NCBI RefSeq assembly: GCF_001610835.1
Contig: NZ_CP011270.1
Location: 2,002,001 to 2,066,000, forward strand
Origin: Planctomyces sp. SH-PL14
GTDB lineage: Bacteria; Planctomycetota; Planctomycetia; Planctomycetales; Planctomycetaceae
Length of the DNA stretch: 64,000 nt
Reading direction: 5' to 3'
In this document: in pieces, positions 1 through 64,000 of the stretch
Layout of the letters: each line of letters begins with the position of its first letter
Position numbering within the stretch: position 1 is the first letter of the stretch
Position numbers and translations under genes: made by a program
Notes under the pieces: model-generated
The model's database searches: none
What the model was told of the DNA's origin: nothing
Seen by the model: only the letters and a program-made list of their open reading frames with translations

Positions 1-1432
<1,432 letters not shown>

Positions 1433-1753
1433 GGGAACGACTTGCTTCGCAGACGGTGGTGGGCCGCGATGCCGGCCCCCTGCTGTCACCGGCATCGCCC
1501 GAGCGGGCGTCGAACCGGATTGAGGGAGGTCAAACGGCGTCGCGAACAGAAACGGTCCGATTCGCTGGACCGCGGCATTTCCGGTAACAAATCCGGATTC
1601 GCCCTGTCAAAGTATGGTAGTCGACAGCCCCACAGGCGGGGGAGAGTAAATGTGGTGCGGTCCAAGGAATGGGAGGGGGGAGAACGGGGGCGGCGGAGGC
1701 GAAAACGGGGCGGGCGGACGGGGGTTCGAGGATTCTGGCAGGGGGAGACGGTC
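1433..1753. other. Divergent intergenic region between cysI and the glycosidase
   Basis: About 320 bases with no convincing gene. It holds an 8-bp inverted repeat (GATGCCGG ... CCGGCATC, about 1469-1497) and a GCCCGAGCGGGC palindrome in the cysI leader, plus the candidate cysI promoter listed separately. No known sulfur-responsive riboswitch was recognised. Confidence 0.5.
1582..1610 (-). promoter_or_regulatory. Candidate sigma70-type promoter for cysI
   Basis: On the minus strand a perfect TTGACA (1605-1610) is followed after 17 bases by TTACCG (1582-1587). The -35 box is perfect and the -10 box poor, so this is tentative. It would give a leader of about 150 bases. Confidence 0.3.
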
Positions 1754-2911
1754 GTGGTGGGAAATCATTCTTTCCAGCGTCGGGCGAAGCATTTGCGTCT
1801 GGGTTTTTCCGTGCTTCTGGCAGCCTGGAGCTTCGGAATCGCGGGGAGCGCTCCGGGCGAGGAACCGTCCAAAAGCCACGGGCCGCTTCCTCGAATCCGT
1901 CCCGCTGATGAGAAGACGCACTTTGTTGCCGAAGGTTCGCCGCGACCATTTGTCGCATGGGGTTTCAACTACGACCACGACGACGCCGGGCGGCTGATCG
2001 AGGACTACTGGAACACCGAATGGGAGACGGTCGCCGCCGATTTCCGGGAGATGAAGGCCCTGGGCGTGAACGTCGTCCGGGTCCACCTCCAGGTCGGCCG
2101 GTTCCTGGAGACCGCCGACCGGCCGAACGAGGAGAACCTGAAAACGCTCGGCCGGCTGGTCACGCTCGCCGAGGAGACCGGGCTTTACCTCGATGTGACA
2201 GGACTCGGGTGCTACCACAAGCAGGATGTCCCGGCTTGGTACGACGCCCTCGACGAGGCGGGACGCTGGGAAGTGCAGGTCCGGTTCTGGAAGGAGGTCG
2301 CCCAGGTCTGCCGGAGGAGCGACGCGATCTTCTGCTACGACCTGATGAACGAGCCGGTCCTTACCGGCGGAGCGAACAACACCGAATGGCTCGTCGGCCC
2401 GCCGCTGGGCGGGAAATACTTCGTCCAGCGGATCACGACCGATGCCCGCGGCCGTAGCGACAAGGAGATTGCGAAGGCCTGGGTGGAAAAGCTGACCGCC
2501 GCGATCCGCTCGATCGACGACCGGCACATGATCACGGTCGGCGTGATCCCCTGGGCGCAGGTCTTCAATGGAGCCAAGCCGCTCTTCTACTCCCCCGAAG
2601 TCGGCGCCCCGCTCGACTTCGCCAGCATCCACTTCTATCCCAAGAAGGTGCCGATCGAGGAATCGCTCGAGGTTCTCAATGTCTACGAGGTCGGCAAGCC
2701 GCTCGTGATCGAGGAGATCTTTCCGCTCGATGCCGGCCTCGACGAAACGGAAGAGTTCATCCGCCGCTCGGGAACGCACGTCGACGGCTGGGTCAGCTTC
2801 TACTGGGGGAAGACGCCCGAAGAGAACGAGAAGAAGGGAGACCTTCCCGGCACGATCATCGCCGAGTGGCTCCGCCGGTTCAGCAATCTGGCCGGGGCGG
2901 CATCGGACTAG
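1754..2911 (+). CDS. Secreted GH5-like glycoside hydrolase (cellulase/mannanase superfamily)
   Basis: Predicted exported TIM-barrel glycosidase of about 385 residues. The start is GTG at 1754 (a second GTG lies at 1757), chosen because GGGGGAG lies just upstream and the product then opens with a basic n-region and a hydrophobic stretch (LGFSVLLAAWSFGIAG) typical of a signal peptide. GH5-like features are WGFNYDHD and VNVVRVHLQ near the first strands, LMNEP with the likely acid/base Glu200, and PLVIEEIF with the likely nucleophile at Glu320 or Glu321. Substrate is not predictable from sequence alone. The open frame runs far upstream across cysI on the other strand, but that part is a shadow. 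It converges on the radical SAM gene. Confidence 0.82.
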   Translation: MVGNHSFQRRAKHLRLGFSVLLAAWSFGIAGSAPGEEPSKSHGPLPRIRPADEKTHFVAEGSPRPFVAWGFNYDHDDAGRLIEDYWNTEWETVAADFREMKALGVNVVRVHLQVGRFLETADRPNEENLKTLGRLVTLAEETGLYLDVTGLGCYHKQDVPAWYDALDEAGRWEVQVRFWKEVAQVCRRSDAIFCYDLMNEPVLTGGANNTEWLVGPPLGGKYFVQRITTDARGRSDKEIAKAWVEKLTAAIRSIDDRHMITVGVIPWAQVFNGAKPLFYSPEVGAPLDFASIHFYPKKVPIEESLEVLNVYEVGKPLVIEEIFPLDAGLDETEEFIRRSGTHVDGWVSFYWGKTPEENEKKGDLPGTIIAEWLRRFSNLAGAASD

Positions 2912-2930
2912 CCCGAAGCGCGAGCGAGGG
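2909..2930. repeat. REP-like half-palindrome overlapping the glycosidase stop codon
   Basis: A 22-base unit beginning AGCCCGAAGCGCGAGCG differs by one base from the arm of the inverted repeat at 28984-29039. Its first two bases are the last two of the TAG stop codon. Confidence 0.55.
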
Positions 2931-2955
2931 AACTCGCGGTCTCGGGAAAGGAATC

Positions 2956-3036
2956 AGCCACAGATACACACAGATGAACACAGATCAGAGAGGTCGTTTT
3001 GCCTTTATCTGCGTTCATCTGTGTTTATCTGTGGCT
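2956..3036. repeat. Inverted repeat with CACAGATGAACACAGAT-type arms
   Basis: Left arm 2956-2985 and right arm 3007-3036 are inverted copies matching at 28 of 30 positions, separated by 21 bases. Each arm is itself built from repeated ACACAGAT-like words. It lies between two convergent stop codons, so a bidirectional terminator or mRNA-end role is plausible, though there is no strong T-tract. Confidence 0.75.
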
Positions 3037-3050
3037 TAACCCTCCGGCTC

Positions 3051-4334
3051 TCACCGTGATTCGACGTCCAGCGGGACGAGCACAGGCTGGGGCTTCCGCT
3101 GACGGATAACGGCCGGGGCCGAGTTCGCCGCGTGGTTGCGGCCGGTGTAGGCGCCGAAGTCGTTGAAGAACAGCTTCTTGGCGATCCAGTACGCCCAGCT
3201 CTTCTCCGGGATCGCCTGCTCCGGGTTGTACTGCGACGTCCGGACTTCCATCGCCTCCAGTTCCTTGAGCGCCGTCCCGCGAACCGTGCCGTCCTTTGCA
3301 CCGTGCTTCACGACGAGGTCCCGCAGGAGGTCCGGGCGTTCGAGGACGATGCAGCCCCGCGTCGTGTCCCGCGCCAGCTCGCGGAAGTCCTTGAGGAACG
3401 GAGAGTCGAGGCGTTCGGCGAGGGGCTTCTCCGTGTCGTGGATCGAGTCGGTCACGAACTGCACGATCGGGCAGGGCTCGATGCCGCCCCACGGATTGAT
3501 GTGGTGCGTGATGCCGGTGGCGGCGGGGCAGAGGGCTTCGCCGGCGTGATCGAAGTAGGCGTCAACGACGATGATCGGCTTCCTGGCCCGGGCCTCGACG
3601 ACGAACTTGCGGATGCGGAGCTGCTCCTCCGGCGAGAGACACATATCCGCACAGGCGTCCGGGCCCATCGGCCGGTAGACGTGGAACCAAGTGTAGAAGA
3701 CCCCCATCTCGATCAGGCGGTCGACCCACTTGTCGGTCACGAGGTCATCGATGTTGGTCTTGCAGACGCTCGTGCAGACGCCGGTGAAGACCTTGTGCTT
3801 GAGGCAGTTTTCAATCCCCTGCATCGTCTTCGAAAGGACGTCTTTCCGGCCCCTCCGCTCGTCGCTGACGATCTCGCTCCCCTCGACGCTGATGAGGGGG
3901 GTGATGTTCCCCTGACGGCGGATCTCCTTGGCCACGTCGTCGGTGATGAAGTGGCCGTTGGTAAAGATCTGGAAGTAGCAGTCGGGATGCTTCGCGAGGA
4001 TTTCGAGAAGCTGCGGGTGCATGAAGGGTTCGCCCCCCACGATCCCGAAGAAGACGTTCCCTTCGGCCTTGGCTTCGTTGATGAGCCGGTGCATGGCCGG
4101 GGCATCGATGATCTGCTGTTTGGCGGCGACGTCGACCCAGCACCCCTGACAGCGGAGGTTGCAGGAGTTGATGACGGAGATGTAGAGGAACGGGGGGAAG
4201 ACCTGACCTCGCTTCATCCGCCGTTTGAACTTCGCGACCGAGAGGGAGCCTTTGACGCCCATGTTCCAGGCGAGTTTCCAGAGGAGCCGCTTGTCGGTTT
4301 CGAAGAGGATCCGTTTGGCGAGTCGCAGGTACAT
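3051..4334 (-). CDS. Radical SAM protein
   Basis: A 427-residue radical SAM enzyme. The cluster-binding motif C-x3-C-x2-C is at Cys58, Cys62 and Cys65 (NSCNLRCQGCW), followed by a GGEPF segment typical of SAM binding. The C-terminal half carries further cysteines, including CPAATGITHHINPWGGIEPCP, reminiscent of SPASM or DUF3463-type tails. The start at MYLRLAKRIL is preferred: an upstream in-frame ATG at 4538 would add 68 residues translated largely from the interspersed repeat. The substrate is unknown; hopanoid HpnH-type enzymes share the general layout but I cannot assign that role. Confidence 0.85.
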   Translation of the reverse strand: MYLRLAKRILFETDKRLLWKLAWNMGVKGSLSVAKFKRRMKRGQVFPPFLYISVINSCNLRCQGCWVDVAAKQQIIDAPAMHRLINEAKAEGNVFFGIVGGEPFMHPQLLEILAKHPDCYFQIFTNGHFITDDVAKEIRRQGNITPLISVEGSEIVSDERRGRKDVLSKTMQGIENCLKHKVFTGVCTSVCKTNIDDLVTDKWVDRLIEMGVFYTWFHVYRPMGPDACADMCLSPEEQLRIRKFVVEARARKPIIVVDAYFDHAGEALCPAATGITHHINPWGGIEPCPIVQFVTDSIHDTEKPLAERLDSPFLKDFRELARDTTRGCIVLERPDLLRDLVVKHGAKDGTVRGTALKELEAMEVRTSQYNPEQAIPEKSWAYWIAKKLFFNDFGAYTGRNHAANSAPAVIRQRKPQPVLVPLDVESR

Positions 4335-4391
4335 GCGGGAGGCTGCGGGTGGAAGGCGGGTGAGACGGAAATTGTACCGAAGGGCGCTCTC

Positions 4392-4701
4392 GCCGGCACG
4401 GCTGTGCTCGCTCAAACCCAATGTGCGACGGCAGCCGGGGTCAAGGGGGCCTCGCCCCCTTGCCGCCGGAGGCGCTTCTACGAGGAACCGTGGCACACAA
4501 CGGATGTCCCCTTTGTGAAACGCGCGTTGAGGACTCACCGCTCGCTTTGCAATCCCCGCGGGTTAGTGAGGGGGCATACGGCACGTTGTCCGCGTCTGAA
4601 CACTGACTCCTTCAGACATCTCTCGACGGCCAGGCCTCCGGCGGGCAAGAGGGCTTCGCCCCCTTGCATCCCCCACCAGGGGTGACCCCCTGGACCCCGG
4701 T
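4392..4701 (+). repeat. Interspersed structured repeat, copy 1 (forward)
   Basis: First of 14 copies. Element layout in forward sense: GCCGGCACG, then CTCAAACCCAAYGTGC, a G/C hairpin (CAAGGGGGC ... GCCCCCTTG), GCCGCCGGAGGC, a core with CCGTGG...CAACGG and TGTCCGCG, CTCCTTCAGACATCTC, the inverted arm GCCTCCGGCGGGCAA with a second hairpin, and a third small hairpin before GGACCCCGGT. This copy lies between divergent genes. Boundaries are good to about 12 bases. Confidence 0.95.
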
Positions 4702-4806
4702 TACTGATTCGTCATTCTCGTTGTTCACACGAACTCTGGCCCGGTGAAGTTCTTCACGTGTACAGTGGCAGCGACTCTTTACATCGATCTCACCGGTGAG
4801 ACGGCC

Positions 4807-6165
4807 ATGCTGCGTCGCAACGTCCTCAAAAGCCTCATCGGCAGCTCTCCCCTCTTCTCCGGCATCGTCTCCCAACTCCTCGCCGCCAGCGAAGACCCGC
4901 TCGCCCCCAAAGGAACACACTTCCCCGCCCGCGCCAAACGGGTCATCTTCCTCTTCTCCACCGGCGGCGTGTCCCACATGGACACCTTCGACCCCAAACC
5001 CGCCCTCTTCGCCGCCGACGGCAAGACCATGGGGGTCGGCGGCGGCCTCTCCAACCAGCAGCGGGCCCTCCAGCGCCCCCTCTGGAAATACCAGCCCGGC
5101 GGCACATGCGGCACGCAGGTCAGCGACCTCTTCCCGCACATCCGCGAGCAGATGGACGACATCTGTCTCATCCGCTCCATGCAGTCCAACGACAACGAGC
5201 ACTACCAGGCGACGCTCGCCATCCACACCGGCTCATTCTTTTTCTCCCGCCCCAGCATCGGCTCCTGGCTCAGCTACGGGCTGGGGACCATGAACTCCAA
5301 CCTCCCGTCCTTCATTGTCCTGGCGCCGCAGCTCCCCTATGCCGGGACGCTCGTCTACGCCAACGACTTTCTGCCGGCCTATCACCAGGGCGTGCGCGTC
5401 GTCCCCGGAGCGACGCCGATTCCGAACCTCGACCGCCGGACGCCGCAGCAGCGGGTTCAGGAGTTGGAGCTGCAGCTCGCCGAGCGGCTCAATGAGCAGC
5501 ATCGCGAGCGGCATCCGGGCCAGGGGGAGCTGGCGGCGCGGATGCGGACGTTCGAGACCGCGTTCCACATGCAGAGCGAGGCCCGCGATGTGTTCGACCT
5601 GTCACGGGAGAGCGAGGAGACGCTGGGCCTGTATGGACTGCAGCGCGGTCAGACCGATGGGTTCGGGTGGCAGTGCCTTGTGGCGCGGCGGCTGGCGGAG
5701 CGGGGAGTGCGGTTTATTGAGCTGGTCGATGGCGGGTCGAGCGGGAACTGGGATTCGCATGGCGACATGGCGGACCATGGACCGCGGGCGAAGGCGATTG
5801 ACCGGCCGATTGCGGGGCTGCTGCAGGACCTGAAGCGGTTGGGGATGCTGGATGACACGCTGGTGGTGTGGACGACAGAGTTCGGCCGGACGCCTGGCGC
5901 GGATGGGGCGAAGGGGCGGGGGCACCACAGTGCGTGTTTTTCGTCGTGGCTGGCGGGTGGGGGTGTGAAGGGGGGGATGGCGTACGGGCAGACGGATGAG
6001 CTGGCGGCGACCGTGGCGGAGAACCCGGTGCATGTGCATGACTTCCATGCAACGATCCTGCATTTGCTGGGGATCGATCACACGCGACTGACGTACCGTC
6101 ATGGTGGTCGGGACTACCGACTGACGGACGTACATGGAAAAGTCGTGCAGGAATTGCTGGCCTAA
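4807..6165 (+). CDS. DUF1501 family protein
   Basis: A 452-residue DUF1501 protein, an alkaline-phosphatase/sulfatase-fold family greatly expanded in planctomycetes and usually exported; its biochemical role is unsettled. Family marks are FLFSTGGVSHMDTFDPKP near the N-terminus, WDSHGDM, TTEFGRTPGADG and GRGHHSACFSSWLAGGGVKGG. The start MLRRNVLKSL is chosen over an earlier in-frame ATG (4744) because GGTGAGA precedes it and it gives an RR-containing export-like N-terminus. It stands alone, without the DUF1549/1553 partner often seen beside this family. The 3' half uses more G-ended codons than the 5' half. Confidence 0.9.
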   Translation: MLRRNVLKSLIGSSPLFSGIVSQLLAASEDPLAPKGTHFPARAKRVIFLFSTGGVSHMDTFDPKPALFAADGKTMGVGGGLSNQQRALQRPLWKYQPGGTCGTQVSDLFPHIREQMDDICLIRSMQSNDNEHYQATLAIHTGSFFFSRPSIGSWLSYGLGTMNSNLPSFIVLAPQLPYAGTLVYANDFLPAYHQGVRVVPGATPIPNLDRRTPQQRVQELELQLAERLNEQHRERHPGQGELAARMRTFETAFHMQSEARDVFDLSRESEETLGLYGLQRGQTDGFGWQCLVARRLAERGVRFIELVDGGSSGNWDSHGDMADHGPRAKAIDRPIAGLLQDLKRLGMLDDTLVVWTTEFGRTPGADGAKGRGHHSACFSSWLAGGGVKGGMAYGQTDELAATVAENPVHVHDFHATILHLLGIDHTRLTYRHGGRDYRLTDVHGKVVQELLA

Positions 6166-6168
6166 AGA

Positions 6169-6455
6169 ACCGGGGTCCAGGGCCCCCCCTGGTGGGGAGT
6201 GCAGAGGGGCAACGCCCCTTTGCCCGCCGGAGGCCCGGCCGTCGAGAGATGTCTGAAGGAGGGCCTGTCCAAACGCGGACACGGTGTCGTATGCCCCCTC
6301 ACCAACCCGCTGGAATCCCAGAGCGAGCTGCGAGTCCTGAACGCCGGTCCCACAAAGGGGACATCCGTTGCTTACCACGGTTCCTGATGAAAACGCCTCC
6401 GGCGGCAAGGGGGTGAGACCCCCTTGACCCCGGTTGGCTGTCGCACATCCGCGAG
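6169..6455 (-). repeat. Interspersed structured repeat, copy 2 (reverse, head shortened)
   Basis: Starts 3 bases after the DUF1501 stop and ends about 5 bases before the stop of the next, minus-strand gene. The head lacks the CTCAAACCCA block and its neighbour, so this is the one clearly shortened copy. Both G/C hairpins are kept (AGGGGCAACGCCCCTTT and CAAGGGGGTCTCACCCCCTT in element sense). Confidence 0.93.
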
Positions 6456-6459
6456 GACG

Positions 6460-7224
6460 TTACGGCGTGCAGGAGCACGGAGCTTCGTACACCGCGTTGC
6501 TGACCGGCGTTCCCGACGAATAACCCGTGTAGGCCGTCGTCTGAACGTAGTCCGACGACACAGGCGCCGAGAAACTCGCCGCACAGTCGCCACAGGTCCG
6601 GAACCCGCTGCCGTAGCTGTTCGCGACCGCCGGATACCCGCCCGACCAGGTGTAACCCCCGGTGATCGGCGTCGCGTTCGTATACGTCGGGTACGAGCTC
6701 GTGTAGTTCGGATACGTCGTGTAGTTGTTCACGTAGGTCGGCGCGTAACTCGCCACGTACGGACTGCCGTACCCATAGCCGTATCCACCGTAGGACGGCG
6801 CGTAGCCAACGTAGCTGCTGTAAGCCGGATAGTACTGGCCATACCCATAGTACGAGCCAAGCCCGTACGGGCTGTATCCGCTGGAGTACCCGATCGAATA
6901 CGGATACCCCCAGCCTCCCCAGCCGTAACCCGCCCCGCCCCAACCGTAGCCATAGCCGCGGTAGCCGACGCTGTAGCCGGGATATCCCCAGCCGCGGTAA
7001 CCCCAGCCACCCAGGCCACGGTAGCCGCCCCAGCCACCACCCCAGCCGCGATAGCCACCCCAGCCGCCGCCCCAACCACGGTAGCCGACATAACCGCGGT
7101 AGCCGACATAACCGCGGCCCCATCCACCGCCCCAACCCCATCCGTGGTGCCAGGCGCTCGCTTCCTGGACTGCGGTGAGTCCCAGGCCGAACACCAGCAC
7201 CGTTGCCATCAGAAATGATCGCAT
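6460..7224 (-). CDS. Gly/Tyr-rich secreted protein
   Basis: A 254-residue exported low-complexity protein of unknown function. The start at 7224 (MRSFLMATVLVFGLGL) has a good GGAGGG ribosome site and opens a signal peptide ending near EASA. The mature part begins with repeats of GYRGWGGGWG type, then Gly/Tyr/Ser-rich sequence, and ends with four cysteines (TCGDC ... APCSC) that may form disulfides. Composition recalls structural cell-surface proteins; this is inference from composition alone. Confidence 0.8.
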   Translation of the reverse strand: MRSFLMATVLVFGLGLTAVQEASAWHHGWGWGGGWGRGYVGYRGYVGYRGWGGGWGGYRGWGGGWGGYRGLGGWGYRGWGYPGYSVGYRGYGYGWGGAGYGWGGWGYPYSIGYSSGYSPYGLGSYYGYGQYYPAYSSYVGYAPSYGGYGYGYGSPYVASYAPTYVNNYTTYPNYTSSYPTYTNATPITGGYTWSGGYPAVANSYGSGFRTCGDCAASFSAPVSSDYVQTTAYTGYSSGTPVSNAVYEAPCSCTP

Positions 7225-7402
7225 CGTCGTCCCCCCTCCAACGGACCACTGACTGCCGGAGGCGACGTGCAGCCGCATCTCCAGCGATTCACACGATTTT
7301 ATGGTACACGCCGTGACACCGAATGAGCAGGGGGGATGCCGGCGCGCATCGGCAGACAACGGATTTGTCAGTTTTCCGCCAAGGCCTTGACCGAGTCCGC
7401 GC

Positions 7403-8824
7403 TCAAGAGGAGGGAGCGAGTTCCTGAGGGGGAACGAGCCGGGTGAGGATCGGCGTCGTGGCGATGGTCGTCACGATGGCCATGAGAACCATCATGGCGA
7501 AGAGGGTGGGGGAGATGACCCCCATGTCGAGGCCGATGTTGAGGACGATCAGCTCCATCAGGCCGCGGGTGTTCATCATGACGCCGAGAGCCGACGAGGT
7601 CCGCCAGTCGAGGCCCGTCCAGCGTCCCGCGGCGACCGTTCCGCCGAACTTCCCGAGCGTTGCCACCAGGATGATGACGGCACACATGATCCAGTCCATC
7701 GGCGTCGAGAGCAGACCGATCTGCGTCCGCATCCCGGTGTAGGCGAAGAACAGCGGCAGGAGCAGGATCGTCACGACGTCCTCCAGGCGGTGGCGGAACG
7801 CCTTGGCGACCTCGCTCTCGTGGGGGATGACGGCGCCCAGAAGGAACGCGCCGAAGATGGCGTGGATCCCGATCGCCTCGGTGATGAGCGACGAAACCAG
7901 GACGCCGACGAGGAGCAGTGCCGTCAGGTCGGTCGTCAGCGGGCGGCCGGCTTCCGAGCCGAACCACTTGTTCGCCAGCGGCCGCGCGACGAGCAGCATC
8001 ACGGCGACGTAGCCCACGGCGAGCACGATGGTCGTGACCGCGATCCCCAGTTCCGCCTTGGTCACGCCGACGACGAAGGCCAGGAGGCACCAGGCCGTCA
8101 CGTCATCGACCGCCGCGCACCCCAGGGACAGGACGCCGAGCTCCGACTTTTCCATCTTCTGGTCGGTCAGGATCCGGGCCAGGACCGGGAAGGCGGTGAT
8201 GGCCATCGCGGCGCCGAGGAAGAGGGCGAAGCTGGTGAATGAGATGCCGGCGGGGGCGAGGGTCGGGAAGAGCCAGAGGGCGAGCGTCGCTCCCAGGAGG
8301 AACGGGACGATGATGCTCACGTGGGAGATGGCGACGGTCGCGTGTGCCCGGGACCGGAGGACGCCGGCGTTGAGATCGAGCCCGACGAGGAACATATAGA
8401 GGATGACGCCGATCTGCGCGAGCGTGTTCAGCGTCGGCATGATGGTGGCGGGGAACAGAGTGGTCATTGTCCCCGGGGCGATGCGGCCGAGGAGTGACGG
8501 GCCGAGGATGATCCCCGCCAGGACTTCGCCGATGACGCGGGGCTGTCCGAGTCGCTTTGCGATCGACCCGACGAACCGGGAGGTCGTGACCACGACCGTG
8601 ATGGCGATCAGAACCTGCGGGAGGATGCCGTGGCCGCCGCCTCCTTTCGCCGCAGCGGCGGCCGGGGCGGTTGTGGCCGGCGCCGGCCCGGTCATCGTCT
8701 CGCCGACGCTCCGAACGAGGAAGAACAGGACGATGGCGCCGACGAACAGGAGCGTGTAGCCCGTGAACAGACCGCGGGTGGACGCGGGAGCGGGAGAAGG
8801 GTTGGGGGCCATCTCAATCGACAT
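7403..8824 (-). CDS. CPA2-type cation:proton antiporter
   Basis: Integral membrane Na+ or K+/H+ exchanger of the CPA2 (KefB/GerN/NapA) family, 473 residues, with about 12 hydrophobic segments. Typical stretches are LGQPRVIGEVLAGIILGPS, LGAAMAITAFPVLARIL and CAAVDDVTAW with the paired acidic residues used in ion exchange. An extra N-terminal membrane helix and an Ala-rich linker precede the core. No TrkA-N domain is attached. Start at 8824, preceded by a well-formed promoter and a repeated operator-like site. The substrate ion cannot be told. Confidence 0.9.
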   Translation of the reverse strand: MSIEMAPNPSPAPASTRGLFTGYTLLFVGAIVLFFLVRSVGETMTGPAPATTAPAAAAAKGGGGHGILPQVLIAITVVVTTSRFVGSIAKRLGQPRVIGEVLAGIILGPSLLGRIAPGTMTTLFPATIMPTLNTLAQIGVILYMFLVGLDLNAGVLRSRAHATVAISHVSIIVPFLLGATLALWLFPTLAPAGISFTSFALFLGAAMAITAFPVLARILTDQKMEKSELGVLSLGCAAVDDVTAWCLLAFVVGVTKAELGIAVTTIVLAVGYVAVMLLVARPLANKWFGSEAGRPLTTDLTALLLVGVLVSSLITEAIGIHAIFGAFLLGAVIPHESEVAKAFRHRLEDVVTILLLPLFFAYTGMRTQIGLLSTPMDWIMCAVIILVATLGKFGGTVAAGRWTGLDWRTSSALGVMMNTRGLMELIVLNIGLDMGVISPTLFAMMVLMAIVTTIATTPILTRLVPPQELAPSS

Positions 8825-8868
8825 CTCGTGCGCCTTCAGGATGCGGGAGGCTAGGCAACCGGCCTGAT

Positions 8869-8897
8869 GTTATCCTGCCGCGGCAAACACTTGTCAA
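8869..8897 (-). promoter_or_regulatory. Promoter of the antiporter gene
   Basis: On the minus strand TTGACA (8892-8897) is followed after exactly 17 bases by GATAAC (8869-8874), which fits sigma70 spacing. The predicted transcript start lies about 35-40 bases before the ATG. The -35 box sits inside the inverted repeat at 8887-8906. Confidence 0.55.
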
Positions 8898-8921
8898 GAC
8901 AAGTGTAGTTCGGACAAGTGT
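8887..8921. promoter_or_regulatory. Operator-like cluster of three ACACTTGTC half-sites
   Basis: ACACTTGTC (8887-8895) and GACAAGTGT (8898-8906) form a perfect 9-bp inverted repeat with a 2-base spacer, and a third half-site GACAAGTGT follows at 8913-8921. Overlap with the antiporter -35 box suggests repression by a dimeric regulator. The regulator is not identifiable. Confidence 0.55.
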
Positions 8922-9028
8922 TGTGTCGCTTCGAGGATTTGCGGGGCGAGGAGGATTCTGTCGAATCGAGAGCGGCTCGTCGCCTCCAGGGCGATGGAGG
9001 CGAAATGTCCGGCTCGGACGATGCCCTC

Positions 9029-9348
9029 GCCGGCCCGGCTGTGCCACCTCAAACCCAACGTGCGACGGCGGCCTGGGGTCAAGGGGGCCTGTGTTGTTTT
9101 TTTGGCCCCCTTGCCGCCGGAGGCACTCCTGTGAGGATCCGTGGTAAACAACGGACGGCCGCTTTGTGGGACCGGCGTTGAGGAATCACCGCTCGCTTTG
9201 TAATCCCCGTGGTTTGGTGAGGGGGCATACGGCACCTTGTCCGCGTTTGGACACTCGCTCCTTCAGAGAGATCAAGACGAGAGGGCCTCCGGCGGGCAAA
9301 GGGGCGTTGCCCCTCTGCACTCCCCACCAGGGTCCCCCTGGACCCGGT
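9029..9348 (+). repeat. Interspersed structured repeat, copy 3 (forward, long head loop)
   Basis: Full copy between the divergent antiporter and DUF1501 genes. The head hairpin has an expanded loop (CTGTGTTGTTTTTTTGG between G5 and C5 runs) that recurs in the opposite arm of copies 5 and 7. Confidence 0.95.
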
Positions 9349-9533
9349 GAAAGGGGGTAATGCCAGAACACCGTCCGGCGAACGCAACCCGCCGCCGCCG
9401 CGCCCACCTCCCACAAAGGACGAGCCGCCAGAATCGTGATAGACTGACATTGATGGGTCGCAACAACCGCCCCCGACCGACAAACCCACCCGCCTCCAGC
9501 CTTCCTCGCCACCCACCAACGGGAGACCCACCC

Positions 9534-10991
9534 ATGAATCTCGGCGACGAGCTGACGCGCAACATCACCCGCCGGTACTTCTTCTCCCAGGGCTCGCACG
9601 CCCTCGGCTGGGCCAGCCTCGCCACACTGCTCGGCCAATCCGGGGCACTCGCCAACTCCGTCGCCGCACCCGCACGCTACCCGCAGCCGCACTTCCTCCC
9701 GAAAGCCAAGCACGTCATCTATCTGCACATGGTCGGCGGGCCATCGCAGATGGACATGTTCGACTACAAGCCGGTCATGCAGGAGTGGTACGACAAGGAC
9801 CTCCCGGACTCCATCCGGATGGGCCAGCGGCTCACCACCATGACCTCCGGCCAGAAACGGTTCCCGATCGCCCCCTCGAAATACAAGTTCGCCCGGCAGG
9901 GCGAATGCGGCATGTGGATGACCGAACTCCTCCCGTGGACCTCCAAGGTCGCGGACGACATGGTCTTCGTCCGCAGCATGCACACCGAGGCGATCAACCA
10001 CGAGCCGGCAATCAGCTACATGCAGACCGGCAACCAGGTGACCGGCCGCCCGTGCCTCGGGGCCTGGGCCTCGTACGGACTCGGATCGCTGAACGAAGAC
10101 ATGCCCACCTTCGTGGTCCTCGTCGCCAAGCCGACCAACCAGGAGCAGATGCAGGCGATCTCCGCGCGGCTCTGGTCGTCGGGCTATCTCTCGGGCGAAC
10201 ACGCCGGGGTCTCGTTCCGCACCGGGGGCGACCCGATCCTCTTCATCAACAACCCGCCCGGCGTCCCCGCCGAAGTCCGCCGGAAGACGCTCGACGGCCT
10301 CAAGTCGCTCAACGAGATGAACTACAAGCTCGTCGGCGATCCGGAGACGCACACACGAATCCAGCAGTACGAACTCGCCTACCGTATGCAATCGAGTGTG
10401 CCGGACCTCGTCGACCTCTCCAAGGAACCGGAGTCGACGGAAAAGCTTTACGGCCCGGAGATCCACAAGTCGGGCTCCTTCGCCCACACCGTCCTCCTGG
10501 CGCGGCGGATGGTCGAGCGAGGCGTGCGGTTCGTGCAGATCTACCACAACAACTGGGACCACCACGGGAACCTCGCCGGCCGCATGACCGACCAGTGCCG
10601 CGACGTCGACCAGCCGTGCTACGGTCTCATCACCGACCTCAAGCAGCGCGGACTCCTCGACGACACCCTCATCATCTGGGGGGGCGAGTTCGGCCGGACA
10701 ATCTACTCCCAGGGTGGCCTCTCGAAAGAGAACTACGGCCGCGACCATCATCCGCGGTGCTTCACGATGTGGATGGCCGGCGGCGGGACCAAGGGGGGGA
10801 CGATCTACGGGGAGACGGACGACTTCTCGTACAACATCGTCAAGGACCCGGTCCACATCCGCGACCTCCACGCGACCGTCCTCAAGCTCCTCGGTTTCGA
10901 CCACGAAAAGTTCGTCTACAAGTTCCAGGGGCTCGATCAGAAGCTGACCGGCGTCGAGCCGGCCCGCGTGATCTCCGACTTGCTGGCGTGA
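9534..10991 (+). CDS. DUF1501 family protein (Tat-like export)
   Basis: A 485-residue DUF1501 protein. The start MNLGDELTRN at 9534 has GGGAGA upstream; an in-frame ATG at 9360 would only add Arg/Pro-rich sequence next to the repeat. The N-terminus has a twin-arginine-like TRRYFFSQGS followed by a hydrophobic stretch. Family motifs are HMVGGPSQMDMFDYKP, WDHHGNLAGRM, GGEFGRTIYSQGG and GRDHHPRCFTMWMAGGGTKGG. It is the first gene of a likely two-gene operon, with the next start 10 bases after its stop. Confidence 0.92.
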   Translation: MNLGDELTRNITRRYFFSQGSHALGWASLATLLGQSGALANSVAAPARYPQPHFLPKAKHVIYLHMVGGPSQMDMFDYKPVMQEWYDKDLPDSIRMGQRLTTMTSGQKRFPIAPSKYKFARQGECGMWMTELLPWTSKVADDMVFVRSMHTEAINHEPAISYMQTGNQVTGRPCLGAWASYGLGSLNEDMPTFVVLVAKPTNQEQMQAISARLWSSGYLSGEHAGVSFRTGGDPILFINNPPGVPAEVRRKTLDGLKSLNEMNYKLVGDPETHTRIQQYELAYRMQSSVPDLVDLSKEPESTEKLYGPEIHKSGSFAHTVLLARRMVERGVRFVQIYHNNWDHHGNLAGRMTDQCRDVDQPCYGLITDLKQRGLLDDTLIIWGGEFGRTIYSQGGLSKENYGRDHHPRCFTMWMAGGGTKGGTIYGETDDFSYNIVKDPVHIRDLHATVLKLLGFDHEKFVYKFQGLDQKLTGVEPARVISDLLA

Positions 10992-11001
10992 AGGGACTGC
11001 T

Positions 11002-11784
11002 GTGCATCTGTTGGGAACGCCGTTCGTTGCCGTCGCGTGGAGCGACGACTTCCGGGACACCGCCGCGCCGCCGGAACCGATTGCCGAGAGCCTGCAGGCG
11101 GCGAGCCTCCTGCTCGGAGACGTCCGTGAGGTCGTGACAGTCGTGGCCGTGATCGCCGCGGAGGAGCCGGAGTCCGACGAGGAGAGCGACCGGCTCTGCG
11201 CGGAGGTCTGGACGCAGCTTGAGCGGTGGACCGACGCGCTGATTCCGCATCAGACCGTGCGGGCCGTAGTCCGCTTCGGCGACCCGGTGGCGGAAGTCCT
11301 GGAGGAGCTGGGCGAGCAGCCCCGCGTCCTCCTGCTGGTGCCGCAGAGCGGTATCGTGGCGAGCGGGGCCGAGCGATTGCTCGCCTCGGCGCCGGGAGCG
11401 GTCTGGCTGCGGCCGGTGTACCGCAACCTGGCGCTGTCGTTCCTCTCGTGCGATGACGTCGCAGGGCGGCAGGACTCGCTGCGGGTCGCGGTCGATGCGG
11501 CCCGGACGCTGCACGGGCGGCTTCTGCTGGGACTGAGCGCTCCGGCCGATGAGGAACCCTCAGCGCGCGACGCCAGGGTCGGCGAGTTGGCCCGGACGCT
11601 GTCGCAGTTCGATTACCGCACGATTCCCGGCGGCACGAAGATTGAAGTGGCGGTTTGCGAGCCGGCTGTCCTGGCGGAGACGCTGCGGAAGACGGAGCCG
11701 ATCGACATCGTCCTGGAGACGCAGGATCGCGCCGCCGCCGTGCGGCGGGCACTGGCCGGCGAGTCCGTCTGGGTCGCCCGCTGA
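11002..11784 (+). CDS. Hypothetical protein, weakly universal-stress-protein-like
   Basis: A 260-residue soluble protein starting at GTG with an AAGGGA site, 10 bases after the DUF1501 stop, so probably cotranscribed. Two alpha/beta-like halves can be seen, each with a hydrophobic strand followed by an acidic helix (VVTVVAVIAAEEPESDEESD; LALSFLSCDD ... VAVDAARTLHGRLLLGLSAPAD), which recalls tandem UspA domains. No nucleotide-binding G-x2-G-x9-G motif is convincing, so the family call is weak. Confidence 0.6.
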   Translation: MHLLGTPFVAVAWSDDFRDTAAPPEPIAESLQAASLLLGDVREVVTVVAVIAAEEPESDEESDRLCAEVWTQLERWTDALIPHQTVRAVVRFGDPVAEVLEELGEQPRVLLLVPQSGIVASGAERLLASAPGAVWLRPVYRNLALSFLSCDDVAGRQDSLRVAVDAARTLHGRLLLGLSAPADEEPSARDARVGELARTLSQFDYRTIPGGTKIEVAVCEPAVLAETLRKTEPIDIVLETQDRAAAVRRALAGESVWVAR

Positions 11785-11815
11785 CAGGACCGGCCCGGAT
11801 CTCGGATGGATCGGG

Positions 11816-13225
11816 CTATGGCGCCGGGCGATCGGCCTCTTTGATCCGCACGAGCTCCGCGAGAATCTTCACCCCGAGGGGATCGACCGACCTCGCGGTG
11901 TTGGTCAGCACGACCACGCCGACGCCGAGCGGTTCCACGATGCCGAGGTAGCTGGCCGACCCGCCGACCATTCCGTTGTGCCAGATCACCGGGTGGGCGC
12001 CGATCTCGGAACTCTGCCAGGCGAGCCGCCCGTCGCCGTGAAGCATCTGGAGGAACTTGGCCCAGTTCCTCTTCCAGCCGGAGAAAATGTAGACCAGGCA
12101 CGCCCCCCAGACGAGGACCACGAACGTAGACGCCCCCGCTCCCCAGAGCGACCAGGTGAGAAGCGTCATGAGCGCCAAGGTCACGATGCTCGGGATGCGT
12201 CCCCCGTAGCAGGCGGCGACCAGAGTCGGGAGCAGCATGAGCGAGAAGAACAGGAGGCCGTCGAGGCCGCCGCGGGTCAGCCACTTCGTCCCGTGGAGGT
12301 AGAGCTCGAAGAGCGCCAGCACCACGACATAGCCGAGTGGGAGAACCCAGCTGAGCCACGACAATCGTTCGGGCTTGCGCCCCTCGTGGTGCGGCAGGTC
12401 CGACGGCTCGCGCATCAGCCGGAGCTCCTCGGACAGAGCCGACATCTCGGGACTCACGTTCGCCCGCAGGAACTTGAGCATGTCCGAAAGCGACGATCGC
12501 ACGCCCCCCGCGGCGACGGTCACCTCGGTGAAGTCCCAGTGCCTGGTGGGCCTATCCTTCTTGCTGTGCGCGGTCGCCAGCCGGGGGGCCTGCTCGCTGG
12601 TGGCCTCCGCCGACGTGTCGAGCATCCCCAGGGGAACGAGGACTCTTTCGTAGAGCGCTTTGCGGAAGTCACAGCCGGCGAGCTTGCCGAGCACATGTCC
12701 CAGGAGACCGACTCCGAAGTTCGAATACGTCGACGACGAGCCGATCGGCGCCAGGGGCTTCATGCGGTTCAGACAGGCGTAGAGCATCGCCTGGTCGTAG
12801 TGCACATAGGGGTTCTCCATGTCCGCCGTAGCGATCAGGTCGTCCGGGAGCCGCGGCAACGAGGAGCGATGGTTGGCGAGGGATCGATAAGTGATCCCGG
12901 ACCGGCCGTCGGTGGGGAGCGTCACCAGATCGCCGAGCGCCGGCTGCAACGGGTCATCGAGACGGATTTCCCCTTTCGTTACCGCCTTCGCGAGCAGGAG
13001 CGAAGTGAAGAGTTTGCTGAGCGAGCCGACCTCAAAGACCGTGGCATCCGAGACCGGCCTCTTCGAAGGAACGTCGGCCCAGCCGCTGACCGCGCGGTAC
13101 TCCTGCCCGTCGAAGATGACGCCGATGGCGACTCCGGTCAGGTTCTTCGCGCAGCTCCGATCCGCGATCTCCTTCAGGAACGCGGCGATGTGCTCCGAAT
13201 GGTCGCGGGCGACTGGAGTCGTCAT
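11816..13225 (-). CDS. Class C beta-lactamase-fold serine hydrolase with internal membrane insert
   Basis: A 469-residue serine hydrolase of the AmpC/penicillin-binding-protein superfamily. Catalytic motifs are Ser68-x-x-Lys71 (SLSK), Tyr167-Ser-Asn169 (YSN) and His416-Asn-Gly418 (HNG, in place of KTG). Between the second and third motifs, residues about 290-385 hold four hydrophobic helices that the family normally lacks at that place. There is no N-terminal signal peptide from the chosen ATG at 13225. It follows the ceramidase-like gene by 82 bases on the same strand. Substrate unknown: peptidase, esterase and lactamase are all possible. Confidence 0.85.
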   Translation of the reverse strand: MTTPVARDHSEHIAAFLKEIADRSCAKNLTGVAIGVIFDGQEYRAVSGWADVPSKRPVSDATVFEVGSLSKLFTSLLLAKAVTKGEIRLDDPLQPALGDLVTLPTDGRSGITYRSLANHRSSLPRLPDDLIATADMENPYVHYDQAMLYACLNRMKPLAPIGSSSTYSNFGVGLLGHVLGKLAGCDFRKALYERVLVPLGMLDTSAEATSEQAPRLATAHSKKDRPTRHWDFTEVTVAAGGVRSSLSDMLKFLRANVSPEMSALSEELRLMREPSDLPHHEGRKPERLSWLSWVLPLGYVVVLALFELYLHGTKWLTRGGLDGLLFFSLMLLPTLVAACYGGRIPSIVTLALMTLLTWSLWGAGASTFVVLVWGACLVYIFSGWKRNWAKFLQMLHGDGRLAWQSSEIGAHPVIWHNGMVGGSASYLGIVEPLGVGVVVLTNTARSVDPLGVKILAELVRIKEADRPAP

Positions 13226-13307
13226 CTCTCGGCCTCGACCTTGGGCGGCAGCGAAGGGGACGACTCCATCCGGTTGCTCGCATCTGGGAACAGCTCCGCG
13301 GGCGACC

Positions 13308-14765
13308 TTACTTCGCCTGCCAGAGGGTCTGGATCGCGCTCACCGTCTGCTCGACGAGTTCCTGGCCCCCTTCGGGACCGACCAGCGTGCTCTGGACGAT
13401 CGCACTGTAGGAGCCCGCACGAACCGCCCGGGCGGTGGCGAGGTACGACCCCGGGCCGGACAACTGGATCACAAAGGTCTGGACCGCCGGACTGCGGGAC
13501 TTCATCTGCACGCCGAAGTCGGTGTAGAGCTCGAAGTCGTTCGTCGCGATCGCCACATCGCCCAGCCGCAGGACATGCAGTTCCATCTGGTACGGAGCGA
13601 TGGGGCCTCGCTGCTGCTTCTCGTATCGCTCGACGGCGTCCAGGTTCCAGTTCATGAGCGTCCGCTGGGCCGGGTCCTTCGCCTGCTCGGCCGCGGTCTG
13701 CTTCGCCTCCTCGTATTCCTTCTCCGTCACGACGCGTTTCGGCAGTTCGATCGGCCGGACCGTGTGGACCAGCGGGACGTCGGTCTGCATGTCGCGGGCG
13801 GCCCCCTCGTATGCCTCCTCCCACCCGACGACGATCCGCCGCGCGAGCTCTTCGAGCCGCGTCAGCCCGCGGAGGGTCCGCATCCGCTCCTCCGCCGCCT
13901 TGCGGTACATGAGGTGCGGCGACTGATCCCCCGCCGCGCCGGTCCAGCCGAGGATCTGCAGGTCCGCTCCGTGCTTCTTGCGGAGCGACTCCCGGACCTC
14001 GTGCCAGAAGTCGGCGTCGACGAGCAGGTTCCCCTCCACCTCCTGCGAGGGGCACGAGACATTGACCGCGGTCGCGATCAGCTTCTTCTCCTGGTCCCAG
14101 AAGAACAGCACCTCGACGCCGTCGTCCTCGTGACCTTCGAGACCGCGGAAGGCGGGCCCGTTGGTCTGGCCGTACATCTTCGCTTCGCCGTCGGCATAAA
14201 GGGCCCGGCGGTTCTGGGCAACGACTGCGTGGCCGAGTCCCCAGCCGACGCTCCCCGGCTTCCGCCCGGTCCAGGCCTTGGCGGCCGCCTCGGCGATCCG
14301 ATCGGCGGCAAACTGCACGTAGTCCCGGGGCCGCATCACCCCCTCGGCGTCGAGCCCTTCGTACTTCCCCTCCTGGGTCACGGGGGCGGTGTGGGTGTGG
14401 GTCGCGCTGAGGACCAGTTTCTCAACCGGGAATCCGGGGAGACGGGCCTTGAGCCGCTCCCGCACCGCGTCCGACAGCTCGGTCCGGATGGCGACGAGAT
14501 CGCACGAGACGAGGATCGCCTGATCGAGCGATTTCTCGCCCTCTCGCGACTCCAGTGCCAGGGCGGTGGCGGTGCAGGGACTGCGGACGCTCTTGGAGAT
14601 CCGGGTCCGCATCTGGCCGTCGAGACCGACCGGCTGCTCGGGCGTGATGCTCTCCGACGCGGCCCCGAATACGAATTCCGCCGCGGCCGCCGGGCTCGCC
14701 GGCAGGCTGACGAGAATCAGCCACACACCCAGGAACCACGGAACCACAATCGACCGGCTCATCAT
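13308..14765 (-). CDS. Secreted neutral/alkaline ceramidase-like protein
   Basis: A 485-residue exported protein resembling the N-terminal domain of neutral/alkaline non-lysosomal ceramidases, common in planctomycetes. The start MMSRSIVVPWFLG gives a signal peptide ending near SPAAAA. Seen motifs are FGAASESITPEQPVGLDGQ, LVLSATHTHTAP (zinc-type histidines), VVAQNRRA and GWTGAAGDQSPHL. The usual ceramidase C-terminal domain is absent, so lipid hydrolysis is a family inference only. An earlier in-frame ATG (14951) would add an Arg-rich stretch and is rejected. Confidence 0.8.
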   Translation of the reverse strand: MMSRSIVVPWFLGVWLILVSLPASPAAAAEFVFGAASESITPEQPVGLDGQMRTRISKSVRSPCTATALALESREGEKSLDQAILVSCDLVAIRTELSDAVRERLKARLPGFPVEKLVLSATHTHTAPVTQEGKYEGLDAEGVMRPRDYVQFAADRIAEAAAKAWTGRKPGSVGWGLGHAVVAQNRRALYADGEAKMYGQTNGPAFRGLEGHEDDGVEVLFFWDQEKKLIATAVNVSCPSQEVEGNLLVDADFWHEVRESLRKKHGADLQILGWTGAAGDQSPHLMYRKAAEERMRTLRGLTRLEELARRIVVGWEEAYEGAARDMQTDVPLVHTVRPIELPKRVVTEKEYEEAKQTAAEQAKDPAQRTLMNWNLDAVERYEKQQRGPIAPYQMELHVLRLGDVAIATNDFELYTDFGVQMKSRSPAVQTFVIQLSGPGSYLATARAVRAGSYSAIVQSTLVGPEGGQELVEQTVSAIQTLWQAK

Positions 14766-14874
14766 CGGTGCGTCTCGGCGAGGTGAGGTTTTGCCAGGGA
14801 ACGGGCGGCGAGAGGGCCGACCGGCGAATCCTTTTCGATGTCTGCTGTGGCCGCGGAGCTGTGGAGGAAGCCGG

Positions 14875-16032
14875 CTACGTCTTTTCGGAGAGGAGCGCGC
14901 CCAGGAACGTGACCGCGTCGTTCTGCTCGCGGGCGACGCTCTGAAGGACATCGAGCCGGCCCGCCTCGCGGCAGAGATCGGCGAAGGAGAACCGGGCGTC
15001 GTCGCCGACGCGGGTCAGGTAACGAGCCGCCAGGTCGACCGCCTCGGCCTTCTTTCCGCAGCGGATCAGGAGGTCCACCAGCACGTAGGCCAGGATCGGC
15101 TTGTCCTGCTCGTCCGGCTCATGGTCGAGCTTCTCCTGGAAGTACCGCAGGGCTTCGTCGCGGTTGCGGTCGAGGAGGACGCGGAAGAACTGAACGTGGG
15201 CCGGATAGAAGTCATCGAACGGCGGGTCGCCGGGATACTGGAGCTGAGGGTCGAGCTTGGAGCCGTATTCGGCGAGCTGGAGGGCGAGGTCGAGTTCCTT
15301 CGCCGGGGCATCGATCGAGCGGGCGAAGCGGACGACCGAGTTCAGGTGCGAGACGTCGATGTGGTAGTTGCTCCCCTCAAAGAGCCAGTCGCGGCCGCCG
15401 ATGAGTTCCCGCAGCGAGGCATCGGGGGGGAGCATCGAAATCCGCTGTTCGACGTGGCGGCGGACGTTGTCCGTGAGGTCGGCGTAGAGGTGCCGGACCA
15501 TCAGGCGGGCGCATTCGGCCCGCTGTTCGGGCTTCAGGTTCGGGAGCGACTGATCGAAGGAGGTGATCGTGCTGCAGGTGCCGTGGAGCTTGAGGGACAT
15601 CTCGAGTCCCTTGGCGGGGTGGACTCCCTGGTAGAGCGCGATGTGGATGACCTCTTCGGTCTTCTCGTCGGGATGGGCCGGGACCGGAAGGGCTTCGAGG
15701 GCGGCGGCGACGGTCTGGGGCTCGCGGATCACGGACAGGTAGGTCCATGCGGCGGCGAGGTCGCCATCCTTGAGGTAGAGGTTGCCGGCTTCACGGGCGG
15801 CGGCGACGTAGGTCTCTTCGACCTGTTTCCGGAGGTCCGGGGGGACGTCGCTGAGCTGGGAGGGGCGGGAGAGGGGAAGTTTGAGTTCGTGCTTTCGCTG
15901 AAGCATCCGGATGTCGAACAGGCGGTGGTAGTCGCGCTGTTCGCGGAAGAGGTCCGCCAGATGGCTGAAGGCGGCGGCGGGGCCGCATTCCTGGACGAGG
16001 CGGGGGAGTTCGTCGAAAGCGGATTCGGGCAT
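14875..16032 (-). CDS. Conserved helical-repeat hypothetical protein
   Basis: A 385-residue soluble, mostly helical protein without signal peptide or membrane segment. Helix pairs such as AAFSHLADLFREQRDYHRLF, EAGNLYLKDGDLAAAWTYL and LIRCGKKAEAVDLAARYL look like degenerate TPR units, which suggests a scaffold. No catalytic motif was recognised. It shares a strand with the ceramidase-like gene, 109 bases upstream of it. Confidence 0.72.
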   Translation of the reverse strand: MPESAFDELPRLVQECGPAAAFSHLADLFREQRDYHRLFDIRMLQRKHELKLPLSRPSQLSDVPPDLRKQVEETYVAAAREAGNLYLKDGDLAAAWTYLSVIREPQTVAAALEALPVPAHPDEKTEEVIHIALYQGVHPAKGLEMSLKLHGTCSTITSFDQSLPNLKPEQRAECARLMVRHLYADLTDNVRRHVEQRISMLPPDASLRELIGGRDWLFEGSNYHIDVSHLNSVVRFARSIDAPAKELDLALQLAEYGSKLDPQLQYPGDPPFDDFYPAHVQFFRVLLDRNRDEALRYFQEKLDHEPDEQDKPILAYVLVDLLIRCGKKAEAVDLAARYLTRVGDDARFSFADLCREAGRLDVLQSVAREQNDAVTFLGALLSEKT

Positions 16033-16126
16033 CGGTGGCTTTGGAGGGGGAGGAGGCCAGGTGCGAAAGCGCGGCAGGAGGGTTCGAGTCTATCCCGCTG
16101 GCGCAGCGAATCCAATCCGCGCCCTT

Positions 16127-16426
16127 GCCGGCACGACTCCCCTAGCTCAAACCCAACGTGCCACGGCAGCCTGGGGTCAAGGGGGCCACGCCCCCTTGCC
16201 GCCGGAGGCACTTCCATGAGGAACCATGGTACACAACGGATGTCCCCTTTGTGGAACCGGCGCTCACCGCTCACTCTGCAGGCCCCGCCGGTTGATGTGG
16301 GGGCATACGACACGGTGTTCGCGTTTGGACACGCTCTCCTTCAGACAGTTCCCGACGGCCAGGCCTCCGGCGGGCAAGAGGGCGTTGCCCCCTTGCATCC
16401 CCCACCAGGGTGCCCCTGGACCCGGT
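16127..16426 (+). repeat. Interspersed structured repeat, copy 4 (forward)
   Basis: Full copy between two divergent genes. The central GTGTTCGCGTTTGGACAC palindrome is nearly intact, and the internal CTCACC/GGTGAG pairing seen in most copies is broken here. Confidence 0.95.
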
Positions 16427-16650
16427 AAAAGGGAGAAAGATTCGTCGGCTCCGCGGGAGTTTCGAACATTCCTTCACCACAACACTTGGGTGCAATCACA
16501 CCCACACCGTGGTAGCCTGCACAAACCGGTTCCGACATTCGACGGGACCGACGAAGTGCCTCCCCGTCCCTTCGTCTCTGCCGCGATCCGGGCATCGCTC
16601 TGGCGCGGCCGATCACCCCTCACGTCGACCGCGTCCCGGTGTCTGGCCCC

Positions 16651-19600
16651 ATGGCGATCAAGATCACGCTGGAATCGTTTCTGGCCGTCCTCCGCCGCAG
16701 CGGACTGATCGAGACGGATCTGATCCAACGGCTGGTCGACGAGTTCCGCGCCGCCAACGGCGAGCCCCCCGAAGCCAAGCCCTTCGCCGACTTCCTCGTC
16801 GAACGAAAACTCACCAGCCCCTGGCAGGCGGACAAACTCCTCGTCGGCAAACACAAGGGCTTCTTCCTCGGGAAGTACAAGCTCAAAGGTCTCCTCGGCA
16901 AAGGAGGCATGAGCTCCGTCTACCTCGCCGAACACGTCCTCATGCGGCGGATGTGCGCCATCAAGGTCCTCCCCGCCCGGCGCGTCAACGACGCCTCCTA
17001 CCTCGGCCGCTTCCACCGCGAAGCCCAGGCGGTCGCCGCCCTCGACCACCCCAACATCGTCCGGGCCTACGACGTCGACCACGAAAAGGACGGCGAGTTC
17101 GACATCCACTTCCTGGTCATGGAGTACGTCGAGGGAAAAAGCCTCCTGGACATGGTCGCCGAACGGGGCCCGCTCGGACCGGTCGAGGCGGCCCAGTACA
17201 TCCGCCAGGCGGCCCTCGGACTGCACCACGCCCACGGCGCGGGGATCATCCACCGCGACATCAAGCCCGGCAACCTCCTGGTCGACATGTCCGGGACGGT
17301 CAAACTCCTCGACATGGGACTGGCCCGGTTCTTCGGCGGCGACGACGAGAAGTCGCTGACGATCCAGCACGACGAGAAGGTCCTCGGCACCGCCGACTAC
17401 CTCGCCCCGGAACAGGCGGTCGACAGCCACAAGGTCGACCGCCGCGTCGACATCTACAGCCTCGGCTGCACGCTCTACTTCCTCTTCACCGCCCAGCCCC
17501 CCTTCAACGAGGGGACCCTCACGCAACGGCTGATGGCCCATCAGCTCAAGGATCCCAAGTCGATCACGGAGTTCCGGGCCGACGTCCCGGAGTCGCTCCT
17601 GGCGATCATGCGGAAGATGATGGCCAAGAAGCCGGACGACCGGTACGCGACCGCCAAGGAAGTCGCCGACGCTCTCTCCGACTGGCTCCTGCGGCAGGGC
17701 GCGGGGCTCCCCGACACGACCTCGGACAGCGGACCGCTGAACCTGGCTGTCGCCGCTCCGGCTCCCGTCGCCCCGGCGGCCCCGGCGGCTCCGGCGGTCT
17801 CCGCGCCGGCCGCCACCGCGTCCCCACCGCCGGCCGAGTCCGGGGTTCCCGATTTCTTCGGGATCGGGGCTTCGGCAGCCGAGCCGATTCATGAGGCGCC
17901 GGGCGACTTTGCGAACCTGTTCGGCGGAGGCCCCGCGCCCGCCCCCGTCCCGGCGGCGCCCAAGGCTCCGGCCAAGACAGCAACCACCAAGCCCGCTCCT
18001 TCACCCGCGGCAACCTCGAAGCCCGCCTCCGGAACAAAGCCTGGCAAGAAAAGCTCTGCGGCCGAGATCGAGGTCCCCTCCTTCTTCGGAGGCCCGGCCG
18101 GCAACAACGGCGGCAGCGAAGCGCCCGCCGAAGTGGGACACTTCACCGACCTGTTCACGGGCGAAGCGCCGAAGACCGGTTCGGGAGCCGGACGCGCCGG
18201 GCCGGCCGCCTCGGCTCCGGTCGCTGCACCAGCGGCCGAACCGGACGTTCCGGACTTTCTGCGAGCCGCCGCCCCTCCGGCCCCCGCTCAGACAAAGCCA
18301 GCGCCCGCCAAGGCCGCTCCCGGCAAGCCCGCAGCGGCCAAGTCCCCGGCGGCACCTGCGGCCCCCAAGCCGACGGCCAAGGCACCCGCCGCCAAGGCTC
18401 CGGCCCCGACGCCGCCTCGGACCGCGGAAGAGGCTCCTCCGTTCCTGGCCGGAGCGGCACCAGCCCCCGCGGCCGACAATCCGTTCGGAGCGGACCTGTT
18501 CGGATTCCAGTCGGGGTCGAACGAAACAGCCGCTCCGCCTGCCCCCGCTCCCAAGGCCCCCGCGCCAACTCCTCCAGCACCGAAGCCGGCCTCCAAGCCG
18601 GCCGCGGCAGCGGTACCACCTGCTCCCAAACCCGCTCCAACGCCTCCTGCCCCCGTCGCAGAAGGTGTCCCCGACTTCCTGTCCGGCGCGACGACCGAAG
18701 CGGCCGCGGAACCGCCCGCCGGCGACGACCCGTTCGGATTCCATTCCGCACCCGCGGCTCCTGCTCCCCCGCCGCCCCCTGCGGCCAAGGCTCCTGCTCC
18801 GCCGAAGCCGGCCCCCAAGCCACCGGCCACGGCAGCCCCGAAGGCCGCACCAGCCGCAACGGCGCCGGCCAAAGCCGCTCCGGCTCCCCCGGCAGCGGAG
18901 GAGGTCCCGGCGTTCCTGAACGCGTCTGCGGCAGCCCCCGTCACCGAAGCCGCTCCGATGGGGGACCTCTTCGGCTTCGGCGCCGCAGCCGAACCAGCGG
19001 CTCCCGTCCCAACTCCAGCGCCGCCCGCACCAAAGCCTGCACCACAACCTCCGGCCAAGCCCGCTGCCGCCAAGGCACCAGCCGCCGCACCTCCACCGGC
19101 TCCGGCACCGCCGAAGCCTGCGGCCAAGCCCGCCCCCGCAACGGCTCCGGCCGACGAGATGCCGGCCTTCCTGGGCGGGGCTGCCTCTGCACCGGTCGGC
19201 GAGAGCGACAATCCGTTCGGGGCAGAGATGTTCGGCATCGGGACCGCGGCCGCGGAACCGCCCGCCCCCGCCCCAGCGCCGCCCGCTCCTCAGCAGACCC
19301 CCGCTGCCAAGGCGGCCACATCGCCTCCTCCGGCGGTCGCGGCGCCCGAACCATCGCCCCCGCCGTTCCTCGTTGACGCCGGCGCAACGGACGATGCCGG
19401 AGGAATGCCGGATCTCTTCGGAACGAGCGAACCCGCACCAGCCCCGGCTCCCGCTGCTCCTCCCAAGGCCAAGCCCGCCCCCAAAGCGGCCCCCGCCCCT
19501 GCAAAGCCGGCGGTCGAAGTCCCGGACTTCCTGCAAGCCGGTGGGATGTTCGCCGATTCGGCACCCGCCTCCGCGCCCGCGGCCAGCGAGCCCAGCCCGT

Positions 19601-21012
19601 TCACAGCCGCGGCGCCGGCTCCCTCCGAAAGCCCGGCGGACGATTCTCCGTTCGGTGGCTCGGAGACCGAAGAACGCGTCACGACTCCGGTCCGCCCGAC
19701 CAGGAAGACGGGACCTTCGCCCCTGGCCGGTGTCCAGGCGTGGCTCCAGGTCCCCAAGAATCGCCTGATCGCCGGCGGCGCGGCCGCTGCGGTCGTGATC
19801 GTGATCGCGGCCCTCGCCTTCATCCCGAGCGGCAAACCCAAGACCACGGGAGCCGGGACCGGCCCCACGGCGGCGGCTCCCGCGGCCGCGCCCGGCGGCG
19901 CCCCGGTGGCCGCGTCCTCGGTACGGCAGGCAACCGTGCGTCCCCGTCCGCAGGGGGACTCGATCACGGTGGGACCGGAAGGGAACTTCGGGACGGTCAG
20001 CGAAGCGGTCAACTACTTCATGCGGAACATCCCGAATGACGGGAGCCGCCGGACGATTCGCGTCGCAGGGGGCTACTCCTACACCGAGTCGATCACGATC
20101 GCCGCAGCCATCGGGATCTCCAGCCCGCTGACGATCACCACCGACGCCGCCCAGCCGGCGATCCTGACACCCCGCGGCGGCGGCGTGATCATGAACATTC
20201 CTTTCGCAACGGACCTGATCCTTGAGAACCTGGTCTTCGACGCCGGCGGCGCGCCGAACTGCGCTCAGCTCGAAGTGCTCGGCACCGGCTCGCAGCTCAA
20301 AAACGTCGAGTTCCGGGGCTTCCGCGAGAACGGCCTCGTCATCGCCTCCGTGCCGGGGGACCAGGCCGCGCCGGTCCTGCTCGACGGCTGCCGCTTCAAG
20401 GGCTTCGACGCGGGGGCCAAGGGACTCGTCTTCAAGACCTCGGCCGACAACCTGTTCGGCCTCACGGTGACGAACTCGCAGTTCGCCGCCCCGTTGCGGA
20501 CCGGGATCGAAGTCGGCAGCGCGTCCGTCTCCAGTTTCCAGGTGACGAACTGCCGGTTCGTCGACGTCCGGACCGGCGTCCTGTTCCCGGCGCCGAAGCA
20601 GGAGTTCGAAGACGTCCTGATCCTGAACAACACGTTCTACAAGGCGGCGGACGCGATCGTGTTCAACCACGCCCCCGACGCCAAGCGGCCGATGAAGTCG
20701 GCCCTGATCGGCAACCTGTTCGCCGGCTCGACGACGACCGACGTCTCGATCCGGTCCGGGTTCACGAAGCAGCAGTGGGACCAGTTCCAGTCCGGGGGAC
20801 CGGGAATCGCCGGCAATATGTCCCAGCGGGAAGGAGACCTCGGCGCGAACGAAGTCGACGTCTTCGGCCAGGGGGGCAAGCGGCCCCTCAAAGAGCTCTC
20901 GTTCGTCAGCACGACGCCGGGAACGCCCGAGTTCCTTAAGCCAACCGGCGCGAACGTCTCGTTCACGAAGCCGAAGGCAGGCAACGGCTGGGCCGGCGCC
21001 GTTCAGCCATAG
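16651..21012 (+). CDS. Receptor-type Ser/Thr protein kinase with Pro/Ala-rich linker and beta-helix C-terminus
   Basis: A 1453-residue Hanks-type kinase. An N-terminal helical segment typical of planctomycete kinases (FLVERKLTSPWQADKLL) leads into the kinase domain at about 75-345: GKGGMSSVY loop, AIKVL lysine, HRDIKPGN catalytic loop, DMG in place of DFG, and APEQ. Residues about 350-1030 form a Pro/Ala-rich linker with repeated PxFL and (D/N)PFG motifs. One membrane helix (about 1034-1055) follows, then an extracellular tail of about 390 residues in parallel beta-helix style (ILENLVF, LLDGCRFKGF, FQVTNCRFVDV). This suggests a surface sensor signalling to a cytoplasmic kinase. ATG at 16651 is preferred to an upstream GTG. 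Confidence 0.92.
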   Translation: MAIKITLESFLAVLRRSGLIETDLIQRLVDEFRAANGEPPEAKPFADFLVERKLTSPWQADKLLVGKHKGFFLGKYKLKGLLGKGGMSSVYLAEHVLMRRMCAIKVLPARRVNDASYLGRFHREAQAVAALDHPNIVRAYDVDHEKDGEFDIHFLVMEYVEGKSLLDMVAERGPLGPVEAAQYIRQAALGLHHAHGAGIIHRDIKPGNLLVDMSGTVKLLDMGLARFFGGDDEKSLTIQHDEKVLGTADYLAPEQAVDSHKVDRRVDIYSLGCTLYFLFTAQPPFNEGTLTQRLMAHQLKDPKSITEFRADVPESLLAIMRKMMAKKPDDRYATAKEVADALSDWLLRQGAGLPDTTSDSGPLNLAVAAPAPVAPAAPAAPAVSAPAATASPPPAESGVPDFFGIGASAAEPIHEAPGDFANLFGGGPAPAPVPAAPKAPAKTATTKPAPSPAATSKPASGTKPGKKSSAAEIEVPSFFGGPAGNNGGSEAPAEVGHFTDLFTGEAPKTGSGAGRAGPAASAPVAAPAAEPDVPDFLRAAAPPAPAQTKPAPAKAAPGKPAAAKSPAAPAAPKPTAKAPAAKAPAPTPPRTAEEAPPFLAGAAPAPAADNPFGADLFGFQSGSNETAAPPAPAPKAPAPTPPAPKPASKPAAAAVPPAPKPAPTPPAPVAEGVPDFLSGATTEAAAEPPAGDDPFGFHSAPAAPAPPPPPAAKAPAPPKPAPKPPATAAPKAAPAATAPAKAAPAPPAAEEVPAFLNASAAAPVTEAAPMGDLFGFGAAAEPAAPVPTPAPPAPKPAPQPPAKPAAAKAPAAAPPPAPAPPKPAAKPAPATAPADEMPAFLGGAASAPVGESDNPFGAEMFGIGTAAAEPPAPAPAPPAPQQTPAAKAATSPPPAVAAPEPSPPPFLVDAGATDDAGGMPDLFGTSEPAPAPAPAAPPKAKPAPKAAPAPAKPAVEVPDFLQAGGMFADSAPASAPAASEPSPFTAAAPAPSESPADDSPFGGSETEERVTTPVRPTRKTGPSPLAGVQAWLQVPKNRLIAGGAAAAVVIVIAALAFIPSGKPKTTGAGTGPTAAAPAAAPGGAPVAASSVRQATVRPRPQGDSITVGPEGNFGTVSEAVNYFMRNIPNDGSRRTIRVAGGYSYTESITIAAAIGISSPLTITTDAAQPAILTPRGGGVIMNIPFATDLILENLVFDAGGAPNCAQLEVLGTGSQLKNVEFRGFRENGLVIASVPGDQAAPVLLDGCRFKGFDAGAKGLVFKTSADNLFGLTVTNSQFAAPLRTGIEVGSASVSSFQVTNCRFVDVRTGVLFPAPKQEFEDVLILNNTFYKAADAIVFNHAPDAKRPMKSALIGNLFAGSTTTDVSIRSGFTKQQWDQFQSGGPGIAGNMSQREGDLGANEVDVFGQGGKRPLKELSFVSTTPGTPEFLKPTGANVSFTKPKAGNGWAGAVQP

Positions 21013-21075
21013 CGGCTCAGCCCCCGCCAAGCGACAGCATCAACCTGGGCCGGGCGCCATGCACAAGACCACTCC

Positions 21076-21115
21076 TTCGTGCTCTTGGTGCCCCCTTGGT
21101 GCCTTGGTGTTTAAC
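21076..21115 (+). repeat. Short TTGGTGCC-type downstream repeat
   Basis: A tail of overlapping words (CTTGGTGCC, CTTGGTGTT) just after the kinase gene and before the convergent small membrane gene. It looks like a low-complexity intergenic word repeat; no hairpin with a T-tract is present. Confidence 0.4.
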
Positions 21116-21128
21116 AACCAGCCCCGCT

Positions 21129-21365
21129 TCAGGAGAGCGATCTCGTCCGCAGGAGAATGCGGCTCGCCACGACACCCTGCAGCCCGATCAGAGCGATCGT
21201 GACCGCCAGCGCAATCCCGCCGGCGACAAGCGTAAAACGCGATCCCGCGGCGTCCCCCGCGCCCGCGAGGAGCCATGCCAGGAGAAAGGCGACCAGGGTC
21301 CAGACGGAGCTGCAGGTCAATCCCGCCAGACCGCCGCACAAGAGTCGTTGCTCACGATCCGTCAT
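21129..21365 (-). CDS. Small two-helix membrane protein
   Basis: A 78-residue hypothetical membrane protein with two hydrophobic helices (SSVWTLVAFLLAWLLAGAG and TLVAGGIALAVTIALIGLQG). ATG at 21365 has a GGA site at suitable spacing; an alternative ATG at 21383 adds six residues. It lies 75 bases downstream of the thioredoxin lipoprotein on the same strand. No family recognised. Confidence 0.6.
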   Translation of the reverse strand: MTDREQRLLCGGLAGLTCSSVWTLVAFLLAWLLAGAGDAAGSRFTLVAGGIALAVTIALIGLQGVVASRILLRTRSLS

Positions 21366-21440
21366 GAGACATTCCGTTGTCATCGTTCAGGGAAGCTGCG
21401 GCGCGGGAGCCTTTGATGCGCCAGCCCCGGCCGGAAGGGG

Positions 21441-21899
21441 TCAGGTCGGCTCTTTCACTTCCTCGACCGGGAGCCAGGGGCGGACGAATTCCTCGAGGGC
21501 CTCGTAGTTCTTGAAGCGGGCGAGTCCCGGCCCCGGATTGACGATCACCTCTCCATCCGAAAACAGGAGCAGGTGCGGAATCCCCTGCACGCCGAACCGG
21601 GCCTGCAGCACGGGATGTTCGTCGATGTCGATCGCCACGACCTTAAGGCGGTCGCCGTACTTCTTCTCGAGCCGGTGCAGCAGCGGCCGCAGATACTGGC
21701 AGGGGCCGCACCACGTCGCGGAGAAGTCCGCCAGGACCACTTTGTCCGACTTCAGGACCGTCGCGTCAAACCATTCCATGCTGGCCGCCGCCGCCTGATT
21801 TGCGGCCGACGAACTGGCGGGCGGAGTCGGCAGCTCTCCCATGCAGCTCGCCAGGAGGGCGCACGCGAGGAGCCACAGGAGAGGATATCGACGACGCAT
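21441..21899 (-). CDS. Thioredoxin-fold lipoprotein
   Basis: A 152-residue membrane-anchored thioredoxin. The N-terminus (MRRRYPLLWLLACALLASC) is a lipoprotein signal with an L-A-S-C lipobox. The active site is WCGPC inside ADFSATWCGPCQYLRP, and the cis-Pro is in VQGIPHLLLF. It probably acts as a periplasmic disulfide reductase or exchange partner. ATG at 21899 is chosen; a GTG at 21911 is possible. Confidence 0.9.
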   Translation of the reverse strand: MRRRYPLLWLLACALLASCMGELPTPPASSSAANQAAAASMEWFDATVLKSDKVVLADFSATWCGPCQYLRPLLHRLEKKYGDRLKVVAIDIDEHPVLQARFGVQGIPHLLLFSDGEVIVNPGPGLARFKNYEALEEFVRPWLPVEEVKEPT

Positions 21900-22007
21900 G
21901 ACGAGTCTCACGGGGTGTTCGGACCCCGTGATTCTATCATGCCCCCCCGGCCGCGGCAGGGCGAATCGCCGTCGATCCCGTCCGCGGCTCTTTCCGTGCT
22001 GCGAAAC

Positions 22008-24716
22008 TCAGTCCACCACCGCGTGGGGGAGGGGATCGCCGATGAACGAGTCGAGCGACTCGCCGCTCACGAACAGGTAGAGCCGCCCCTTGTACCAGAC
22101 GGCGTGCTGCAGGGAGCCTTCCAGCTCTTCGCCGGTCCGCTTGAAGTGGACGACGTCGTTACCGTCGGCCGCGGGAGCGTACTTGGCCGGATCGGAATCG
22201 AAGACGATCTTGGCCTCGGCGGAGGAGAGCATGATGACCCGCCGGCCATAGCTGCTCTGGAACTCGGGACGGGCGTCGACGAGTTCGCGATGATCCCGCA
22301 GCATCACCGGGCAGAACCCCTTCAGTCCCGGCCGGTCGACCCGGGCGGCGATGAGGGCCATCTTTCCGCCCTGAGCGGGGCCGCCCGTACGCGGCACCGG
22401 CTGGAGGCTCGGCTGCCCGGCCGGCTGGACCGTCGCCGGCGTCGTGACCGGATCGGCGGCCGCCACGGGCGGCACATTCAGCGGCGGCAGCGGACTGGCG
22501 GCGGCCTGAACCGGCGGGGCGGCGGGTTGCATCGGGGCCGACGGAGCGATGGGCGGCGTGGCCGGCAGGGACTGGGCGGCCAGCGGGCTTCCCGGCTTCA
22601 GGCCGGCGGGAGCGGGGCTGCCGGGCTGGTCGGTCGAACGTTCGTCCTCGTCCGAGAAGAATCCCTCTTCCGCAGCCTTGGCCAGCGGCGCGGCGGGAAC
22701 CGCGGGCAGGGCCGGAGCGGCTACCGAAGGCGCCGCGGCGGGAGCCGCCGGCGGAACGGCCGGGACGGTCACGACCGGAGCCGCCGAGGTCTGCGCGGGA
22801 GGCATCGCCGGCGCGGCGGGGGCCAGCGGAGGAACGACGACGGGGGGAACCGTCGGCAGGTGGTCTGCCGCGGCCAGCGGGGGCGGAGCCAGCGGGGGCG
22901 GAGCCAGCGGGGCCGCCGGTACGGGGGTGGCTGTGACCGGCGCGTCGGGCATCGGGGCCTCGGCCGCGGGAGCGGCAGGGGTTCCAAAGACGAGTGCCGG
23001 AGGAACCGTCGCCGCGGCGGGCGGGACCGCCGGACGGGGAGCGTCGCTCGTCGTCGTGCGGGGCCCTGGACCGCCGGCGTTCGGAGCCGGCAGCGGGACC
23101 GGGAGGACAAAGCCATCGTTCGCCGGAGCGGCCAGCGGAACCGCGGCGGGGGCGGGGGCCGGAACTGCCGACGGAAGCGGGACCTCGACCGACGGCGTGA
23201 TGATCACCGGGGCCGCGGAGGTCGTGGTCATCGGGACCGGATCGTTGAGACCGAGGCCGGTGAAGGGAACGGGCGCCGGCGCGGCGATCGCAGGAGCCGC
23301 GGGCGGAGTCGGAGCCGCCGTCGCCGGAGCCGCGGGAGCGGCGAACTGGGGAACGAAGGCCTGCGGAGCGTCGGTCGCCGGAGGAGCGAGCGGCGTCGGC
23401 GCGGCCAACGTCACGGCCGGAGGCTGCGTCGCGGCCGATGTCGCCGGGGGAGCCTGCGGAGCAAACGGCTGCGGAGTGGCGGCCGGTGCCGGCAGCGCCG
23501 CGACCTGGGCCGGAGGCAGCGCGGGGAAGGCCGACGGAGCGGCGGCGACCGGAGCCTGCGGCGGAACCGCGGCTACGGGCGCCGCGGCCTGCTCGGGGGC
23601 CAGCGGAATCGGCTTCGAGAAGTCCAGGACCGGCAGTGCCGACGGAGCGGCGGTCGTGTTATTGGCGAGCGGGTGCCCCATCGGAGCGGCGGCAGGCGCC
23701 GCGTGGGCGGGGACCGGCTTTCCGAATCCGTCCAGGTACGGGAGCGCCGCCGGGGCCGAGGCCGATCCGGAAACGGTGTTCGGAACGCCGACGAACGGGT
23801 CCCCCTGTGGAGCCGGAACGGCGGGAACGAACGGCGCCGCGGGAGCAGCGGCCGGAGCCGGAGCGGCGGCCGTCTGCGGAGCAAACGCCTGCGGCATCCC
23901 GAACAGCTGGCCGTAGTTCGGCAGCCGCGACGCGGGCCGGGCGGCCATGGCGGGCGGACTGGCCGGAGGAGCCGCCGGAGGGATCGCGGCCGGAGCGAGC
24001 GGAGGAGGAGCCTGGACGCCGTAGACACCCGCCTGGGCTGCGGTGCGGCGCGGGTCGTAGTGAATCTCGGACGGCTCTTCGGGAGGGGCCTTGGGAGCGG
24101 GCTTGCGGAACGGGTTGATCTGTTCGAGCCAGCCGACGGGCTTCTTGGGCTTCGCCGTCGACACTCCCATCGACTGCGCCTCGGCCCACGTCTTGGGCTG
24201 GGGAGCATCGGGATCCATGGAGACCGGTCCGCCGGACGGCTGCGTGACAGGCCGCGATTGTCCAACCGTCTGCACCGGCAGCATCCCGTGCGGGGCGGCG
24301 GAAGGGGCCGGCGCGTTGGCGGCGGGGCTGGCCTGGACGGGGGCCCCCTGGGCGGACGGCTGCTGGGCCTGCCGCTGAATCCCCGAATCGGGGAGTTCCA
24401 GCACCGGCCGGCCGTTCTGTTCGTAGAGGGCTTCGAGCTGCTTCTGGACTTCGCTCTTCGGTCCGCTCGATCCCATCGGGCGGGGCTGATAGGCGGGGGC
24501 CGCTCCGCCGGACATCTGGGTGCGGAGTTGCGGAGCCGGGTTGGGGGCCGGGGTTTCGGCCTGAGTCTGGACGACGGGAGACCGGGGAACGGGCTGGAGG
24601 AACTGCGGCGGGGAGGTCGGTTCGACCGCCAGTGTCCAACTCGCTGCGGCCGTGGTCAGTCCGGCCGTGAGCCAAAACGCACGAAACCGAAAGAATCGCG
24701 ATCGGTCAGTCGACAT
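22008..24716 (-). CDS. Large Pro/Ala-rich exported protein with YHS-like C-terminal domain
   Basis: A 902-residue protein with an N-terminal signal/anchor (FRAFWLTAGLTTAAASWTLA), more than 600 residues of Pro/Ala-rich low-complexity sequence, and a folded C-terminal region (about 780-902). The folded part reads GFCPVMLRDHRELV, GRRVIMLSSAEAKIVFDSDPAKYAP, DGNDVVHF and AVWYKGRLYLFVSGESLDSF, a pattern like the YHS-type domains of planctomycete surface proteins. A helix near residue 90-100 (EVQKQLEALYEQNGRPV) precedes the linker. The role is unknown; the linker suggests a wall- or envelope-spanning spacer. Confidence 0.8.
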   Translation of the reverse strand: MSTDRSRFFRFRAFWLTAGLTTAAASWTLAVEPTSPPQFLQPVPRSPVVQTQAETPAPNPAPQLRTQMSGGAAPAYQPRPMGSSGPKSEVQKQLEALYEQNGRPVLELPDSGIQRQAQQPSAQGAPVQASPAANAPAPSAAPHGMLPVQTVGQSRPVTQPSGGPVSMDPDAPQPKTWAEAQSMGVSTAKPKKPVGWLEQINPFRKPAPKAPPEEPSEIHYDPRRTAAQAGVYGVQAPPPLAPAAIPPAAPPASPPAMAARPASRLPNYGQLFGMPQAFAPQTAAAPAPAAAPAAPFVPAVPAPQGDPFVGVPNTVSGSASAPAALPYLDGFGKPVPAHAAPAAAPMGHPLANNTTAAPSALPVLDFSKPIPLAPEQAAAPVAAVPPQAPVAAAPSAFPALPPAQVAALPAPAATPQPFAPQAPPATSAATQPPAVTLAAPTPLAPPATDAPQAFVPQFAAPAAPATAAPTPPAAPAIAAPAPVPFTGLGLNDPVPMTTTSAAPVIITPSVEVPLPSAVPAPAPAAVPLAAPANDGFVLPVPLPAPNAGGPGPRTTTSDAPRPAVPPAAATVPPALVFGTPAAPAAEAPMPDAPVTATPVPAAPLAPPPLAPPPLAAADHLPTVPPVVVPPLAPAAPAMPPAQTSAAPVVTVPAVPPAAPAAAPSVAAPALPAVPAAPLAKAAEEGFFSDEDERSTDQPGSPAPAGLKPGSPLAAQSLPATPPIAPSAPMQPAAPPVQAAASPLPPLNVPPVAAADPVTTPATVQPAGQPSLQPVPRTGGPAQGGKMALIAARVDRPGLKGFCPVMLRDHRELVDARPEFQSSYGRRVIMLSSAEAKIVFDSDPAKYAPAADGNDVVHFKRTGEELEGSLQHAVWYKGRLYLFVSGESLDSFIGDPLPHAVVD

Positions 24717-25036
24717 CGTCTGCTCCTGTGCTCCCTTCGGCAGAAGAAAGGGAGCCCCGCGTCCAATGCCCGGTCGGCTGAAACACGTTCCGCCGGGATT
24801 GCTTATGCGCTCCGAGGGGGGATAATCGGCTCCCCCTTCGAGAAGCCGACCGAGCGGCGCCGGCCACGAGATGACCGGGCCTCCACCCCTGGATGCACCG
24901 TGTCTATCGTCGACCGGTCGTGCGGAGTTTGACGGCCGTACGGCCTCTGCGGGCCGAATCCGCCCGGAGAACAGTTTCGACGCGCACGAACGTCACAACC
25001 GAAAAAGTCACCCTCCCCGCCCCAGTTTGACATCGC
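24717..25036. other. Divergent intergenic region upstream of sppA
   Basis: About 320 bases with no gene. It contains one 8-bp hairpin (GCTCCCTT ... AAGGGAGC, about 24729-24754) in the leader of the 902-residue protein. Promoters for both flanking genes must lie here but no clear boxes were found. Confidence 0.45.
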
Positions 25037-26095
25037 ATGTCCACACCGATTCCTCCCTCGTCCCCCATTCCTCCCGGCTCTTCGTCTTCGCAGGGGCCGC
25101 AGCCGACGGTCATTGTCCGGACCGTGCGGAAGGGGGGGTGGCTGGCGGCGGCGCTGGCGGTCCTGCTGTGCGGGTCGGTCCTCGTCAACATGCTGCTGAT
25201 TACCTTTACGGCCCAGCAGATCACGGCGACGACCGAGACCTCGTCGCTGACCGAGCAGTACGTCTCGGGGGACAAGGAGGCTTCGGACCGGATCGCGATC
25301 GTGGAGATCGACGGGACGATCATGTCGCCGTTCACGGAGCGGACGCTCAAGATCCTGAAGCGGATCGAGAATGACGCCAACGTGAAGGGGATCGTGCTGG
25401 CGGTCGAGAGCCCGGGGGGATTCGTGGCGGACAGTCAGCGGATCTACGACCGGCTCAAGGCGCTGCACGAGACGAAGGGGAAGAAGATCTATGTCTCGAT
25501 GGGCCGGCTGGCGGCATCGGGTGGATATTACGTCGCGATGGGGGCGGGTCCGCAGGGGAAGATCTATGCGGAGCCGGCAACGTGGACCGGGTCGATCGGG
25601 GTGATCATTCCGCGGTATGACGTGTCGAAGCTGGCGTCGGATTATGGGGTGAAGTCGGAGCCTCTGGTGACGGGTCCGTTCAAGGATGCGCTGAGTCCGT
25701 TCAAGGAGTTGTCGCCGGAGGAGCGGGAGGTCTGGAAGGCGATCATGGACGAGTCGTACAACGAGTTTGTGCGGATCATCGATGAGTCGCGTGAGAAGCT
25801 GAACTGGGATCAGGCGAAGGCGCTGGCGACGGGGCAGATCTATACCGCGAAGCAGGCTGTGGCGAATGGTCTGGTGGACGGGATCAAGTATCGGGACGAC
25901 GTGGTGGCGGAGCTGAAGGAGGACTTGAAGCTGAGCAAGGCGCGGGTGGTGCGTTACACGTATCCGCCGTCGGCGGTGGAGTTGTTGCTGGGTGTTTCGT
26001 CGCGTGTGACGCCGCGGTCGTTGATTTCGGAGTTTCTGGACGCATCGGTTCCGCGGGCGATGTATTTCTTCGGTTGGCACCCTAACCTCGAATAG
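25037..26095 (+). CDS. sppA: Signal peptide peptidase SppA (S49 family)
   Basis: A 352-residue membrane-anchored serine protease that degrades cleaved signal peptides. A Pro/Ser-rich N-terminus precedes one membrane helix (about 35-56). The S49 domain shows ESPGG, the nucleophile Ser161 in GRLAASGGYYVAM, TGSIGVI and the general base Lys216 in VTGPFKD, with a Ser-Lys spacing of 55, close to that of short Bacillus-type SppA. It is a single-domain form, about half the size of E. coli SppA. The repeat follows 17 bases after the stop. Confidence 0.92.
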   Translation: MSTPIPPSSPIPPGSSSSQGPQPTVIVRTVRKGGWLAAALAVLLCGSVLVNMLLITFTAQQITATTETSSLTEQYVSGDKEASDRIAIVEIDGTIMSPFTERTLKILKRIENDANVKGIVLAVESPGGFVADSQRIYDRLKALHETKGKKIYVSMGRLAASGGYYVAMGAGPQGKIYAEPATWTGSIGVIIPRYDVSKLASDYGVKSEPLVTGPFKDALSPFKELSPEEREVWKAIMDESYNEFVRIIDESREKLNWDQAKALATGQIYTAKQAVANGLVDGIKYRDDVVAELKEDLKLSKARVVRYTYPPSAVELLLGVSSRVTPRSLISEFLDASVPRAMYFFGWHPNLE

Positions 26096-26112
26096 AGCGG
26101 CCTCACAACCTC

Positions 26113-26435
26113 ACCGGGGTCCAGGGGGCCACCCCTGGTGGGGGATGCAAGGGGGCCTGTGTTGTTTCTCTGGCCCCCTTGCCCGCCGGAGGCCTGGCCG
26201 TCGGGAGATGTCTGAAGGAGGACGTGTCCAAACGCGGACAACGTGCCGGATGCCCCCTCACTAACCAGCGGGGATTTCAGGGCGAGCGGTGAGCCCTCGG
26301 TGCCGGTTCCACAAAACGGTCGTCCGTTGTTTACAACGGTTCCTCATGGAAGTGCCTCCGGCGGCAAGGGGGCGAGGCCCCCTTGACCCCGGCTGCCGTC
26401 GCACATTGGGTTTGAGGTAGCACCGTCGTGCCGGC
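26113..26435 (-). repeat. Interspersed structured repeat, copy 5 (reverse, long tail loop)
   Basis: Full copy between convergent sppA and sulfatase genes. The hairpin next to the tail end carries the CTGTGTTGTTTCTCTGG loop on the plus strand, matching the head-side loop of copy 3. The head end is 21 bases from the sulfatase stop. Confidence 0.95.
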
Positions 26436-26455
26436 AAGGACGCGGATGAAGGCAT

Positions 26456-27934
26456 CTACTTCGGACGCGCCGCCGCCCGCCCATCCGGACCATCCTCTTT
26501 GTAACCGGGATTCACCACCGGATACGTCGCGCCGACCGCCTTCTGCCACGCCTCCAGTTCCTTCGTCAGCTCAGCCACCACCGGAATATGGTTCGCCGCC
26601 ACATCCCGGCTCTCCGACGGATCCTTCTCGATCTCGTACAGCTCCACCCGCCCGGTCTCCATCGACTGAATCATCTTCCACTCCGCATTGCGGACCGCCG
26701 CCACCGGCGCGCCCCCCTGATTCCCATAGTGCGGGTAGTGCCAGAACAGCGACCGCGGAGCAATGGTCTCCCCCCGCAGCAGCGGTGATAGATCGACGCC
26801 GTCGAGGACCTGCCCCTCCGCCGGCTTCCGCCCCATCGCCGCGAGCAGCGTCGGATACACATCGACACTGCAGACCGGCGTCGTCGAAGTCGTCCCCGCC
26901 TTCGCCACACCCGGCCACCTCACGATCCACGGAACCCGGATCCCCCCTTCATACACCCACCCCTTCCCCGCACGGAGCGGCAGGTTCGATGTCGGCCAGC
27001 CCTCGCTCGTCGAGAGCCCCCCATTGTCGGACGTGAAGACCACGATCGTCTCCCCTTCCACTCCCGACGCATTGAGCTGATTCAGCACTATTCCGACCGC
27101 CTCGTCCATCGCCTCCACCATCGCGGCGTAGACGACGTGAGCCTGCGTCAGCCGCACATCGCGCGGCTCCTCGCGTCCAAACTGGTCCGAGAGCATCCGC
27201 CGCCGCCGCTTCTCCTCGTACTTCTGCCGGAGATCCTCGCGGGCCATCAGCGGCGTATGGACGTCGTAGAAGGCGTAGTACGCCAGGAACGGCTCATGCT
27301 TGTGCTGGTCGATGAACCGGGCCGTCTCGCGGGCCAGCCGGATCGGAAGATGCTCCCCCGGCGGACCGTCGGCCAGCCGCGGGTTCCCATACGGCGAAAA
27401 GTACTTTCCGCCGCCGTACGGTCCCCCCTGCTCGATCCCGCCCAGGTTCGTCTGGAAGCCCTGGTCCTCGGGATAGAACCCTTCGGGACCGAGGTGCCAC
27501 TTGCCGGCGAAGAACGTCGCGTAGCCGGCATCCCGCGCCGCCTCGGCGATCGTCCCGGCCTCCAGCGCGAGCCGGTCCTTGTACGCCGCGGGCAGGTGCT
27601 TCGTGTTCTTCTTCCACTGCGCCGGCTGGTTCGCGCCGTTGGGAGCGATGTAGTCCGTGATCCCCAGCCGCTGGGGATACTGGCCGGTCATCAGGCTGGC
27701 CCGTGTCGGCGAGCAGACCGGGCAGGCGGCGTAGCCCCGCGTGAACATCATCCCCTGCGAGGCCAGCCGGTCGAGATGCGGCGTCTCATAGAAGGTGCTG
27801 CCGAAACATCCCAGGTCCGCCCAGCCGAGGTCGTCACACAGCAGGACCACGATGTTCGGCGGACGCTCCGCCGCAGAGAGCGAAGCCGCTCCGAACCAGA
27901 GAATCAGGACCGCAGACAGGAACCGCCATCGCAT
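26456..27934 (-). CDS. Secreted arylsulfatase-type sulfatase
   Basis: A 492-residue type I sulfatase with an N-terminal signal peptide (MRWRFLSAVLILWFGAASLSA). The formylglycine motif is C-S-P-T-R with Cys74, followed by ASLMTGQ. The metal-binding pair Asp34-Asp35 is in LLCDDLGWADLG, HLGPEGFYP holds a Lys-His type site, and TSDNGG supplies further metal ligands. Planctomycetes use such enzymes on sulfated polysaccharides; the substrate here is unknown. Maturation needs a formylglycine-generating enzyme that is not in this window. Confidence 0.94.
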   Translation of the reverse strand: MRWRFLSAVLILWFGAASLSAAERPPNIVVLLCDDLGWADLGCFGSTFYETPHLDRLASQGMMFTRGYAACPVCSPTRASLMTGQYPQRLGITDYIAPNGANQPAQWKKNTKHLPAAYKDRLALEAGTIAEAARDAGYATFFAGKWHLGPEGFYPEDQGFQTNLGGIEQGGPYGGGKYFSPYGNPRLADGPPGEHLPIRLARETARFIDQHKHEPFLAYYAFYDVHTPLMAREDLRQKYEEKRRRRMLSDQFGREEPRDVRLTQAHVVYAAMVEAMDEAVGIVLNQLNASGVEGETIVVFTSDNGGLSTSEGWPTSNLPLRAGKGWVYEGGIRVPWIVRWPGVAKAGTTSTTPVCSVDVYPTLLAAMGRKPAEGQVLDGVDLSPLLRGETIAPRSLFWHYPHYGNQGGAPVAAVRNAEWKMIQSMETGRVELYEIEKDPSESRDVAANHIPVVAELTKELEAWQKAVGATYPVVNPGYKEDGPDGRAAARPK

Positions 27935-27967
27935 GTGTCACCCCGGGCGCCAGGCTCGGAATGAGAA

Positions 27968-28420
27968 CTACGGCATCGACCGCGCGACTTCAAGTCCCGC
28001 CCGCGGCGAGCATCCCGGCGCGCCCCGCATCGCGTGACGAAGGATCAGGGCGAAAGGGATCCACCACATCAGATCGTTCGTCAGAAGCGTCCAGCCCATG
28101 CGGAAGGGGAGAGCTCCCTGCGCCGCGGTCCAGACGAAGCCGATCGGTCCCAGCACCTTGCCGAGCAGGCCGACGAGAACGATCGGCCACTGACCGGCCG
28201 GATCGCGGGCGGCGATCCAGTACCCGATCCCATAGACGCCGATCACCATCCCCAGGCACTGCCAGAACGCGAGGCCGACCGCATCGGTCGTGATCCCGAG
28301 AGCGGCGAGCATGAAGCGCGGCGCCAGAATCGCTGCGGTCCCCCACACAAGGTTGTAGATTCCGGCCCCTCTCAGGACGAAGGGGATCCAGGCAGGACTC
28401 GGTTCGGTGGAGCGCATCAT
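27968..28420 (-). CDS. Hypothetical membrane protein
   Basis: A 150-residue integral membrane protein with about four hydrophobic helices (GIYNLVWGTAAILAPRFMLAA; LAFWQCLGMVIGVYGIGYWIAA; WPIVLVGLLGKVLGPIGFVW; DLMWWIPFALIL). It lies 33 bases upstream of the sulfatase, same strand. No enzymatic motif recognised. Confidence 0.7.
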   Translation of the reverse strand: MMRSTEPSPAWIPFVLRGAGIYNLVWGTAAILAPRFMLAALGITTDAVGLAFWQCLGMVIGVYGIGYWIAARDPAGQWPIVLVGLLGKVLGPIGFVWTAAQGALPFRMGWTLLTNDLMWWIPFALILRHAMRGAPGCSPRAGLEVARSMP

Positions 28421-28717
28421 GGTGGAAGAAACAGGGGAGCCGGCCGGACCAGGCGACGTCGCGCCAGCGGTCCGGAAGAGGTCGATCAGCGTCTCTCACG
28501 ACGGGTAACGCCGTGAGTCATCGACTCTCGAACCGGGATTGCGGTCCGCGGATAACGCCCGTCTCTTTGCGGTCTTGACCGAATTTTCCCGCAATCTGGG
28601 ATTGTCACGTTTGCGCTTCGCGTAAAAATACTCCCAGTTCGCGTTCTCCGCGACGCGACGGACTAAAGCCCATGAATGCTGGACATGGCGAGCCAGCCGA
28701 TTGGGGTGGTTCAAAAT
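28421..28717. other. Intergenic region ahead of the candidate structured RNA
   Basis: No convincing gene. On the plus strand TTGTCA and an AT-rich block (TAAAAATA) near 28600-28635 could be a promoter for the RNA downstream; spacing is about 15-17 bases. Confidence 0.35.
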
Positions 28718-28734
28718 AGAAAGGAGGTGGTCCT

Positions 28735-28776
28735 GTGCAGTCTGACAGTAGCCAAACACGAGGTGGTTCCGTCTGA
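28735..28776 (+). CDS. Possible 13-residue micro-ORF in the candidate RNA
   Basis: GTG start 7 bases after a perfect GGAGG, encoding VQSDSSQTRGGSV and a TGA stop. The ribosome site is the strongest seen in the window, which is the only support for translation. Confidence 0.25.
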   Translation: MQSDSSQTRGGSV

Positions 28777-28843
28777 CCAACAGTCGGCGGGCTGTCCCAG
28801 ACAGCCATCTCCTCGTAAGGATCACCGATCCTCTGCGAGCCAA

Positions 28844-28877
28844 GAAGCCCGGTCCTCCGTGAGGAGCACCGGGCTTC
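28844..28877 (+). terminator. Terminator-like hairpin of the candidate RNA
   Basis: Stem GAAGCCCGGT / ACCGGGCTTC (10 bp) with an inner CCTC/GAGG stem and CGT loop. The following bases (GCTCACTTTA) are only weakly T-rich. Confidence 0.5.
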
Positions 28878-28983
28878 GCTCACTTTAGGCGAGGCCGAAG
28901 GGGTTCAGACGGAAGGCGGAAGGGAGAGAGGCGGGGACCAGGCTTCGTTTGGAAATGGATTTCGAAGGCGTCCCACCGACACC

Positions 28984-29039
28984 AGCCCGAAGCGCTAGCG
29001 AGGGACGAAGTGCGAAGTCCCTCGCTAGCGCTTCGGGCT
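28984..29039. repeat. REP-like perfect inverted repeat
   Basis: Two perfect 22-base arms (28984-29005 and 29018-29039) around a 12-base loop CGAAGTGCGAAG. The arm begins AGCCCGAAGCGCTAGCG, and a near-identical single arm overlaps the stop codon at 2909-2930, so this is a dispersed short palindrome. Confidence 0.8.
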
Positions 29040-29099
29040 GATGTGAGTTTCCTGACGGGGCCTGAAGCGGCTCCGCGGTCGACCGCCCTCGGCGGATGA

Positions 29100-29142
29100 G
29101 CGTCGACAAAGAAAAACGCCTTCGAGTGAACTCGAAGGCGTT
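29100..29142 (-). terminator. Rho-independent terminator of the EF-hand gene
   Basis: On the minus strand a perfect 12-bp stem (AACGCCTTCGAG / CTCGAAGGCGTT, 29115-29142, loop of 4) is followed directly by TTTTTCTTT. It lies 32 bases after the stop codon of the EF-hand gene. Confidence 0.9.
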
Positions 29143-29174
29143 CGCGACCCGTCGACAGTTCTGCCTGAAGCCGG

Positions 29175-30926
29175 TTACGGAGCGTTGGGGGGACGACGCT
29201 GGCCGAAGCCTTCTCGCAGTTCCTCCCGAGTGATCTTCCCGTCTCCGTTCCGGTCGAGCCGCTTGAAGTTCTCCTTCATCCGTGCGGGAGCTTCCTCTTC
29301 CGAGATCCCTCCGTCGCCGTTCCGGTCGATCTGATTGAAGAACTCCCCCTCGCCTCCCCGGGGGCCAGGACGATCCCCTTCGCCGCGCGGACGATCGCCT
29401 TCCGGACGCGGACGATCACCATCGGGCCGACGATCTCCTTCGGGACGCGGGCGATCTCCTTCTCCTCGCGGCCGATCACCATCCGGACGACGCTCACCCT
29501 CGGGACGCGGACGGTCGCCGTCGGGCCGACGGTCCGCTTCAGGGCGAGGCCGATCACCATCCGGACGCCGCTCTCCCTCAGGACGCGGACGGTCACCATC
29601 AGGACGCCGTTCTCCTTCAGGACGCGGACGGTCACCATCAGGGCGCCGTTCTCCTTCAGGGCGCGGACGGTCCCCATCAGGACGCCGCTCTCCTTCGGGC
29701 CTCGGACGGTCGCCGTCCGGGCGAGGACGGAATCCCTCCGGCCCTCCCATGCCCCGGTCTCCGGGGGGCGGGCCGAACGCTTCGGCCATATCGATCTCAC
29801 CATCGTCATTCCGGTCGAGCCGACGGAAGTGCTCCGCGGCATTGCGAAGTTCTTCGCGAGTGATCCGGCCGTCGTGATCGGCGTCCAACACCCCGAACAG
29901 GGGAGCCCGCGGTCCCTGCGGCCCCGGACGCCGCTCGCCGTCGCGCGGCCCGTCGTCGGGACGACGTTCCCCGTCACGAGGCCCGTCCGGGCGCCGTTCG
30001 CCATCACGCGGACCGTCCGGGCGACGCTCACCATCGCGCGGCCCTTCCGGTCGGCGATCCCCGTCCCGCGGACCATCCGGGCGCCGTTCGCCATCGCGAG
30101 GACCTTCGGGACGACGTTCTCCATCCCGCGGTCCGTCCGGACGGCGTTCGCCATCTCGCATTTCCCCACCGGGCCGCCGCTCGCCGTCGCGCGGCCGGTC
30201 GTCAGGACGGCGTTCGCCGTCGCCACGGCCGTCTCCCCGCTGGGCCATCATCCCTTCCAGCCGCCCCAGGTCGATCTCGTCCCGTCCGCTGCGTTCCATC
30301 ATCTGGACGAGCCGCTCCCGCATTTCTCCGGGGAGCCGATCGACTTCGTCCTTCGTCAGCTTGCCGTTGCCATCCCGATCGAGCTGCCGGAACCGCGCTC
30401 CGTCTCCGCCGCCCCCCGGGCCTCCGGGCGGACGCCCCATCCGTTCCCGCAGGCCGCGCAGGTCCTCGGGGGTCAGTTCGTCCTTCTTGAGTTCATCGAA
30501 GCCGGTCTTAAGCCGCTCCTTCACGAACTCCGGAGCCTGAGAGTTCTCCAGCTCGCGGCGGGAGAGCTTGCCGTTGCCGTCGGAATCGAGGCGGCGGAAC
30601 ATCTCCTCGGGGTTGGGCATCCCACCCCGGCCCGGACCTCCCGGTCCCCCGGGTCCGCCCGGCGGGCCCGCGACCGGCCGCTCTTCCGCATTCGCTGCTC
30701 CCTCGAACTCCTCGCGGGTCAGGACCCCGTCCTTATCTTTGTCCCCGGAGCGGAGCAGCCGCTCGAAATGCCGCGTCTGCTCTTCGGAGATCTCGCTCTT
30801 CTCGAGCTTGCCGTCCTTGTTCTTGTCGAGGCCGGAGAACAGCTCAGCCGCCTCATCGGCGCGGGCGGCAGCGGTGGGAAGCAGAAGGGCGGCGAGGCAG
30901 GCCACCTTCCAGGAAAGACGTGTCAT
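29175..30926 (-). CDS. Secreted EF-hand protein with charged tandem repeats
   Basis: A 583-residue exported calcium-binding-type protein. A signal peptide (MTRLSWKVACLAALLLPTAAARA) is followed by eight canonical EF-hand loops: DKNKDGKLEKSE, DKDKDGVLTREE, DSDGNGKLSRRE, DRDGNGKLTKDE, DADHDGRITREE, DRNDDGEIDMAE, DRNGDGGISEEE and DRNGDGKITREE. They are separated by a Gly/Pro stretch and two tandem repeat arrays, about 10 residues (GERRPDGPRD) and about 13 residues (GDRPRPEGERRPD) per unit. It probably binds calcium outside the cell; the arrays are charge-balanced and likely disordered. A strong terminator follows. Confidence 0.88.
   Translation of the reverse strand: MTRLSWKVACLAALLLPTAAARADEAAELFSGLDKNKDGKLEKSEISEEQTRHFERLLRSGDKDKDGVLTREEFEGAANAEERPVAGPPGGPGGPGGPGRGGMPNPEEMFRRLDSDGNGKLSRRELENSQAPEFVKERLKTGFDELKKDELTPEDLRGLRERMGRPPGGPGGGGDGARFRQLDRDGNGKLTKDEVDRLPGEMRERLVQMMERSGRDEIDLGRLEGMMAQRGDGRGDGERRPDDRPRDGERRPGGEMRDGERRPDGPRDGERRPEGPRDGERRPDGPRDGDRRPEGPRDGERRPDGPRDGERRPDGPRDGERRPDDGPRDGERRPGPQGPRAPLFGVLDADHDGRITREELRNAAEHFRRLDRNDDGEIDMAEAFGPPPGDRGMGGPEGFRPRPDGDRPRPEGERRPDGDRPRPEGERRPDGDRPRPEGERRPDGDRPRPEGERRPDGDRPRPEADRRPDGDRPRPEGERRPDGDRPRGEGDRPRPEGDRRPDGDRPRPEGDRPRGEGDRPGPRGGEGEFFNQIDRNGDGGISEEEAPARMKENFKRLDRNGDGKITREELREGFGQRRPPNAP
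29359..29720 (-). repeat. Tandem coding repeat, 39-bp unit
   Basis: Codes for consecutive GDRPRPEGERRPD-type units in the C-terminal half of the EF-hand protein, with unit variants (EADRRPD, RGEGD). Direct repeats of this kind are prone to copy-number change. Confidence 0.85.
29925..30228 (-). repeat. Tandem coding repeat, 30-bp unit
   Basis: Codes for roughly ten GERRPDGPRD-type units in the middle of the EF-hand protein. Units differ by synonymous and D/E changes, so the repeat is old enough to have drifted at the DNA level while keeping the peptide. Confidence 0.85.
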
Positions 30927-31226
30927 GTGCGACCTCGATCAGCGGTTGAAGGGAGTGGCGATGTGCTCAGAGAATGAAACCGGCCAGCGGACTCGAAGTT
31001 CTGCGGCTTCACGACGAATTCCGGCTTCTGCCCAATTGCCAGCCCGGACGGCATAGCGGTTGCTTAGTTGTTAGGCAGCCATCACCCAGACGAGGTGGCA
31101 TCGGCGACGACCAGCCGCGGCCGGGGACAGCGTTCACCCCCCGACCGGCGAATTCGAGAGGATCCAGCGAGGCAAAACGGCCTCCGACAGATCGCTTTAA
31201 TCTCTGTGCGCTAGAGGGGTTAGCAG
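30927..31226. other. Divergent intergenic region upstream of amt
   Basis: About 300 bases between the EF-hand gene and amt. No gene and no clear sigma54 (TGGCAC-N5-TTGCA) site was found, although amt-glnK genes are often NtrC-controlled. GAGGGG before the ATG is the ribosome site of amt. Confidence 0.45.
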
Positions 31227-33615
<2,389 letters not shown>

Positions 33616-33688
33616 TCTCGCGACTGCCGGCAGCCGGCGTCTTTTCCCTCGCCCTCTGCGAGCGACCCTGCTTGTGGTGCGCGCATCG

Positions 33689-33724
33689 AGCCCTGCGGAT
33701 CTCCGGCAGGGCTTTTTGCTTTTC
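33689..33724 (+). terminator. Rho-independent terminator of the amt-PII cluster
   Basis: Stem AGCCCTG / CAGGGCT with an inner CGGA/TCCG stem, followed by TTTTTGCTTTT. Confidence 0.85.
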
Positions 33725-33867
33725 CGGCTCGCGAGTTCCCGCCGCACTCGCGCGGACGTTCGATACCGGGCCTCGACGCGGTCTGCTACCAATAGCGGTC
33801 GGCGCCCGGTCGCGCCGGCGGGCTCCCGCCGGGCCCGGGCGTCTTCAATGTCCGACGGGAGACCAGA

Positions 33868-34950
33868 ATGCGAAGCCTCATCGCGGCGTCCCTCACCTGC
33901 GTGGCCCTGGCCGCTTTGACGATGTCCCCTTCCGCTTTCGCCGGGAGCAAGGACAAGCGGTTCGACCTGTACTTCATCGACGTCGAGGGGGGAGCGGCGA
34001 CGCTGATCGTGACGCCCGCGGGCGAGTCGCTGCTGATCGACTCGGGCTACCCGGACTACGGCGGACGGGACCTCAAGCGGATCCTGCATGTCGTCCGCGA
34101 CGTGGCGGGGCTCGACCATCTGGACCACGCCAGCGTCTCGCACTGGCACCTCGACCATTACGGCAACCATGCGGCCCTCGCCGCGGAGATCAAGGTCGGC
34201 ACGTTCTGGGACCGCGGGATGCCGGAGCGGCTTTCCGAAGACAACAAGTACGAAGAGCGGATCGCCGCCTACAAGGCCGCCTCGCAGAACAAGTCCCGTC
34301 CGGTGAAGGTCGGGGACGTGCTGCCCTTCAAGAGCGGCGAGACCCCGCTGAAAGTCCATGTCGTCACCGCCAGCCGCGAGGTTGTGCCGAACATCGGCGA
34401 GCCGAATCCCTTTGCCAAAGAGCACGAGCCCCAGGCGGAAGACCCGTCGGACAATGCCGCCAGCGTGAGCCTGCTGTTCGGCTTCGGTCCGTTCCGGTTC
34501 CTGACCTGCGGCGACCTGACCTGGAACGTGGAGGCGAAGCTTGTCACGCCGAACAACCCGGTCGGGCAAGTCGACCTGTTCATGGTGACGCACCACGGTC
34601 TGGGGGTGAGCAACAACCCGGCGCTCGTTCACGCCATTGACCCGATCGTGGCGGTCGAGTGCAACGGCCCGACGAAGGGAGGAGAACTGTCGACGTTCAA
34701 GACGCTCAAGTCGGGCAAGTCGCTGAAGGCGCTGTATCAGCTGCACCGGAACGTGCGGCTCAAGCCAGAGGAGCAGACGCCGGAGGACTTCATTGCCAAC
34801 CTGGGTGAGACGGCCTCGTGTCAGGGGCAGTGGGTGAAGGCGTCGGTCGCGCCGGACGGAACGTCGTACACGGTGCAGATTGGTCCGGAGGGGAAGCCGG
34901 CGGAGTATCAGACGCGCGGGACGAAGGCGCTCTCAGCGACGGCGCGTTAA
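33868..34950 (+). CDS. Secreted metallo-beta-lactamase-fold hydrolase
   Basis: A 360-residue exported MBL-fold protein with a signal peptide ending near AFAG. The metal motif H-x-H-x-D-H is at His92-Trp-His94-Leu-Asp96-His97 (SHWHLDHYGN), LLIDSGYPDYGG precedes it, and TCGDLTWN and VTHHGLGVSNNP supply later ligands. The layout is like ComEC-type extracellular MBL domains without the channel part. The substrate is unknown. Confidence 0.85.
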   Translation: MRSLIAASLTCVALAALTMSPSAFAGSKDKRFDLYFIDVEGGAATLIVTPAGESLLIDSGYPDYGGRDLKRILHVVRDVAGLDHLDHASVSHWHLDHYGNHAALAAEIKVGTFWDRGMPERLSEDNKYEERIAAYKAASQNKSRPVKVGDVLPFKSGETPLKVHVVTASREVVPNIGEPNPFAKEHEPQAEDPSDNAASVSLLFGFGPFRFLTCGDLTWNVEAKLVTPNNPVGQVDLFMVTHHGLGVSNNPALVHAIDPIVAVECNGPTKGGELSTFKTLKSGKSLKALYQLHRNVRLKPEEQTPEDFIANLGETASCQGQWVKASVAPDGTSYTVQIGPEGKPAEYQTRGTKALSATAR

Positions 34951-34959
34951 GCAAATCGC

Positions 34960-35271
34960 ACCGGGGTCCAGGGGGCAACCCCTGGTGGGGGATGCAAGGG
35001 GGCAACGCCCCCTTGCCCGCCGGAGGCTTGGCCGTCGGACACTGTCTGAAGGAGATCGTGTCCAAACGCGGACAACGTGCCGTATGTCCCTCTCACCAAC
35101 CCGCGGGGATCGCAAAGCGAGCGGTGAGTTCTCAACGCCGGTTCCACAAAGGGGACGCCCGTTGCTTACAACGGTTCCTCATGGAAGCGCCTCCGGCGGC
35201 AAGGGGGCGTGGCCCCCTTGACCCCAGCCTGCCGTGGCACGTTGGGTTTGAGCTATGGAAACCGTGCCGGC
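34960..35271 (-). repeat. Interspersed structured repeat, copy 6 (reverse)
   Basis: Full copy filling the gap between convergent genes: 9 bases after the MBL stop and 16 bases before the next stop. Confidence 0.95.
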
Positions 35272-35286
35272 GAGGACGCGGTTCGC

Positions 35287-36876
35287 TTAGCGAGGTGCTG
35301 AGGACGGAACCGCTTCCACATCGACGATCTTCGCCGTCGGCTTAGCCAAGTCGAAGAACAACGGCTGCGGCGAAGTCGCCGTCGCCAGGTTGCCGGCCGC
35401 GTCCCGAGCCTCAACCCGGATATAAAGCCGCCGCTGCTGGTTCGGATCAATCCGCCATTCAAAGGTGCCGGTGTTCGCCGTCCACCCGCTGATCGGCTCC
35501 CACGGGCCGTTCGGCTGTGCCGCGTAGTACACAGCAATCGGATTGTCCGCGAGAGCCTGATCGTCCGCCTGCCACTGAATCGTGACCTGGTCAAACCGGT
35601 TCCCCTGCCCCTGACGGATCGGCAGAAGCCGGACGACAGGAGGCGCCAGGTCAACCACAACGTTGATCGAAGGAACTTCGCCCGGCTGCGGCGGATCAGC
35701 CGCCAGGCCCACCCCGCTACGAGCCCGCATGGCGAACCCGAACGTCCCGTCGCGAGGGACGGTCACGGTGAACGGCGAACGGCGATCCGGATCCGTCCCG
35801 TAGTTGAACCACTTGCGGCCGCCGTCTTCGGTGATGAAGAGGTCGATGTCGCCGATCCCCGACGGACCTTCGTCTTCGATCTGATAGCCGATGTTGAACG
35901 TCTTCGAATTGACGAGCCGCGCTCCAGCCGGGACCGGAGCATAGTTGCGGGCCACGTCATGCAGAACCGGCGGAGCGATCGAAGACCCGGTCGAGACCGG
36001 CACCGCGGGGCGGACCGAAGGACCGCGGTCGGAATTCCCCGGGCCCACGTTTCCTGAACCGATGATCTGCGGCAGACGGTCGCCGCCATAGCTCGGCATG
36101 GCGGCGGTCTTCGGAGTTTCCGCCCCCTGGAGGTCAGGAAGAGTCGCAACCGGCTTGCTGAAGTCGGGCCGCGAATTGTTCCGCGGCGTGTTCGAGGCGA
36201 CGCGGATCGCGTCCTCGGCCGAGACGGAGTTGCCAGCAAGGTCCTTGGCCCGACCGCGGACCTCAACAAGCCCTTCGCCACCGATCGTCCACGAGGTCTG
36301 GCCGCGGGCAGCGGCGCGGATCTGCACGGGGTGCCACTCGGCACTCCCCGGCTCGCGGGACTCGAGAACGAGCGCATTGAGATCGATGTTGTCGTCGTCG
36401 ACCTGCCAGCTCAGCTCGACCCGGCCGGTCGAGACTTCGCGGAGGCGGAGTTCGAAGAGGGGCGGGGTGTCGTCAACGATCACCTTGAGGCCCGGCGTGT
36501 GCCGGCCGTCAGGATGAGCTTTCCCCTGCTGGTCGATCGTCCGGACGGAGAACCAGAACTCGCCGTTCGCGTCCGCGTCGTAGGTGAAGCGTCCGTCCTG
36601 CGGGGAGGCGACGGAGGAGCGAGTCCACGTCCGTCCCTGGTCCGCCGAAACATGCAGCTCGATCTGGGCGGCCCCGATCCGCTTCATCTCCGCCTGATCG
36701 AACTGGAACGGAATGCGGAACTTGTGGTTCTTGGTGAAGACCGGGTCCGCCGCGTGGAGCTGCGACGAGAAGGCCGCAATCAAGGCGAGCGAGATGAGCG
36801 TCCGGAAGCCCCAACGCCCCGTCCGCCGCCGCAGGCGCTTGCCGAGCTTGCCTAGCTTCTGGGGAATACGGGACAT
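35287..36876 (-). CDS. Secreted protein with Ig/fibronectin-like domains
   Basis: About 529 residues. A very basic N-terminus (KLGKLGKRLRRRTGRWGFR) precedes a signal helix (TLISLALIAAFSSQLHA). Beta-sandwich repeats can be seen: HVSADQGRTWTRSSVASPQDGRFTYDADANGEFWFSVRTID and FITEDGGRKWFNYGTDPDRRSPFTVTVPRDGTFGFAMRARS are two copies of one unit, and two further domains follow PPLFELRLRE and PPVVRLLPI. A Pro/Ser linker separates the halves. The family occurs in planctomycetes but its function is unknown. The start is ATG 36876 (GGAGAG upstream); 36894 is the alternative. Confidence 0.75.
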   Translation of the reverse strand: MSRIPQKLGKLGKRLRRRTGRWGFRTLISLALIAAFSSQLHAADPVFTKNHKFRIPFQFDQAEMKRIGAAQIELHVSADQGRTWTRSSVASPQDGRFTYDADANGEFWFSVRTIDQQGKAHPDGRHTPGLKVIVDDTPPLFELRLREVSTGRVELSWQVDDDNIDLNALVLESREPGSAEWHPVQIRAAARGQTSWTIGGEGLVEVRGRAKDLAGNSVSAEDAIRVASNTPRNNSRPDFSKPVATLPDLQGAETPKTAAMPSYGGDRLPQIIGSGNVGPGNSDRGPSVRPAVPVSTGSSIAPPVLHDVARNYAPVPAGARLVNSKTFNIGYQIEDEGPSGIGDIDLFITEDGGRKWFNYGTDPDRRSPFTVTVPRDGTFGFAMRARSGVGLAADPPQPGEVPSINVVVDLAPPVVRLLPIRQGQGNRFDQVTIQWQADDQALADNPIAVYYAAQPNGPWEPISGWTANTGTFEWRIDPNQQRRLYIRVEARDAAGNLATATSPQPLFFDLAKPTAKIVDVEAVPSSAPR

Positions 36877-37064
36877 CGTGAAGACGCTCTCCATAGCGTG
36901 TCGGGACAGATCGGCAATTCCAGCCGAAACCCGTGCGCAGCCTCATGTCTGCACTCAGGTCTATCGAAACGCGGTAAATGCCGACTTGAGCGAAAGGTCC
37001 CCCCGGACGGCTCCTGGCCGGGGAGGCCGTTACGACGTGAATCCGGAGGGAAGCAATTCCCGGA

Positions 37065-37871
37065 TTATTCGGAATCGTCCGGAATTTCCTCGGCCGAAGC
37101 CTCGTCGACTTCGAGGCCAAACTGCCGCAGGGCCTCGCTGGCCAGCTTGCGGACGCCGCCGTCGTCGTCGTGCTCGAGCGCATGGAGCAGCCAGGCGGCT
37201 CCGCTGGCCGGCTTGAGCTTGCCGATCGCCTCCGCAGCCGCCGCCCGGACGCGGTTCTTCTGGTCGTGGTCGAGCCGCTCGTGGAGCAGGTCCGCGGCTT
37301 CCATCCGTCCCAGATCGCCGAGGGCCTTGGCCGCCCACATCCGCGAGAGCCACTCGCGGTCGCTTCGGAGGATGGCCATCAGCGGCTCGCGCGCCCGATC
37401 GTCCTGCGTCGCCCCCAGGAGACGTGCGGCCGGAGAACGGACCAGGGGATTCGGTTCCGCCAGGAGGGCAAGCAAGGGCTCGATCCCGTGCTCCCGGACG
37501 AGCGCGATCTGTTCGAGAAGCGACCGCTCCGCCACGTTCCGCACGGTGTTGACGTCATCCCGCAGAGCTTCGATCAACGGCCCGACGGCGTCGGCGTGCG
37601 CGAACTGCCCCAAGCCAAGCGCTCCGAGCATCCGGCGGTGCGGGTCGCCGGCGTCCTCGAGGAGTTCGAGGAGCGCCCCGCGGCCCGCCTGATCGGAAAG
37701 ACGCCCGAGCGCCTCCGCCGCGGCGTGACGGACCGGCTCTCCCTGGTCCCGGTCGAGCACGAGATCGCAGAGCGGCTTCAGGACGGCGGCCGACGGAGCG
37801 AGATGCGCCTGGCGGATCGCCGCCAGCTTGGTCTCGAAGTCGTCCGACGCGAGGTTCTTGAGCTCATCCAT
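37065..37871 (-). CDS. HEAT-repeat protein
   Basis: A 268-residue soluble protein built of about seven HEAT/PBS-lyase-type repeats of roughly 31 residues (PVRHAAAEALGRLSDQAGRGALLELLED; PHRRMLGALGLGQFAHADAVGPLIEALRD; RVRAAAAEAIGKLKPASGAAWLLHALEHD). It is likely a binding scaffold. The start at 37871 has AGGAA upstream. It lies 64 bases downstream of the thiE fusion on the same strand, so the two may be cotranscribed. Confidence 0.82.
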   Translation of the reverse strand: MDELKNLASDDFETKLAAIRQAHLAPSAAVLKPLCDLVLDRDQGEPVRHAAAEALGRLSDQAGRGALLELLEDAGDPHRRMLGALGLGQFAHADAVGPLIEALRDDVNTVRNVAERSLLEQIALVREHGIEPLLALLAEPNPLVRSPAARLLGATQDDRAREPLMAILRSDREWLSRMWAAKALGDLGRMEAADLLHERLDHDQKNRVRAAAAEAIGKLKPASGAAWLLHALEHDDDGGVRKLASEALRQFGLEVDEASAEEIPDDSE

Positions 37872-37935
37872 GGTCGCGGTTCCTGCGGCACTGGCCGCTG
37901 CCCGGAGCGGCGGATCGTTCGCTCTCTCTTATCGA

Positions 37936-39477
37936 CTAGGAAAGCGGCGCGGCATCGAGGATCGTTCGCAGCTCCTGCGCGGCGTCGGCTGGGGACTCGG
38001 CGGCGCAGATCGCGTTACTCACCGCGGCCCGCCGTCCACCGGCGGCCAGGAGGACGGGAAGAGTCTCGCGGGAGATCCCGCCGATGGCGAACCACGGCAG
38101 CCGGATTTCGGCTGCGATCTGCCGCACGTACTCCATCCCGGGGAAGTCCTCGAAAGACTTCGTCTGCGACGGGAAGCAGGGGCCGACCCCCAGGTAGTCC
38201 GCTCCGTCCAGGACCGCCTGCCGGGCCTGGTCGATGTGGTGCGTCGAGACGCCGATCAGCATCTCGCTCCCGACGATCCGGCGTGCGTCGTCGACCGAGA
38301 GATCGTCCTGGCCGAGATGCAGCCCGTCGGCGTGAACGAGGGCCGCGATATCGGGGCGGTCGTTCATGATGAACAGGACCTCGCGCTCGGCGGTCCAGTC
38401 GCGGACGTAACGGGTCAGTTCGAGGAGCCGCCGTTCCGAGAGGTTCTTCTCGCGGAGCTGCACCACATCGACACCGCCCGCGATCGCGGAGTCGATTGTC
38501 TCCCCCATCCCCCCCGGACAAAGCCGGTCGGTCACGAGCAGGTACAACCGGCACTGAGCCAACCGTTCAGCCCGTCCGGCGGCGGCGAGGAGCGTCCGTT
38601 CCAGCGTGTAGGCGTCGTAACGGAGCTGACCGGCGCTGGCCGCTACCTCGGTGTCGCTGAGCTTCGCAAACTCTTCGATCGACCGAAGCGACTCCTGCAC
38701 GCGCCGCGCGTTCGCTCGCAGGACATCGACGATCGAGTCCTTCGACATCTCGGAGCCGGTGTGGATCGCGGTCCCGACGTCCCGCGCGGTGTCGCGAGCC
38801 GAGAGGGCATCGTCGACGCCGAGCCGCTTCGACAACGGGACGAGACCGTGCCGGATCTCCTTGATGAGCGACGTCAGCCGCGGGTCATCCCGCGTGAAGC
38901 GGACGTAGTCTTCGAGGACCCGCAGCCCCTCGCGGCAGCGGTTGAATGCGGCGTCGAGGAGCCGGAGCTGTGTGACCCGCTCGGTGACCGGAGGCTGGTA
39001 CGTCCGCAGGCGGACCTCCGTTTCCAGTGGAGAGGCGTTCCGCTCTTCGCGGACCGCAAACTGAGTATGCAGTTCGCCGATCCGGACCCCTTCCTGCTCC
39101 AGCCGCCGCGACAGGGCCGCGTCGGTCGAGATCACCGCCCGGAGGAGGTGTTCGGTCAGGATCTCGCTGCCGGTCGCCTCTTCGACGGCGTGCCGGTGGG
39201 CCTCGTCGACAATGGCGCGGAACAGGACCGTCCGCGGGTACTCGGGCGATGCGCTGGCGTCTTCCGCCGCGGTGTCTCGCTCGGGGTGCCCGAAGACAGC
39301 AGCGAGGATCTCCGGCGTGGTCCCGGCGCGGGACAGGATGTCGGCCGCGCGGCTCTCGTCGATCCACATCGCCCAGATCAGGTGGCCGCCGGTCAGGTCC
39401 TCGGCGTTGCGGGCCAGCCGGAGGGCGTCGTCAACGACGCGGCGGGCGCCGGCGGACAATCGGGAGCGCAGATCCAT
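37936..39477 (-). CDS. thiE: Clp-N / ThiD2-like / thiamine-phosphate synthase fusion
   Basis: A 513-residue three-part protein. Residues about 5-140 are two Clp-N repeats (ARRVVDDALRLARNAEDLTGGHLIWAM; FRAIVDEAHRHAVEEATGSEILTEHLLRAV). Residues 168-300 match the helical ThiD2-like extension seen in some cyanobacterial and planctomycete ThiE (NRCREGLRVLEDYVRF, then a second NARRVQESLRSIEEF). Residues 308-513 are ThiE, joining HMP-PP and HET-P to thiamine phosphate: VVQLREKN, NDRPDIA, DGLHLGQDD, GADYLGVGPCFPSQTK and FAIGGI. The ThiE part looks intact. The Clp-N part is unusual. Confidence 0.9.
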   Translation of the reverse strand: MDLRSRLSAGARRVVDDALRLARNAEDLTGGHLIWAMWIDESRAADILSRAGTTPEILAAVFGHPERDTAAEDASASPEYPRTVLFRAIVDEAHRHAVEEATGSEILTEHLLRAVISTDAALSRRLEQEGVRIGELHTQFAVREERNASPLETEVRLRTYQPPVTERVTQLRLLDAAFNRCREGLRVLEDYVRFTRDDPRLTSLIKEIRHGLVPLSKRLGVDDALSARDTARDVGTAIHTGSEMSKDSIVDVLRANARRVQESLRSIEEFAKLSDTEVAASAGQLRYDAYTLERTLLAAAGRAERLAQCRLYLLVTDRLCPGGMGETIDSAIAGGVDVVQLREKNLSERRLLELTRYVRDWTAEREVLFIMNDRPDIAALVHADGLHLGQDDLSVDDARRIVGSEMLIGVSTHHIDQARQAVLDGADYLGVGPCFPSQTKSFEDFPGMEYVRQIAAEIRLPWFAIGGISRETLPVLLAAGGRRAAVSNAICAAESPADAAQELRTILDAAPLS

Positions 39478-39537
39478 TCGCGGGGACAGTCCTTTGAGAC
39501 AGAGGATTCGTCGTGCCGGGCGGAAGCCGACGCGTCG

Positions 39538-41346
39538 CTAGGTCGCGGCCGGAACGAGAACGGGCTGCGACGGGCTGGTGGGGGTGTCGCGACGGACAAG
39601 GGCCAGCAGGGCTTCGATGAGGACCAGGACCGCGAGGGCGATCAGGGTCACGGAGATCCACGCCACCGGGTCGCCGCTGACGCCGTTGGCGAACTGACCA
39701 CGGACAATCGAGACGAGCGCCCAGAGGCTCATCACATACATCAGCACGGCGGGAATCCCGACGACCGGGAAGACCCACAGCGCCCGCCGCGTCCGCCACA
39801 GCCAGACCGTGACGCCGACAAGCGTCAGAGCGGCGAGGAGCTGGTTGCTCGCCCCGAACAGCGGCCAGAAGACCGACCACACCGGCACGACCTTCCCCGA
39901 AGCGTTCGTGACGGTCTTCATGACGAAGAACGCGGGAACGCCGGCGGTGAGGATGGTGCCGAACCACCGCCCGGCGGCACTCCGCCACCCGGTCAGTTCC
40001 TGAATGATGAACCGGCCGAGCCGCGTGCAGACGTCGAGCGTGTCGTAGACGAACGTGTTGAAGGCCATCAGGGCGAAGGCGACGCCGAGCGTCTTCGACA
40101 GGTGGATCTTCTCAAGGAAGGTCCCGATGCCGTTGGCGTAGATGAAGTTCGGATCCTTCCCCGCCACTGCGCTGCCGGCGGGAATCATCATGACGCAACA
40201 GAGCGAGACGATGGCGACCATCGCCTCGAGGAGCATCGCGCCGTAGCCGATCGGCTTGGCGTCTTTCTCATTCCGGAGCTGCTTGGACGTCGTCCCCGAG
40301 CAGATCAGCGAGTGGAACCCTGAGCAGGCGCCGCAGGCGATCGTGATGAACAGCATCGGAACCACGGTCCCGCGCGGGGTCGACCAGCTTGTCCAGGCGG
40401 GCTGGCCGATCGGCTGGCCTCCCAGAACGATTCCCAGCGCGCCGGCAGCAAGGGCTGCGTAGAGGAAATAGCCGCCGAGCTGTCCGCGGGGTTGGAGGAG
40501 GAGCCACATCGGGGTGACCGATGCCACGGCGCAGTAGAGCAGCAGGAAGACATCCCATCCCCGGACGGCGTAGGTCGCTGCCTCGGCGGAGGTCAGGCTC
40601 GGATTCCAGCGCTGAATGACCTGGTCGAGGTTGAAGGGGACGTACTGGCCTCCCCAGATGGCGAGGCCGACGAGGGGGAGGAAGATCCAGGTGGCCCGTT
40701 CCATCGACATCGCGCCCGATCGGACGACGAGGCCCATGATCATCGGCAGGATGAGGTAGATCAGGGAGGAGGTGGCGATGCCGCCGTTGAAGACGATCGT
40801 TCCGGTTCCCCCCGCGGCTCCTGCGGGGACGTCGGCGGCGGCCTTGTAGGAGACACCGGTGACGGGATCCATGGCCCCGATGAACATATTGGCGGTCATG
40901 TCGGTGAAGGCGACGACGATGTAGACGAGCGCCAGCCAGACGAAGACCAGGAAGAGCATGTAGGCCCGTCCGCTGATATGGATGCGGACGACTTCGATGA
41001 TGGAGGTGGCGCGGTGGCGGACGGAGGCGACGAGGGCTCCGAGGTCGTGGACGCCGCCGATGAAGATCGAGCCGATGAGGATCCAGAGGAGGGCGGGGAG
41101 CCAGCCGAAGGAGACGCCGGCGAGGATGGGGCCGACGATGGGTCCGGCGGCGGCGATGGCGGAGAAGTGCTGGCTGAGGAGGGGTGCGGGCTCGCAGGGG
41201 ACGTAGTCGAGGTCATCCCGCAGGGTGACGGCGGGGGTTTCTGTCTGTTCGTTGAGTTGGAACAGGCGGCTGAGGAGCCGTCCGTAGGTGAAGTAGGCCA
41301 CGGTCAGGATGACCGCGGATGCCAGAACGATGGCCTGCATTTCCAT
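39538..41346 (-). CDS. cstA: Carbon starvation protein CstA (peptide/pyruvate transporter family)
   Basis: A 602-residue membrane protein of the CstA family with many predicted helices. Family marks are DLDYVPCEPAPLLSQHFSAIAAAGPIVGPILAG, GSIFIGGVHDLGALVASVRHR, GFHSLICSGTTSKQL, AFNTFVYDTLDVCTRLGRFIIQEL and LFGASNQLLAALTL. Members take up peptides or pyruvate under carbon limitation. The start is MEMQAIVLAS at 41346; an earlier in-frame start adds 21 non-conserved residues. No CstA-linked small protein follows. Confidence 0.94.
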   Translation of the reverse strand: MEMQAIVLASAVILTVAYFTYGRLLSRLFQLNEQTETPAVTLRDDLDYVPCEPAPLLSQHFSAIAAAGPIVGPILAGVSFGWLPALLWILIGSIFIGGVHDLGALVASVRHRATSIIEVVRIHISGRAYMLFLVFVWLALVYIVVAFTDMTANMFIGAMDPVTGVSYKAAADVPAGAAGGTGTIVFNGGIATSSLIYLILPMIMGLVVRSGAMSMERATWIFLPLVGLAIWGGQYVPFNLDQVIQRWNPSLTSAEAATYAVRGWDVFLLLYCAVASVTPMWLLLQPRGQLGGYFLYAALAAGALGIVLGGQPIGQPAWTSWSTPRGTVVPMLFITIACGACSGFHSLICSGTTSKQLRNEKDAKPIGYGAMLLEAMVAIVSLCCVMMIPAGSAVAGKDPNFIYANGIGTFLEKIHLSKTLGVAFALMAFNTFVYDTLDVCTRLGRFIIQELTGWRSAAGRWFGTILTAGVPAFFVMKTVTNASGKVVPVWSVFWPLFGASNQLLAALTLVGVTVWLWRTRRALWVFPVVGIPAVLMYVMSLWALVSIVRGQFANGVSGDPVAWISVTLIALAVLVLIEALLALVRRDTPTSPSQPVLVPAAT

Positions 41347-41438
41347 ATCGTGATGCCCGGAAGGGTGAGTCGCTGGGTTCAGTGTATCGACTTCGGGGAG
41401 CGTGGGCACGATGGTGGAAGGTGGCTGAAGCCCATCTC

Positions 41439-41754
41439 ACCGGGTCCAGGGGCACCCTGGTGGGGAGTGCAGAGGGGCCTGTGTTGTTTTCCTGGCCCCT
41501 TTGCCCGCCGGAGGCCTGGCCGTCGAGAGATCTCGGAAGGAGCGCGTGTCCAAGCGCGGACAACGTGTCGTATGCCCCCTCACCAACCCGCCGCGACTGC
41601 AAAGCGAACGTTGAGTCCCCAACGCCGGTCCCACAAAGGGGATATCCGTTGTTTACCACGGTTCCTCACAGGAGTGCCTCCGGCGGCAAGGGGTGACCCC
41701 CTTGACCCCGGCTGCCGTCGCACGATGGGATTGAGCTATGGACGCCGCGCCGGC
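41439..41754 (-). repeat. Interspersed structured repeat, copy 7 (reverse, long tail loop)
   Basis: Full copy in the divergent gap between cstA and the small membrane gene. The tail-side hairpin has the CTGTGTTGTTTTCCTGG loop on the plus strand, as in copy 5. This is the only reverse copy whose head faces a gene start. Confidence 0.95.
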
Positions 41755-41842
41755 AAGGACGCAGTTCGAGTCAGCGGAGAGGGCATTTCGCTCCCACGAG
41801 CCTATAATCAAGCCGGCCCAAAACCCGCGACGAGGTCCATCG

Positions 41843-42031
41843 ATGGCGAAAGTCCTCCTCAGACTGTCCGTCCTCTGCGGAGCCGCGGGCCTCGTGGTCG
41901 GCGCACTCGCCCTGATCTTCGGAGGGGACCGCGGCCTCGAATCCCTGCCGGTTCTCATCTCGCCGCTCGCTCTCCTGATCGTCGCCGGACTCGCCACGGC
42001 CGGCCTCCGCAAAGGCGCGTCATCCAAATGA
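41843..42031 (+). CDS. Small membrane protein
   Basis: A 62-residue protein with two hydrophobic helices (LSVLCGAAGLVVGALALIFGG and VLISPLALLIVAGLATAGL). The ATG at 41843 is preceded by a GAGG site. No family recognised. Confidence 0.6.
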   Translation: MAKVLLRLSVLCGAAGLVVGALALIFGGDRGLESLPVLISPLALLIVAGLATAGLRKGASSK

Positions 42032-42196
42032 CGGCAAAACGGGACGACAGAACGCGACATTGAGACCCGAAGCGCGGGCCGGGCTGTCCACTCCCTGCCG
42101 AGAATGTCCCGACCACCGCCCCTCCCCGCGCTCGACGCTCCCCCCTCCCCACCTCTACCTTCCGCCTTCAGCCTTAAGTCTTCCGTCTCGCCGCTC

Positions 42197-43471
42197 ATGC
42201 TCCTCACCGACCGAACCGTCCGACTCGTCACGCTGGGCTGCAAGGTCAACCAGTACGAGACGCAGCTCGTCAAAGAGGCGTTCGAACAGAACGGATTCCG
42301 CGAGGCCGCCGAGGCCGAACCGGCCGACGTCTGCGTCGTCAACACCTGCACCGTCACCTCGCAGGGGGACGCCGACTCCCGGCAGATCATCCGCCGCCTC
42401 GCCCGGGAAAACCCCGGGACGAAGACGATCGTCATGGGCTGCTACGCCACCCGCGCCCCGGAAGAAATCCGGGAGCTCCCGGGAGTCTTCGAGGTCGTCA
42501 CCGACAAACGCGAACTCCCCGATGTCCTCTACCGGGAAGGGGTCCGCGACATCCCGTCCGGCATCAGCCGCTTCGACGGCCACCGCCGAGCCTATCTCAA
42601 GGTCCAGGACGGCTGCCTGCTCCGCTGCACATACTGCATCATCCCGCAGGTCCGCCCGCGGCTGACGAGCCGCCCCCCGGAACAGATCGAGGACGAAGTC
42701 CGCCGCCTGATCGACCGCGGCTACCAGGAAATCGTCATCAGCGGGATTCACGTCGGCCACTACGGCGTCGAGACGACGCGGGGAAAGTCCGGCCTTCCGC
42801 CGTTCCGCCTGTGGCACCTCCTGCGGCGACTCGACGCGATCCCCGGTGACTGGCGAATGCGGCTGTCGAGCATCGAGGCGAACGAAGTCGACGAGGACTT
42901 CTTTCGCGCCGCCGCCGACTGCGAACACCTCTGCCCGCAGTTCCACCCGGCCCTCCAGAGCGGTTCCGACGGAGTCCTGACCCGCATGCGACGGCGGTAC
43001 CGCGTGGCGGCGTTCCTGAACAAGCTCAACCGGATTCGAGAGATCCTCCCGAACGTCGCCTACTCGACGGATGTCATTGTCGGATTCCCGGGAGAGACCG
43101 ACGCCGAGTTCGAGGAGACGCTCGAAACGTGCCGCCAGGCCCGTTTCATGAAAATCCACGCCTTCCCGTTCAGCCCGCGGCGGGGTACGCCGGCCGCGAC
43201 GTTGCCCGATCCGGTCCCGCCGAACGTGCGAAAGCAGCGGATGCAGACCCTGACGGATCTGGAAAAGCGACTCGCCCGGGATTACTATGAAGGGCAAGTC
43301 GGGCGCTCCGTAGAAGTGATGATTGAGCGAATCTTGCCAGGAGGGTGGGCATCGGGGACGGATCGAACGTACGCCCCCGTAACAATCCCGGGAACGCAAA
43401 GCGACCGGGGAACCCTTGTCCGGGGTACCGCTGTGGCGGTCCGTCCGGACGGGCTTGAGGCGATTCGATGA
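42197..43471 (+). CDS. mtaB: tRNA t6A37 methylthiotransferase MtaB-type
   Basis: A 424-residue radical SAM methylthiotransferase, most like MtaB, which converts t6A37 to ms2t6A37 in ANN-decoding tRNAs. The N-terminal domain has its three cluster cysteines in TLGCKVNQYE, NTCTVT and MGCYATR. The radical SAM motif is C-x3-C-x2-C in DGCLLRCTYC, VGFPGETDAEF follows, and a TRAM-like C-terminus closes the protein. The start MLLTDRTV is chosen because the 31 upstream in-frame residues are Pro/Ser-rich and unlike the family. The stop overlaps the next start (ATGA). Confidence 0.93.
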   Translation: MLLTDRTVRLVTLGCKVNQYETQLVKEAFEQNGFREAAEAEPADVCVVNTCTVTSQGDADSRQIIRRLARENPGTKTIVMGCYATRAPEEIRELPGVFEVVTDKRELPDVLYREGVRDIPSGISRFDGHRRAYLKVQDGCLLRCTYCIIPQVRPRLTSRPPEQIEDEVRRLIDRGYQEIVISGIHVGHYGVETTRGKSGLPPFRLWHLLRRLDAIPGDWRMRLSSIEANEVDEDFFRAAADCEHLCPQFHPALQSGSDGVLTRMRRRYRVAAFLNKLNRIREILPNVAYSTDVIVGFPGETDAEFEETLETCRQARFMKIHAFPFSPRRGTPAATLPDPVPPNVRKQRMQTLTDLEKRLARDYYEGQVGRSVEVMIERILPGGWASGTDRTYAPVTIPGTQSDRGTLVRGTAVAVRPDGLEAIR

Positions 43472-43941
43472 TGGCAACCAATGCCGAGGGAAATGACGTG
43501 ACGCCGGAAACGCTGCCGGGTTCTCTGGCTGGCGAACCGGTCAGGCGGGAGACGCTCGTCTCCGATTCCGGGACGTCCTACGTGACCCGGTTCATGGATA
43601 TCGAGCAGCTCGGGGGGATCACGTTCGCGACGATCCGCCAGGCCCAGCTCTCCGAGGACGACAACCTCGAAGAATTCGGGCACGAACTGGGCCTGATGGT
43701 CGACAAGTTCCATCTCAAGCAGCTCATTCTGGATTTGAGCCGGGTCCAGTACATGACCAGCTCGGCCATCGGCCGGCTGATCGCGTTCCATCGCCGGATG
43801 AACCGGGAGAAGGGGATTCTGGTCCTCTGCCAGGTCCGGGGAACCGTGCGGGACATCCTGTCGGCAAGCCAGCTCCTGTCGTACTTCCGCGTTGCCGATT
43901 CGCGACAGCAGGCGGTGGAACTCATCGTTGCTTCGCTCTGA
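43468..43941 (+). CDS. STAS-domain protein (anti-sigma factor antagonist type)
   Basis: A 157-residue protein whose C-terminal 110 residues are a STAS domain: LKQLILDLSRVQYMTSSAIGRLIAFHRRM carries the Ser position that is phosphorylated in SpoIIAA-type proteins, and GTVRDILSASQLLSYFRVADSRQQAVELI completes the fold. The first 45 residues are unstructured. It overlaps mtaB by four bases (translational coupling). No partner anti-sigma kinase lies nearby. Confidence 0.88.
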   Translation: MMATNAEGNDVTPETLPGSLAGEPVRRETLVSDSGTSYVTRFMDIEQLGGITFATIRQAQLSEDDNLEEFGHELGLMVDKFHLKQLILDLSRVQYMTSSAIGRLIAFHRRMNREKGILVLCQVRGTVRDILSASQLLSYFRVADSRQQAVELIVASL

Positions 43942-44118
43942 TCGTTCGTTGGCAAACGAACCGGGGCGACACTGGAACGGGCTCTGCCTGCGGGCTTTGC
44001 GACGGCCGGTCGCCCTATCCGAAGCGGCCCCGTCCGACCTTCCGCCTTAAGCCTTCCGTCTTCCGCCTCTCCGGGCGAATCCGCTGTGGTGACACGCCCC
44101 GAAAACTCCGATACATTG

Positions 44119-44135
44119 CTGAGATCGAGTCTCAG
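44119..44135. promoter_or_regulatory. Palindrome upstream of feoA, candidate metal-regulator site
   Basis: CTGAGATCGAGTCTCAG: perfect 6-bp arms around a 5-base centre, 17 bases before the feoA ATG. Size and position would suit a Fur- or DtxR-like dimer, but it does not match the standard Fur box. Confidence 0.4.
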
Positions 44136-44152
44136 TCAACTCGGGGCGCCCC

Positions 44153-44395
44153 ATGATTTCGCGGACACCCGTCCTGCCGCTGGACCTTCTGCAACGCGAC
44201 GAACAGGCGCGGATTGTCGACGTCGCCGGTCCCGCCGACTCCGTGCACCGGCTGGATGAGATGGGTGTCCGTCCCGGCGTCGTGATCCGTCTGATCCGCC
44301 CCGGAAGTCCGTGCATCCTGACGGTGGGAGAGACCCGCCTGAGTCTTCGGCCGGCCGAGGGGGCGTCCATTCTGGTGGAGCCGCTTCAGGGCTAA
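44153..44395 (+). CDS. FeoA-domain protein (first copy)
   Basis: An 80-residue SH3-like FeoA protein, normally a small cytoplasmic partner of the ferrous iron transporter FeoB. The typical core reads RIVDVAGPADSVHRLDEMGVRPGVVIRLIRPGSPCILTVGETRLSLRPAEGASILV. The second FeoA gene follows 39 bases later. Confidence 0.9.
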   Translation: MISRTPVLPLDLLQRDEQARIVDVAGPADSVHRLDEMGVRPGVVIRLIRPGSPCILTVGETRLSLRPAEGASILVEPLQG

Positions 44396-44434
44396 GTTTG
44401 CGTTCCTCAGAAGGGACGTCGCGGAGAACGTGTT

Positions 44435-44659
44435 GTGACGCTGGATGAACTCGCTCGCGACCAGGCTGCCACCATTGTGGAGGTGACCGGCACCGACGGC
44501 ATCAGCGTTCGGCTGCTGGAGATGGGTCTGACGGAAGGGGAGACGATCCGTTACCTCGCCGCTGCTCCGATGGGGGATCCGATCGAGTACGGGATCCGCG
44601 GGTACCGGCTTTCGCTCCGCCGAAGCGAGGCGAAGCGGGTCCGTGTCGAGTTGGTCTGA
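44435..44659 (+). CDS. FeoA-domain protein (second copy)
   Basis: A 74-residue FeoA protein starting at GTG, with ARDQAATIVEVTGTDGISVRLLEMGLTEGETIRYLAAAPMGDPIEYGIRGYRLSLRRSEAKRVRVEL. It resembles the first copy in layout but carries the usual FeoA DPIEY segment that the first lacks. No feoB follows; the repeat begins 25 bases after the stop. Confidence 0.9.
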   Translation: MTLDELARDQAATIVEVTGTDGISVRLLEMGLTEGETIRYLAAAPMGDPIEYGIRGYRLSLRRSEAKRVRVELV

Positions 44660-44683
44660 TCGCAAGGCTCGAACCGCACCGTT

Positions 44684-45003
44684 GCCGACACGACTCTGAT
44701 AGCTCAAACCCAACGTGCCACGGCAGCCTGGGGGTCAAGGGGGCCACGCCCCCTTGCCGCCGGAGGCACTTCCTGTGAGGAACCGTAGTACGCAACGGAT
44801 GTTCCCTTTGTGGTACCCGCGTTGAGGACTCCCTCCCATCACACCGCTGGCTTTGCAATCCCCGCGGGTTGGTGAGGGGGCATCCGGCACGGTGTCCGCG
44901 CTTGGACACGCTCTCCTTCAGACATCTCTCGACGGCCATGCCTCCGGCGGGCAAAGGGGCGTTGCCCCTCTGCACTCCCCACCAGGGTGCCCCTGGACCC
45001 GGT
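44684..45003 (+). repeat. Interspersed structured repeat, copy 8 (forward)
   Basis: Full copy between two same-strand genes, head 25 bases after the feoA stop. The central motif GTGTCCGCGCTTGGACAC keeps perfect 6-bp arms. Confidence 0.95.
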
Positions 45004-45118
45004 CGGCGGGCAACGCCGTCGGAGCTTCGGAACCACCCCTTTGGTCTCCACGCGTCGGAAATCCCCCCTTATGATCCCCCTTCTCTGACGGTTCCTTTCC
45101 TCGCCTGACGGATCGCCA

Positions 45119-46057
45119 ATGCGAGTTGCCGCCGCGACACTGATCTGGGTCATGGCCACTTCAGCCGTGATCGCCGCCCCCGCCTCCGCTCCCCCCACAT
45201 CGCGGTCCTCCTCCCCCGCCGCCAACGGCACGGTCAGGACCGTCAACGGACACGTCATCCGCGAAGCGGACCTGGAAACGCTCTACCTCATCAACGGCCT
45301 CGACGACTCCCAACGCGAGACGTACCGGGAATCACTCGTCGATCAACTCATCGACCGGGCCCTGATCGAGGCCTACCTCAAGTCCATGAAGATCGTCGCC
45401 GACCCCGTCGAGGTCGAGGGCCGGCTGGACTACGTCCGCCGGAACATCGAGAAGTCCGGGCTGAAGACGGCGGAGGTCCTCGAGAAACGCGGGCTGACCG
45501 AATCCACACTCCGCCAGCAGGTGGCCCTCCCGATCGCCTGGGCCATGTACTGCCGCCGGACGCTGGGCCCCAAGGATGTCGCAAAGCACTTCGAAGAGCA
45601 CCGGGCGGAACTCGACGGCACCAAGGTCCGCATCCGCCAGATCGTCCGTGTCATTCCCATGGCGTCCGACGAGTCGCGATGGAATTCGGCCCAGGCGGAG
45701 CTCGCGACGCTGCGGGAGTCGATCGCCGCGGGAAAGACGACGGCGGAAGAGGCGGCCCGAAAGCTCTCCGACAGCCCCTCCCGCGACGATGGAGGGCTCG
45801 TGGACTGGTTCGGCTATGACGGCAAGATGCCGGCTTCGGTCACGGTGGCGGCCTTCGCCCTGAAGCCCGGCGAACTGAGCAAGCCGGTCGTGTCGTCATT
45901 CGGCGTGCACCTGATCGAACTCCTCGAACGCCGACCGGGGCAGCTCAGTGCCGAAGACGTCCGCCCCCAGATCCTCGAGCGGCTCTCCCGCATCCGCTGG
46001 GACGAGACCGTCGCCTCCCTGAGAAAGTCCGCCACGATCACGCGTCCGGGGCCTTGA
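45119..46057 (+). CDS. Parvulin-type peptidyl-prolyl cis-trans isomerase (SurA/PpiC-like)
   Basis: A 312-residue exported foldase. A signal peptide (MRVAAATLIWVMATSAVIAA) is followed by a SurA-like helical region (VNGHVIREADLETLYLI ... ALIEAYLKSMKI) and a rotamase domain at about 170-285 (VRIRQIVRVIP, AEEAARKLSDSPSRDDGGLVDWFGYDGKMPASVTVAAFALKPGELSKPVVSSFGVHLIELLER). It likely helps fold envelope proteins. A strong terminator follows. Confidence 0.9.
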   Translation: MRVAAATLIWVMATSAVIAAPASAPPTSRSSSPAANGTVRTVNGHVIREADLETLYLINGLDDSQRETYRESLVDQLIDRALIEAYLKSMKIVADPVEVEGRLDYVRRNIEKSGLKTAEVLEKRGLTESTLRQQVALPIAWAMYCRRTLGPKDVAKHFEEHRAELDGTKVRIRQIVRVIPMASDESRWNSAQAELATLRESIAAGKTTAEEAARKLSDSPSRDDGGLVDWFGYDGKMPASVTVAAFALKPGELSKPVVSSFGVHLIELLERRPGQLSAEDVRPQILERLSRIRWDETVASLRKSATITRPGP

Positions 46058-46084
46058 GGCTCCCGCCAGACATCGGCCAACGAA

Positions 46085-46120
46085 AAAGGGCCTCGCTCAC
46101 GCGAGGCCCTTTCTGTTTCC
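46085..46120 (+). terminator. Bidirectional terminator between PPIase and glutathione peroxidase genes
   Basis: Perfect 12-bp stem AAAGGGCCTCGC / GCGAGGCCCTTT with a TCAC loop, followed by CTGTTT on the plus strand and preceded by an A-run (T-run on the minus strand), so it may serve both convergent genes. Confidence 0.85.
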
Positions 46121-46151
46121 ATCGTCCGTCCGGCAGGACACCCGGCGAAGA

Positions 46152-46718
46152 CTACTTCGCCAGTTCCTTCTTGATCGCGCCGACGAGCTCATCCGAGTCC
46201 GGCTCGACGCCCGGCTTGAACCGGCCGACGACCTGGCCGTCCTTGCCGATGAGGAACTTCTCGAAGTTCCAGCCGATCTTCCCGGCGTAGCCCTTGTTGG
46301 TCTCTTCCGACGTCAGGAATTTGTAGAACGGGTGGGCGTTGGCCCCGTTGACGTCGACCTTGGAGAACATGGGGAACTTGACGTCGAAGCGGGAGGTGCA
46401 GAACTGCTTGATTTCCGCGTCGGTCCCTGGCTCCTGGGCTCCGAACTGGTTCGAGGGGAAGCCGAGGATGACGAAGCCGTCCTTCTTGTGGTCTTCGTAG
46501 AGCGTTTCGAGGCCTTTGTACTGCGGCGTGTAGCCGCACTGGCTGGCGACGTTGACGACGAGGACGACCTTCCCCTTGTACTCGGAGAGGTTCGTTTCCT
46601 TGCCGTCGATGTTCTTAACCTTGAAGTTCAGGGCGGCGGGCACGGTCTTCTCCTCGGCGTAGAGTCCGGTCAGGGACACGGCCGCCAGCGCGGCGATCAG
46701 AAAGCCTCTTCGCAGCAT
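46152..46718 (-). CDS. Exported glutathione-peroxidase family protein
   Basis: A 188-residue peroxidase of the GPx family with a signal peptide (MLRRGFLIAALAAVSLTGLYA). The peroxidatic Cys61 is in VNVASQCGYTPQYKGLE, NQFGAQEPG supplies the Gln and IGWNFEKFLIGKDG the Trp/Asn. As a Cys-type bacterial GPx it probably uses thioredoxin rather than glutathione. The start at 46718 is preferred; an in-frame ATG further upstream (46973) would read through part of the repeat. Confidence 0.92.
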   Translation of the reverse strand: MLRRGFLIAALAAVSLTGLYAEEKTVPAALNFKVKNIDGKETNLSEYKGKVVLVVNVASQCGYTPQYKGLETLYEDHKKDGFVILGFPSNQFGAQEPGTDAEIKQFCTSRFDVKFPMFSKVDVNGANAHPFYKFLTSEETNKGYAGKIGWNFEKFLIGKDGQVVGRFKPGVEPDSDELVGAIKKELAK

Positions 46719-46846
46719 CACACGAATCTCCGTTGAAGGTAGGTGAAGGCAGGTGGGCATGAAGCGGAGCCGCATCGTCCGCCGGGTGGAGGCGGATTGC
46801 AAGAGTCGCCGTTCACTGGACGTTCGATCCCGTATTGCGTCAGAGT

Positions 46847-47145
46847 CGGGTCCAGGGGCACCCTGGTGGGGGATGCAAGGGGGCAACGCCCCCTGCCCGC
46901 CGGAGGCTTGGCCGTCGAGAGATGTCTGAAGGAGTACGTGTCCAAACGCGGACACCGTGTCGTATGCCCCCACATCAACCCGCAGGGACTACGAAGCGAG
47001 CGGGGAGTCTCAACGCCGGTACCACAAAGGGGACATCCGTTGTGTACCACGGTTCCTCATGGAAGCGCCTCCGGCGGCAAGGGGTGACCCCCTTGACCCC
47101 GGCTGCCGTAGCACGTTGGGTTTGAGCGGGCATCGTCGCGCCGGC
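46847..47145 (-). repeat. Interspersed structured repeat, copy 9 (reverse)
   Basis: Full copy between two minus-strand genes, head 24 bases from the downstream stop codon. The head hairpin has shortened to CAAGGGG..CCCCTTG with matching loss on both sides. Confidence 0.95.
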
Positions 47146-47168
47146 AAGGACATCGTCCCGTCCACGTC

Positions 47169-48200
47169 TCAGCGGCGAATGAGCGACCAGCCCTTCTCCG
47201 TCACCGTCAGGCCAATCGCACCGCGGTACTCATCGTAGATCCGCTGCATCTCCTCCACCGAGTCGAAGTACCCGACAACAAACGCCGCCGAGAACGACTC
47301 CCCCGCCCGCACCGGACGACCGCCGAACTCCTCGATCAGGCAGACATAGTTCCGCTGATGGCACCACGCCTCGCTGACCACATCAGGATCAAGCGTCATC
47401 CCCGCCAGCCACGGCCCCGACGCTCCCGACTTGGGATCGCGAATCTTGTACGCCCGGATGAACCTCTCGGGAAGCGGATTGACGCCCCGGCGATAGTTGA
47501 ACTTCTCGTCAGGCGCAAAATTCTCCGCGAACTCCGACGGGGGAATCTCCCCGTGATACGAGAGATAGATCTTCTCGAACGAGTCCCCCTTCTGATGCCG
47601 GATGTGCCCCGGCAGATCGAGGCGGAGGAACATTGCCTCGCTGGAATTGACCGCGTCAATCCGGTCCATCGAAAGGAAGTACCGCTTCCCCTTCGGAAAC
47701 ACGATCCACTGCGTCCACTTCGATCCGGTCTTCTTGCCGGGAGCGGCCGTCCTGTAGGTGAACTCCTGCTTCACGGCGACGAAGTCCGGCCCGCGGACCA
47801 CTTGCGGCGCCATCGTCTTCGCCTGCGTGCAGATCTGCGGCCCTTCGATGGACCGCTTCGCAGTCCCGCCATGCCAGGCGTTGCCGAACTCGTAGACCAG
47901 TTCCTTCTCCAGCCGGTCCCGGTACGACTCGTCGCACCCCGGCTCCATGATCCAGTCGACGATATCGAGACCAAAACCGAGATCGCGAAACCCGGTCTTC
48001 TTGTCGAGGAGCGACTGAGCCTTGATGCCGATCACGTAGCCCGTCTTGGCAACCGAAGCCGACAGTTCCGGCGTCTCGATCGTCAGGAGTTCGGGAGTCT
48101 CCCGAACCTCGACTCCCTCCTGACCGAAGGCGACTGTCCAGAGGCCCATGGCCAGGACCAGAGAGAGCCCCCGGATCGCACCGCGCGTGATCGCTGGCAT
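47169..48200 (-). CDS. Conserved secreted hypothetical protein
   Basis: A 343-residue exported protein: the signal peptide (AIRGLSLVLAMGLWTVAFG) is followed by a beta-rich protein with GYVIGIKAQSLLDKKTGFRDLGFGLDIVDWIMEPG, WTQWIVFPKGKRYFLSMDRIDAVN and RLDLPGHIRH. The pattern resembles carbohydrate-active or aldose-epimerase-like beta sandwiches, but I cannot name the family. It sits 38 bases after the DUF1549/1553 gene on the same strand, so cotranscription is likely. ATG at 48200 is chosen over an upstream in-frame start. Confidence 0.72.
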   Translation of the reverse strand: MPAITRGAIRGLSLVLAMGLWTVAFGQEGVEVRETPELLTIETPELSASVAKTGYVIGIKAQSLLDKKTGFRDLGFGLDIVDWIMEPGCDESYRDRLEKELVYEFGNAWHGGTAKRSIEGPQICTQAKTMAPQVVRGPDFVAVKQEFTYRTAAPGKKTGSKWTQWIVFPKGKRYFLSMDRIDAVNSSEAMFLRLDLPGHIRHQKGDSFEKIYLSYHGEIPPSEFAENFAPDEKFNYRRGVNPLPERFIRAYKIRDPKSGASGPWLAGMTLDPDVVSEAWCHQRNYVCLIEEFGGRPVRAGESFSAAFVVGYFDSVEEMQRIYDEYRGAIGLTVTEKGWSLIRR

Positions 48201-48238
48201 TGTTCGGATCGTCCTTCGTCGGAGTGGCGCCGCAGACG

Positions 48239-51200
48239 TCAGTCGACAAACAGAAACTCGTTGCTGTTGAACAGGACTCGGCACAGAGCGGGAAGCCCGT
48301 ACTGCTGCACGAACGTTTCGGCCCGGGCCAGCTCTTCACCGGCCGGCTCCCGGCCGTAGGCCCGGCGGTACGCCTGGGCAACCTGCCGCGGCCGATCGTC
48401 CCCGCACTCCGCGGTCACCCGCGCCGCCATCGTGTCCGACATGCGGAGGATGAACGAGTTGTTGAGCAGCGAGAGCGACTGCACCGGCGTCGTCGTGACC
48501 GGCCGCCGCGGGGCGGTCGTCGACGGATCGGGACAGTCGAAGACATCCAGGAGCGGACTGCGTGCGGAGCGGATCCAGGTCCGGTAGACCGTGCGGCGGT
48601 TGAACTCGGGGCCGACCGGATCCTGCATCTCGTAGAACTGGGAATTGAACGTGTACGTCCGGAAGTCCTGGTACGGCGGTCCGCCGACCTTCGGATTCAG
48701 CTCGCCGCTCGCGGTGAGGATCGTGTCCCGCAGCGTCTCGGCCTCCAGCCGCTGCGGCGTGTGCCGCCAGTGAAAGCGGTTGTCGGCATCGACGCTCAGT
48801 CCCTCCCGCCGGAGACGCGAGCCCTGCCGGTACGTCGCCGACTGGACGATCAGCCGGTGGACGTGTTTGAGGCTCCACTTCGCATCGACGAGCTCGCTCG
48901 CCAGCCAGTCGAGGAGTTCTGGATGCGTCGGCAGACCGCCGTTGAAGCCGAAGTCATTCGATGACGCCACGAGCCCCCGGCCGAAGTGATACTGCCACAG
49001 CCGGTTCACGATGACGCGGGCAAACAGCGGATTTTCCCTGGACGCAATCCACTCGGCGAGATGTCTTCGCCGCTCTCCCTCGGGCGCGTCGGCCGACAGA
49101 CCAAAGTCCGCCGCAGTCGCTCCGAGCGAGGCGATTCCCGCCGGCCGGACGATCTCCGCCGGACTCCCCGGGTTGCCCCGCAGCAGCAGGTGCGTCGGCT
49201 CGGGGGAGCGGGGATTGACGCAGTAGACGGAGTTCGACCGAAGCGTCTTGAGCCGGGAGTCGACCCGCTTCAACTCCTTGATGAGAACCTCTCGCGCGGC
49301 GCGCTGCTCGGGAGACATCGCTCCCGCCAGTTCTTCGGAGGTGACGAGATCGGTCCGGCCGGCCGAGGCCGCGACCTCCTCCGCGGTGAGAGCCCGGTCG
49401 TAGAGCTGAGCGGTCTCGATCGCCCCGCTGAACAGCCGGTTCCCGCCCGAGGACGTTCCGTGCCGCAGCCCGAAGAGGATCTCGGTCGCCCCGGCCGGGA
49501 AACCCTGGAGCCCCGGGGATTCATAGGGCCGGCCGTAGGGAAGGCCGTTGCGATAGCCGGTGACCGTACCGTCTTCGCCGTAGACGATCGCCACGTGAAC
49601 AAGCTGCGGCTCGGTCTCCGCCGGCCCCTGGAAACTTTCGGTCCGAACAAAGCCGTTGCTCCCGGCCATCCACTGCGACGCGTCCCGCTCGGCGTAGACG
49701 ATCGAGTCGAACAGGACGCCGTCGGTCGTCTGGACGCTCAGGACGCCGCCCCCCCGCTGTCCGAGGTCGGCGGGCTGCACCCAGGCTTCGAGCGTCTTGG
49801 CCCGGAGCTCGCGGGGAACAGGAGCCGTCGAGACGTAGCTCCCCTTCCCGTCGAGGACCAGTTTGCCCCCCTCCGTCCGGGCCTTGCCATGCGGCGCTCC
49901 GTGGAGTGTTCCGATCCGATCCTGAAAGTCGCCGTCGAAGTCCCACCGGGCCATCGGCGTCGGGGGGACGGGGTGGTTCTCGGCCCGCGCCAGGCGGATC
50001 GCCGCAAGAACCGGCTCTTCGAGATTCCGGCGGGCGGTCTCGATTTCCTCACGGCGCATCTGGAGGGCGGCGATCTCGGTCCGGATCTCGTCCGTCTGAT
50101 AGCCCCGCTCGCCGTGCCGCACGCCGGCGAGCGCCGCCGCGAACTGGTAGTACTCGGTCTGCCGGATCGGGTCGAACTTGTGATCGTGGCAGCGGGCGCA
50201 GTTCACGGTCAGGCCGAGGAACGTCTGCCCGGTCGTCCCGATGATGTCTTCAAGCTCATCCTGCCGGACGACCGCCCGCATTGTGGCGCTCTGCTGGTTC
50301 TGGCCGACTTCGTCGTACGCCCCGGCGACGAGGAACCCGGTGGCGAACAGCGAGGGAACGTCACCGGGGGAGAGCACGTCTCCCGCGATCTGCCGGCGGG
50401 CGAACTCGTCGTACGGCAGGTCCGCGTTGAACGCCTGAATGACCCAGTCGCGGTAGGGCCACGAGTTCGCTCGCAGCCTGTCCCGTTCGAACCCCTGGCT
50501 CTCGCCGAAGCGGACGATGTCGAGCCAGTGCCGGGCCCACCGCTCGCCGAAGTGAGGCGATCCGAGCAACCGCTCGACAACCCGCTCATACGCTCCCGGC
50601 TCGCGATCGTTTTCGAACGCTTCGATCTCGGCCGCCGTCGGAGGCAGGCCGATCAGGTCGAAGGTCACACGGCGGAGGAGCGTCCGCCGATCCGCTTCGG
50701 GCGAGGGGGCGAGCTTCTGATCGGTGAGCTTCGCCGCCACGAATCGGTCGATCGCGTTCCCCGACTCGGCCCACGCCTGAACATCGCCGGAGATCGCCGG
50801 AGGCTCGGGACGGTGGACGGGCCGCAGCGACCACCAGTCGTAGCCCGCGCGGGCCTCGGTCGTGAAGCGGTAGGGATCGATCGGGTCGGTCCCCCAGCGG
50901 GCCCCGGACTCGATCCAGCTCCTCAGGACCCGTTTCTCGTCCGCCGTCAGCGGCTTCTTTGGGGGCATCTCGTCGCGATCGACTCGCTGCCACAGCTCGC
51001 TCGCGGACAGGTCGCCCGGAGTGACGGCGGTTCCGCTGTCGCCTCCCTTCGCGGCTCGCCCGCGGTGCGAGAGATCGAGTCCGCCCTTCGGGTCCGCACC
51101 GCCGTGGCAGTCGAGGCAGCGGCGGGAGAGCAGCGGAGCAACATCGCGGTCGAAGTCGACCGCCCTCTCCGTCTCCGCCCGCAGCCCGCTGGCGACCCCC

Positions 51201-51241
51201 AGCCAAGCCAGCAGCAGCCACGCAGCCCGAGTGAGCGCCAT
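48239..51241 (-). CDS. Cytochrome c / DUF1549 / LamG / DUF1553 protein
   Basis: A 1000-residue exported protein typical of planctomycetes. After the signal peptide comes a Planctomycete cytochrome c domain with CLDCH (heme c CxxCH) and EMPPKKPLTADEKRVLRSWIESGA. Then DUF1549 (PEADRRTLLRRVTFDLIGLPPT; HFGERWARHWLDIVRFGES) with a second CxxCH (CARCHDHKFDP), a LamG-like sandwich at about 410-600, and DUF1553 (NPLFARVIVNRLWQYHFGRGLV; LPTHPELLDWLA). The role is unproven; breakdown of complex polysaccharides is often suggested. It is not paired with a DUF1501 gene. Confidence 0.93.
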   Translation of the reverse strand: MALTRAAWLLLAWLGVASGLRAETERAVDFDRDVAPLLSRRCLDCHGGADPKGGLDLSHRGRAAKGGDSGTAVTPGDLSASELWQRVDRDEMPPKKPLTADEKRVLRSWIESGARWGTDPIDPYRFTTEARAGYDWWSLRPVHRPEPPAISGDVQAWAESGNAIDRFVAAKLTDQKLAPSPEADRRTLLRRVTFDLIGLPPTAAEIEAFENDREPGAYERVVERLLGSPHFGERWARHWLDIVRFGESQGFERDRLRANSWPYRDWVIQAFNADLPYDEFARRQIAGDVLSPGDVPSLFATGFLVAGAYDEVGQNQQSATMRAVVRQDELEDIIGTTGQTFLGLTVNCARCHDHKFDPIRQTEYYQFAAALAGVRHGERGYQTDEIRTEIAALQMRREEIETARRNLEEPVLAAIRLARAENHPVPPTPMARWDFDGDFQDRIGTLHGAPHGKARTEGGKLVLDGKGSYVSTAPVPRELRAKTLEAWVQPADLGQRGGGVLSVQTTDGVLFDSIVYAERDASQWMAGSNGFVRTESFQGPAETEPQLVHVAIVYGEDGTVTGYRNGLPYGRPYESPGLQGFPAGATEILFGLRHGTSSGGNRLFSGAIETAQLYDRALTAEEVAASAGRTDLVTSEELAGAMSPEQRAAREVLIKELKRVDSRLKTLRSNSVYCVNPRSPEPTHLLLRGNPGSPAEIVRPAGIASLGATAADFGLSADAPEGERRRHLAEWIASRENPLFARVIVNRLWQYHFGRGLVASSNDFGFNGGLPTHPELLDWLASELVDAKWSLKHVHRLIVQSATYRQGSRLRREGLSVDADNRFHWRHTPQRLEAETLRDTILTASGELNPKVGGPPYQDFRTYTFNSQFYEMQDPVGPEFNRRTVYRTWIRSARSPLLDVFDCPDPSTTAPRRPVTTTPVQSLSLLNNSFILRMSDTMAARVTAECGDDRPRQVAQAYRRAYGREPAGEELARAETFVQQYGLPALCRVLFNSNEFLFVD

Positions 51242-51399
51242 CCCGGAAACCCCATGAATCAGTCGAAGTTGATTCGAATGACTCTACCGTCTCGGGAGGG
51301 GGATCAAAAGGGGAGTTGGCTCGGGAGTGGGGGTGCGTTCGCCGACTGGTGGTCGGTCTGGAAGCGAGGTCAATTCCGGTCACTGACTGTACCGTCCTT

Positions 51400-51716
51400 G
51401 CCGTCACGACTCTGCCCGCTCAAACCCAACGTGCCACGGCAGCCGGGGTCAAGGGGGCAACCCCTTGCCGCCGGAGGCACTCCTGTGAGGAACCGTGGTA
51501 CGCAACGGACGTCCGTTTTGTGGTACCAGCTATGAGGACTCCCTCAATCCACATCGCTCGCATTGCAATCCCCGCGTGTTGGTGAGGGGGCACACCGTAC
51601 GTTGTCCGCGTTTGGACACTCACTCCTTCAGACATCTCTCGACGGCCAGGCCTCCGGCGGGCAAAGGGGCGTTGCCCCCTTGCATCCCCCACCAGGGGTT
51701 CCCCCTGGACCCCGGT
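51400..51716 (+). repeat. Interspersed structured repeat, copy 10 (forward)
   Basis: Full copy between two minus-strand genes, lying against the direction of both. The head hairpin is CAAGGGGGCAACCCCTTG. Confidence 0.95.
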
Positions 51717-51787
51717 TCACTGGCGCGATCGAACATCCTTCCACCGGCACCCCACAGGCGAATCGTGTCTCCACATCGAACGGCTGG

Positions 51788-52897
51788 TCACTGAGCCGAG
51801 GACTCGAAAAGACTGCACAGCAGCGTGAGCATCTCGATCCGCTGAATCCGACGGGCCACCGCATCGAGAGCTGGATTGCGGGCGGCGGCTTCGCAGAGAT
51901 CAACGAGAGCCATGCTGTCCCAACCGCCCGAGCCGATCAGTCGCGAGTCCCACGGTTCGGGGATCAGGCCGAGGCCGCCCTCCCGCAGCGCTTTCGCCAG
52001 GAGTCGCATGGCGGGGTGGCGGCCGACGCGGCGGAACCAGTACTTCGCGTTGCCGTAGTCCGGCTCCCGGCGGTGCATAATGGCGTGCCAGTAGTCGCCG
52101 TAGTGCCCCTCTTCCCCTTCGATGGTCTGCGACTGGGAATGGCTCCCGTCGAGATCGTCATGCAGCAGGAGCAGTCCCGCGTACAGCGCGGTCGACTGGA
52201 CCTGTCCCAGGGCGGGCCGCTGACGCTGGACCTCAGATCGAATCGCCTCCCGCAGCGGAGCATCGAGAGTCGGGCGGCGCGGCGTCAGGGGCGAACAGTC
52301 GGTGTCGAGAATCACCATCCGCGGGCCGTTCGCTTCGGCGACGCTCCACGTCCGTTGCGCCAGTCCGGCCGCGATCGCGGCCGGAGCGAGTTCGACAGAG
52401 TTCCCGTCGGACGGCCGGACACAGACGGCCGCCGTGAAATGAGGCTGCGGAACGAGGACCGCCACCGACGAGGGGACTTCGCGCCAAAGGCTCGGAACAC
52501 CCTCGGGAGCCGCCAGCGGGAACAGCACGCCGGCGGTGGTCGCTGCATCCTGAGCCGATGCTAAAGTCGCCAGCGACTCCGCCGTGAGGCCGTCCGTCCG
52601 GACGTAGCCGTGCCAGTCGTTCCCGGTCGCCGACGCCAACCCCGCACGAAAACTCTCCCAGGTCCCCGTGCGAGTCTCCACGCCGGGAACTTCCGGATGC
52701 GAACCGACAGAGCCTTCGACGGTCAGCAGCAGACGACCTACCATGAACGGACTCCGACGAACGATGTCACGACAATGGTGCCAGGCATCGAGGAACAGGT
52801 TTTCAGGGAATGGTTCAGGATATCGCTCGACGCCTTCCGCGAAACGCCAGCGGTCCACGGGATCCGCGGGGCGTTCCGGGGAGGCCGCAGCTCCCAT
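51788..52897 (-). CDS. Conserved hypothetical protein, divergent from queE
   Basis: A 369-residue soluble protein with no recognised domain. Notable stretches are WRFAEGVERYPEPFPENLFLDAWHHCRDIVRR, ALYAGLLLLHDDLDGSHSQSQTIEGEEGHYGDYWHAIMHRREPDYGNAKYWFRRVG and SRLIGSGGWDSMALVDLCEAAAR. The His/Asp-rich central block could bind metal. The best start (52897) shares two bases with the queE start codon on the other strand; a later start would lose the conserved-looking N-terminus. Confidence 0.72.
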   Translation of the reverse strand: MGAAASPERPADPVDRWRFAEGVERYPEPFPENLFLDAWHHCRDIVRRSPFMVGRLLLTVEGSVGSHPEVPGVETRTGTWESFRAGLASATGNDWHGYVRTDGLTAESLATLASAQDAATTAGVLFPLAAPEGVPSLWREVPSSVAVLVPQPHFTAAVCVRPSDGNSVELAPAAIAAGLAQRTWSVAEANGPRMVILDTDCSPLTPRRPTLDAPLREAIRSEVQRQRPALGQVQSTALYAGLLLLHDDLDGSHSQSQTIEGEEGHYGDYWHAIMHRREPDYGNAKYWFRRVGRHPAMRLLAKALREGGLGLIPEPWDSRLIGSGGWDSMALVDLCEAAARNPALDAVARRIQRIEMLTLLCSLFESSAQ

Positions 52898-53660
52898 GAG
52901 TACGACTCTCGTCCTCGCCCGCCTCGACGAAGGCCCCGAGATCTTCCACAGCATCCAGGGCGAAGGGGCCAGCATCGGCGTTCCGAGCGTTTTCGTCCGC
53001 CTCAGCCGATGCAACCTCCAGTGCGTCTGGTGCGACACGGACTACACCTGGAACTTCGAGGGAACGTCGTTCACCCACATCCGCGACGCCGATCCAGCCT
53101 ATAGGAAGCCCCCCCGCGCGTCGGTCCAGATCACGCTCGACGTTGAGGCCATCGCCGCACAGGTGCTGGGATATCGCTGCGGCAATGTCATCGTCACCGG
53201 GGGAGAGCCACTGCTCCAGCAGCCTGGCGTCGCGGCCTTGATGTCGGCGCTTCGCCAACAGAAGCCAGAGATCCGCTTCGAAATCGAGACCAACGGCACC
53301 CTCAGGCCATTGCCGGAGATCGAGCGGTTCGAGCCCCGCTACAACGTCTCCCCCAAGCTGACTTCCTCTGGGATGTCGGCGGATCGGTCCTTCGTCTCCG
53401 AGGCACTGGCGTTCTTTCGCGACTGCGAGCGGGCGACGTTCAAGTTCGTCTGCGGCCGCGATGAGGACTTGGTCGAGGTCGAGCAGACACTGACCGCTCA
53501 TTCCCTCCCACGGTCCCGCGTGATCCTGATGCCGGAGGCGCTCTCGACCGAGGCGCTCCAGACCCGGCGGCCCTGGCTCATGGGGAAGTGTCTGGACGCG
53601 GGACTTCGCTACTCCGACCGGTTGCATGTCGCGGCGTACGGGGCCCGCCGCGGCATTTAA
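52896..53660 (+). CDS. queE: 7-carboxy-7-deazaguanine synthase QueE
   Basis: A 254-residue radical SAM enzyme of queuosine/7-deazaguanine synthesis, converting 6-carboxytetrahydropterin to 7-carboxy-7-deazaguanine. The N-terminus EIFHSIQGEGASIGVPSVFVRL is diagnostic, and the cluster cysteines are Cys39, Cys43 and Cys46 (CNLQCVWCDTDYTW). VIVTGGEPLLQ and ETNGT follow. ATG at 52896 with GGGGAGG upstream. No queC or queD is in view. Confidence 0.94.
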   Translation: MSTTLVLARLDEGPEIFHSIQGEGASIGVPSVFVRLSRCNLQCVWCDTDYTWNFEGTSFTHIRDADPAYRKPPRASVQITLDVEAIAAQVLGYRCGNVIVTGGEPLLQQPGVAALMSALRQQKPEIRFEIETNGTLRPLPEIERFEPRYNVSPKLTSSGMSADRSFVSEALAFFRDCERATFKFVCGRDEDLVEVEQTLTAHSLPRSRVILMPEALSTEALQTRRPWLMGKCLDAGLRYSDRLHVAAYGARRGI

Positions 53661-53670
53661 GACGATCAAT

Positions 53671-53977
53671 GCCGGCACGACCTCCATAGCTCAAACCCAA
53701 GGTGCGACGGCCACTGGGGTCAAGGGGGAAACCCCTTGCCGCCGGAGGCGCTTCCATGAGGAACCGTGGTAGGCAACGGGCGTCCGTTTTGTGGAACCGG
53801 CGTTGAGAACTCACCGCTTGCTCCGGAATCCCGGCGGGTTGGTGAGGGGGCATCCGACACGATGTCCGCGCTTGGACACTTCCTCCTTCAGACATCTCCC
53901 GACGGCCAGGCCTCCGGCGGGCAAAGGGGCATTCTGCCCCCTTGCATCCCCCTGACCAGGGTGCCCCTGGACCCGGT
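53671..53977 (+). repeat. Interspersed structured repeat, copy 11 (forward)
   Basis: Full copy 11 bases after the queE stop and before the tetR gene. Hairpin changes here are paired: CAAGGGGGAAACCCCTTG at the head, and AAAGGGGCATTCTGCCCCCTT at the tail. Confidence 0.95.
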
Positions 53978-54033
53978 GAAAGGATGAGGGGTTTGTTGCG
54001 ACGCTGACGGTTTCTCCTTGACGGGTGAGACGG

Positions 54034-54063
54034 GTGTTACACAATTGGTTCAATGTGTAACAC
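54034..54063. promoter_or_regulatory. Operator overlapping the tetR start codon
   Basis: Perfect 10-bp inverted repeat GTGTTACACA ... TGTGTAACAC with a 10-base spacer. The ATG (54053-54055) lies at the spacer/right-arm border, so binding would also block translation initiation or elongation of transcription. Confidence 0.7.
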
Positions 54064-54733
54064 ACCCTCCCACCAGCGGATCCTCGCCGCGGCGCTCGAA
54101 CTCGCCTCCAAACAAGGGGTCCGAAAAACCAGCCTCGAAGACGTTGCCCACTTCGCCGGAGTCAGCCGGCTCACCGTCTACCGCAACTTCCACGACCGCC
54201 GCGGACTCGTCGAAGCCGTCTGCCGCCACGTCACCGACGTCTTCCGCGAAGCCGCCAACGGCCAGCCAAACGAAAGCGTCCGCAACGTCGACGAACGCCT
54301 GATCCGCCTCTTCCAGCAACTCGAAGAAATCCCCTACGCCGAACTCGGCCCCGCCTTTCGAGAAATCGGCCAGCTCTACCCCGACATGGCCACCGAGTTC
54401 CGCGGCGTCCGCGACAAGGCCGTCGACGACTTCCTCAACCAGGCCTTCGCCGCCGCCGCCCGCGAAGGGGCCCTCCGCCGCTCGTTCGACCCGCAGATCC
54501 TCCGCAGCCTGTTCCGGGTCACCCTCCTCGGCCTCCTCGAATGGCCACAGGCCCTCCCCCCGGGAACCCGCCTGGAAACGGTCCTCTCCACCCTCCTCAA
54601 CGTCTTCCGCTACGGCGCGCTCGAACGGGACGCCACCGTCGTCCCGATCCCCGTCGCGGACTCCGCCTCGTCCGCCCGCCCACCTCGAAAACTCCCTCGA
54701 AACTCAGCGGGCCGAAAGGAGCCGCGGACATGA
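54053..54733 (+). CDS. TetR-family transcriptional regulator
   Basis: A 226-residue TetR regulator. The N-terminal helix-turn-helix is typical (RILAAALELASKQGVRKTSLEDVAHFAGVSRLTVYRNFHDRRGLVEAV); the ligand-binding part is divergent, with DFLNQAFAAAAREGALR. It probably controls itself through the 30-bp palindrome at its start. It overlaps the GNAT gene by four bases (ATGA), so both are made from one mRNA and the GNAT protein is likely under the same control. Confidence 0.92.
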   Translation: MCNTPSHQRILAAALELASKQGVRKTSLEDVAHFAGVSRLTVYRNFHDRRGLVEAVCRHVTDVFREAANGQPNESVRNVDERLIRLFQQLEEIPYAELGPAFREIGQLYPDMATEFRGVRDKAVDDFLNQAFAAAAREGALRRSFDPQILRSLFRVTLLGLLEWPQALPPGTRLETVLSTLLNVFRYGALERDATVVPIPVADSASSARPPRKLPRNSAGRKEPRT

Positions 54734-55338
54734 TCCGCCATCGCCCCGCCGAATCTCTCCTCACCCTCCCGGAAAACGAACCGGTCGTCATCCGCCCGCT
54801 CCGTCCCCGCGACCGCACCGGCTACCGGCTCGCCTTCGCCCGCACAAGCCGCCGGACACGGATCGACCGCTTCTTCCGGTCCGTCGACCGCCTCTCCGAG
54901 GCTCAGGTCCGCTACTTCACGGACGTCGACATGGACCGCCACGTCGCCCTGTGCGCGATCTCCCGCAAGACCCCCGTGGCAGCCGGCATCGCGGTCGGCC
55001 GCTTCATCCGGAACGAGGAGAACCCCCGCCGCGCCGAGTTCGCGATCACGGTCATCGACGACTACCACTCAAAAGGCCTCGGCCGGGCTCTCCTGACGCG
55101 TCTGGCCTCGATGGCCCGCGACCGGGGCGTCGACACCTTGTGGGCCCAGGTCCTCTCAGAAAACATCCGCGTCCTCGACTGGATGAAACGCCTCGGAGCC
55201 CAGCGGCGGTTTCTCGGAGAGTCCGTCCGCTGCGAACTCGCTGTCGCCGAACTTCTCGAACACCTCGGTTCCCCAAACCATCCGGACGAGTCCCTGCTGG
55301 AGAAGAATCTGGCCGCCGCGGGCCGGTCGCAACCGTAG
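54730..55338 (+). CDS. GNAT-family N-acetyltransferase
   Basis: A 202-residue GCN5-related acetyltransferase. VVIRPLRPRDRTGYRLAFARTS starts the fold, FAITVIDDYHSKGLGRALLTRLASMARDRGVDTL holds the acetyl-CoA loop (SKGLGRAL, R/Q-x2-G-x-G/A type), and AQVLSENIRVLDWMKRLG completes it. The N-terminal LRPRDR pattern resembles GNAT domains of protein acetyltransferases of the Pat type. Substrate unknown. It is coupled to tetR. Confidence 0.88.
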   Translation: MIRHRPAESLLTLPENEPVVIRPLRPRDRTGYRLAFARTSRRTRIDRFFRSVDRLSEAQVRYFTDVDMDRHVALCAISRKTPVAAGIAVGRFIRNEENPRRAEFAITVIDDYHSKGLGRALLTRLASMARDRGVDTLWAQVLSENIRVLDWMKRLGAQRRFLGESVRCELAVAELLEHLGSPNHPDESLLEKNLAAAGRSQP

Positions 55339-55660
55339 CCTCGCCTCCTGCCACAGAGCGGCACTCTCCCTTCCTCTCCTCTGTGCCTCTCCGTGTCTCT
55401 GTGTTTCAATCTCCTCTCCGGACGTTGAATTCCCGACGACGGGCCTCCCGTCGCGACGGGATTCCTTCGCTATCAAACGACTTGCGCTGCGGCTTCAGAC
55501 CATCTCCCGCATCCCCCGCGGAATCCTCCAGGAGACGCGCCGCGTGACAATTCTGCCGAAAAGACTCGTTGTGCCGGCTGCCCGAGGACGATGAATCTGG
55601 CGGTGATTGAGCGGCGGACGAAGGGCTCCGCGGACTCTCCCCATCGCCGAGGAGACAAGG
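55339..55660. other. Intergenic region after the GNAT gene
   Basis: About 320 bases with no convincing gene. A CCACAGAG word (55351-55358) faces two CTCTGTG words (about 55378-55404), a short imperfect inverted repeat that may mark the mRNA end. GAGGAGACAAGG at the right edge is the ribosome site of the next gene. Confidence 0.4.
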
Positions 55661-55960
55661 ATGTCGAAGTTCAGACTGTGGGCCGCCTGTTGCGTGGCCG
55701 TGATGGCGGCGGGATTCGTGGCAGCGACCCCGTCCGTCGAAGCGGCTCCTCCCGGCCAGCCGAGCAACTGGCAGCGGTTCTACTACTATCCGTACGTCTA
55801 CTACCCGCACAACTTCCAGAAGCCGGTCGAGTACGATCACATGTACTACCGGTACCCGGTCGAGCGGCGGATTCCGGTGTACAACCAGCACTGGAACAAC
55901 TTCTACCCGAACCCGCACCCGTACCACTCGGGGAACCATTTCACGATGGACGTGTTCTAG
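55661..55960 (+). CDS. Small Tyr-rich secreted protein
   Basis: A 99-residue exported protein with excellent start support (GGAG 7 bases before the ATG). A signal peptide (MSKFRLWAACCVAVMAAGFVAATPSVEA) is followed by a short Tyr/Pro/His/Asn-rich mature part (FYYYPYVYYPHNFQKPVEYDHMYYRYPVERRIPVYNQHWNNFYPNPHPYH). It may be a structural surface protein; a terminator follows at once. Confidence 0.82.
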   Translation: MSKFRLWAACCVAVMAAGFVAATPSVEAAPPGQPSNWQRFYYYPYVYYPHNFQKPVEYDHMYYRYPVERRIPVYNQHWNNFYPNPHPYHSGNHFTMDVF

Positions 55961-55985
55961 CGTTTCCGGGGGCGATGCAGCATGC

Positions 55986-56023
55986 AACCCGCGTCTGATC
56001 TTCAGATGCGGGTTGAGCTGTTT
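55986..56023 (+). terminator. Rho-independent terminator of the Tyr-rich gene
   Basis: 13-bp stem AACCCGCGTCTGA / TCAGATGCGGGTT with one G-U pair and loop TCT, followed by GAGCTGTTTTGT. Confidence 0.8.
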
Positions 56024-56145
56024 TGTAGAGCGATTCTCCGAATCGCGGGCGGAGGGCCGTTCTCTGCGATTCGGAGTGGGGACGGCTTGCTGGTGGTCCA
56101 GAAGTGTGGGGCGACTGCTCTGCGGTACGGAGTGCCGCACCACGA

Positions 56146-57519
56146 TCAGGCGACAATGCCGTCCAGCGGCAGGCCGTCGGCGATCGGGAAGGGCCGTCCC
56201 GTGATGTCGTGGATCTCCGTCGTCGGATCGATCCCCATCTGCTGATACACCGTCGCGGCGACTTCACCCAACCGGATCGGGCGGCTCTCCGGCAGCGCGC
56301 CGTCGCGGTTCGACGCTCCAAAGACATGACCGCGGCGGACTCCGCCTCCCGCCAGCAGGGCGGTGTAGCACGCAGGCCAGTGGTCGCGGCTGGCGTTGGC
56401 GTTGATCCGCGGCGTGCGGCCGAACTCGCCCATCCAGACGATCAGGGTCTCGTCGAGGAGCCCCCGTTCGTCGAGGTCGTTGATGAGCGCCGGCAGGGCC
56501 TGGTCGGTCAGCGGCAGCTGCCACGACTTGAGGATCGGGTACATCCGCGTGTTGTCGAACCCGTGCGTGTCCCAACCCCCTTCGGCCCGGCGGCCGCCGA
56601 TCGTTCGCGAGAAGTAGACGTTGACGAACTTGACGCCCGCTTCGACGAGCCGGCGGGCCAGCAGGCAGCTCTGGCCGTAAGTGTTCCGTCCGTACCGGTC
56701 GCGGACGACATTGGTCTCCTGCGAGAGATCGAACGCTTCGCGAACGCTCGGGGCGAGGAGCATCTGGTAGGCGCGGTCGTACATTTGGTCGACACCGGTG
56801 ACCGCCTGGGACTCGAGCCCTTCGAGCTGCTGGTCGAGGGCTTCGAGCATGTCCCGCCGCGAGGAGAGCCGCTCCGCCGAGACGTCGTCGGGCAGGCTCA
56901 GCTCTGGAACGCCGAAGCCCTTCTCGTTGGGGTCGGACTGGATCAGAAGCGGGTTGTGGCGTTTGCCGAGGAAGCTGGCGTGCTGGGCCGGCGTGATCGA
57001 GCCGTCGGAGATCGTGTAGGGATGGGCGACGAAGGTCGGCAGCCCCTGGGGATTGGGGGCCAGGTCGTCGATGACGGAGCCGTAGGCCGGGAAGAGGTCG
57101 AGCGTGTCCTTGAGCCGCTGGTCGTTGAATGGCGGACGCCGGCCGGAGAGGGCGTAGTACCCGGCCGAGTTGTGGTGGGTCATGTCGTGCTGGAGGCCGT
57201 GCACGAGGGTCACCTTGTGCATGACCTTGGCCATGTTCGGCAGGTGCTCGCAGACCGGCAGTCCCGGAAGCGACGTCGAGATGGGCGAGAACTCTCCCCG
57301 GATCGTGTCCGGCGCGTTGGGCTTCATATCGAACGTGTCGATATGGCTCGGTCCGCCCCACTGAAAGAGGAAGATGACCGACTTGGCCCGGACCGGCAGG
57401 TGCGAGAGCGGCCTGGCTGCGGCCAGGCGCGGCATCGTGAGTCCCAGGACGCCCATCCCTCCGACCTGGAGGGCTTTGCGGCGGGCGAAGCGGAGATCGA
57501 GAGAAGGCGAGCGAAGCAT
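56146..57519 (-). CDS. DUF1501 family protein (Tat-like export)
   Basis: A 457-residue DUF1501 protein. The N-terminus has ARRKALQVGGMGVLGLTMPRLAAA, an RR-type export signal. Family motifs are FLFQWGGPSHIDTFDMKPNAPDTIRGEF, NMAKVMHKVTLVHGLQHDMTHHNSAG, GWDTHGFDN, GEFGRTPRINANASRDHWPACYTALLAGGGVRRG and PTTEIHDITGRP. ATG at 57519 is chosen with GAGA 8 bases upstream; a GTG at 57525 is the alternative. It has no adjacent DUF1549/1553 gene. Confidence 0.92.
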   Translation of the reverse strand: MLRSPSLDLRFARRKALQVGGMGVLGLTMPRLAAARPLSHLPVRAKSVIFLFQWGGPSHIDTFDMKPNAPDTIRGEFSPISTSLPGLPVCEHLPNMAKVMHKVTLVHGLQHDMTHHNSAGYYALSGRRPPFNDQRLKDTLDLFPAYGSVIDDLAPNPQGLPTFVAHPYTISDGSITPAQHASFLGKRHNPLLIQSDPNEKGFGVPELSLPDDVSAERLSSRRDMLEALDQQLEGLESQAVTGVDQMYDRAYQMLLAPSVREAFDLSQETNVVRDRYGRNTYGQSCLLARRLVEAGVKFVNVYFSRTIGGRRAEGGWDTHGFDNTRMYPILKSWQLPLTDQALPALINDLDERGLLDETLIVWMGEFGRTPRINANASRDHWPACYTALLAGGGVRRGHVFGASNRDGALPESRPIRLGEVAATVYQQMGIDPTTEIHDITGRPFPIADGLPLDGIVA

Positions 57520-57665
57520 CTTCACGGTCTCAGTCGTTCAAACGTGCGGAGCCACATCGGCCTCGCACCCATCCACTATGGCTGATGAGACAAGGTGTGA
57601 CCAGTCTGGTTATCGGTTGTGTGTCGGGACGGCGCACCTGTCGATTGGTGATCGACGGGCTTTTC

Positions 57666-57970
57666 ACCGGGTCCAGGGTCTCCCTGGTGGGGAGTGCAGA
57701 GGGGCAACGCCCCTTTGCCCGCCGGGGGCCTGGCCGTCGGGAGATGTCTGAAGAAGTGAGTGCCCAAACGCGGACATCGTGTCGTATGCCCCCTCACCAA
57801 CCCGCAGAGATTCCAAGGCGAGCGGTGAACTCTCGACGCCGGTTTCACCAAACGGGCGTCCGTTGTTTACCACGGTTCCTCGTGGAAGCGCCTCCGGCGG
57901 CAAGGGGTGCCCCCCCCCTTGACCCCAGCTGCCGTAGCACGTTGGGTTGAGCAAACAACGCCGTGCCGGC
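57666..57970 (-). repeat. Interspersed structured repeat, copy 12 (reverse)
   Basis: Full copy between two minus-strand genes; head end 43 bases from the nagA-like stop. The head hairpin has an enlarged C run (GGGGTGCCCCCCCC on the plus strand). Confidence 0.95.
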
Positions 57971-58012
57971 AAGTACGCCCCGAACGAGCCGGCCGGACCT
58001 CGCGGTGGCTTT

Positions 58013-59182
58013 CTACGAGACCGAAGCCGGCAACATCGGCGTCCCAAACCGGACCGTCCCATCCAGCACGGTCGTCCGGATCTGCAGTCTCCCTTCAACG
58101 TGGTCGAAGACTACCAGATCGGCCCGGCTTCCCGGGTTCAGCGAGATCTCCTCACAATCCAGCAGCGCCGACGGGTTGTGCCCCGCCAAGTCGCAGGCAT
58201 CGGCCAGTGAGATCCCAGTCTGCTCGATGATCTTGGCCACGCACTCATCGGTCAGGCTCCCCGACCCGGCGAGCAGTTGCCGCTGACCGGCAATCACGAT
58301 CGGCCCATCCTCGAGGACCTCGAATCGCCCGTTGTTATACTCATACGTCCCCGGCGGGCTGCCGGCCAGACCCGAGGCATCGCAGGTGATGATGCAGTGC
58401 CCCAGCCCCTTGGCGAACAGGACCGAACGAACGAAGCTCGCCGGGATGTGGTAGCCGTCGGTGATCAGGCTGGCCGAAAGCCGCGGCTCGCCAAGCTGGT
58501 CCCACAGGTAGTTGGGATGCCGCGGCAGGACCGGGTGGCAGCCGTTGCCAAGGTGCGTGCTGAGCCTCGCCCCCGCCTCAACCGCCGCGCGGATCTGATC
58601 GCCGGTCGCCGCGGTGTGGCCGATTGAGATCACGACGCCCTTGGCTGTCACCTCCCGGATGAAGTCGACCGCGCCGGGAGCTTCCGGCGCGAGGGTCATC
58701 AGCCGGATCCGGTTGCCCGAGGCCTCCTGCCACCGCTGGAACTCGTCGACGGAGCACCCGCGGACGTGAACCCGGGGATGTGCCCCGCGCGGACCGTCTT
58801 CGCTCGCGATGTAGGGCCCCTCGACGTGGCATCCCGCCACCATCCGGTCGACCCACACATCGCGCTCGCACGCCTCCCGGATCGCGACCAGTCCGTCGCG
58901 GATCGCTTCGAACGAGTTCGTGATCAGTGTCGGGCAGAGGCGCGTGACGCCGCGAGCCAGGTACGCCTCCAGGACCGGCCGGACCGCCTCGGGAGTCAGT
59001 CCTTGGTCGCTGAACCACTGACCGCCGAAGCCGTTGACCTGCAGGTCAAAGAATCCGGGGGCGATCCACGGCCAGTCCTCACCCGATTCGTCATGGAGGA
59101 GCTCGACGGAGTGAATCCGGCCCTCCTCAATCGTGACGCAGATCGGTTCCTCGAGGCGATAGTGTCGTCCAAACAGCTGCAT
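58013..59182 (-). CDS. nagA: N-acetylglucosamine-6-phosphate deacetylase-like amidohydrolase
   Basis: A 389-residue NagA-type amidohydrolase that would remove acetate from GlcNAc-6-P. WIAPGFFDLQVNGFGG, HVEGPYIASEDGPRGAHP (metal Glu), VVISIGHTAATGDQI (metal His) and LITDGYHIPASFV match the family. The usual HLFNAM loop is replaced by THLGNGCHPVLPRHPN, and the catalytic Asp region reads TCDASGLAG, so the substrate may differ from GlcNAc-6-P. It lies 6 bases after the Tat amidohydrolase gene, an operon. Confidence 0.85.
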   Translation of the reverse strand: MQLFGRHYRLEEPICVTIEEGRIHSVELLHDESGEDWPWIAPGFFDLQVNGFGGQWFSDQGLTPEAVRPVLEAYLARGVTRLCPTLITNSFEAIRDGLVAIREACERDVWVDRMVAGCHVEGPYIASEDGPRGAHPRVHVRGCSVDEFQRWQEASGNRIRLMTLAPEAPGAVDFIREVTAKGVVISIGHTAATGDQIRAAVEAGARLSTHLGNGCHPVLPRHPNYLWDQLGEPRLSASLITDGYHIPASFVRSVLFAKGLGHCIITCDASGLAGSPPGTYEYNNGRFEVLEDGPIVIAGQRQLLAGSGSLTDECVAKIIEQTGISLADACDLAGHNPSALLDCEEISLNPGSRADLVVFDHVEGRLQIRTTVLDGTVRFGTPMLPASVS

Positions 59183-59188
59183 CGGTTT

Positions 59189-60142
59189 TCAGGCTTTCGG
59201 GAAGAAGACGCTCTCGGCGGTCTTCCGCAGGAGCCAGTCCCGTTCTTCCGCCGTCACGAAGTCGATCCGGTCCCGCACGAGCGCCACGGAATCGGGGTAG
59301 TTGTTCGGCGCGGTGAGCTGATAGGGGCAGTCGCTCCCCCACATCAGCCGCTTCGCGCCGTAGGTCTCATACAGCCGCCGGATCATCGGCAGCAGTTCGG
59401 TGTGCGGAGGCTTCTTGTTCCCCAGGGCATAGTACGCCGAGATCTTGACGTGGGCCGTCTTGTGCCGCGCCAGGTCCGCGAGGGCCTTGAGCTGGCTCTC
59501 CTCAACCGGACCCGCCATGCCGACGCGGGCGAAGTGGTCGACTACGACCGTCGCATCCGGATAGCGGCCGCACATCTCGTCGACCTGGGCGATGTTCTCC
59601 GGATCGATCAGCGGACAGATCGCCAGCCCCGACTTGCCGGCGTGCTCCCACATCGCCCGGATTCCCGCGCTGTCCCTCCAGAGCTTCGTTCCCCCTTCGC
59701 CGGGACGGATCCGGAACCCGATGACCCCCTGGGCCTTCAGGCGGTCCATCTCCTTTTCCGGATGGGGAGCCGCCTCGTCGATGCAGGCGACCGCGCCGAA
59801 CCGTCCCGGATGCTGGGCGATGGCGCTCGTGATGTAGCTGTTGTCGACGCCGTGATACGGCCGGTGCTGGATCAGCACGACCCGCGTCACGCCGCTCTTC
59901 CCCGCAAGGGCCAGGAGCTCATCCGCGGTGAAGCTCTCGGGCTTGAGGTCAGCCCGCGTCTGGCCGTTCGCCAGCGGGAACTTCTCGAGGTCGGTCGTCC
60001 AGATGTGGGAGTGGGCGTCAACGTAGCCGCTCGCCACGTCCGCCGCGTTGGCCACGGTCGACATCAGTTCCGATCCCAGGGAGACAGCGAGCGCTCCCGC
60101 GGCGCTCGCCTGAAGAAATTCTCGACGCGAAACAGACGTCAT
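59189..60142 (-). CDS. Tat-exported amidohydrolase (amidohydrolase 2 family)
   Basis: A 317-residue TIM-barrel amidohydrolase of the amidohydrolase-2 type. The twin-arginine signal SRREFLQASAAGALAVSLG indicates folded export. Metal-site features are YVDAHSHIW (H-x-H), VVLIQHRPYHG, VVVDHFARVG and LMWGSDCPYQ (Asp). Members act as lactonases or decarboxylases; the substrate is unknown. The start at MTSVSRREF is chosen for the Tat motif. It is the first gene of an operon with the NagA-like gene. Confidence 0.87.
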   Translation of the reverse strand: MTSVSRREFLQASAAGALAVSLGSELMSTVANAADVASGYVDAHSHIWTTDLEKFPLANGQTRADLKPESFTADELLALAGKSGVTRVVLIQHRPYHGVDNSYITSAIAQHPGRFGAVACIDEAAPHPEKEMDRLKAQGVIGFRIRPGEGGTKLWRDSAGIRAMWEHAGKSGLAICPLIDPENIAQVDEMCGRYPDATVVVDHFARVGMAGPVEESQLKALADLARHKTAHVKISAYYALGNKKPPHTELLPMIRRLYETYGAKRLMWGSDCPYQLTAPNNYPDSVALVRDRIDFVTAEERDWLLRKTAESVFFPKA

Positions 60143-60244
60143 GGCACCACAAGTGGGGGAAGGAGGAATGATCGGAAGCGACTCCCTCCTTCCGCTCGAT
60201 CCATCTCCGGCATCATGACGACTCGCCGCCGCCAGCGACACCGG

Positions 60245-60733
60245 TCAGAACAACATCGGCTTCCCCTGCAGCCGCCGGAGCGTTGACAGCTGGCCGAGGT
60301 GGACGGCGAAGTGCGTCGCCAGCAGGTGGGCCAGCATCTCGCCCCGCGTCAGCAGCCCCGACCACTTCAGCCGCTCGATGCCGTGCTGCGTCTGGGCCCA
60401 TTCGGCGGTCATGCCGCGGGCACCGTCGCAAAGCGATCCGTAGCCGTCCGTGATCGCGACCATGAGGGCTTCGAAGCTGGGCCGGACGCGGTCGTGCGAT
60501 CCCGCCTGCGAAGTCGGTCCATAGGCGGCGTGCCACTCGTGCGGCAGGCGGGTCGGCTGCCCGATCAGCTTCAGTCCCATGTCGCCGACGATCGCCAGAT
60601 GCGACAGGATCCAGCGGGGGGAATGCAGGCCGGGGGCGGGACCGTGGTCGAGGTTGTCTTCCGTCATCTCCTCGACGAGCCGGCCCAGGTAGCGGCGGTT
60701 GAACTGATTGAGAGCGATCTCGTTCTCGAACAT
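60245..60733 (-). CDS. DinB-family protein
   Basis: A 162-residue four-helix protein of the DinB/YfiT superfamily. His residues suited to a metal site lie in WILSHLAIVGD and LAHLLATHFAVHLGQLSTLRRLQG. ATG at 60733 with GGAG upstream. Function is not known; thiol-transferase or detoxification roles are seen in relatives. Confidence 0.82.
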   Translation of the reverse strand: MFENEIALNQFNRRYLGRLVEEMTEDNLDHGPAPGLHSPRWILSHLAIVGDMGLKLIGQPTRLPHEWHAAYGPTSQAGSHDRVRPSFEALMVAITDGYGSLCDGARGMTAEWAQTQHGIERLKWSGLLTRGEMLAHLLATHFAVHLGQLSTLRRLQGKPMLF

Positions 60734-60838
60734 CCCTGCACTCCTCGCCGCAGTCCTGCCGGAGCGGCGTTCACTTGGCGGAACGGGAACGACAGCGGGC
60801 CCGTTCCCGGCCGCTCCCTGTCCGTTGGCCCATCAAGC

Positions 60839-61834
60839 CTAGCGAAACTCCTTCTCGGCGTCCGCCTTCTTGTAGAGCGAAGTCGGGATCTTGATCTCCT
60901 TGGGAACGTCGGCCCCCTTGGAGTGGGCGACGATGGCATTGACCGCTTCGATCCCCATCCGGTCCGGGAACTGGATCGGGTCGGCGTAGATCTTCCCTTC
61001 GAGGATCGCTTCGCGACCTTCCTTCTGTCCGTCGAAGCCGACGATCGTGATCTCCTTCTCCTTCTTGGCCTTCTCGATCGCGGCGAGGGCTCCGAGGGCA
61101 GAGGGGTCGTTGATGGCGAAGACCCCCTTGAGGTCGGTGGTCGACTGCAGGGCGTCGTCCATGGCTCGCAGTCCGGCGTCCTTGGCTCCTCCGCCGTCGA
61201 GTTCCACCGCGATGTCGATGCGGTTCGGATGTTCGGCGTTGTAAGCGTCGAGTTCGGCCTTGAAGCCGTCGACGCGGAGGATGCAGGATTCGGCCTGCTT
61301 GAAGCCGAGGACGGCGACTTTGCCTCCCGAGGGGCCGAGGGCTTCGATCATGGCGCGTGCGGCCTGGCGGCCGCCGTCGAAGTTGTCGGTAGCGATCTGG
61401 CAGACGATGTCGACTCCGTCTTCGCGGCAGGGGATGTCGACGGTGAAGACGGGGATGCCGGCTTTGTTGGCTTCCTGGATGGAGGGGACGATCGCTTTGG
61501 CGACGCAGGGGCTGATGACGATGGCCGAGACTTTTTGGGCGATGAAGTCTTTGACCTGCTGGTCCTGGAGTTTGGGGTCCTGGTCGGCGCTGAGGGGGAT
61601 GGTGGTGTAGCCGTGTTTTTTGCCTTCGGAGTCGATGTTGTCGGCGATGATTTTGAAGAAGGGGTTCTGGAAGGTGAGGAGTGAGACGCCGATTTTGCGG
61701 TCGGAGGCGGCGGTGGCGGGCGCCTCCTTGGCACTCCCGGGTTTGTCTCCGGCGGGTGGAGGGGCGGGTGAGGATCCGGAGCAGCCGGTGATGAGGAGGG
61801 TGAGGCAGAGGGCAAAGGAGCGGCGCGACAGCAT
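60839..61834 (-). CDS. Sugar ABC transporter substrate-binding lipoprotein (RbsB-like)
   Basis: A 331-residue periplasmic-binding protein of the ribose/allose type. The lipobox is ITGC at Cys18, followed by a Pro/Ala linker. The fold begins KIGVSLLTFQNPFFKIIADNIDSEGKKHGY and continues with DQQVKDFIAQKVSAIVISPC, GIPVFTVDIP and GVFAINDPSALGALAAIEKAKK. No permease or ATPase gene lies beside it. The in-frame extension upstream reads into the repeat and is rejected. Confidence 0.92.
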   Translation of the reverse strand: MLSRRSFALCLTLLITGCSGSSPAPPPAGDKPGSAKEAPATAASDRKIGVSLLTFQNPFFKIIADNIDSEGKKHGYTTIPLSADQDPKLQDQQVKDFIAQKVSAIVISPCVAKAIVPSIQEANKAGIPVFTVDIPCREDGVDIVCQIATDNFDGGRQAARAMIEALGPSGGKVAVLGFKQAESCILRVDGFKAELDAYNAEHPNRIDIAVELDGGGAKDAGLRAMDDALQSTTDLKGVFAINDPSALGALAAIEKAKKEKEITIVGFDGQKEGREAILEGKIYADPIQFPDRMGIEAVNAIVAHSKGADVPKEIKIPTSLYKKADAEKEFR

Positions 61835-61916
61835 GTTTTCACTCAGTGGGCGAGAATCTGGTGAACGATGAGCCGATATTAAGAGCCGCTTCAACAAAAC
61901 CCCAGCGACCACACGC

Positions 61917-62219
61917 ACCGGGTCCAGGGGCACCCTGGTCAGGGGATGCAAGGGGGAGAATCCCCCTTGCCCGCCGGAGGCCTGGCCGTCGAGAGATGAC
62001 TGAAGGAGCGAGTGTCCAGGCGCGGACAACGCGCCGGATGCCCACTCACCTTAGCCGCAGGGATGACAACGCGAGCGGTGAGTGCTCAACGCCGGTCCCA
62101 CAAAGGGGACGTCCGTTGTGTACCACGGTTCCTCATCGGAGGCCTCCGGCGGCAAGGGGTTCCCCCTTGACCCCGGCTGCCGTGGCACAATGGGTTTGGC
62201 GTAGCAACGTCGTGCCGGC
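61917..62219 (-). repeat. Interspersed structured repeat, copy 13 (reverse)
   Basis: Full copy between two minus-strand genes. The tail hairpin reads AGGGGGAGAATCCCCCTT, in which the usual C-G closing pair has become A-T on both sides. Head end 13 bases from the response-regulator stop. Confidence 0.95.
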
Positions 62220-62231
62220 AAAGACGGTGTT

Positions 62232-62648
62232 TTATTCGCCCGTCTTACGAGGGGACTTTGAGGCCGGCTTCGGCCGCTTCGGCTCCGCCTTGTCTCCCAG
62301 CGCCTTCCGCACCGCCTCCAGTAACGACTCCATCGCGAACGGCTTCCGCAGATAGTCGGAGACACCCAGCATCTCCGCATAAGCCTTGTGCCGCCCACCC
62401 TCGTTCGCCGTGATCATGATCACCTTCGGCGGATTCGGCAGCGTGCGGAGAAACTCCAGCACCGGAAAGCCCCCCATCCGCGGCATCATCATGTCGGTAA
62501 TGACCAGATCCGGCTGCTCCGCCTGGATCAGCCGCTGACCATCGATGCCGTTCGGAGCCGGAAAGACCTGGTACCCCGCACCATCCAGCACGCCGTGCAG
62601 CGTAGAGGAAATCTCCCGGTCATCCTCGATCAGAACAATCTTGGCCAT
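62232..62648 (-). CDS. Single-domain response regulator (CheY-like)
   Basis: A 138-residue receiver protein with acidic pair Asp9-Asp10, phospho-acceptor Asp52 ([12 protein letters not shown]), Thr80 and Lys102 (RKPF), and a basic tail ([15 protein letters not shown]). There is no output domain and no histidine kinase nearby, so it probably relays phosphate by protein contact. It is flanked on both sides by repeat copies. Confidence 0.92.
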
Positions 62649-62799
62649 ACTGCACTCGAAGCCACGCCGCGGCAGCGAAGGTCGCCACAGTCAACCCGGC
62701 CCGAGCATCTTACCCCCGTTCCAGCCCTCCAACCAGCCAGGGCCGGGCTTCGAACGCGGTGGGGTGCATTCGCAGATTGGTGTCGCCCGATACTGGCCA

Positions 62800-63108
62800 A
62801 CCGGGTCCAGGGGCACCCTGGTCAGGGGGTGCAGGGGGCAGAATGCCCTTTGCCCGCCGGAGGCCTGGCCGTCGGGAGATGTCTGAAGGAGCGCGTGTCC
62901 AAGCGCGGACATTGTGTCGTATGCCCCCTCACCAACCCGCGGAGATTGTAAAGCGAGCGGTGAGTCCTCAACGCCGGTCCCGCAAAGGGGACGTCCGTTG
63001 CTTACCACGGTTCCTCATGGAAGTGCCTCCGGCGGCAAGGGGGCGTGGCCCCCCTTGACCCCAGGCTGCCGTGGCACATTGGGTTTGAGCTATGCGCGTC
63101 GTGCCGGC
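62800..63108 (-). repeat. Interspersed structured repeat, copy 14 (reverse)
   Basis: Full copy between the response-regulator and gpsA genes, both on the minus strand, so the receiver gene is bracketed by copies 13 and 14. Confidence 0.95.
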
Positions 63109-63170
63109 AAGGACGCGATTCGCGTCAACGGGACAATCCACCCTACCCAGAGAACGCCTCCAACGCCCCG

Positions 63171-64000
63171 CTACTCCTCCCGGGGCGGCCGCATCATGAG
63201 CGCGTTCGTGGCAGCAAGCGGCGAGCGGCCGGCAAACAGGACGTGATAGACCTGCTCGCAGATCGGCATCTCGATCCCCTTCTGCCGCGCCAGATCATGC
63301 ACACTGGCCGCCGTGTTGACCCCCTCGGCGACGGAGGGCATCGAACTCAGAATCGCATCCAGCGTCTCCCCCCGCCCGATCCGCTCGCCAACGCCGCGGT
63401 TCCGGCCGTGAGGACTGATGCAGGTCGTGATGAGATCGCCAATCCCCGCCAGCCCCGCAAACGTGGCGGAGTCCGCCCCCAGCGCGACGCCGAACCGGGT
63501 GATCTCCACAATTCCCCGCGTCATCAGGGCTGAGACCGCGTTGTCCCCAAACCCCAGCCCCGCACAGATCCCGGCCGCGATCCCGATCACGTTCTTGAGC
63601 GCCCCGGCCAGTTCGACGCCGAGGAGGTCGGAGTTTGAATAGACCCGGAACCGGTCCGTCGTGAACATCTCCTGAACCCGCCGGGCGAGGTCAGGACTGG
63701 CGGCCGCCGCCACGACACTGGCGGGCAACCGATTGGCCACCTCTTCGGCATGGCTTGGACCGCTCAGGACCGCAACATCCCCGACCGGAAGACACTCGCG
63801 GATGATCTCCGTCGGACGTTCCAGGGTGCGGTTCTCGATCCCCTTCACGACACTGATCGCCGTGACACCGGTCGGGAAGGCTCCCGCCAGCGGAGCGAGC
63901 GTCGCGCGCAGGTACTTCGTCGGAACCGCGACAACGAGGTAGTCGGCGCTCGCGGCCGCTTCACGGATGTCGCCGGTGACCAGCAGCCGATCGGGAAACC
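63171..64000 (-). CDS. gpsA: NAD(P)-dependent glycerol-3-phosphate dehydrogenase (N-terminus cut by window edge)
   Basis: The visible 276 or so residues match GpsA, which makes sn-glycerol-3-phosphate for phospholipids. VVAVPTKYL belongs to the NAD-binding domain, VVKGIE and LSGPSHAEEV follow, ALKNVIGIAAGICAGLGFGDNAVSALMTRG carries the catalytic Lys, and GLAGIGDLITTCIS with HGRNRGVGERIG are typical. The start codon and the first glycine-rich loop lie beyond base 64000. Confidence 0.95.
   Translation of the reverse strand, partial: FPDRLLVTGDIREAAASADYLVVAVPTKYLRATLAPLAGAFPTGVTAISVVKGIENRTLERPTEIIRECLPVGDVAVLSGPSHAEEVANRLPASVVAAAASPDLARRVQEMFTTDRFRVYSNSDLLGVELAGALKNVIGIAAGICAGLGFGDNAVSALMTRGIVEITRFGVALGADSATFAGLAGIGDLITTCISPHGRNRGVGERIGRGETLDAILSSMPSVAEGVNTAASVHDLARQKGIEMPICEQVYHVLFAGRSPLAATNALMMRPPREE

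Follow-up and report, generated by a model that had tools for sequence, protein, structure and literature searches.

In the Caulobacter sRNA CC2171 (Rfam RF01867), the ribosome site is GAAAGGAGGUGAUCC.GUG; a short frame opening with GTG, hairpins and a terminator follow. CC2171 loci in Rhizobiales, Caulobacterales and Acetobacterales have frames of 21–25 codons, and the RNA is free-standing in the loci looked at. Open-access papers mention CC2171 by name only, and no function is assigned to it there. Leader-peptide and dual-function RNAs such as rnTrpL (PMC10117765) are likewise small structured RNAs with a short frame that is translated.

An RNA of a similar plan was found in the window (the whole 64,000-nt stretch of Planctomyces sp. 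SH-PL14 DNA that was analysed). It possesses the CC2171 feature GAAAGGAGGUG.UCC followed by a GUG start. In a 361-base search at relaxed thresholds, it matched CC2171 from end to end with 27.1 bits (E 0.0005), far below the family cut-off of 75 bits. Other planctomycete loci score 19–28 bits and alphaproteobacterial loci 75.5–91.5 bits; the cut-off was reached in 8 of the 18 alphaproteobacterial loci tested. No Rfam family reached its cut-off in the window. The statement of the first-pass annotation that no known family fits is thus true at curated cut-offs, but CC2171 is a weak and informative relative in kind. Differences are also evident: no counterpart of P1 or P4/P4b of the planctomycete RNA (Table 1) was seen in the alphaproteobacterial loci inspected, and the two peptides are unrelated. 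Unlike rnTrpL and similar systems, the planctomycete RNA has neither a conserved downstream gene nor peptide conservation.

A scan of species genomes for GAAAGGAGGTGRTCCNGTG gave, among the matches listed, mostly alphaproteobacteria, where the site precedes clade-specific short frames: those of Rhodobacteraceae have 18 codons, those of Rhizobiales about 25 and those of Bradyrhizobium 14. Several clade-specific families of short-frame RNAs with the extended site can be distinguished in this class (L126–L205), only some of them covered by CC2171; examples are Rhodobacteraceae VSRVILERGVGTV..., Bradyrhizobium VSYLKRCHLAGIAR and Rhizobiales VSHCHQP.... The 18-codon frames of Rhodobacteraceae (L128, L153 and others) have the same site, a constant length and, as in the planctomycete RNA, structured-looking RNA 3′ of the stop codon. 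The set again shows no amino-acid selection (synonymous share 0.226 vs 0.28 expected). The RNA sequence differs from that of planctomycetes and is below the Rfam cut-off in the loci tested. The sequences suggest that translation occurs in CC2171 and in comparable sRNAs now classed as non-coding. The likeness between the planctomycete and alphaproteobacterial RNAs is compatible with shared descent and with convergence alike.

Gene layout and distribution

The locus is best explained as a small RNA gene that stands alone, measures about 250 bases and is widespread in planctomycetes. From 5′ to 3′, it has promoter-like hexamers and a 5′ hairpin, then the complement of the 16S tail, a frame of 10–18 codons that stops directly ahead of a covarying hairpin, and lastly a terminator-like hairpin (Table 1). 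The transcript would start near 28636, and a layout of the type TTG...TAnnAT is present 5′ of the first hairpin in homologues. The first-pass annotation had described a structured, unusual block at 28718–28885. Its structured character agrees with a folding z-score of −3.36, and the block is real and forms the core of the RNA family, but the element begins about 80 bases further upstream.

Table 1. Features of the planctomycete RNA locus (coordinates refer to the window).
Feature	Position	Strand	Basis
Promoter-like hexamers TTGTCA - 16 - AAAAAT	28602..28629	+	1 found vs 0.1 expected in shuffles
P1, 5′ hairpin TCGCGT - loop - ACGCGA	28639..28658	+	Found in 69/75 loci
P2/P3, imperfect stem closing CCCA...TGGG, inner hairpin GCTGG...CCAGC	28668..28705	+	Sequence and alignments
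AGAAAGGAGGTGGTCC, complement of 16S 3′ tail	28718..28733	+	Pairing and sequence search
13-codon micro-frame GTG...TGA (VQSDSSQTRGGSV)	28735..28776 (stop TGA 28774–28776)	+	Frame conservation, codon tests
P4, outer helix of frame end (GAGGTGG...GTCTG) with downstream CAGACAGCCATCTC	28760..28815	+	Covariation, 75 distinct sequences
P4b, inner hairpin ACAG-TCGGCGGG-CTGT directly 3′ of stop codon	28780..28795	+	Covariation
P5, hairpin holding GGATCACC (28819–28826)	28812..28839	+	GGATCACC repeats part of 16S tail
Terminator-like hairpin AAGCCCGGT...ACCGGGCTT	28846..28876	+	Sequence and folding

In the window, the locus occupies an intergenic gap, and both flanking genes are on the opposite strand. 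No neighbouring gene is common to the 18 loci compared, so the RNA is read as a gene of its own; a cis leader of a conserved operon was rejected on the same grounds. A leader-peptide attenuator, where the position of the ribosome would control a downstream gene, could account for the short frame with its stop beside a hairpin, for the terminator-like hairpin and for the segment CTCG, which is able to pair in P4 or P5 in mutually exclusive ways. This reading is highly improbable, however, since a conserved co-oriented downstream gene is absent among the 18 loci and the next gene in the window is on the opposite strand. An origin of the block as part of a protein was rejected, as the block is intergenic and its conservation is RNA-like, with frame-keeping indels. 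No tRNA or tmRNA was found in the window, where ARAGORN recognised no tRNA-like domain.

Other features were observed downstream. A perfect 23-base inverted repeat (AGCCCGAAGCGCTAGCGAGGGAC and its complement; 28984–29040) separates the RNA gene from the next one; its core has no second exact copy within the window. An EF-hand-like protein encoded at 29175–30926 (−) contains near-identical R/P/E/G/D repeats in a long run (GERRPDGDRPRPE). An ammonium-transporter-like gene is followed by two consecutive PII-like genes (31227–33615, +; assigned by eye).

Homologues of the block were found in planctomycete intergenic regions, where the first-pass annotation had proposed to look for them. A nucleotide search over 59 genomes showed the surrounding block to be conserved in 18 of them, including the host's own. 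With 15 homologues as the training set, a 100-position covariance model was made. It gave matches in 288 of 397 genomes from the same class, nearly always one per genome, a tally resting on a model trained on relatives; about a quarter of the class genomes have no match. Two or three matches, candidate second copies, were observed in a few genomes (G059, G029 and G398). In genus g62, which belongs to the window's own family, the listed genomes (G152, G174, G182, G261 and others) all lack a match, which suggests that the RNA was lost or has diverged strongly in this genus. Weaker matches with the same layout occur in other classes of the phylum, with frames such as VSNDCSRGLRV, VSDCTKGLHS and VKYDCTKGLRN, each before a CCGACGG loop. 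A broader model, run on a phylum-wide sample of 294 genomes, matched 59 of them (E 0.001). No report of a planctomycete homologue was found in the open-access literature.

The ribosome site and the micro-frame

The 16-nt match to the 3′ end of 16S rRNA, with one G–U pair, was noted in the first-pass annotation and is borne out on the canonical bacterial tail GGAUCACCUCCUUUCU, which was assumed for the host organism. The segment AGAAAGGAGGTGGTCC forms 16 contiguous pairs with this tail, one of them G–U, with a pairing energy of −29.2 kcal/mol as compared with −8.7 kcal/mol for GGAGG alone. A single match in 64 kb at three mismatches, where 1.0 is expected, is by itself not beyond chance. The sequence GAAAGGAGGTGRTC occurs once in the 8.4 Mb genome of the host and is present in 46 of 59 relatives. 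Contiguous pairing with the canonical tail extends over at least 11 bases in all 75 loci, with a median of 15. Most changes of the site among these loci keep the pairs, A being replaced by G opposite U and C by U opposite G; at site position 13, 68 of the 75 have a purine (G or A). A chance origin of the block was rejected on the basis of its conservation in relatives, the class tally and the site pairing in 75/75 loci. With the canonical tail assumed, pairing with the full 16S tail is kept by selection along its length.

In Staphylococcus aureus, extended start-proximal sites serve ordinary initiation (PMC13009471). A long site match could merely mean strong translation, which is a simpler alternative for the site; strong translation alone, however, would not account for a free-standing gene with an unselected peptide.

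The 13-codon frame starts with GTG seven bases after GGAGG, as the first-pass annotation had it. A frame of 10–18 codons is present in all 75 loci, with GTG (63), TTG (10) or ATG (2) as the start codon and with all three stop codons in use. With the start chosen automatically, the first stop codon immediately precedes the P4b loop in 67 of 75 loci in this frame vs 15 and 4 in the other frames. The distance from the start to the GAGGTGG anchor varies (22, 25, 28, 31, 34 or 40) and remains in one phase in 62 of 66 cases; in the other four (distances 17 and 20), the anchor is in another phase, while the frame is intact and has the same end point. A purely non-coding, trans-acting sRNA, whose ribosome-site-like segment would pair with a target other than 16S rRNA, does not fit this fixed-spacing start codon, in-frame stop and frame-keeping length changes. 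It is regarded as improbable, although the gene is free-standing with promoter-like and terminator-like ends and Rfam lists the family closest to it, CC2171, as an sRNA.

The amino acids follow another pattern. In 29 non-overlapping nearest pairs, differences are spread evenly over the codon positions (58/62/68 at positions 1/2/3). Of 134 changed codons, 27 are synonymous, a share of 0.20 vs 0.24 expected without selection, and the two halves of the frame agree in lacking amino-acid selection. The codon tests thus detected no purifying selection on the peptide, within the limited power given by 29 pairs of short frames. Codon choice is unlike that of nearby genes, with CGA, GGT, TGT and AGT favoured.

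These data bear on the possibility of a dual-function or coding sRNA, where the peptide of 10–18 residues would be the active product and the surrounding RNA would tune its synthesis. The conserved frame and the strong ribosome site are in line with such a role, and peptide function could explain why a Cys codon is present in 63 of 75 frames and why most frames end in QRGGx. On the other hand, changes are even over the codon positions and the synonymous share is not raised. In addition, QRGG is almost always spelled CGAGGTGG, with rare codons, and because CGAGGTGG is the paired arm of P4, the common ending is likely to be an RNA constraint. In Gemmataceae-like families, the peptide becomes VCSSDNQRRLA and the stop position is unchanged. 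A peptide product is accordingly considered somewhat unlikely, and the micro-protein suggested in the first-pass annotation is not supported. Since the frame and the stop position are kept and the amino acids are not, the RNA probably acts by engaging ribosomes and not via its peptide, which is probably a by-product.

Hairpins and covariation

The first hairpin, P1, has 53 distinct 5′ arms in relatives, mostly 62–70 bases 5′ of the ribosome site, and its loop is kept as (A)ACGCA. Paired changes were seen in the inner hairpin of P2/P3. According to inspection by eye, the P3 loop (GCTGGT, GCTGGC or GTTGGCA) could form a pseudoknot with ACCAGC, GCCAGC or TGCCAAC in several loci; the partner is the segment of the frame directly before CGAGGTGG.

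The helices at the end of the frame are supported by covariation. In P4b, 93.9% of the cells are paired and 6 of 7 pairs have changed on both sides; P4 and P4b together show both-side changes in 15 of 19 pairs. The 75 sequences contain 92 cells changed on both sides vs a shuffled mean of 32, in an alignment fitted to the model, which favours structure. Pairing in the structure alignment amounts to 89% as compared with 24–52% in slid controls. Hairpins are indeed present after the frame, as the first-pass annotation had noted. The last one in the window, described there as terminator-like, lacks a strict U run; comparable hairpins close the RNA in homologues, and many of these have a T run.

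A self-controlled switch was also considered, with the ribosome site masked by CCACC, the 3′ arm of P4, or by GGATCACC of P5. Both segments are over-represented 3′ of the stop codon: CCACC was found in 50 of 75 loci vs 13 expected and GGATCACC in 19 of 75 vs 0.1 expected. GGATCACC is nevertheless absent in several families, and the predicted unpaired probability of the ribosome site (0.43) is higher than the RNA average (0.34). Where P4 is altered (CAGCCGC, CAGCCTCC and GGCTACCC), it tracks the arm in the frame and not the ribosome site; masking of the site by P4 was therefore rejected as a general mechanism. The switch as a whole seems a poor candidate.

Proposed mode of action and significance

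The preferred reading, to which a probability of roughly 45% is given, is a regulatory RNA that engages ribosomes and is translated for the sake of translation itself, not of the peptide made. Judged from sequence comparison, the features kept by selection would be tight 16S pairing, the start codon, the frame, the stop codon at a fixed place and the hairpin located there. The RNA may recruit 30S subunits very tightly via the 16S-tail complement, and the frame may serve to let a ribosome load, translate and be released at the P4 hairpin. While positioned on the stop codon, the ribosome would cover one arm of P4, so translation and P4 would be mutually exclusive. On the simplest reading, the state of the ribosomes (free 30S subunits, or the rate of initiation or termination) could then determine how the RNA folds, how long it lasts or how active it is; alternatively, the RNA could engage ribosomes and tune their supply. 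It may also hold or sequester ribosomes, as the first-pass annotation had suggested.

6S RNA, which binds RNA polymerase, is a small RNA imitating the natural substrate of a central machine. A more specific and rather unlikely proposal is that the planctomycete RNA is its ribosome counterpart: a strong landing site would hold 30S subunits and free them only by translation of a disposable frame of 10–18 codons, and ribosome supply and translation state would set the activity of the RNA. The same plan, by descent or convergence, would apply to CC2171 and the 18-codon RNAs of Rhodobacteraceae. The likeness to 6S RNA is by analogy only, as a substrate-imitating small RNA, with the part of the planctomycete RNA hypothetical; the target differs, and the two RNAs have no sequence relation. 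No RNA holding ribosomes in such a manner was found in the open-access literature.

The locus adds an RNA family that is widespread in one phylum and absent from Rfam 15; riboregulation has been little studied in this group. Its reading frame is kept by evolution while the amino acids are not, and the same pattern is present in alphaproteobacteria. The question of whether translation itself can be the function of an sRNA thus becomes directly testable.
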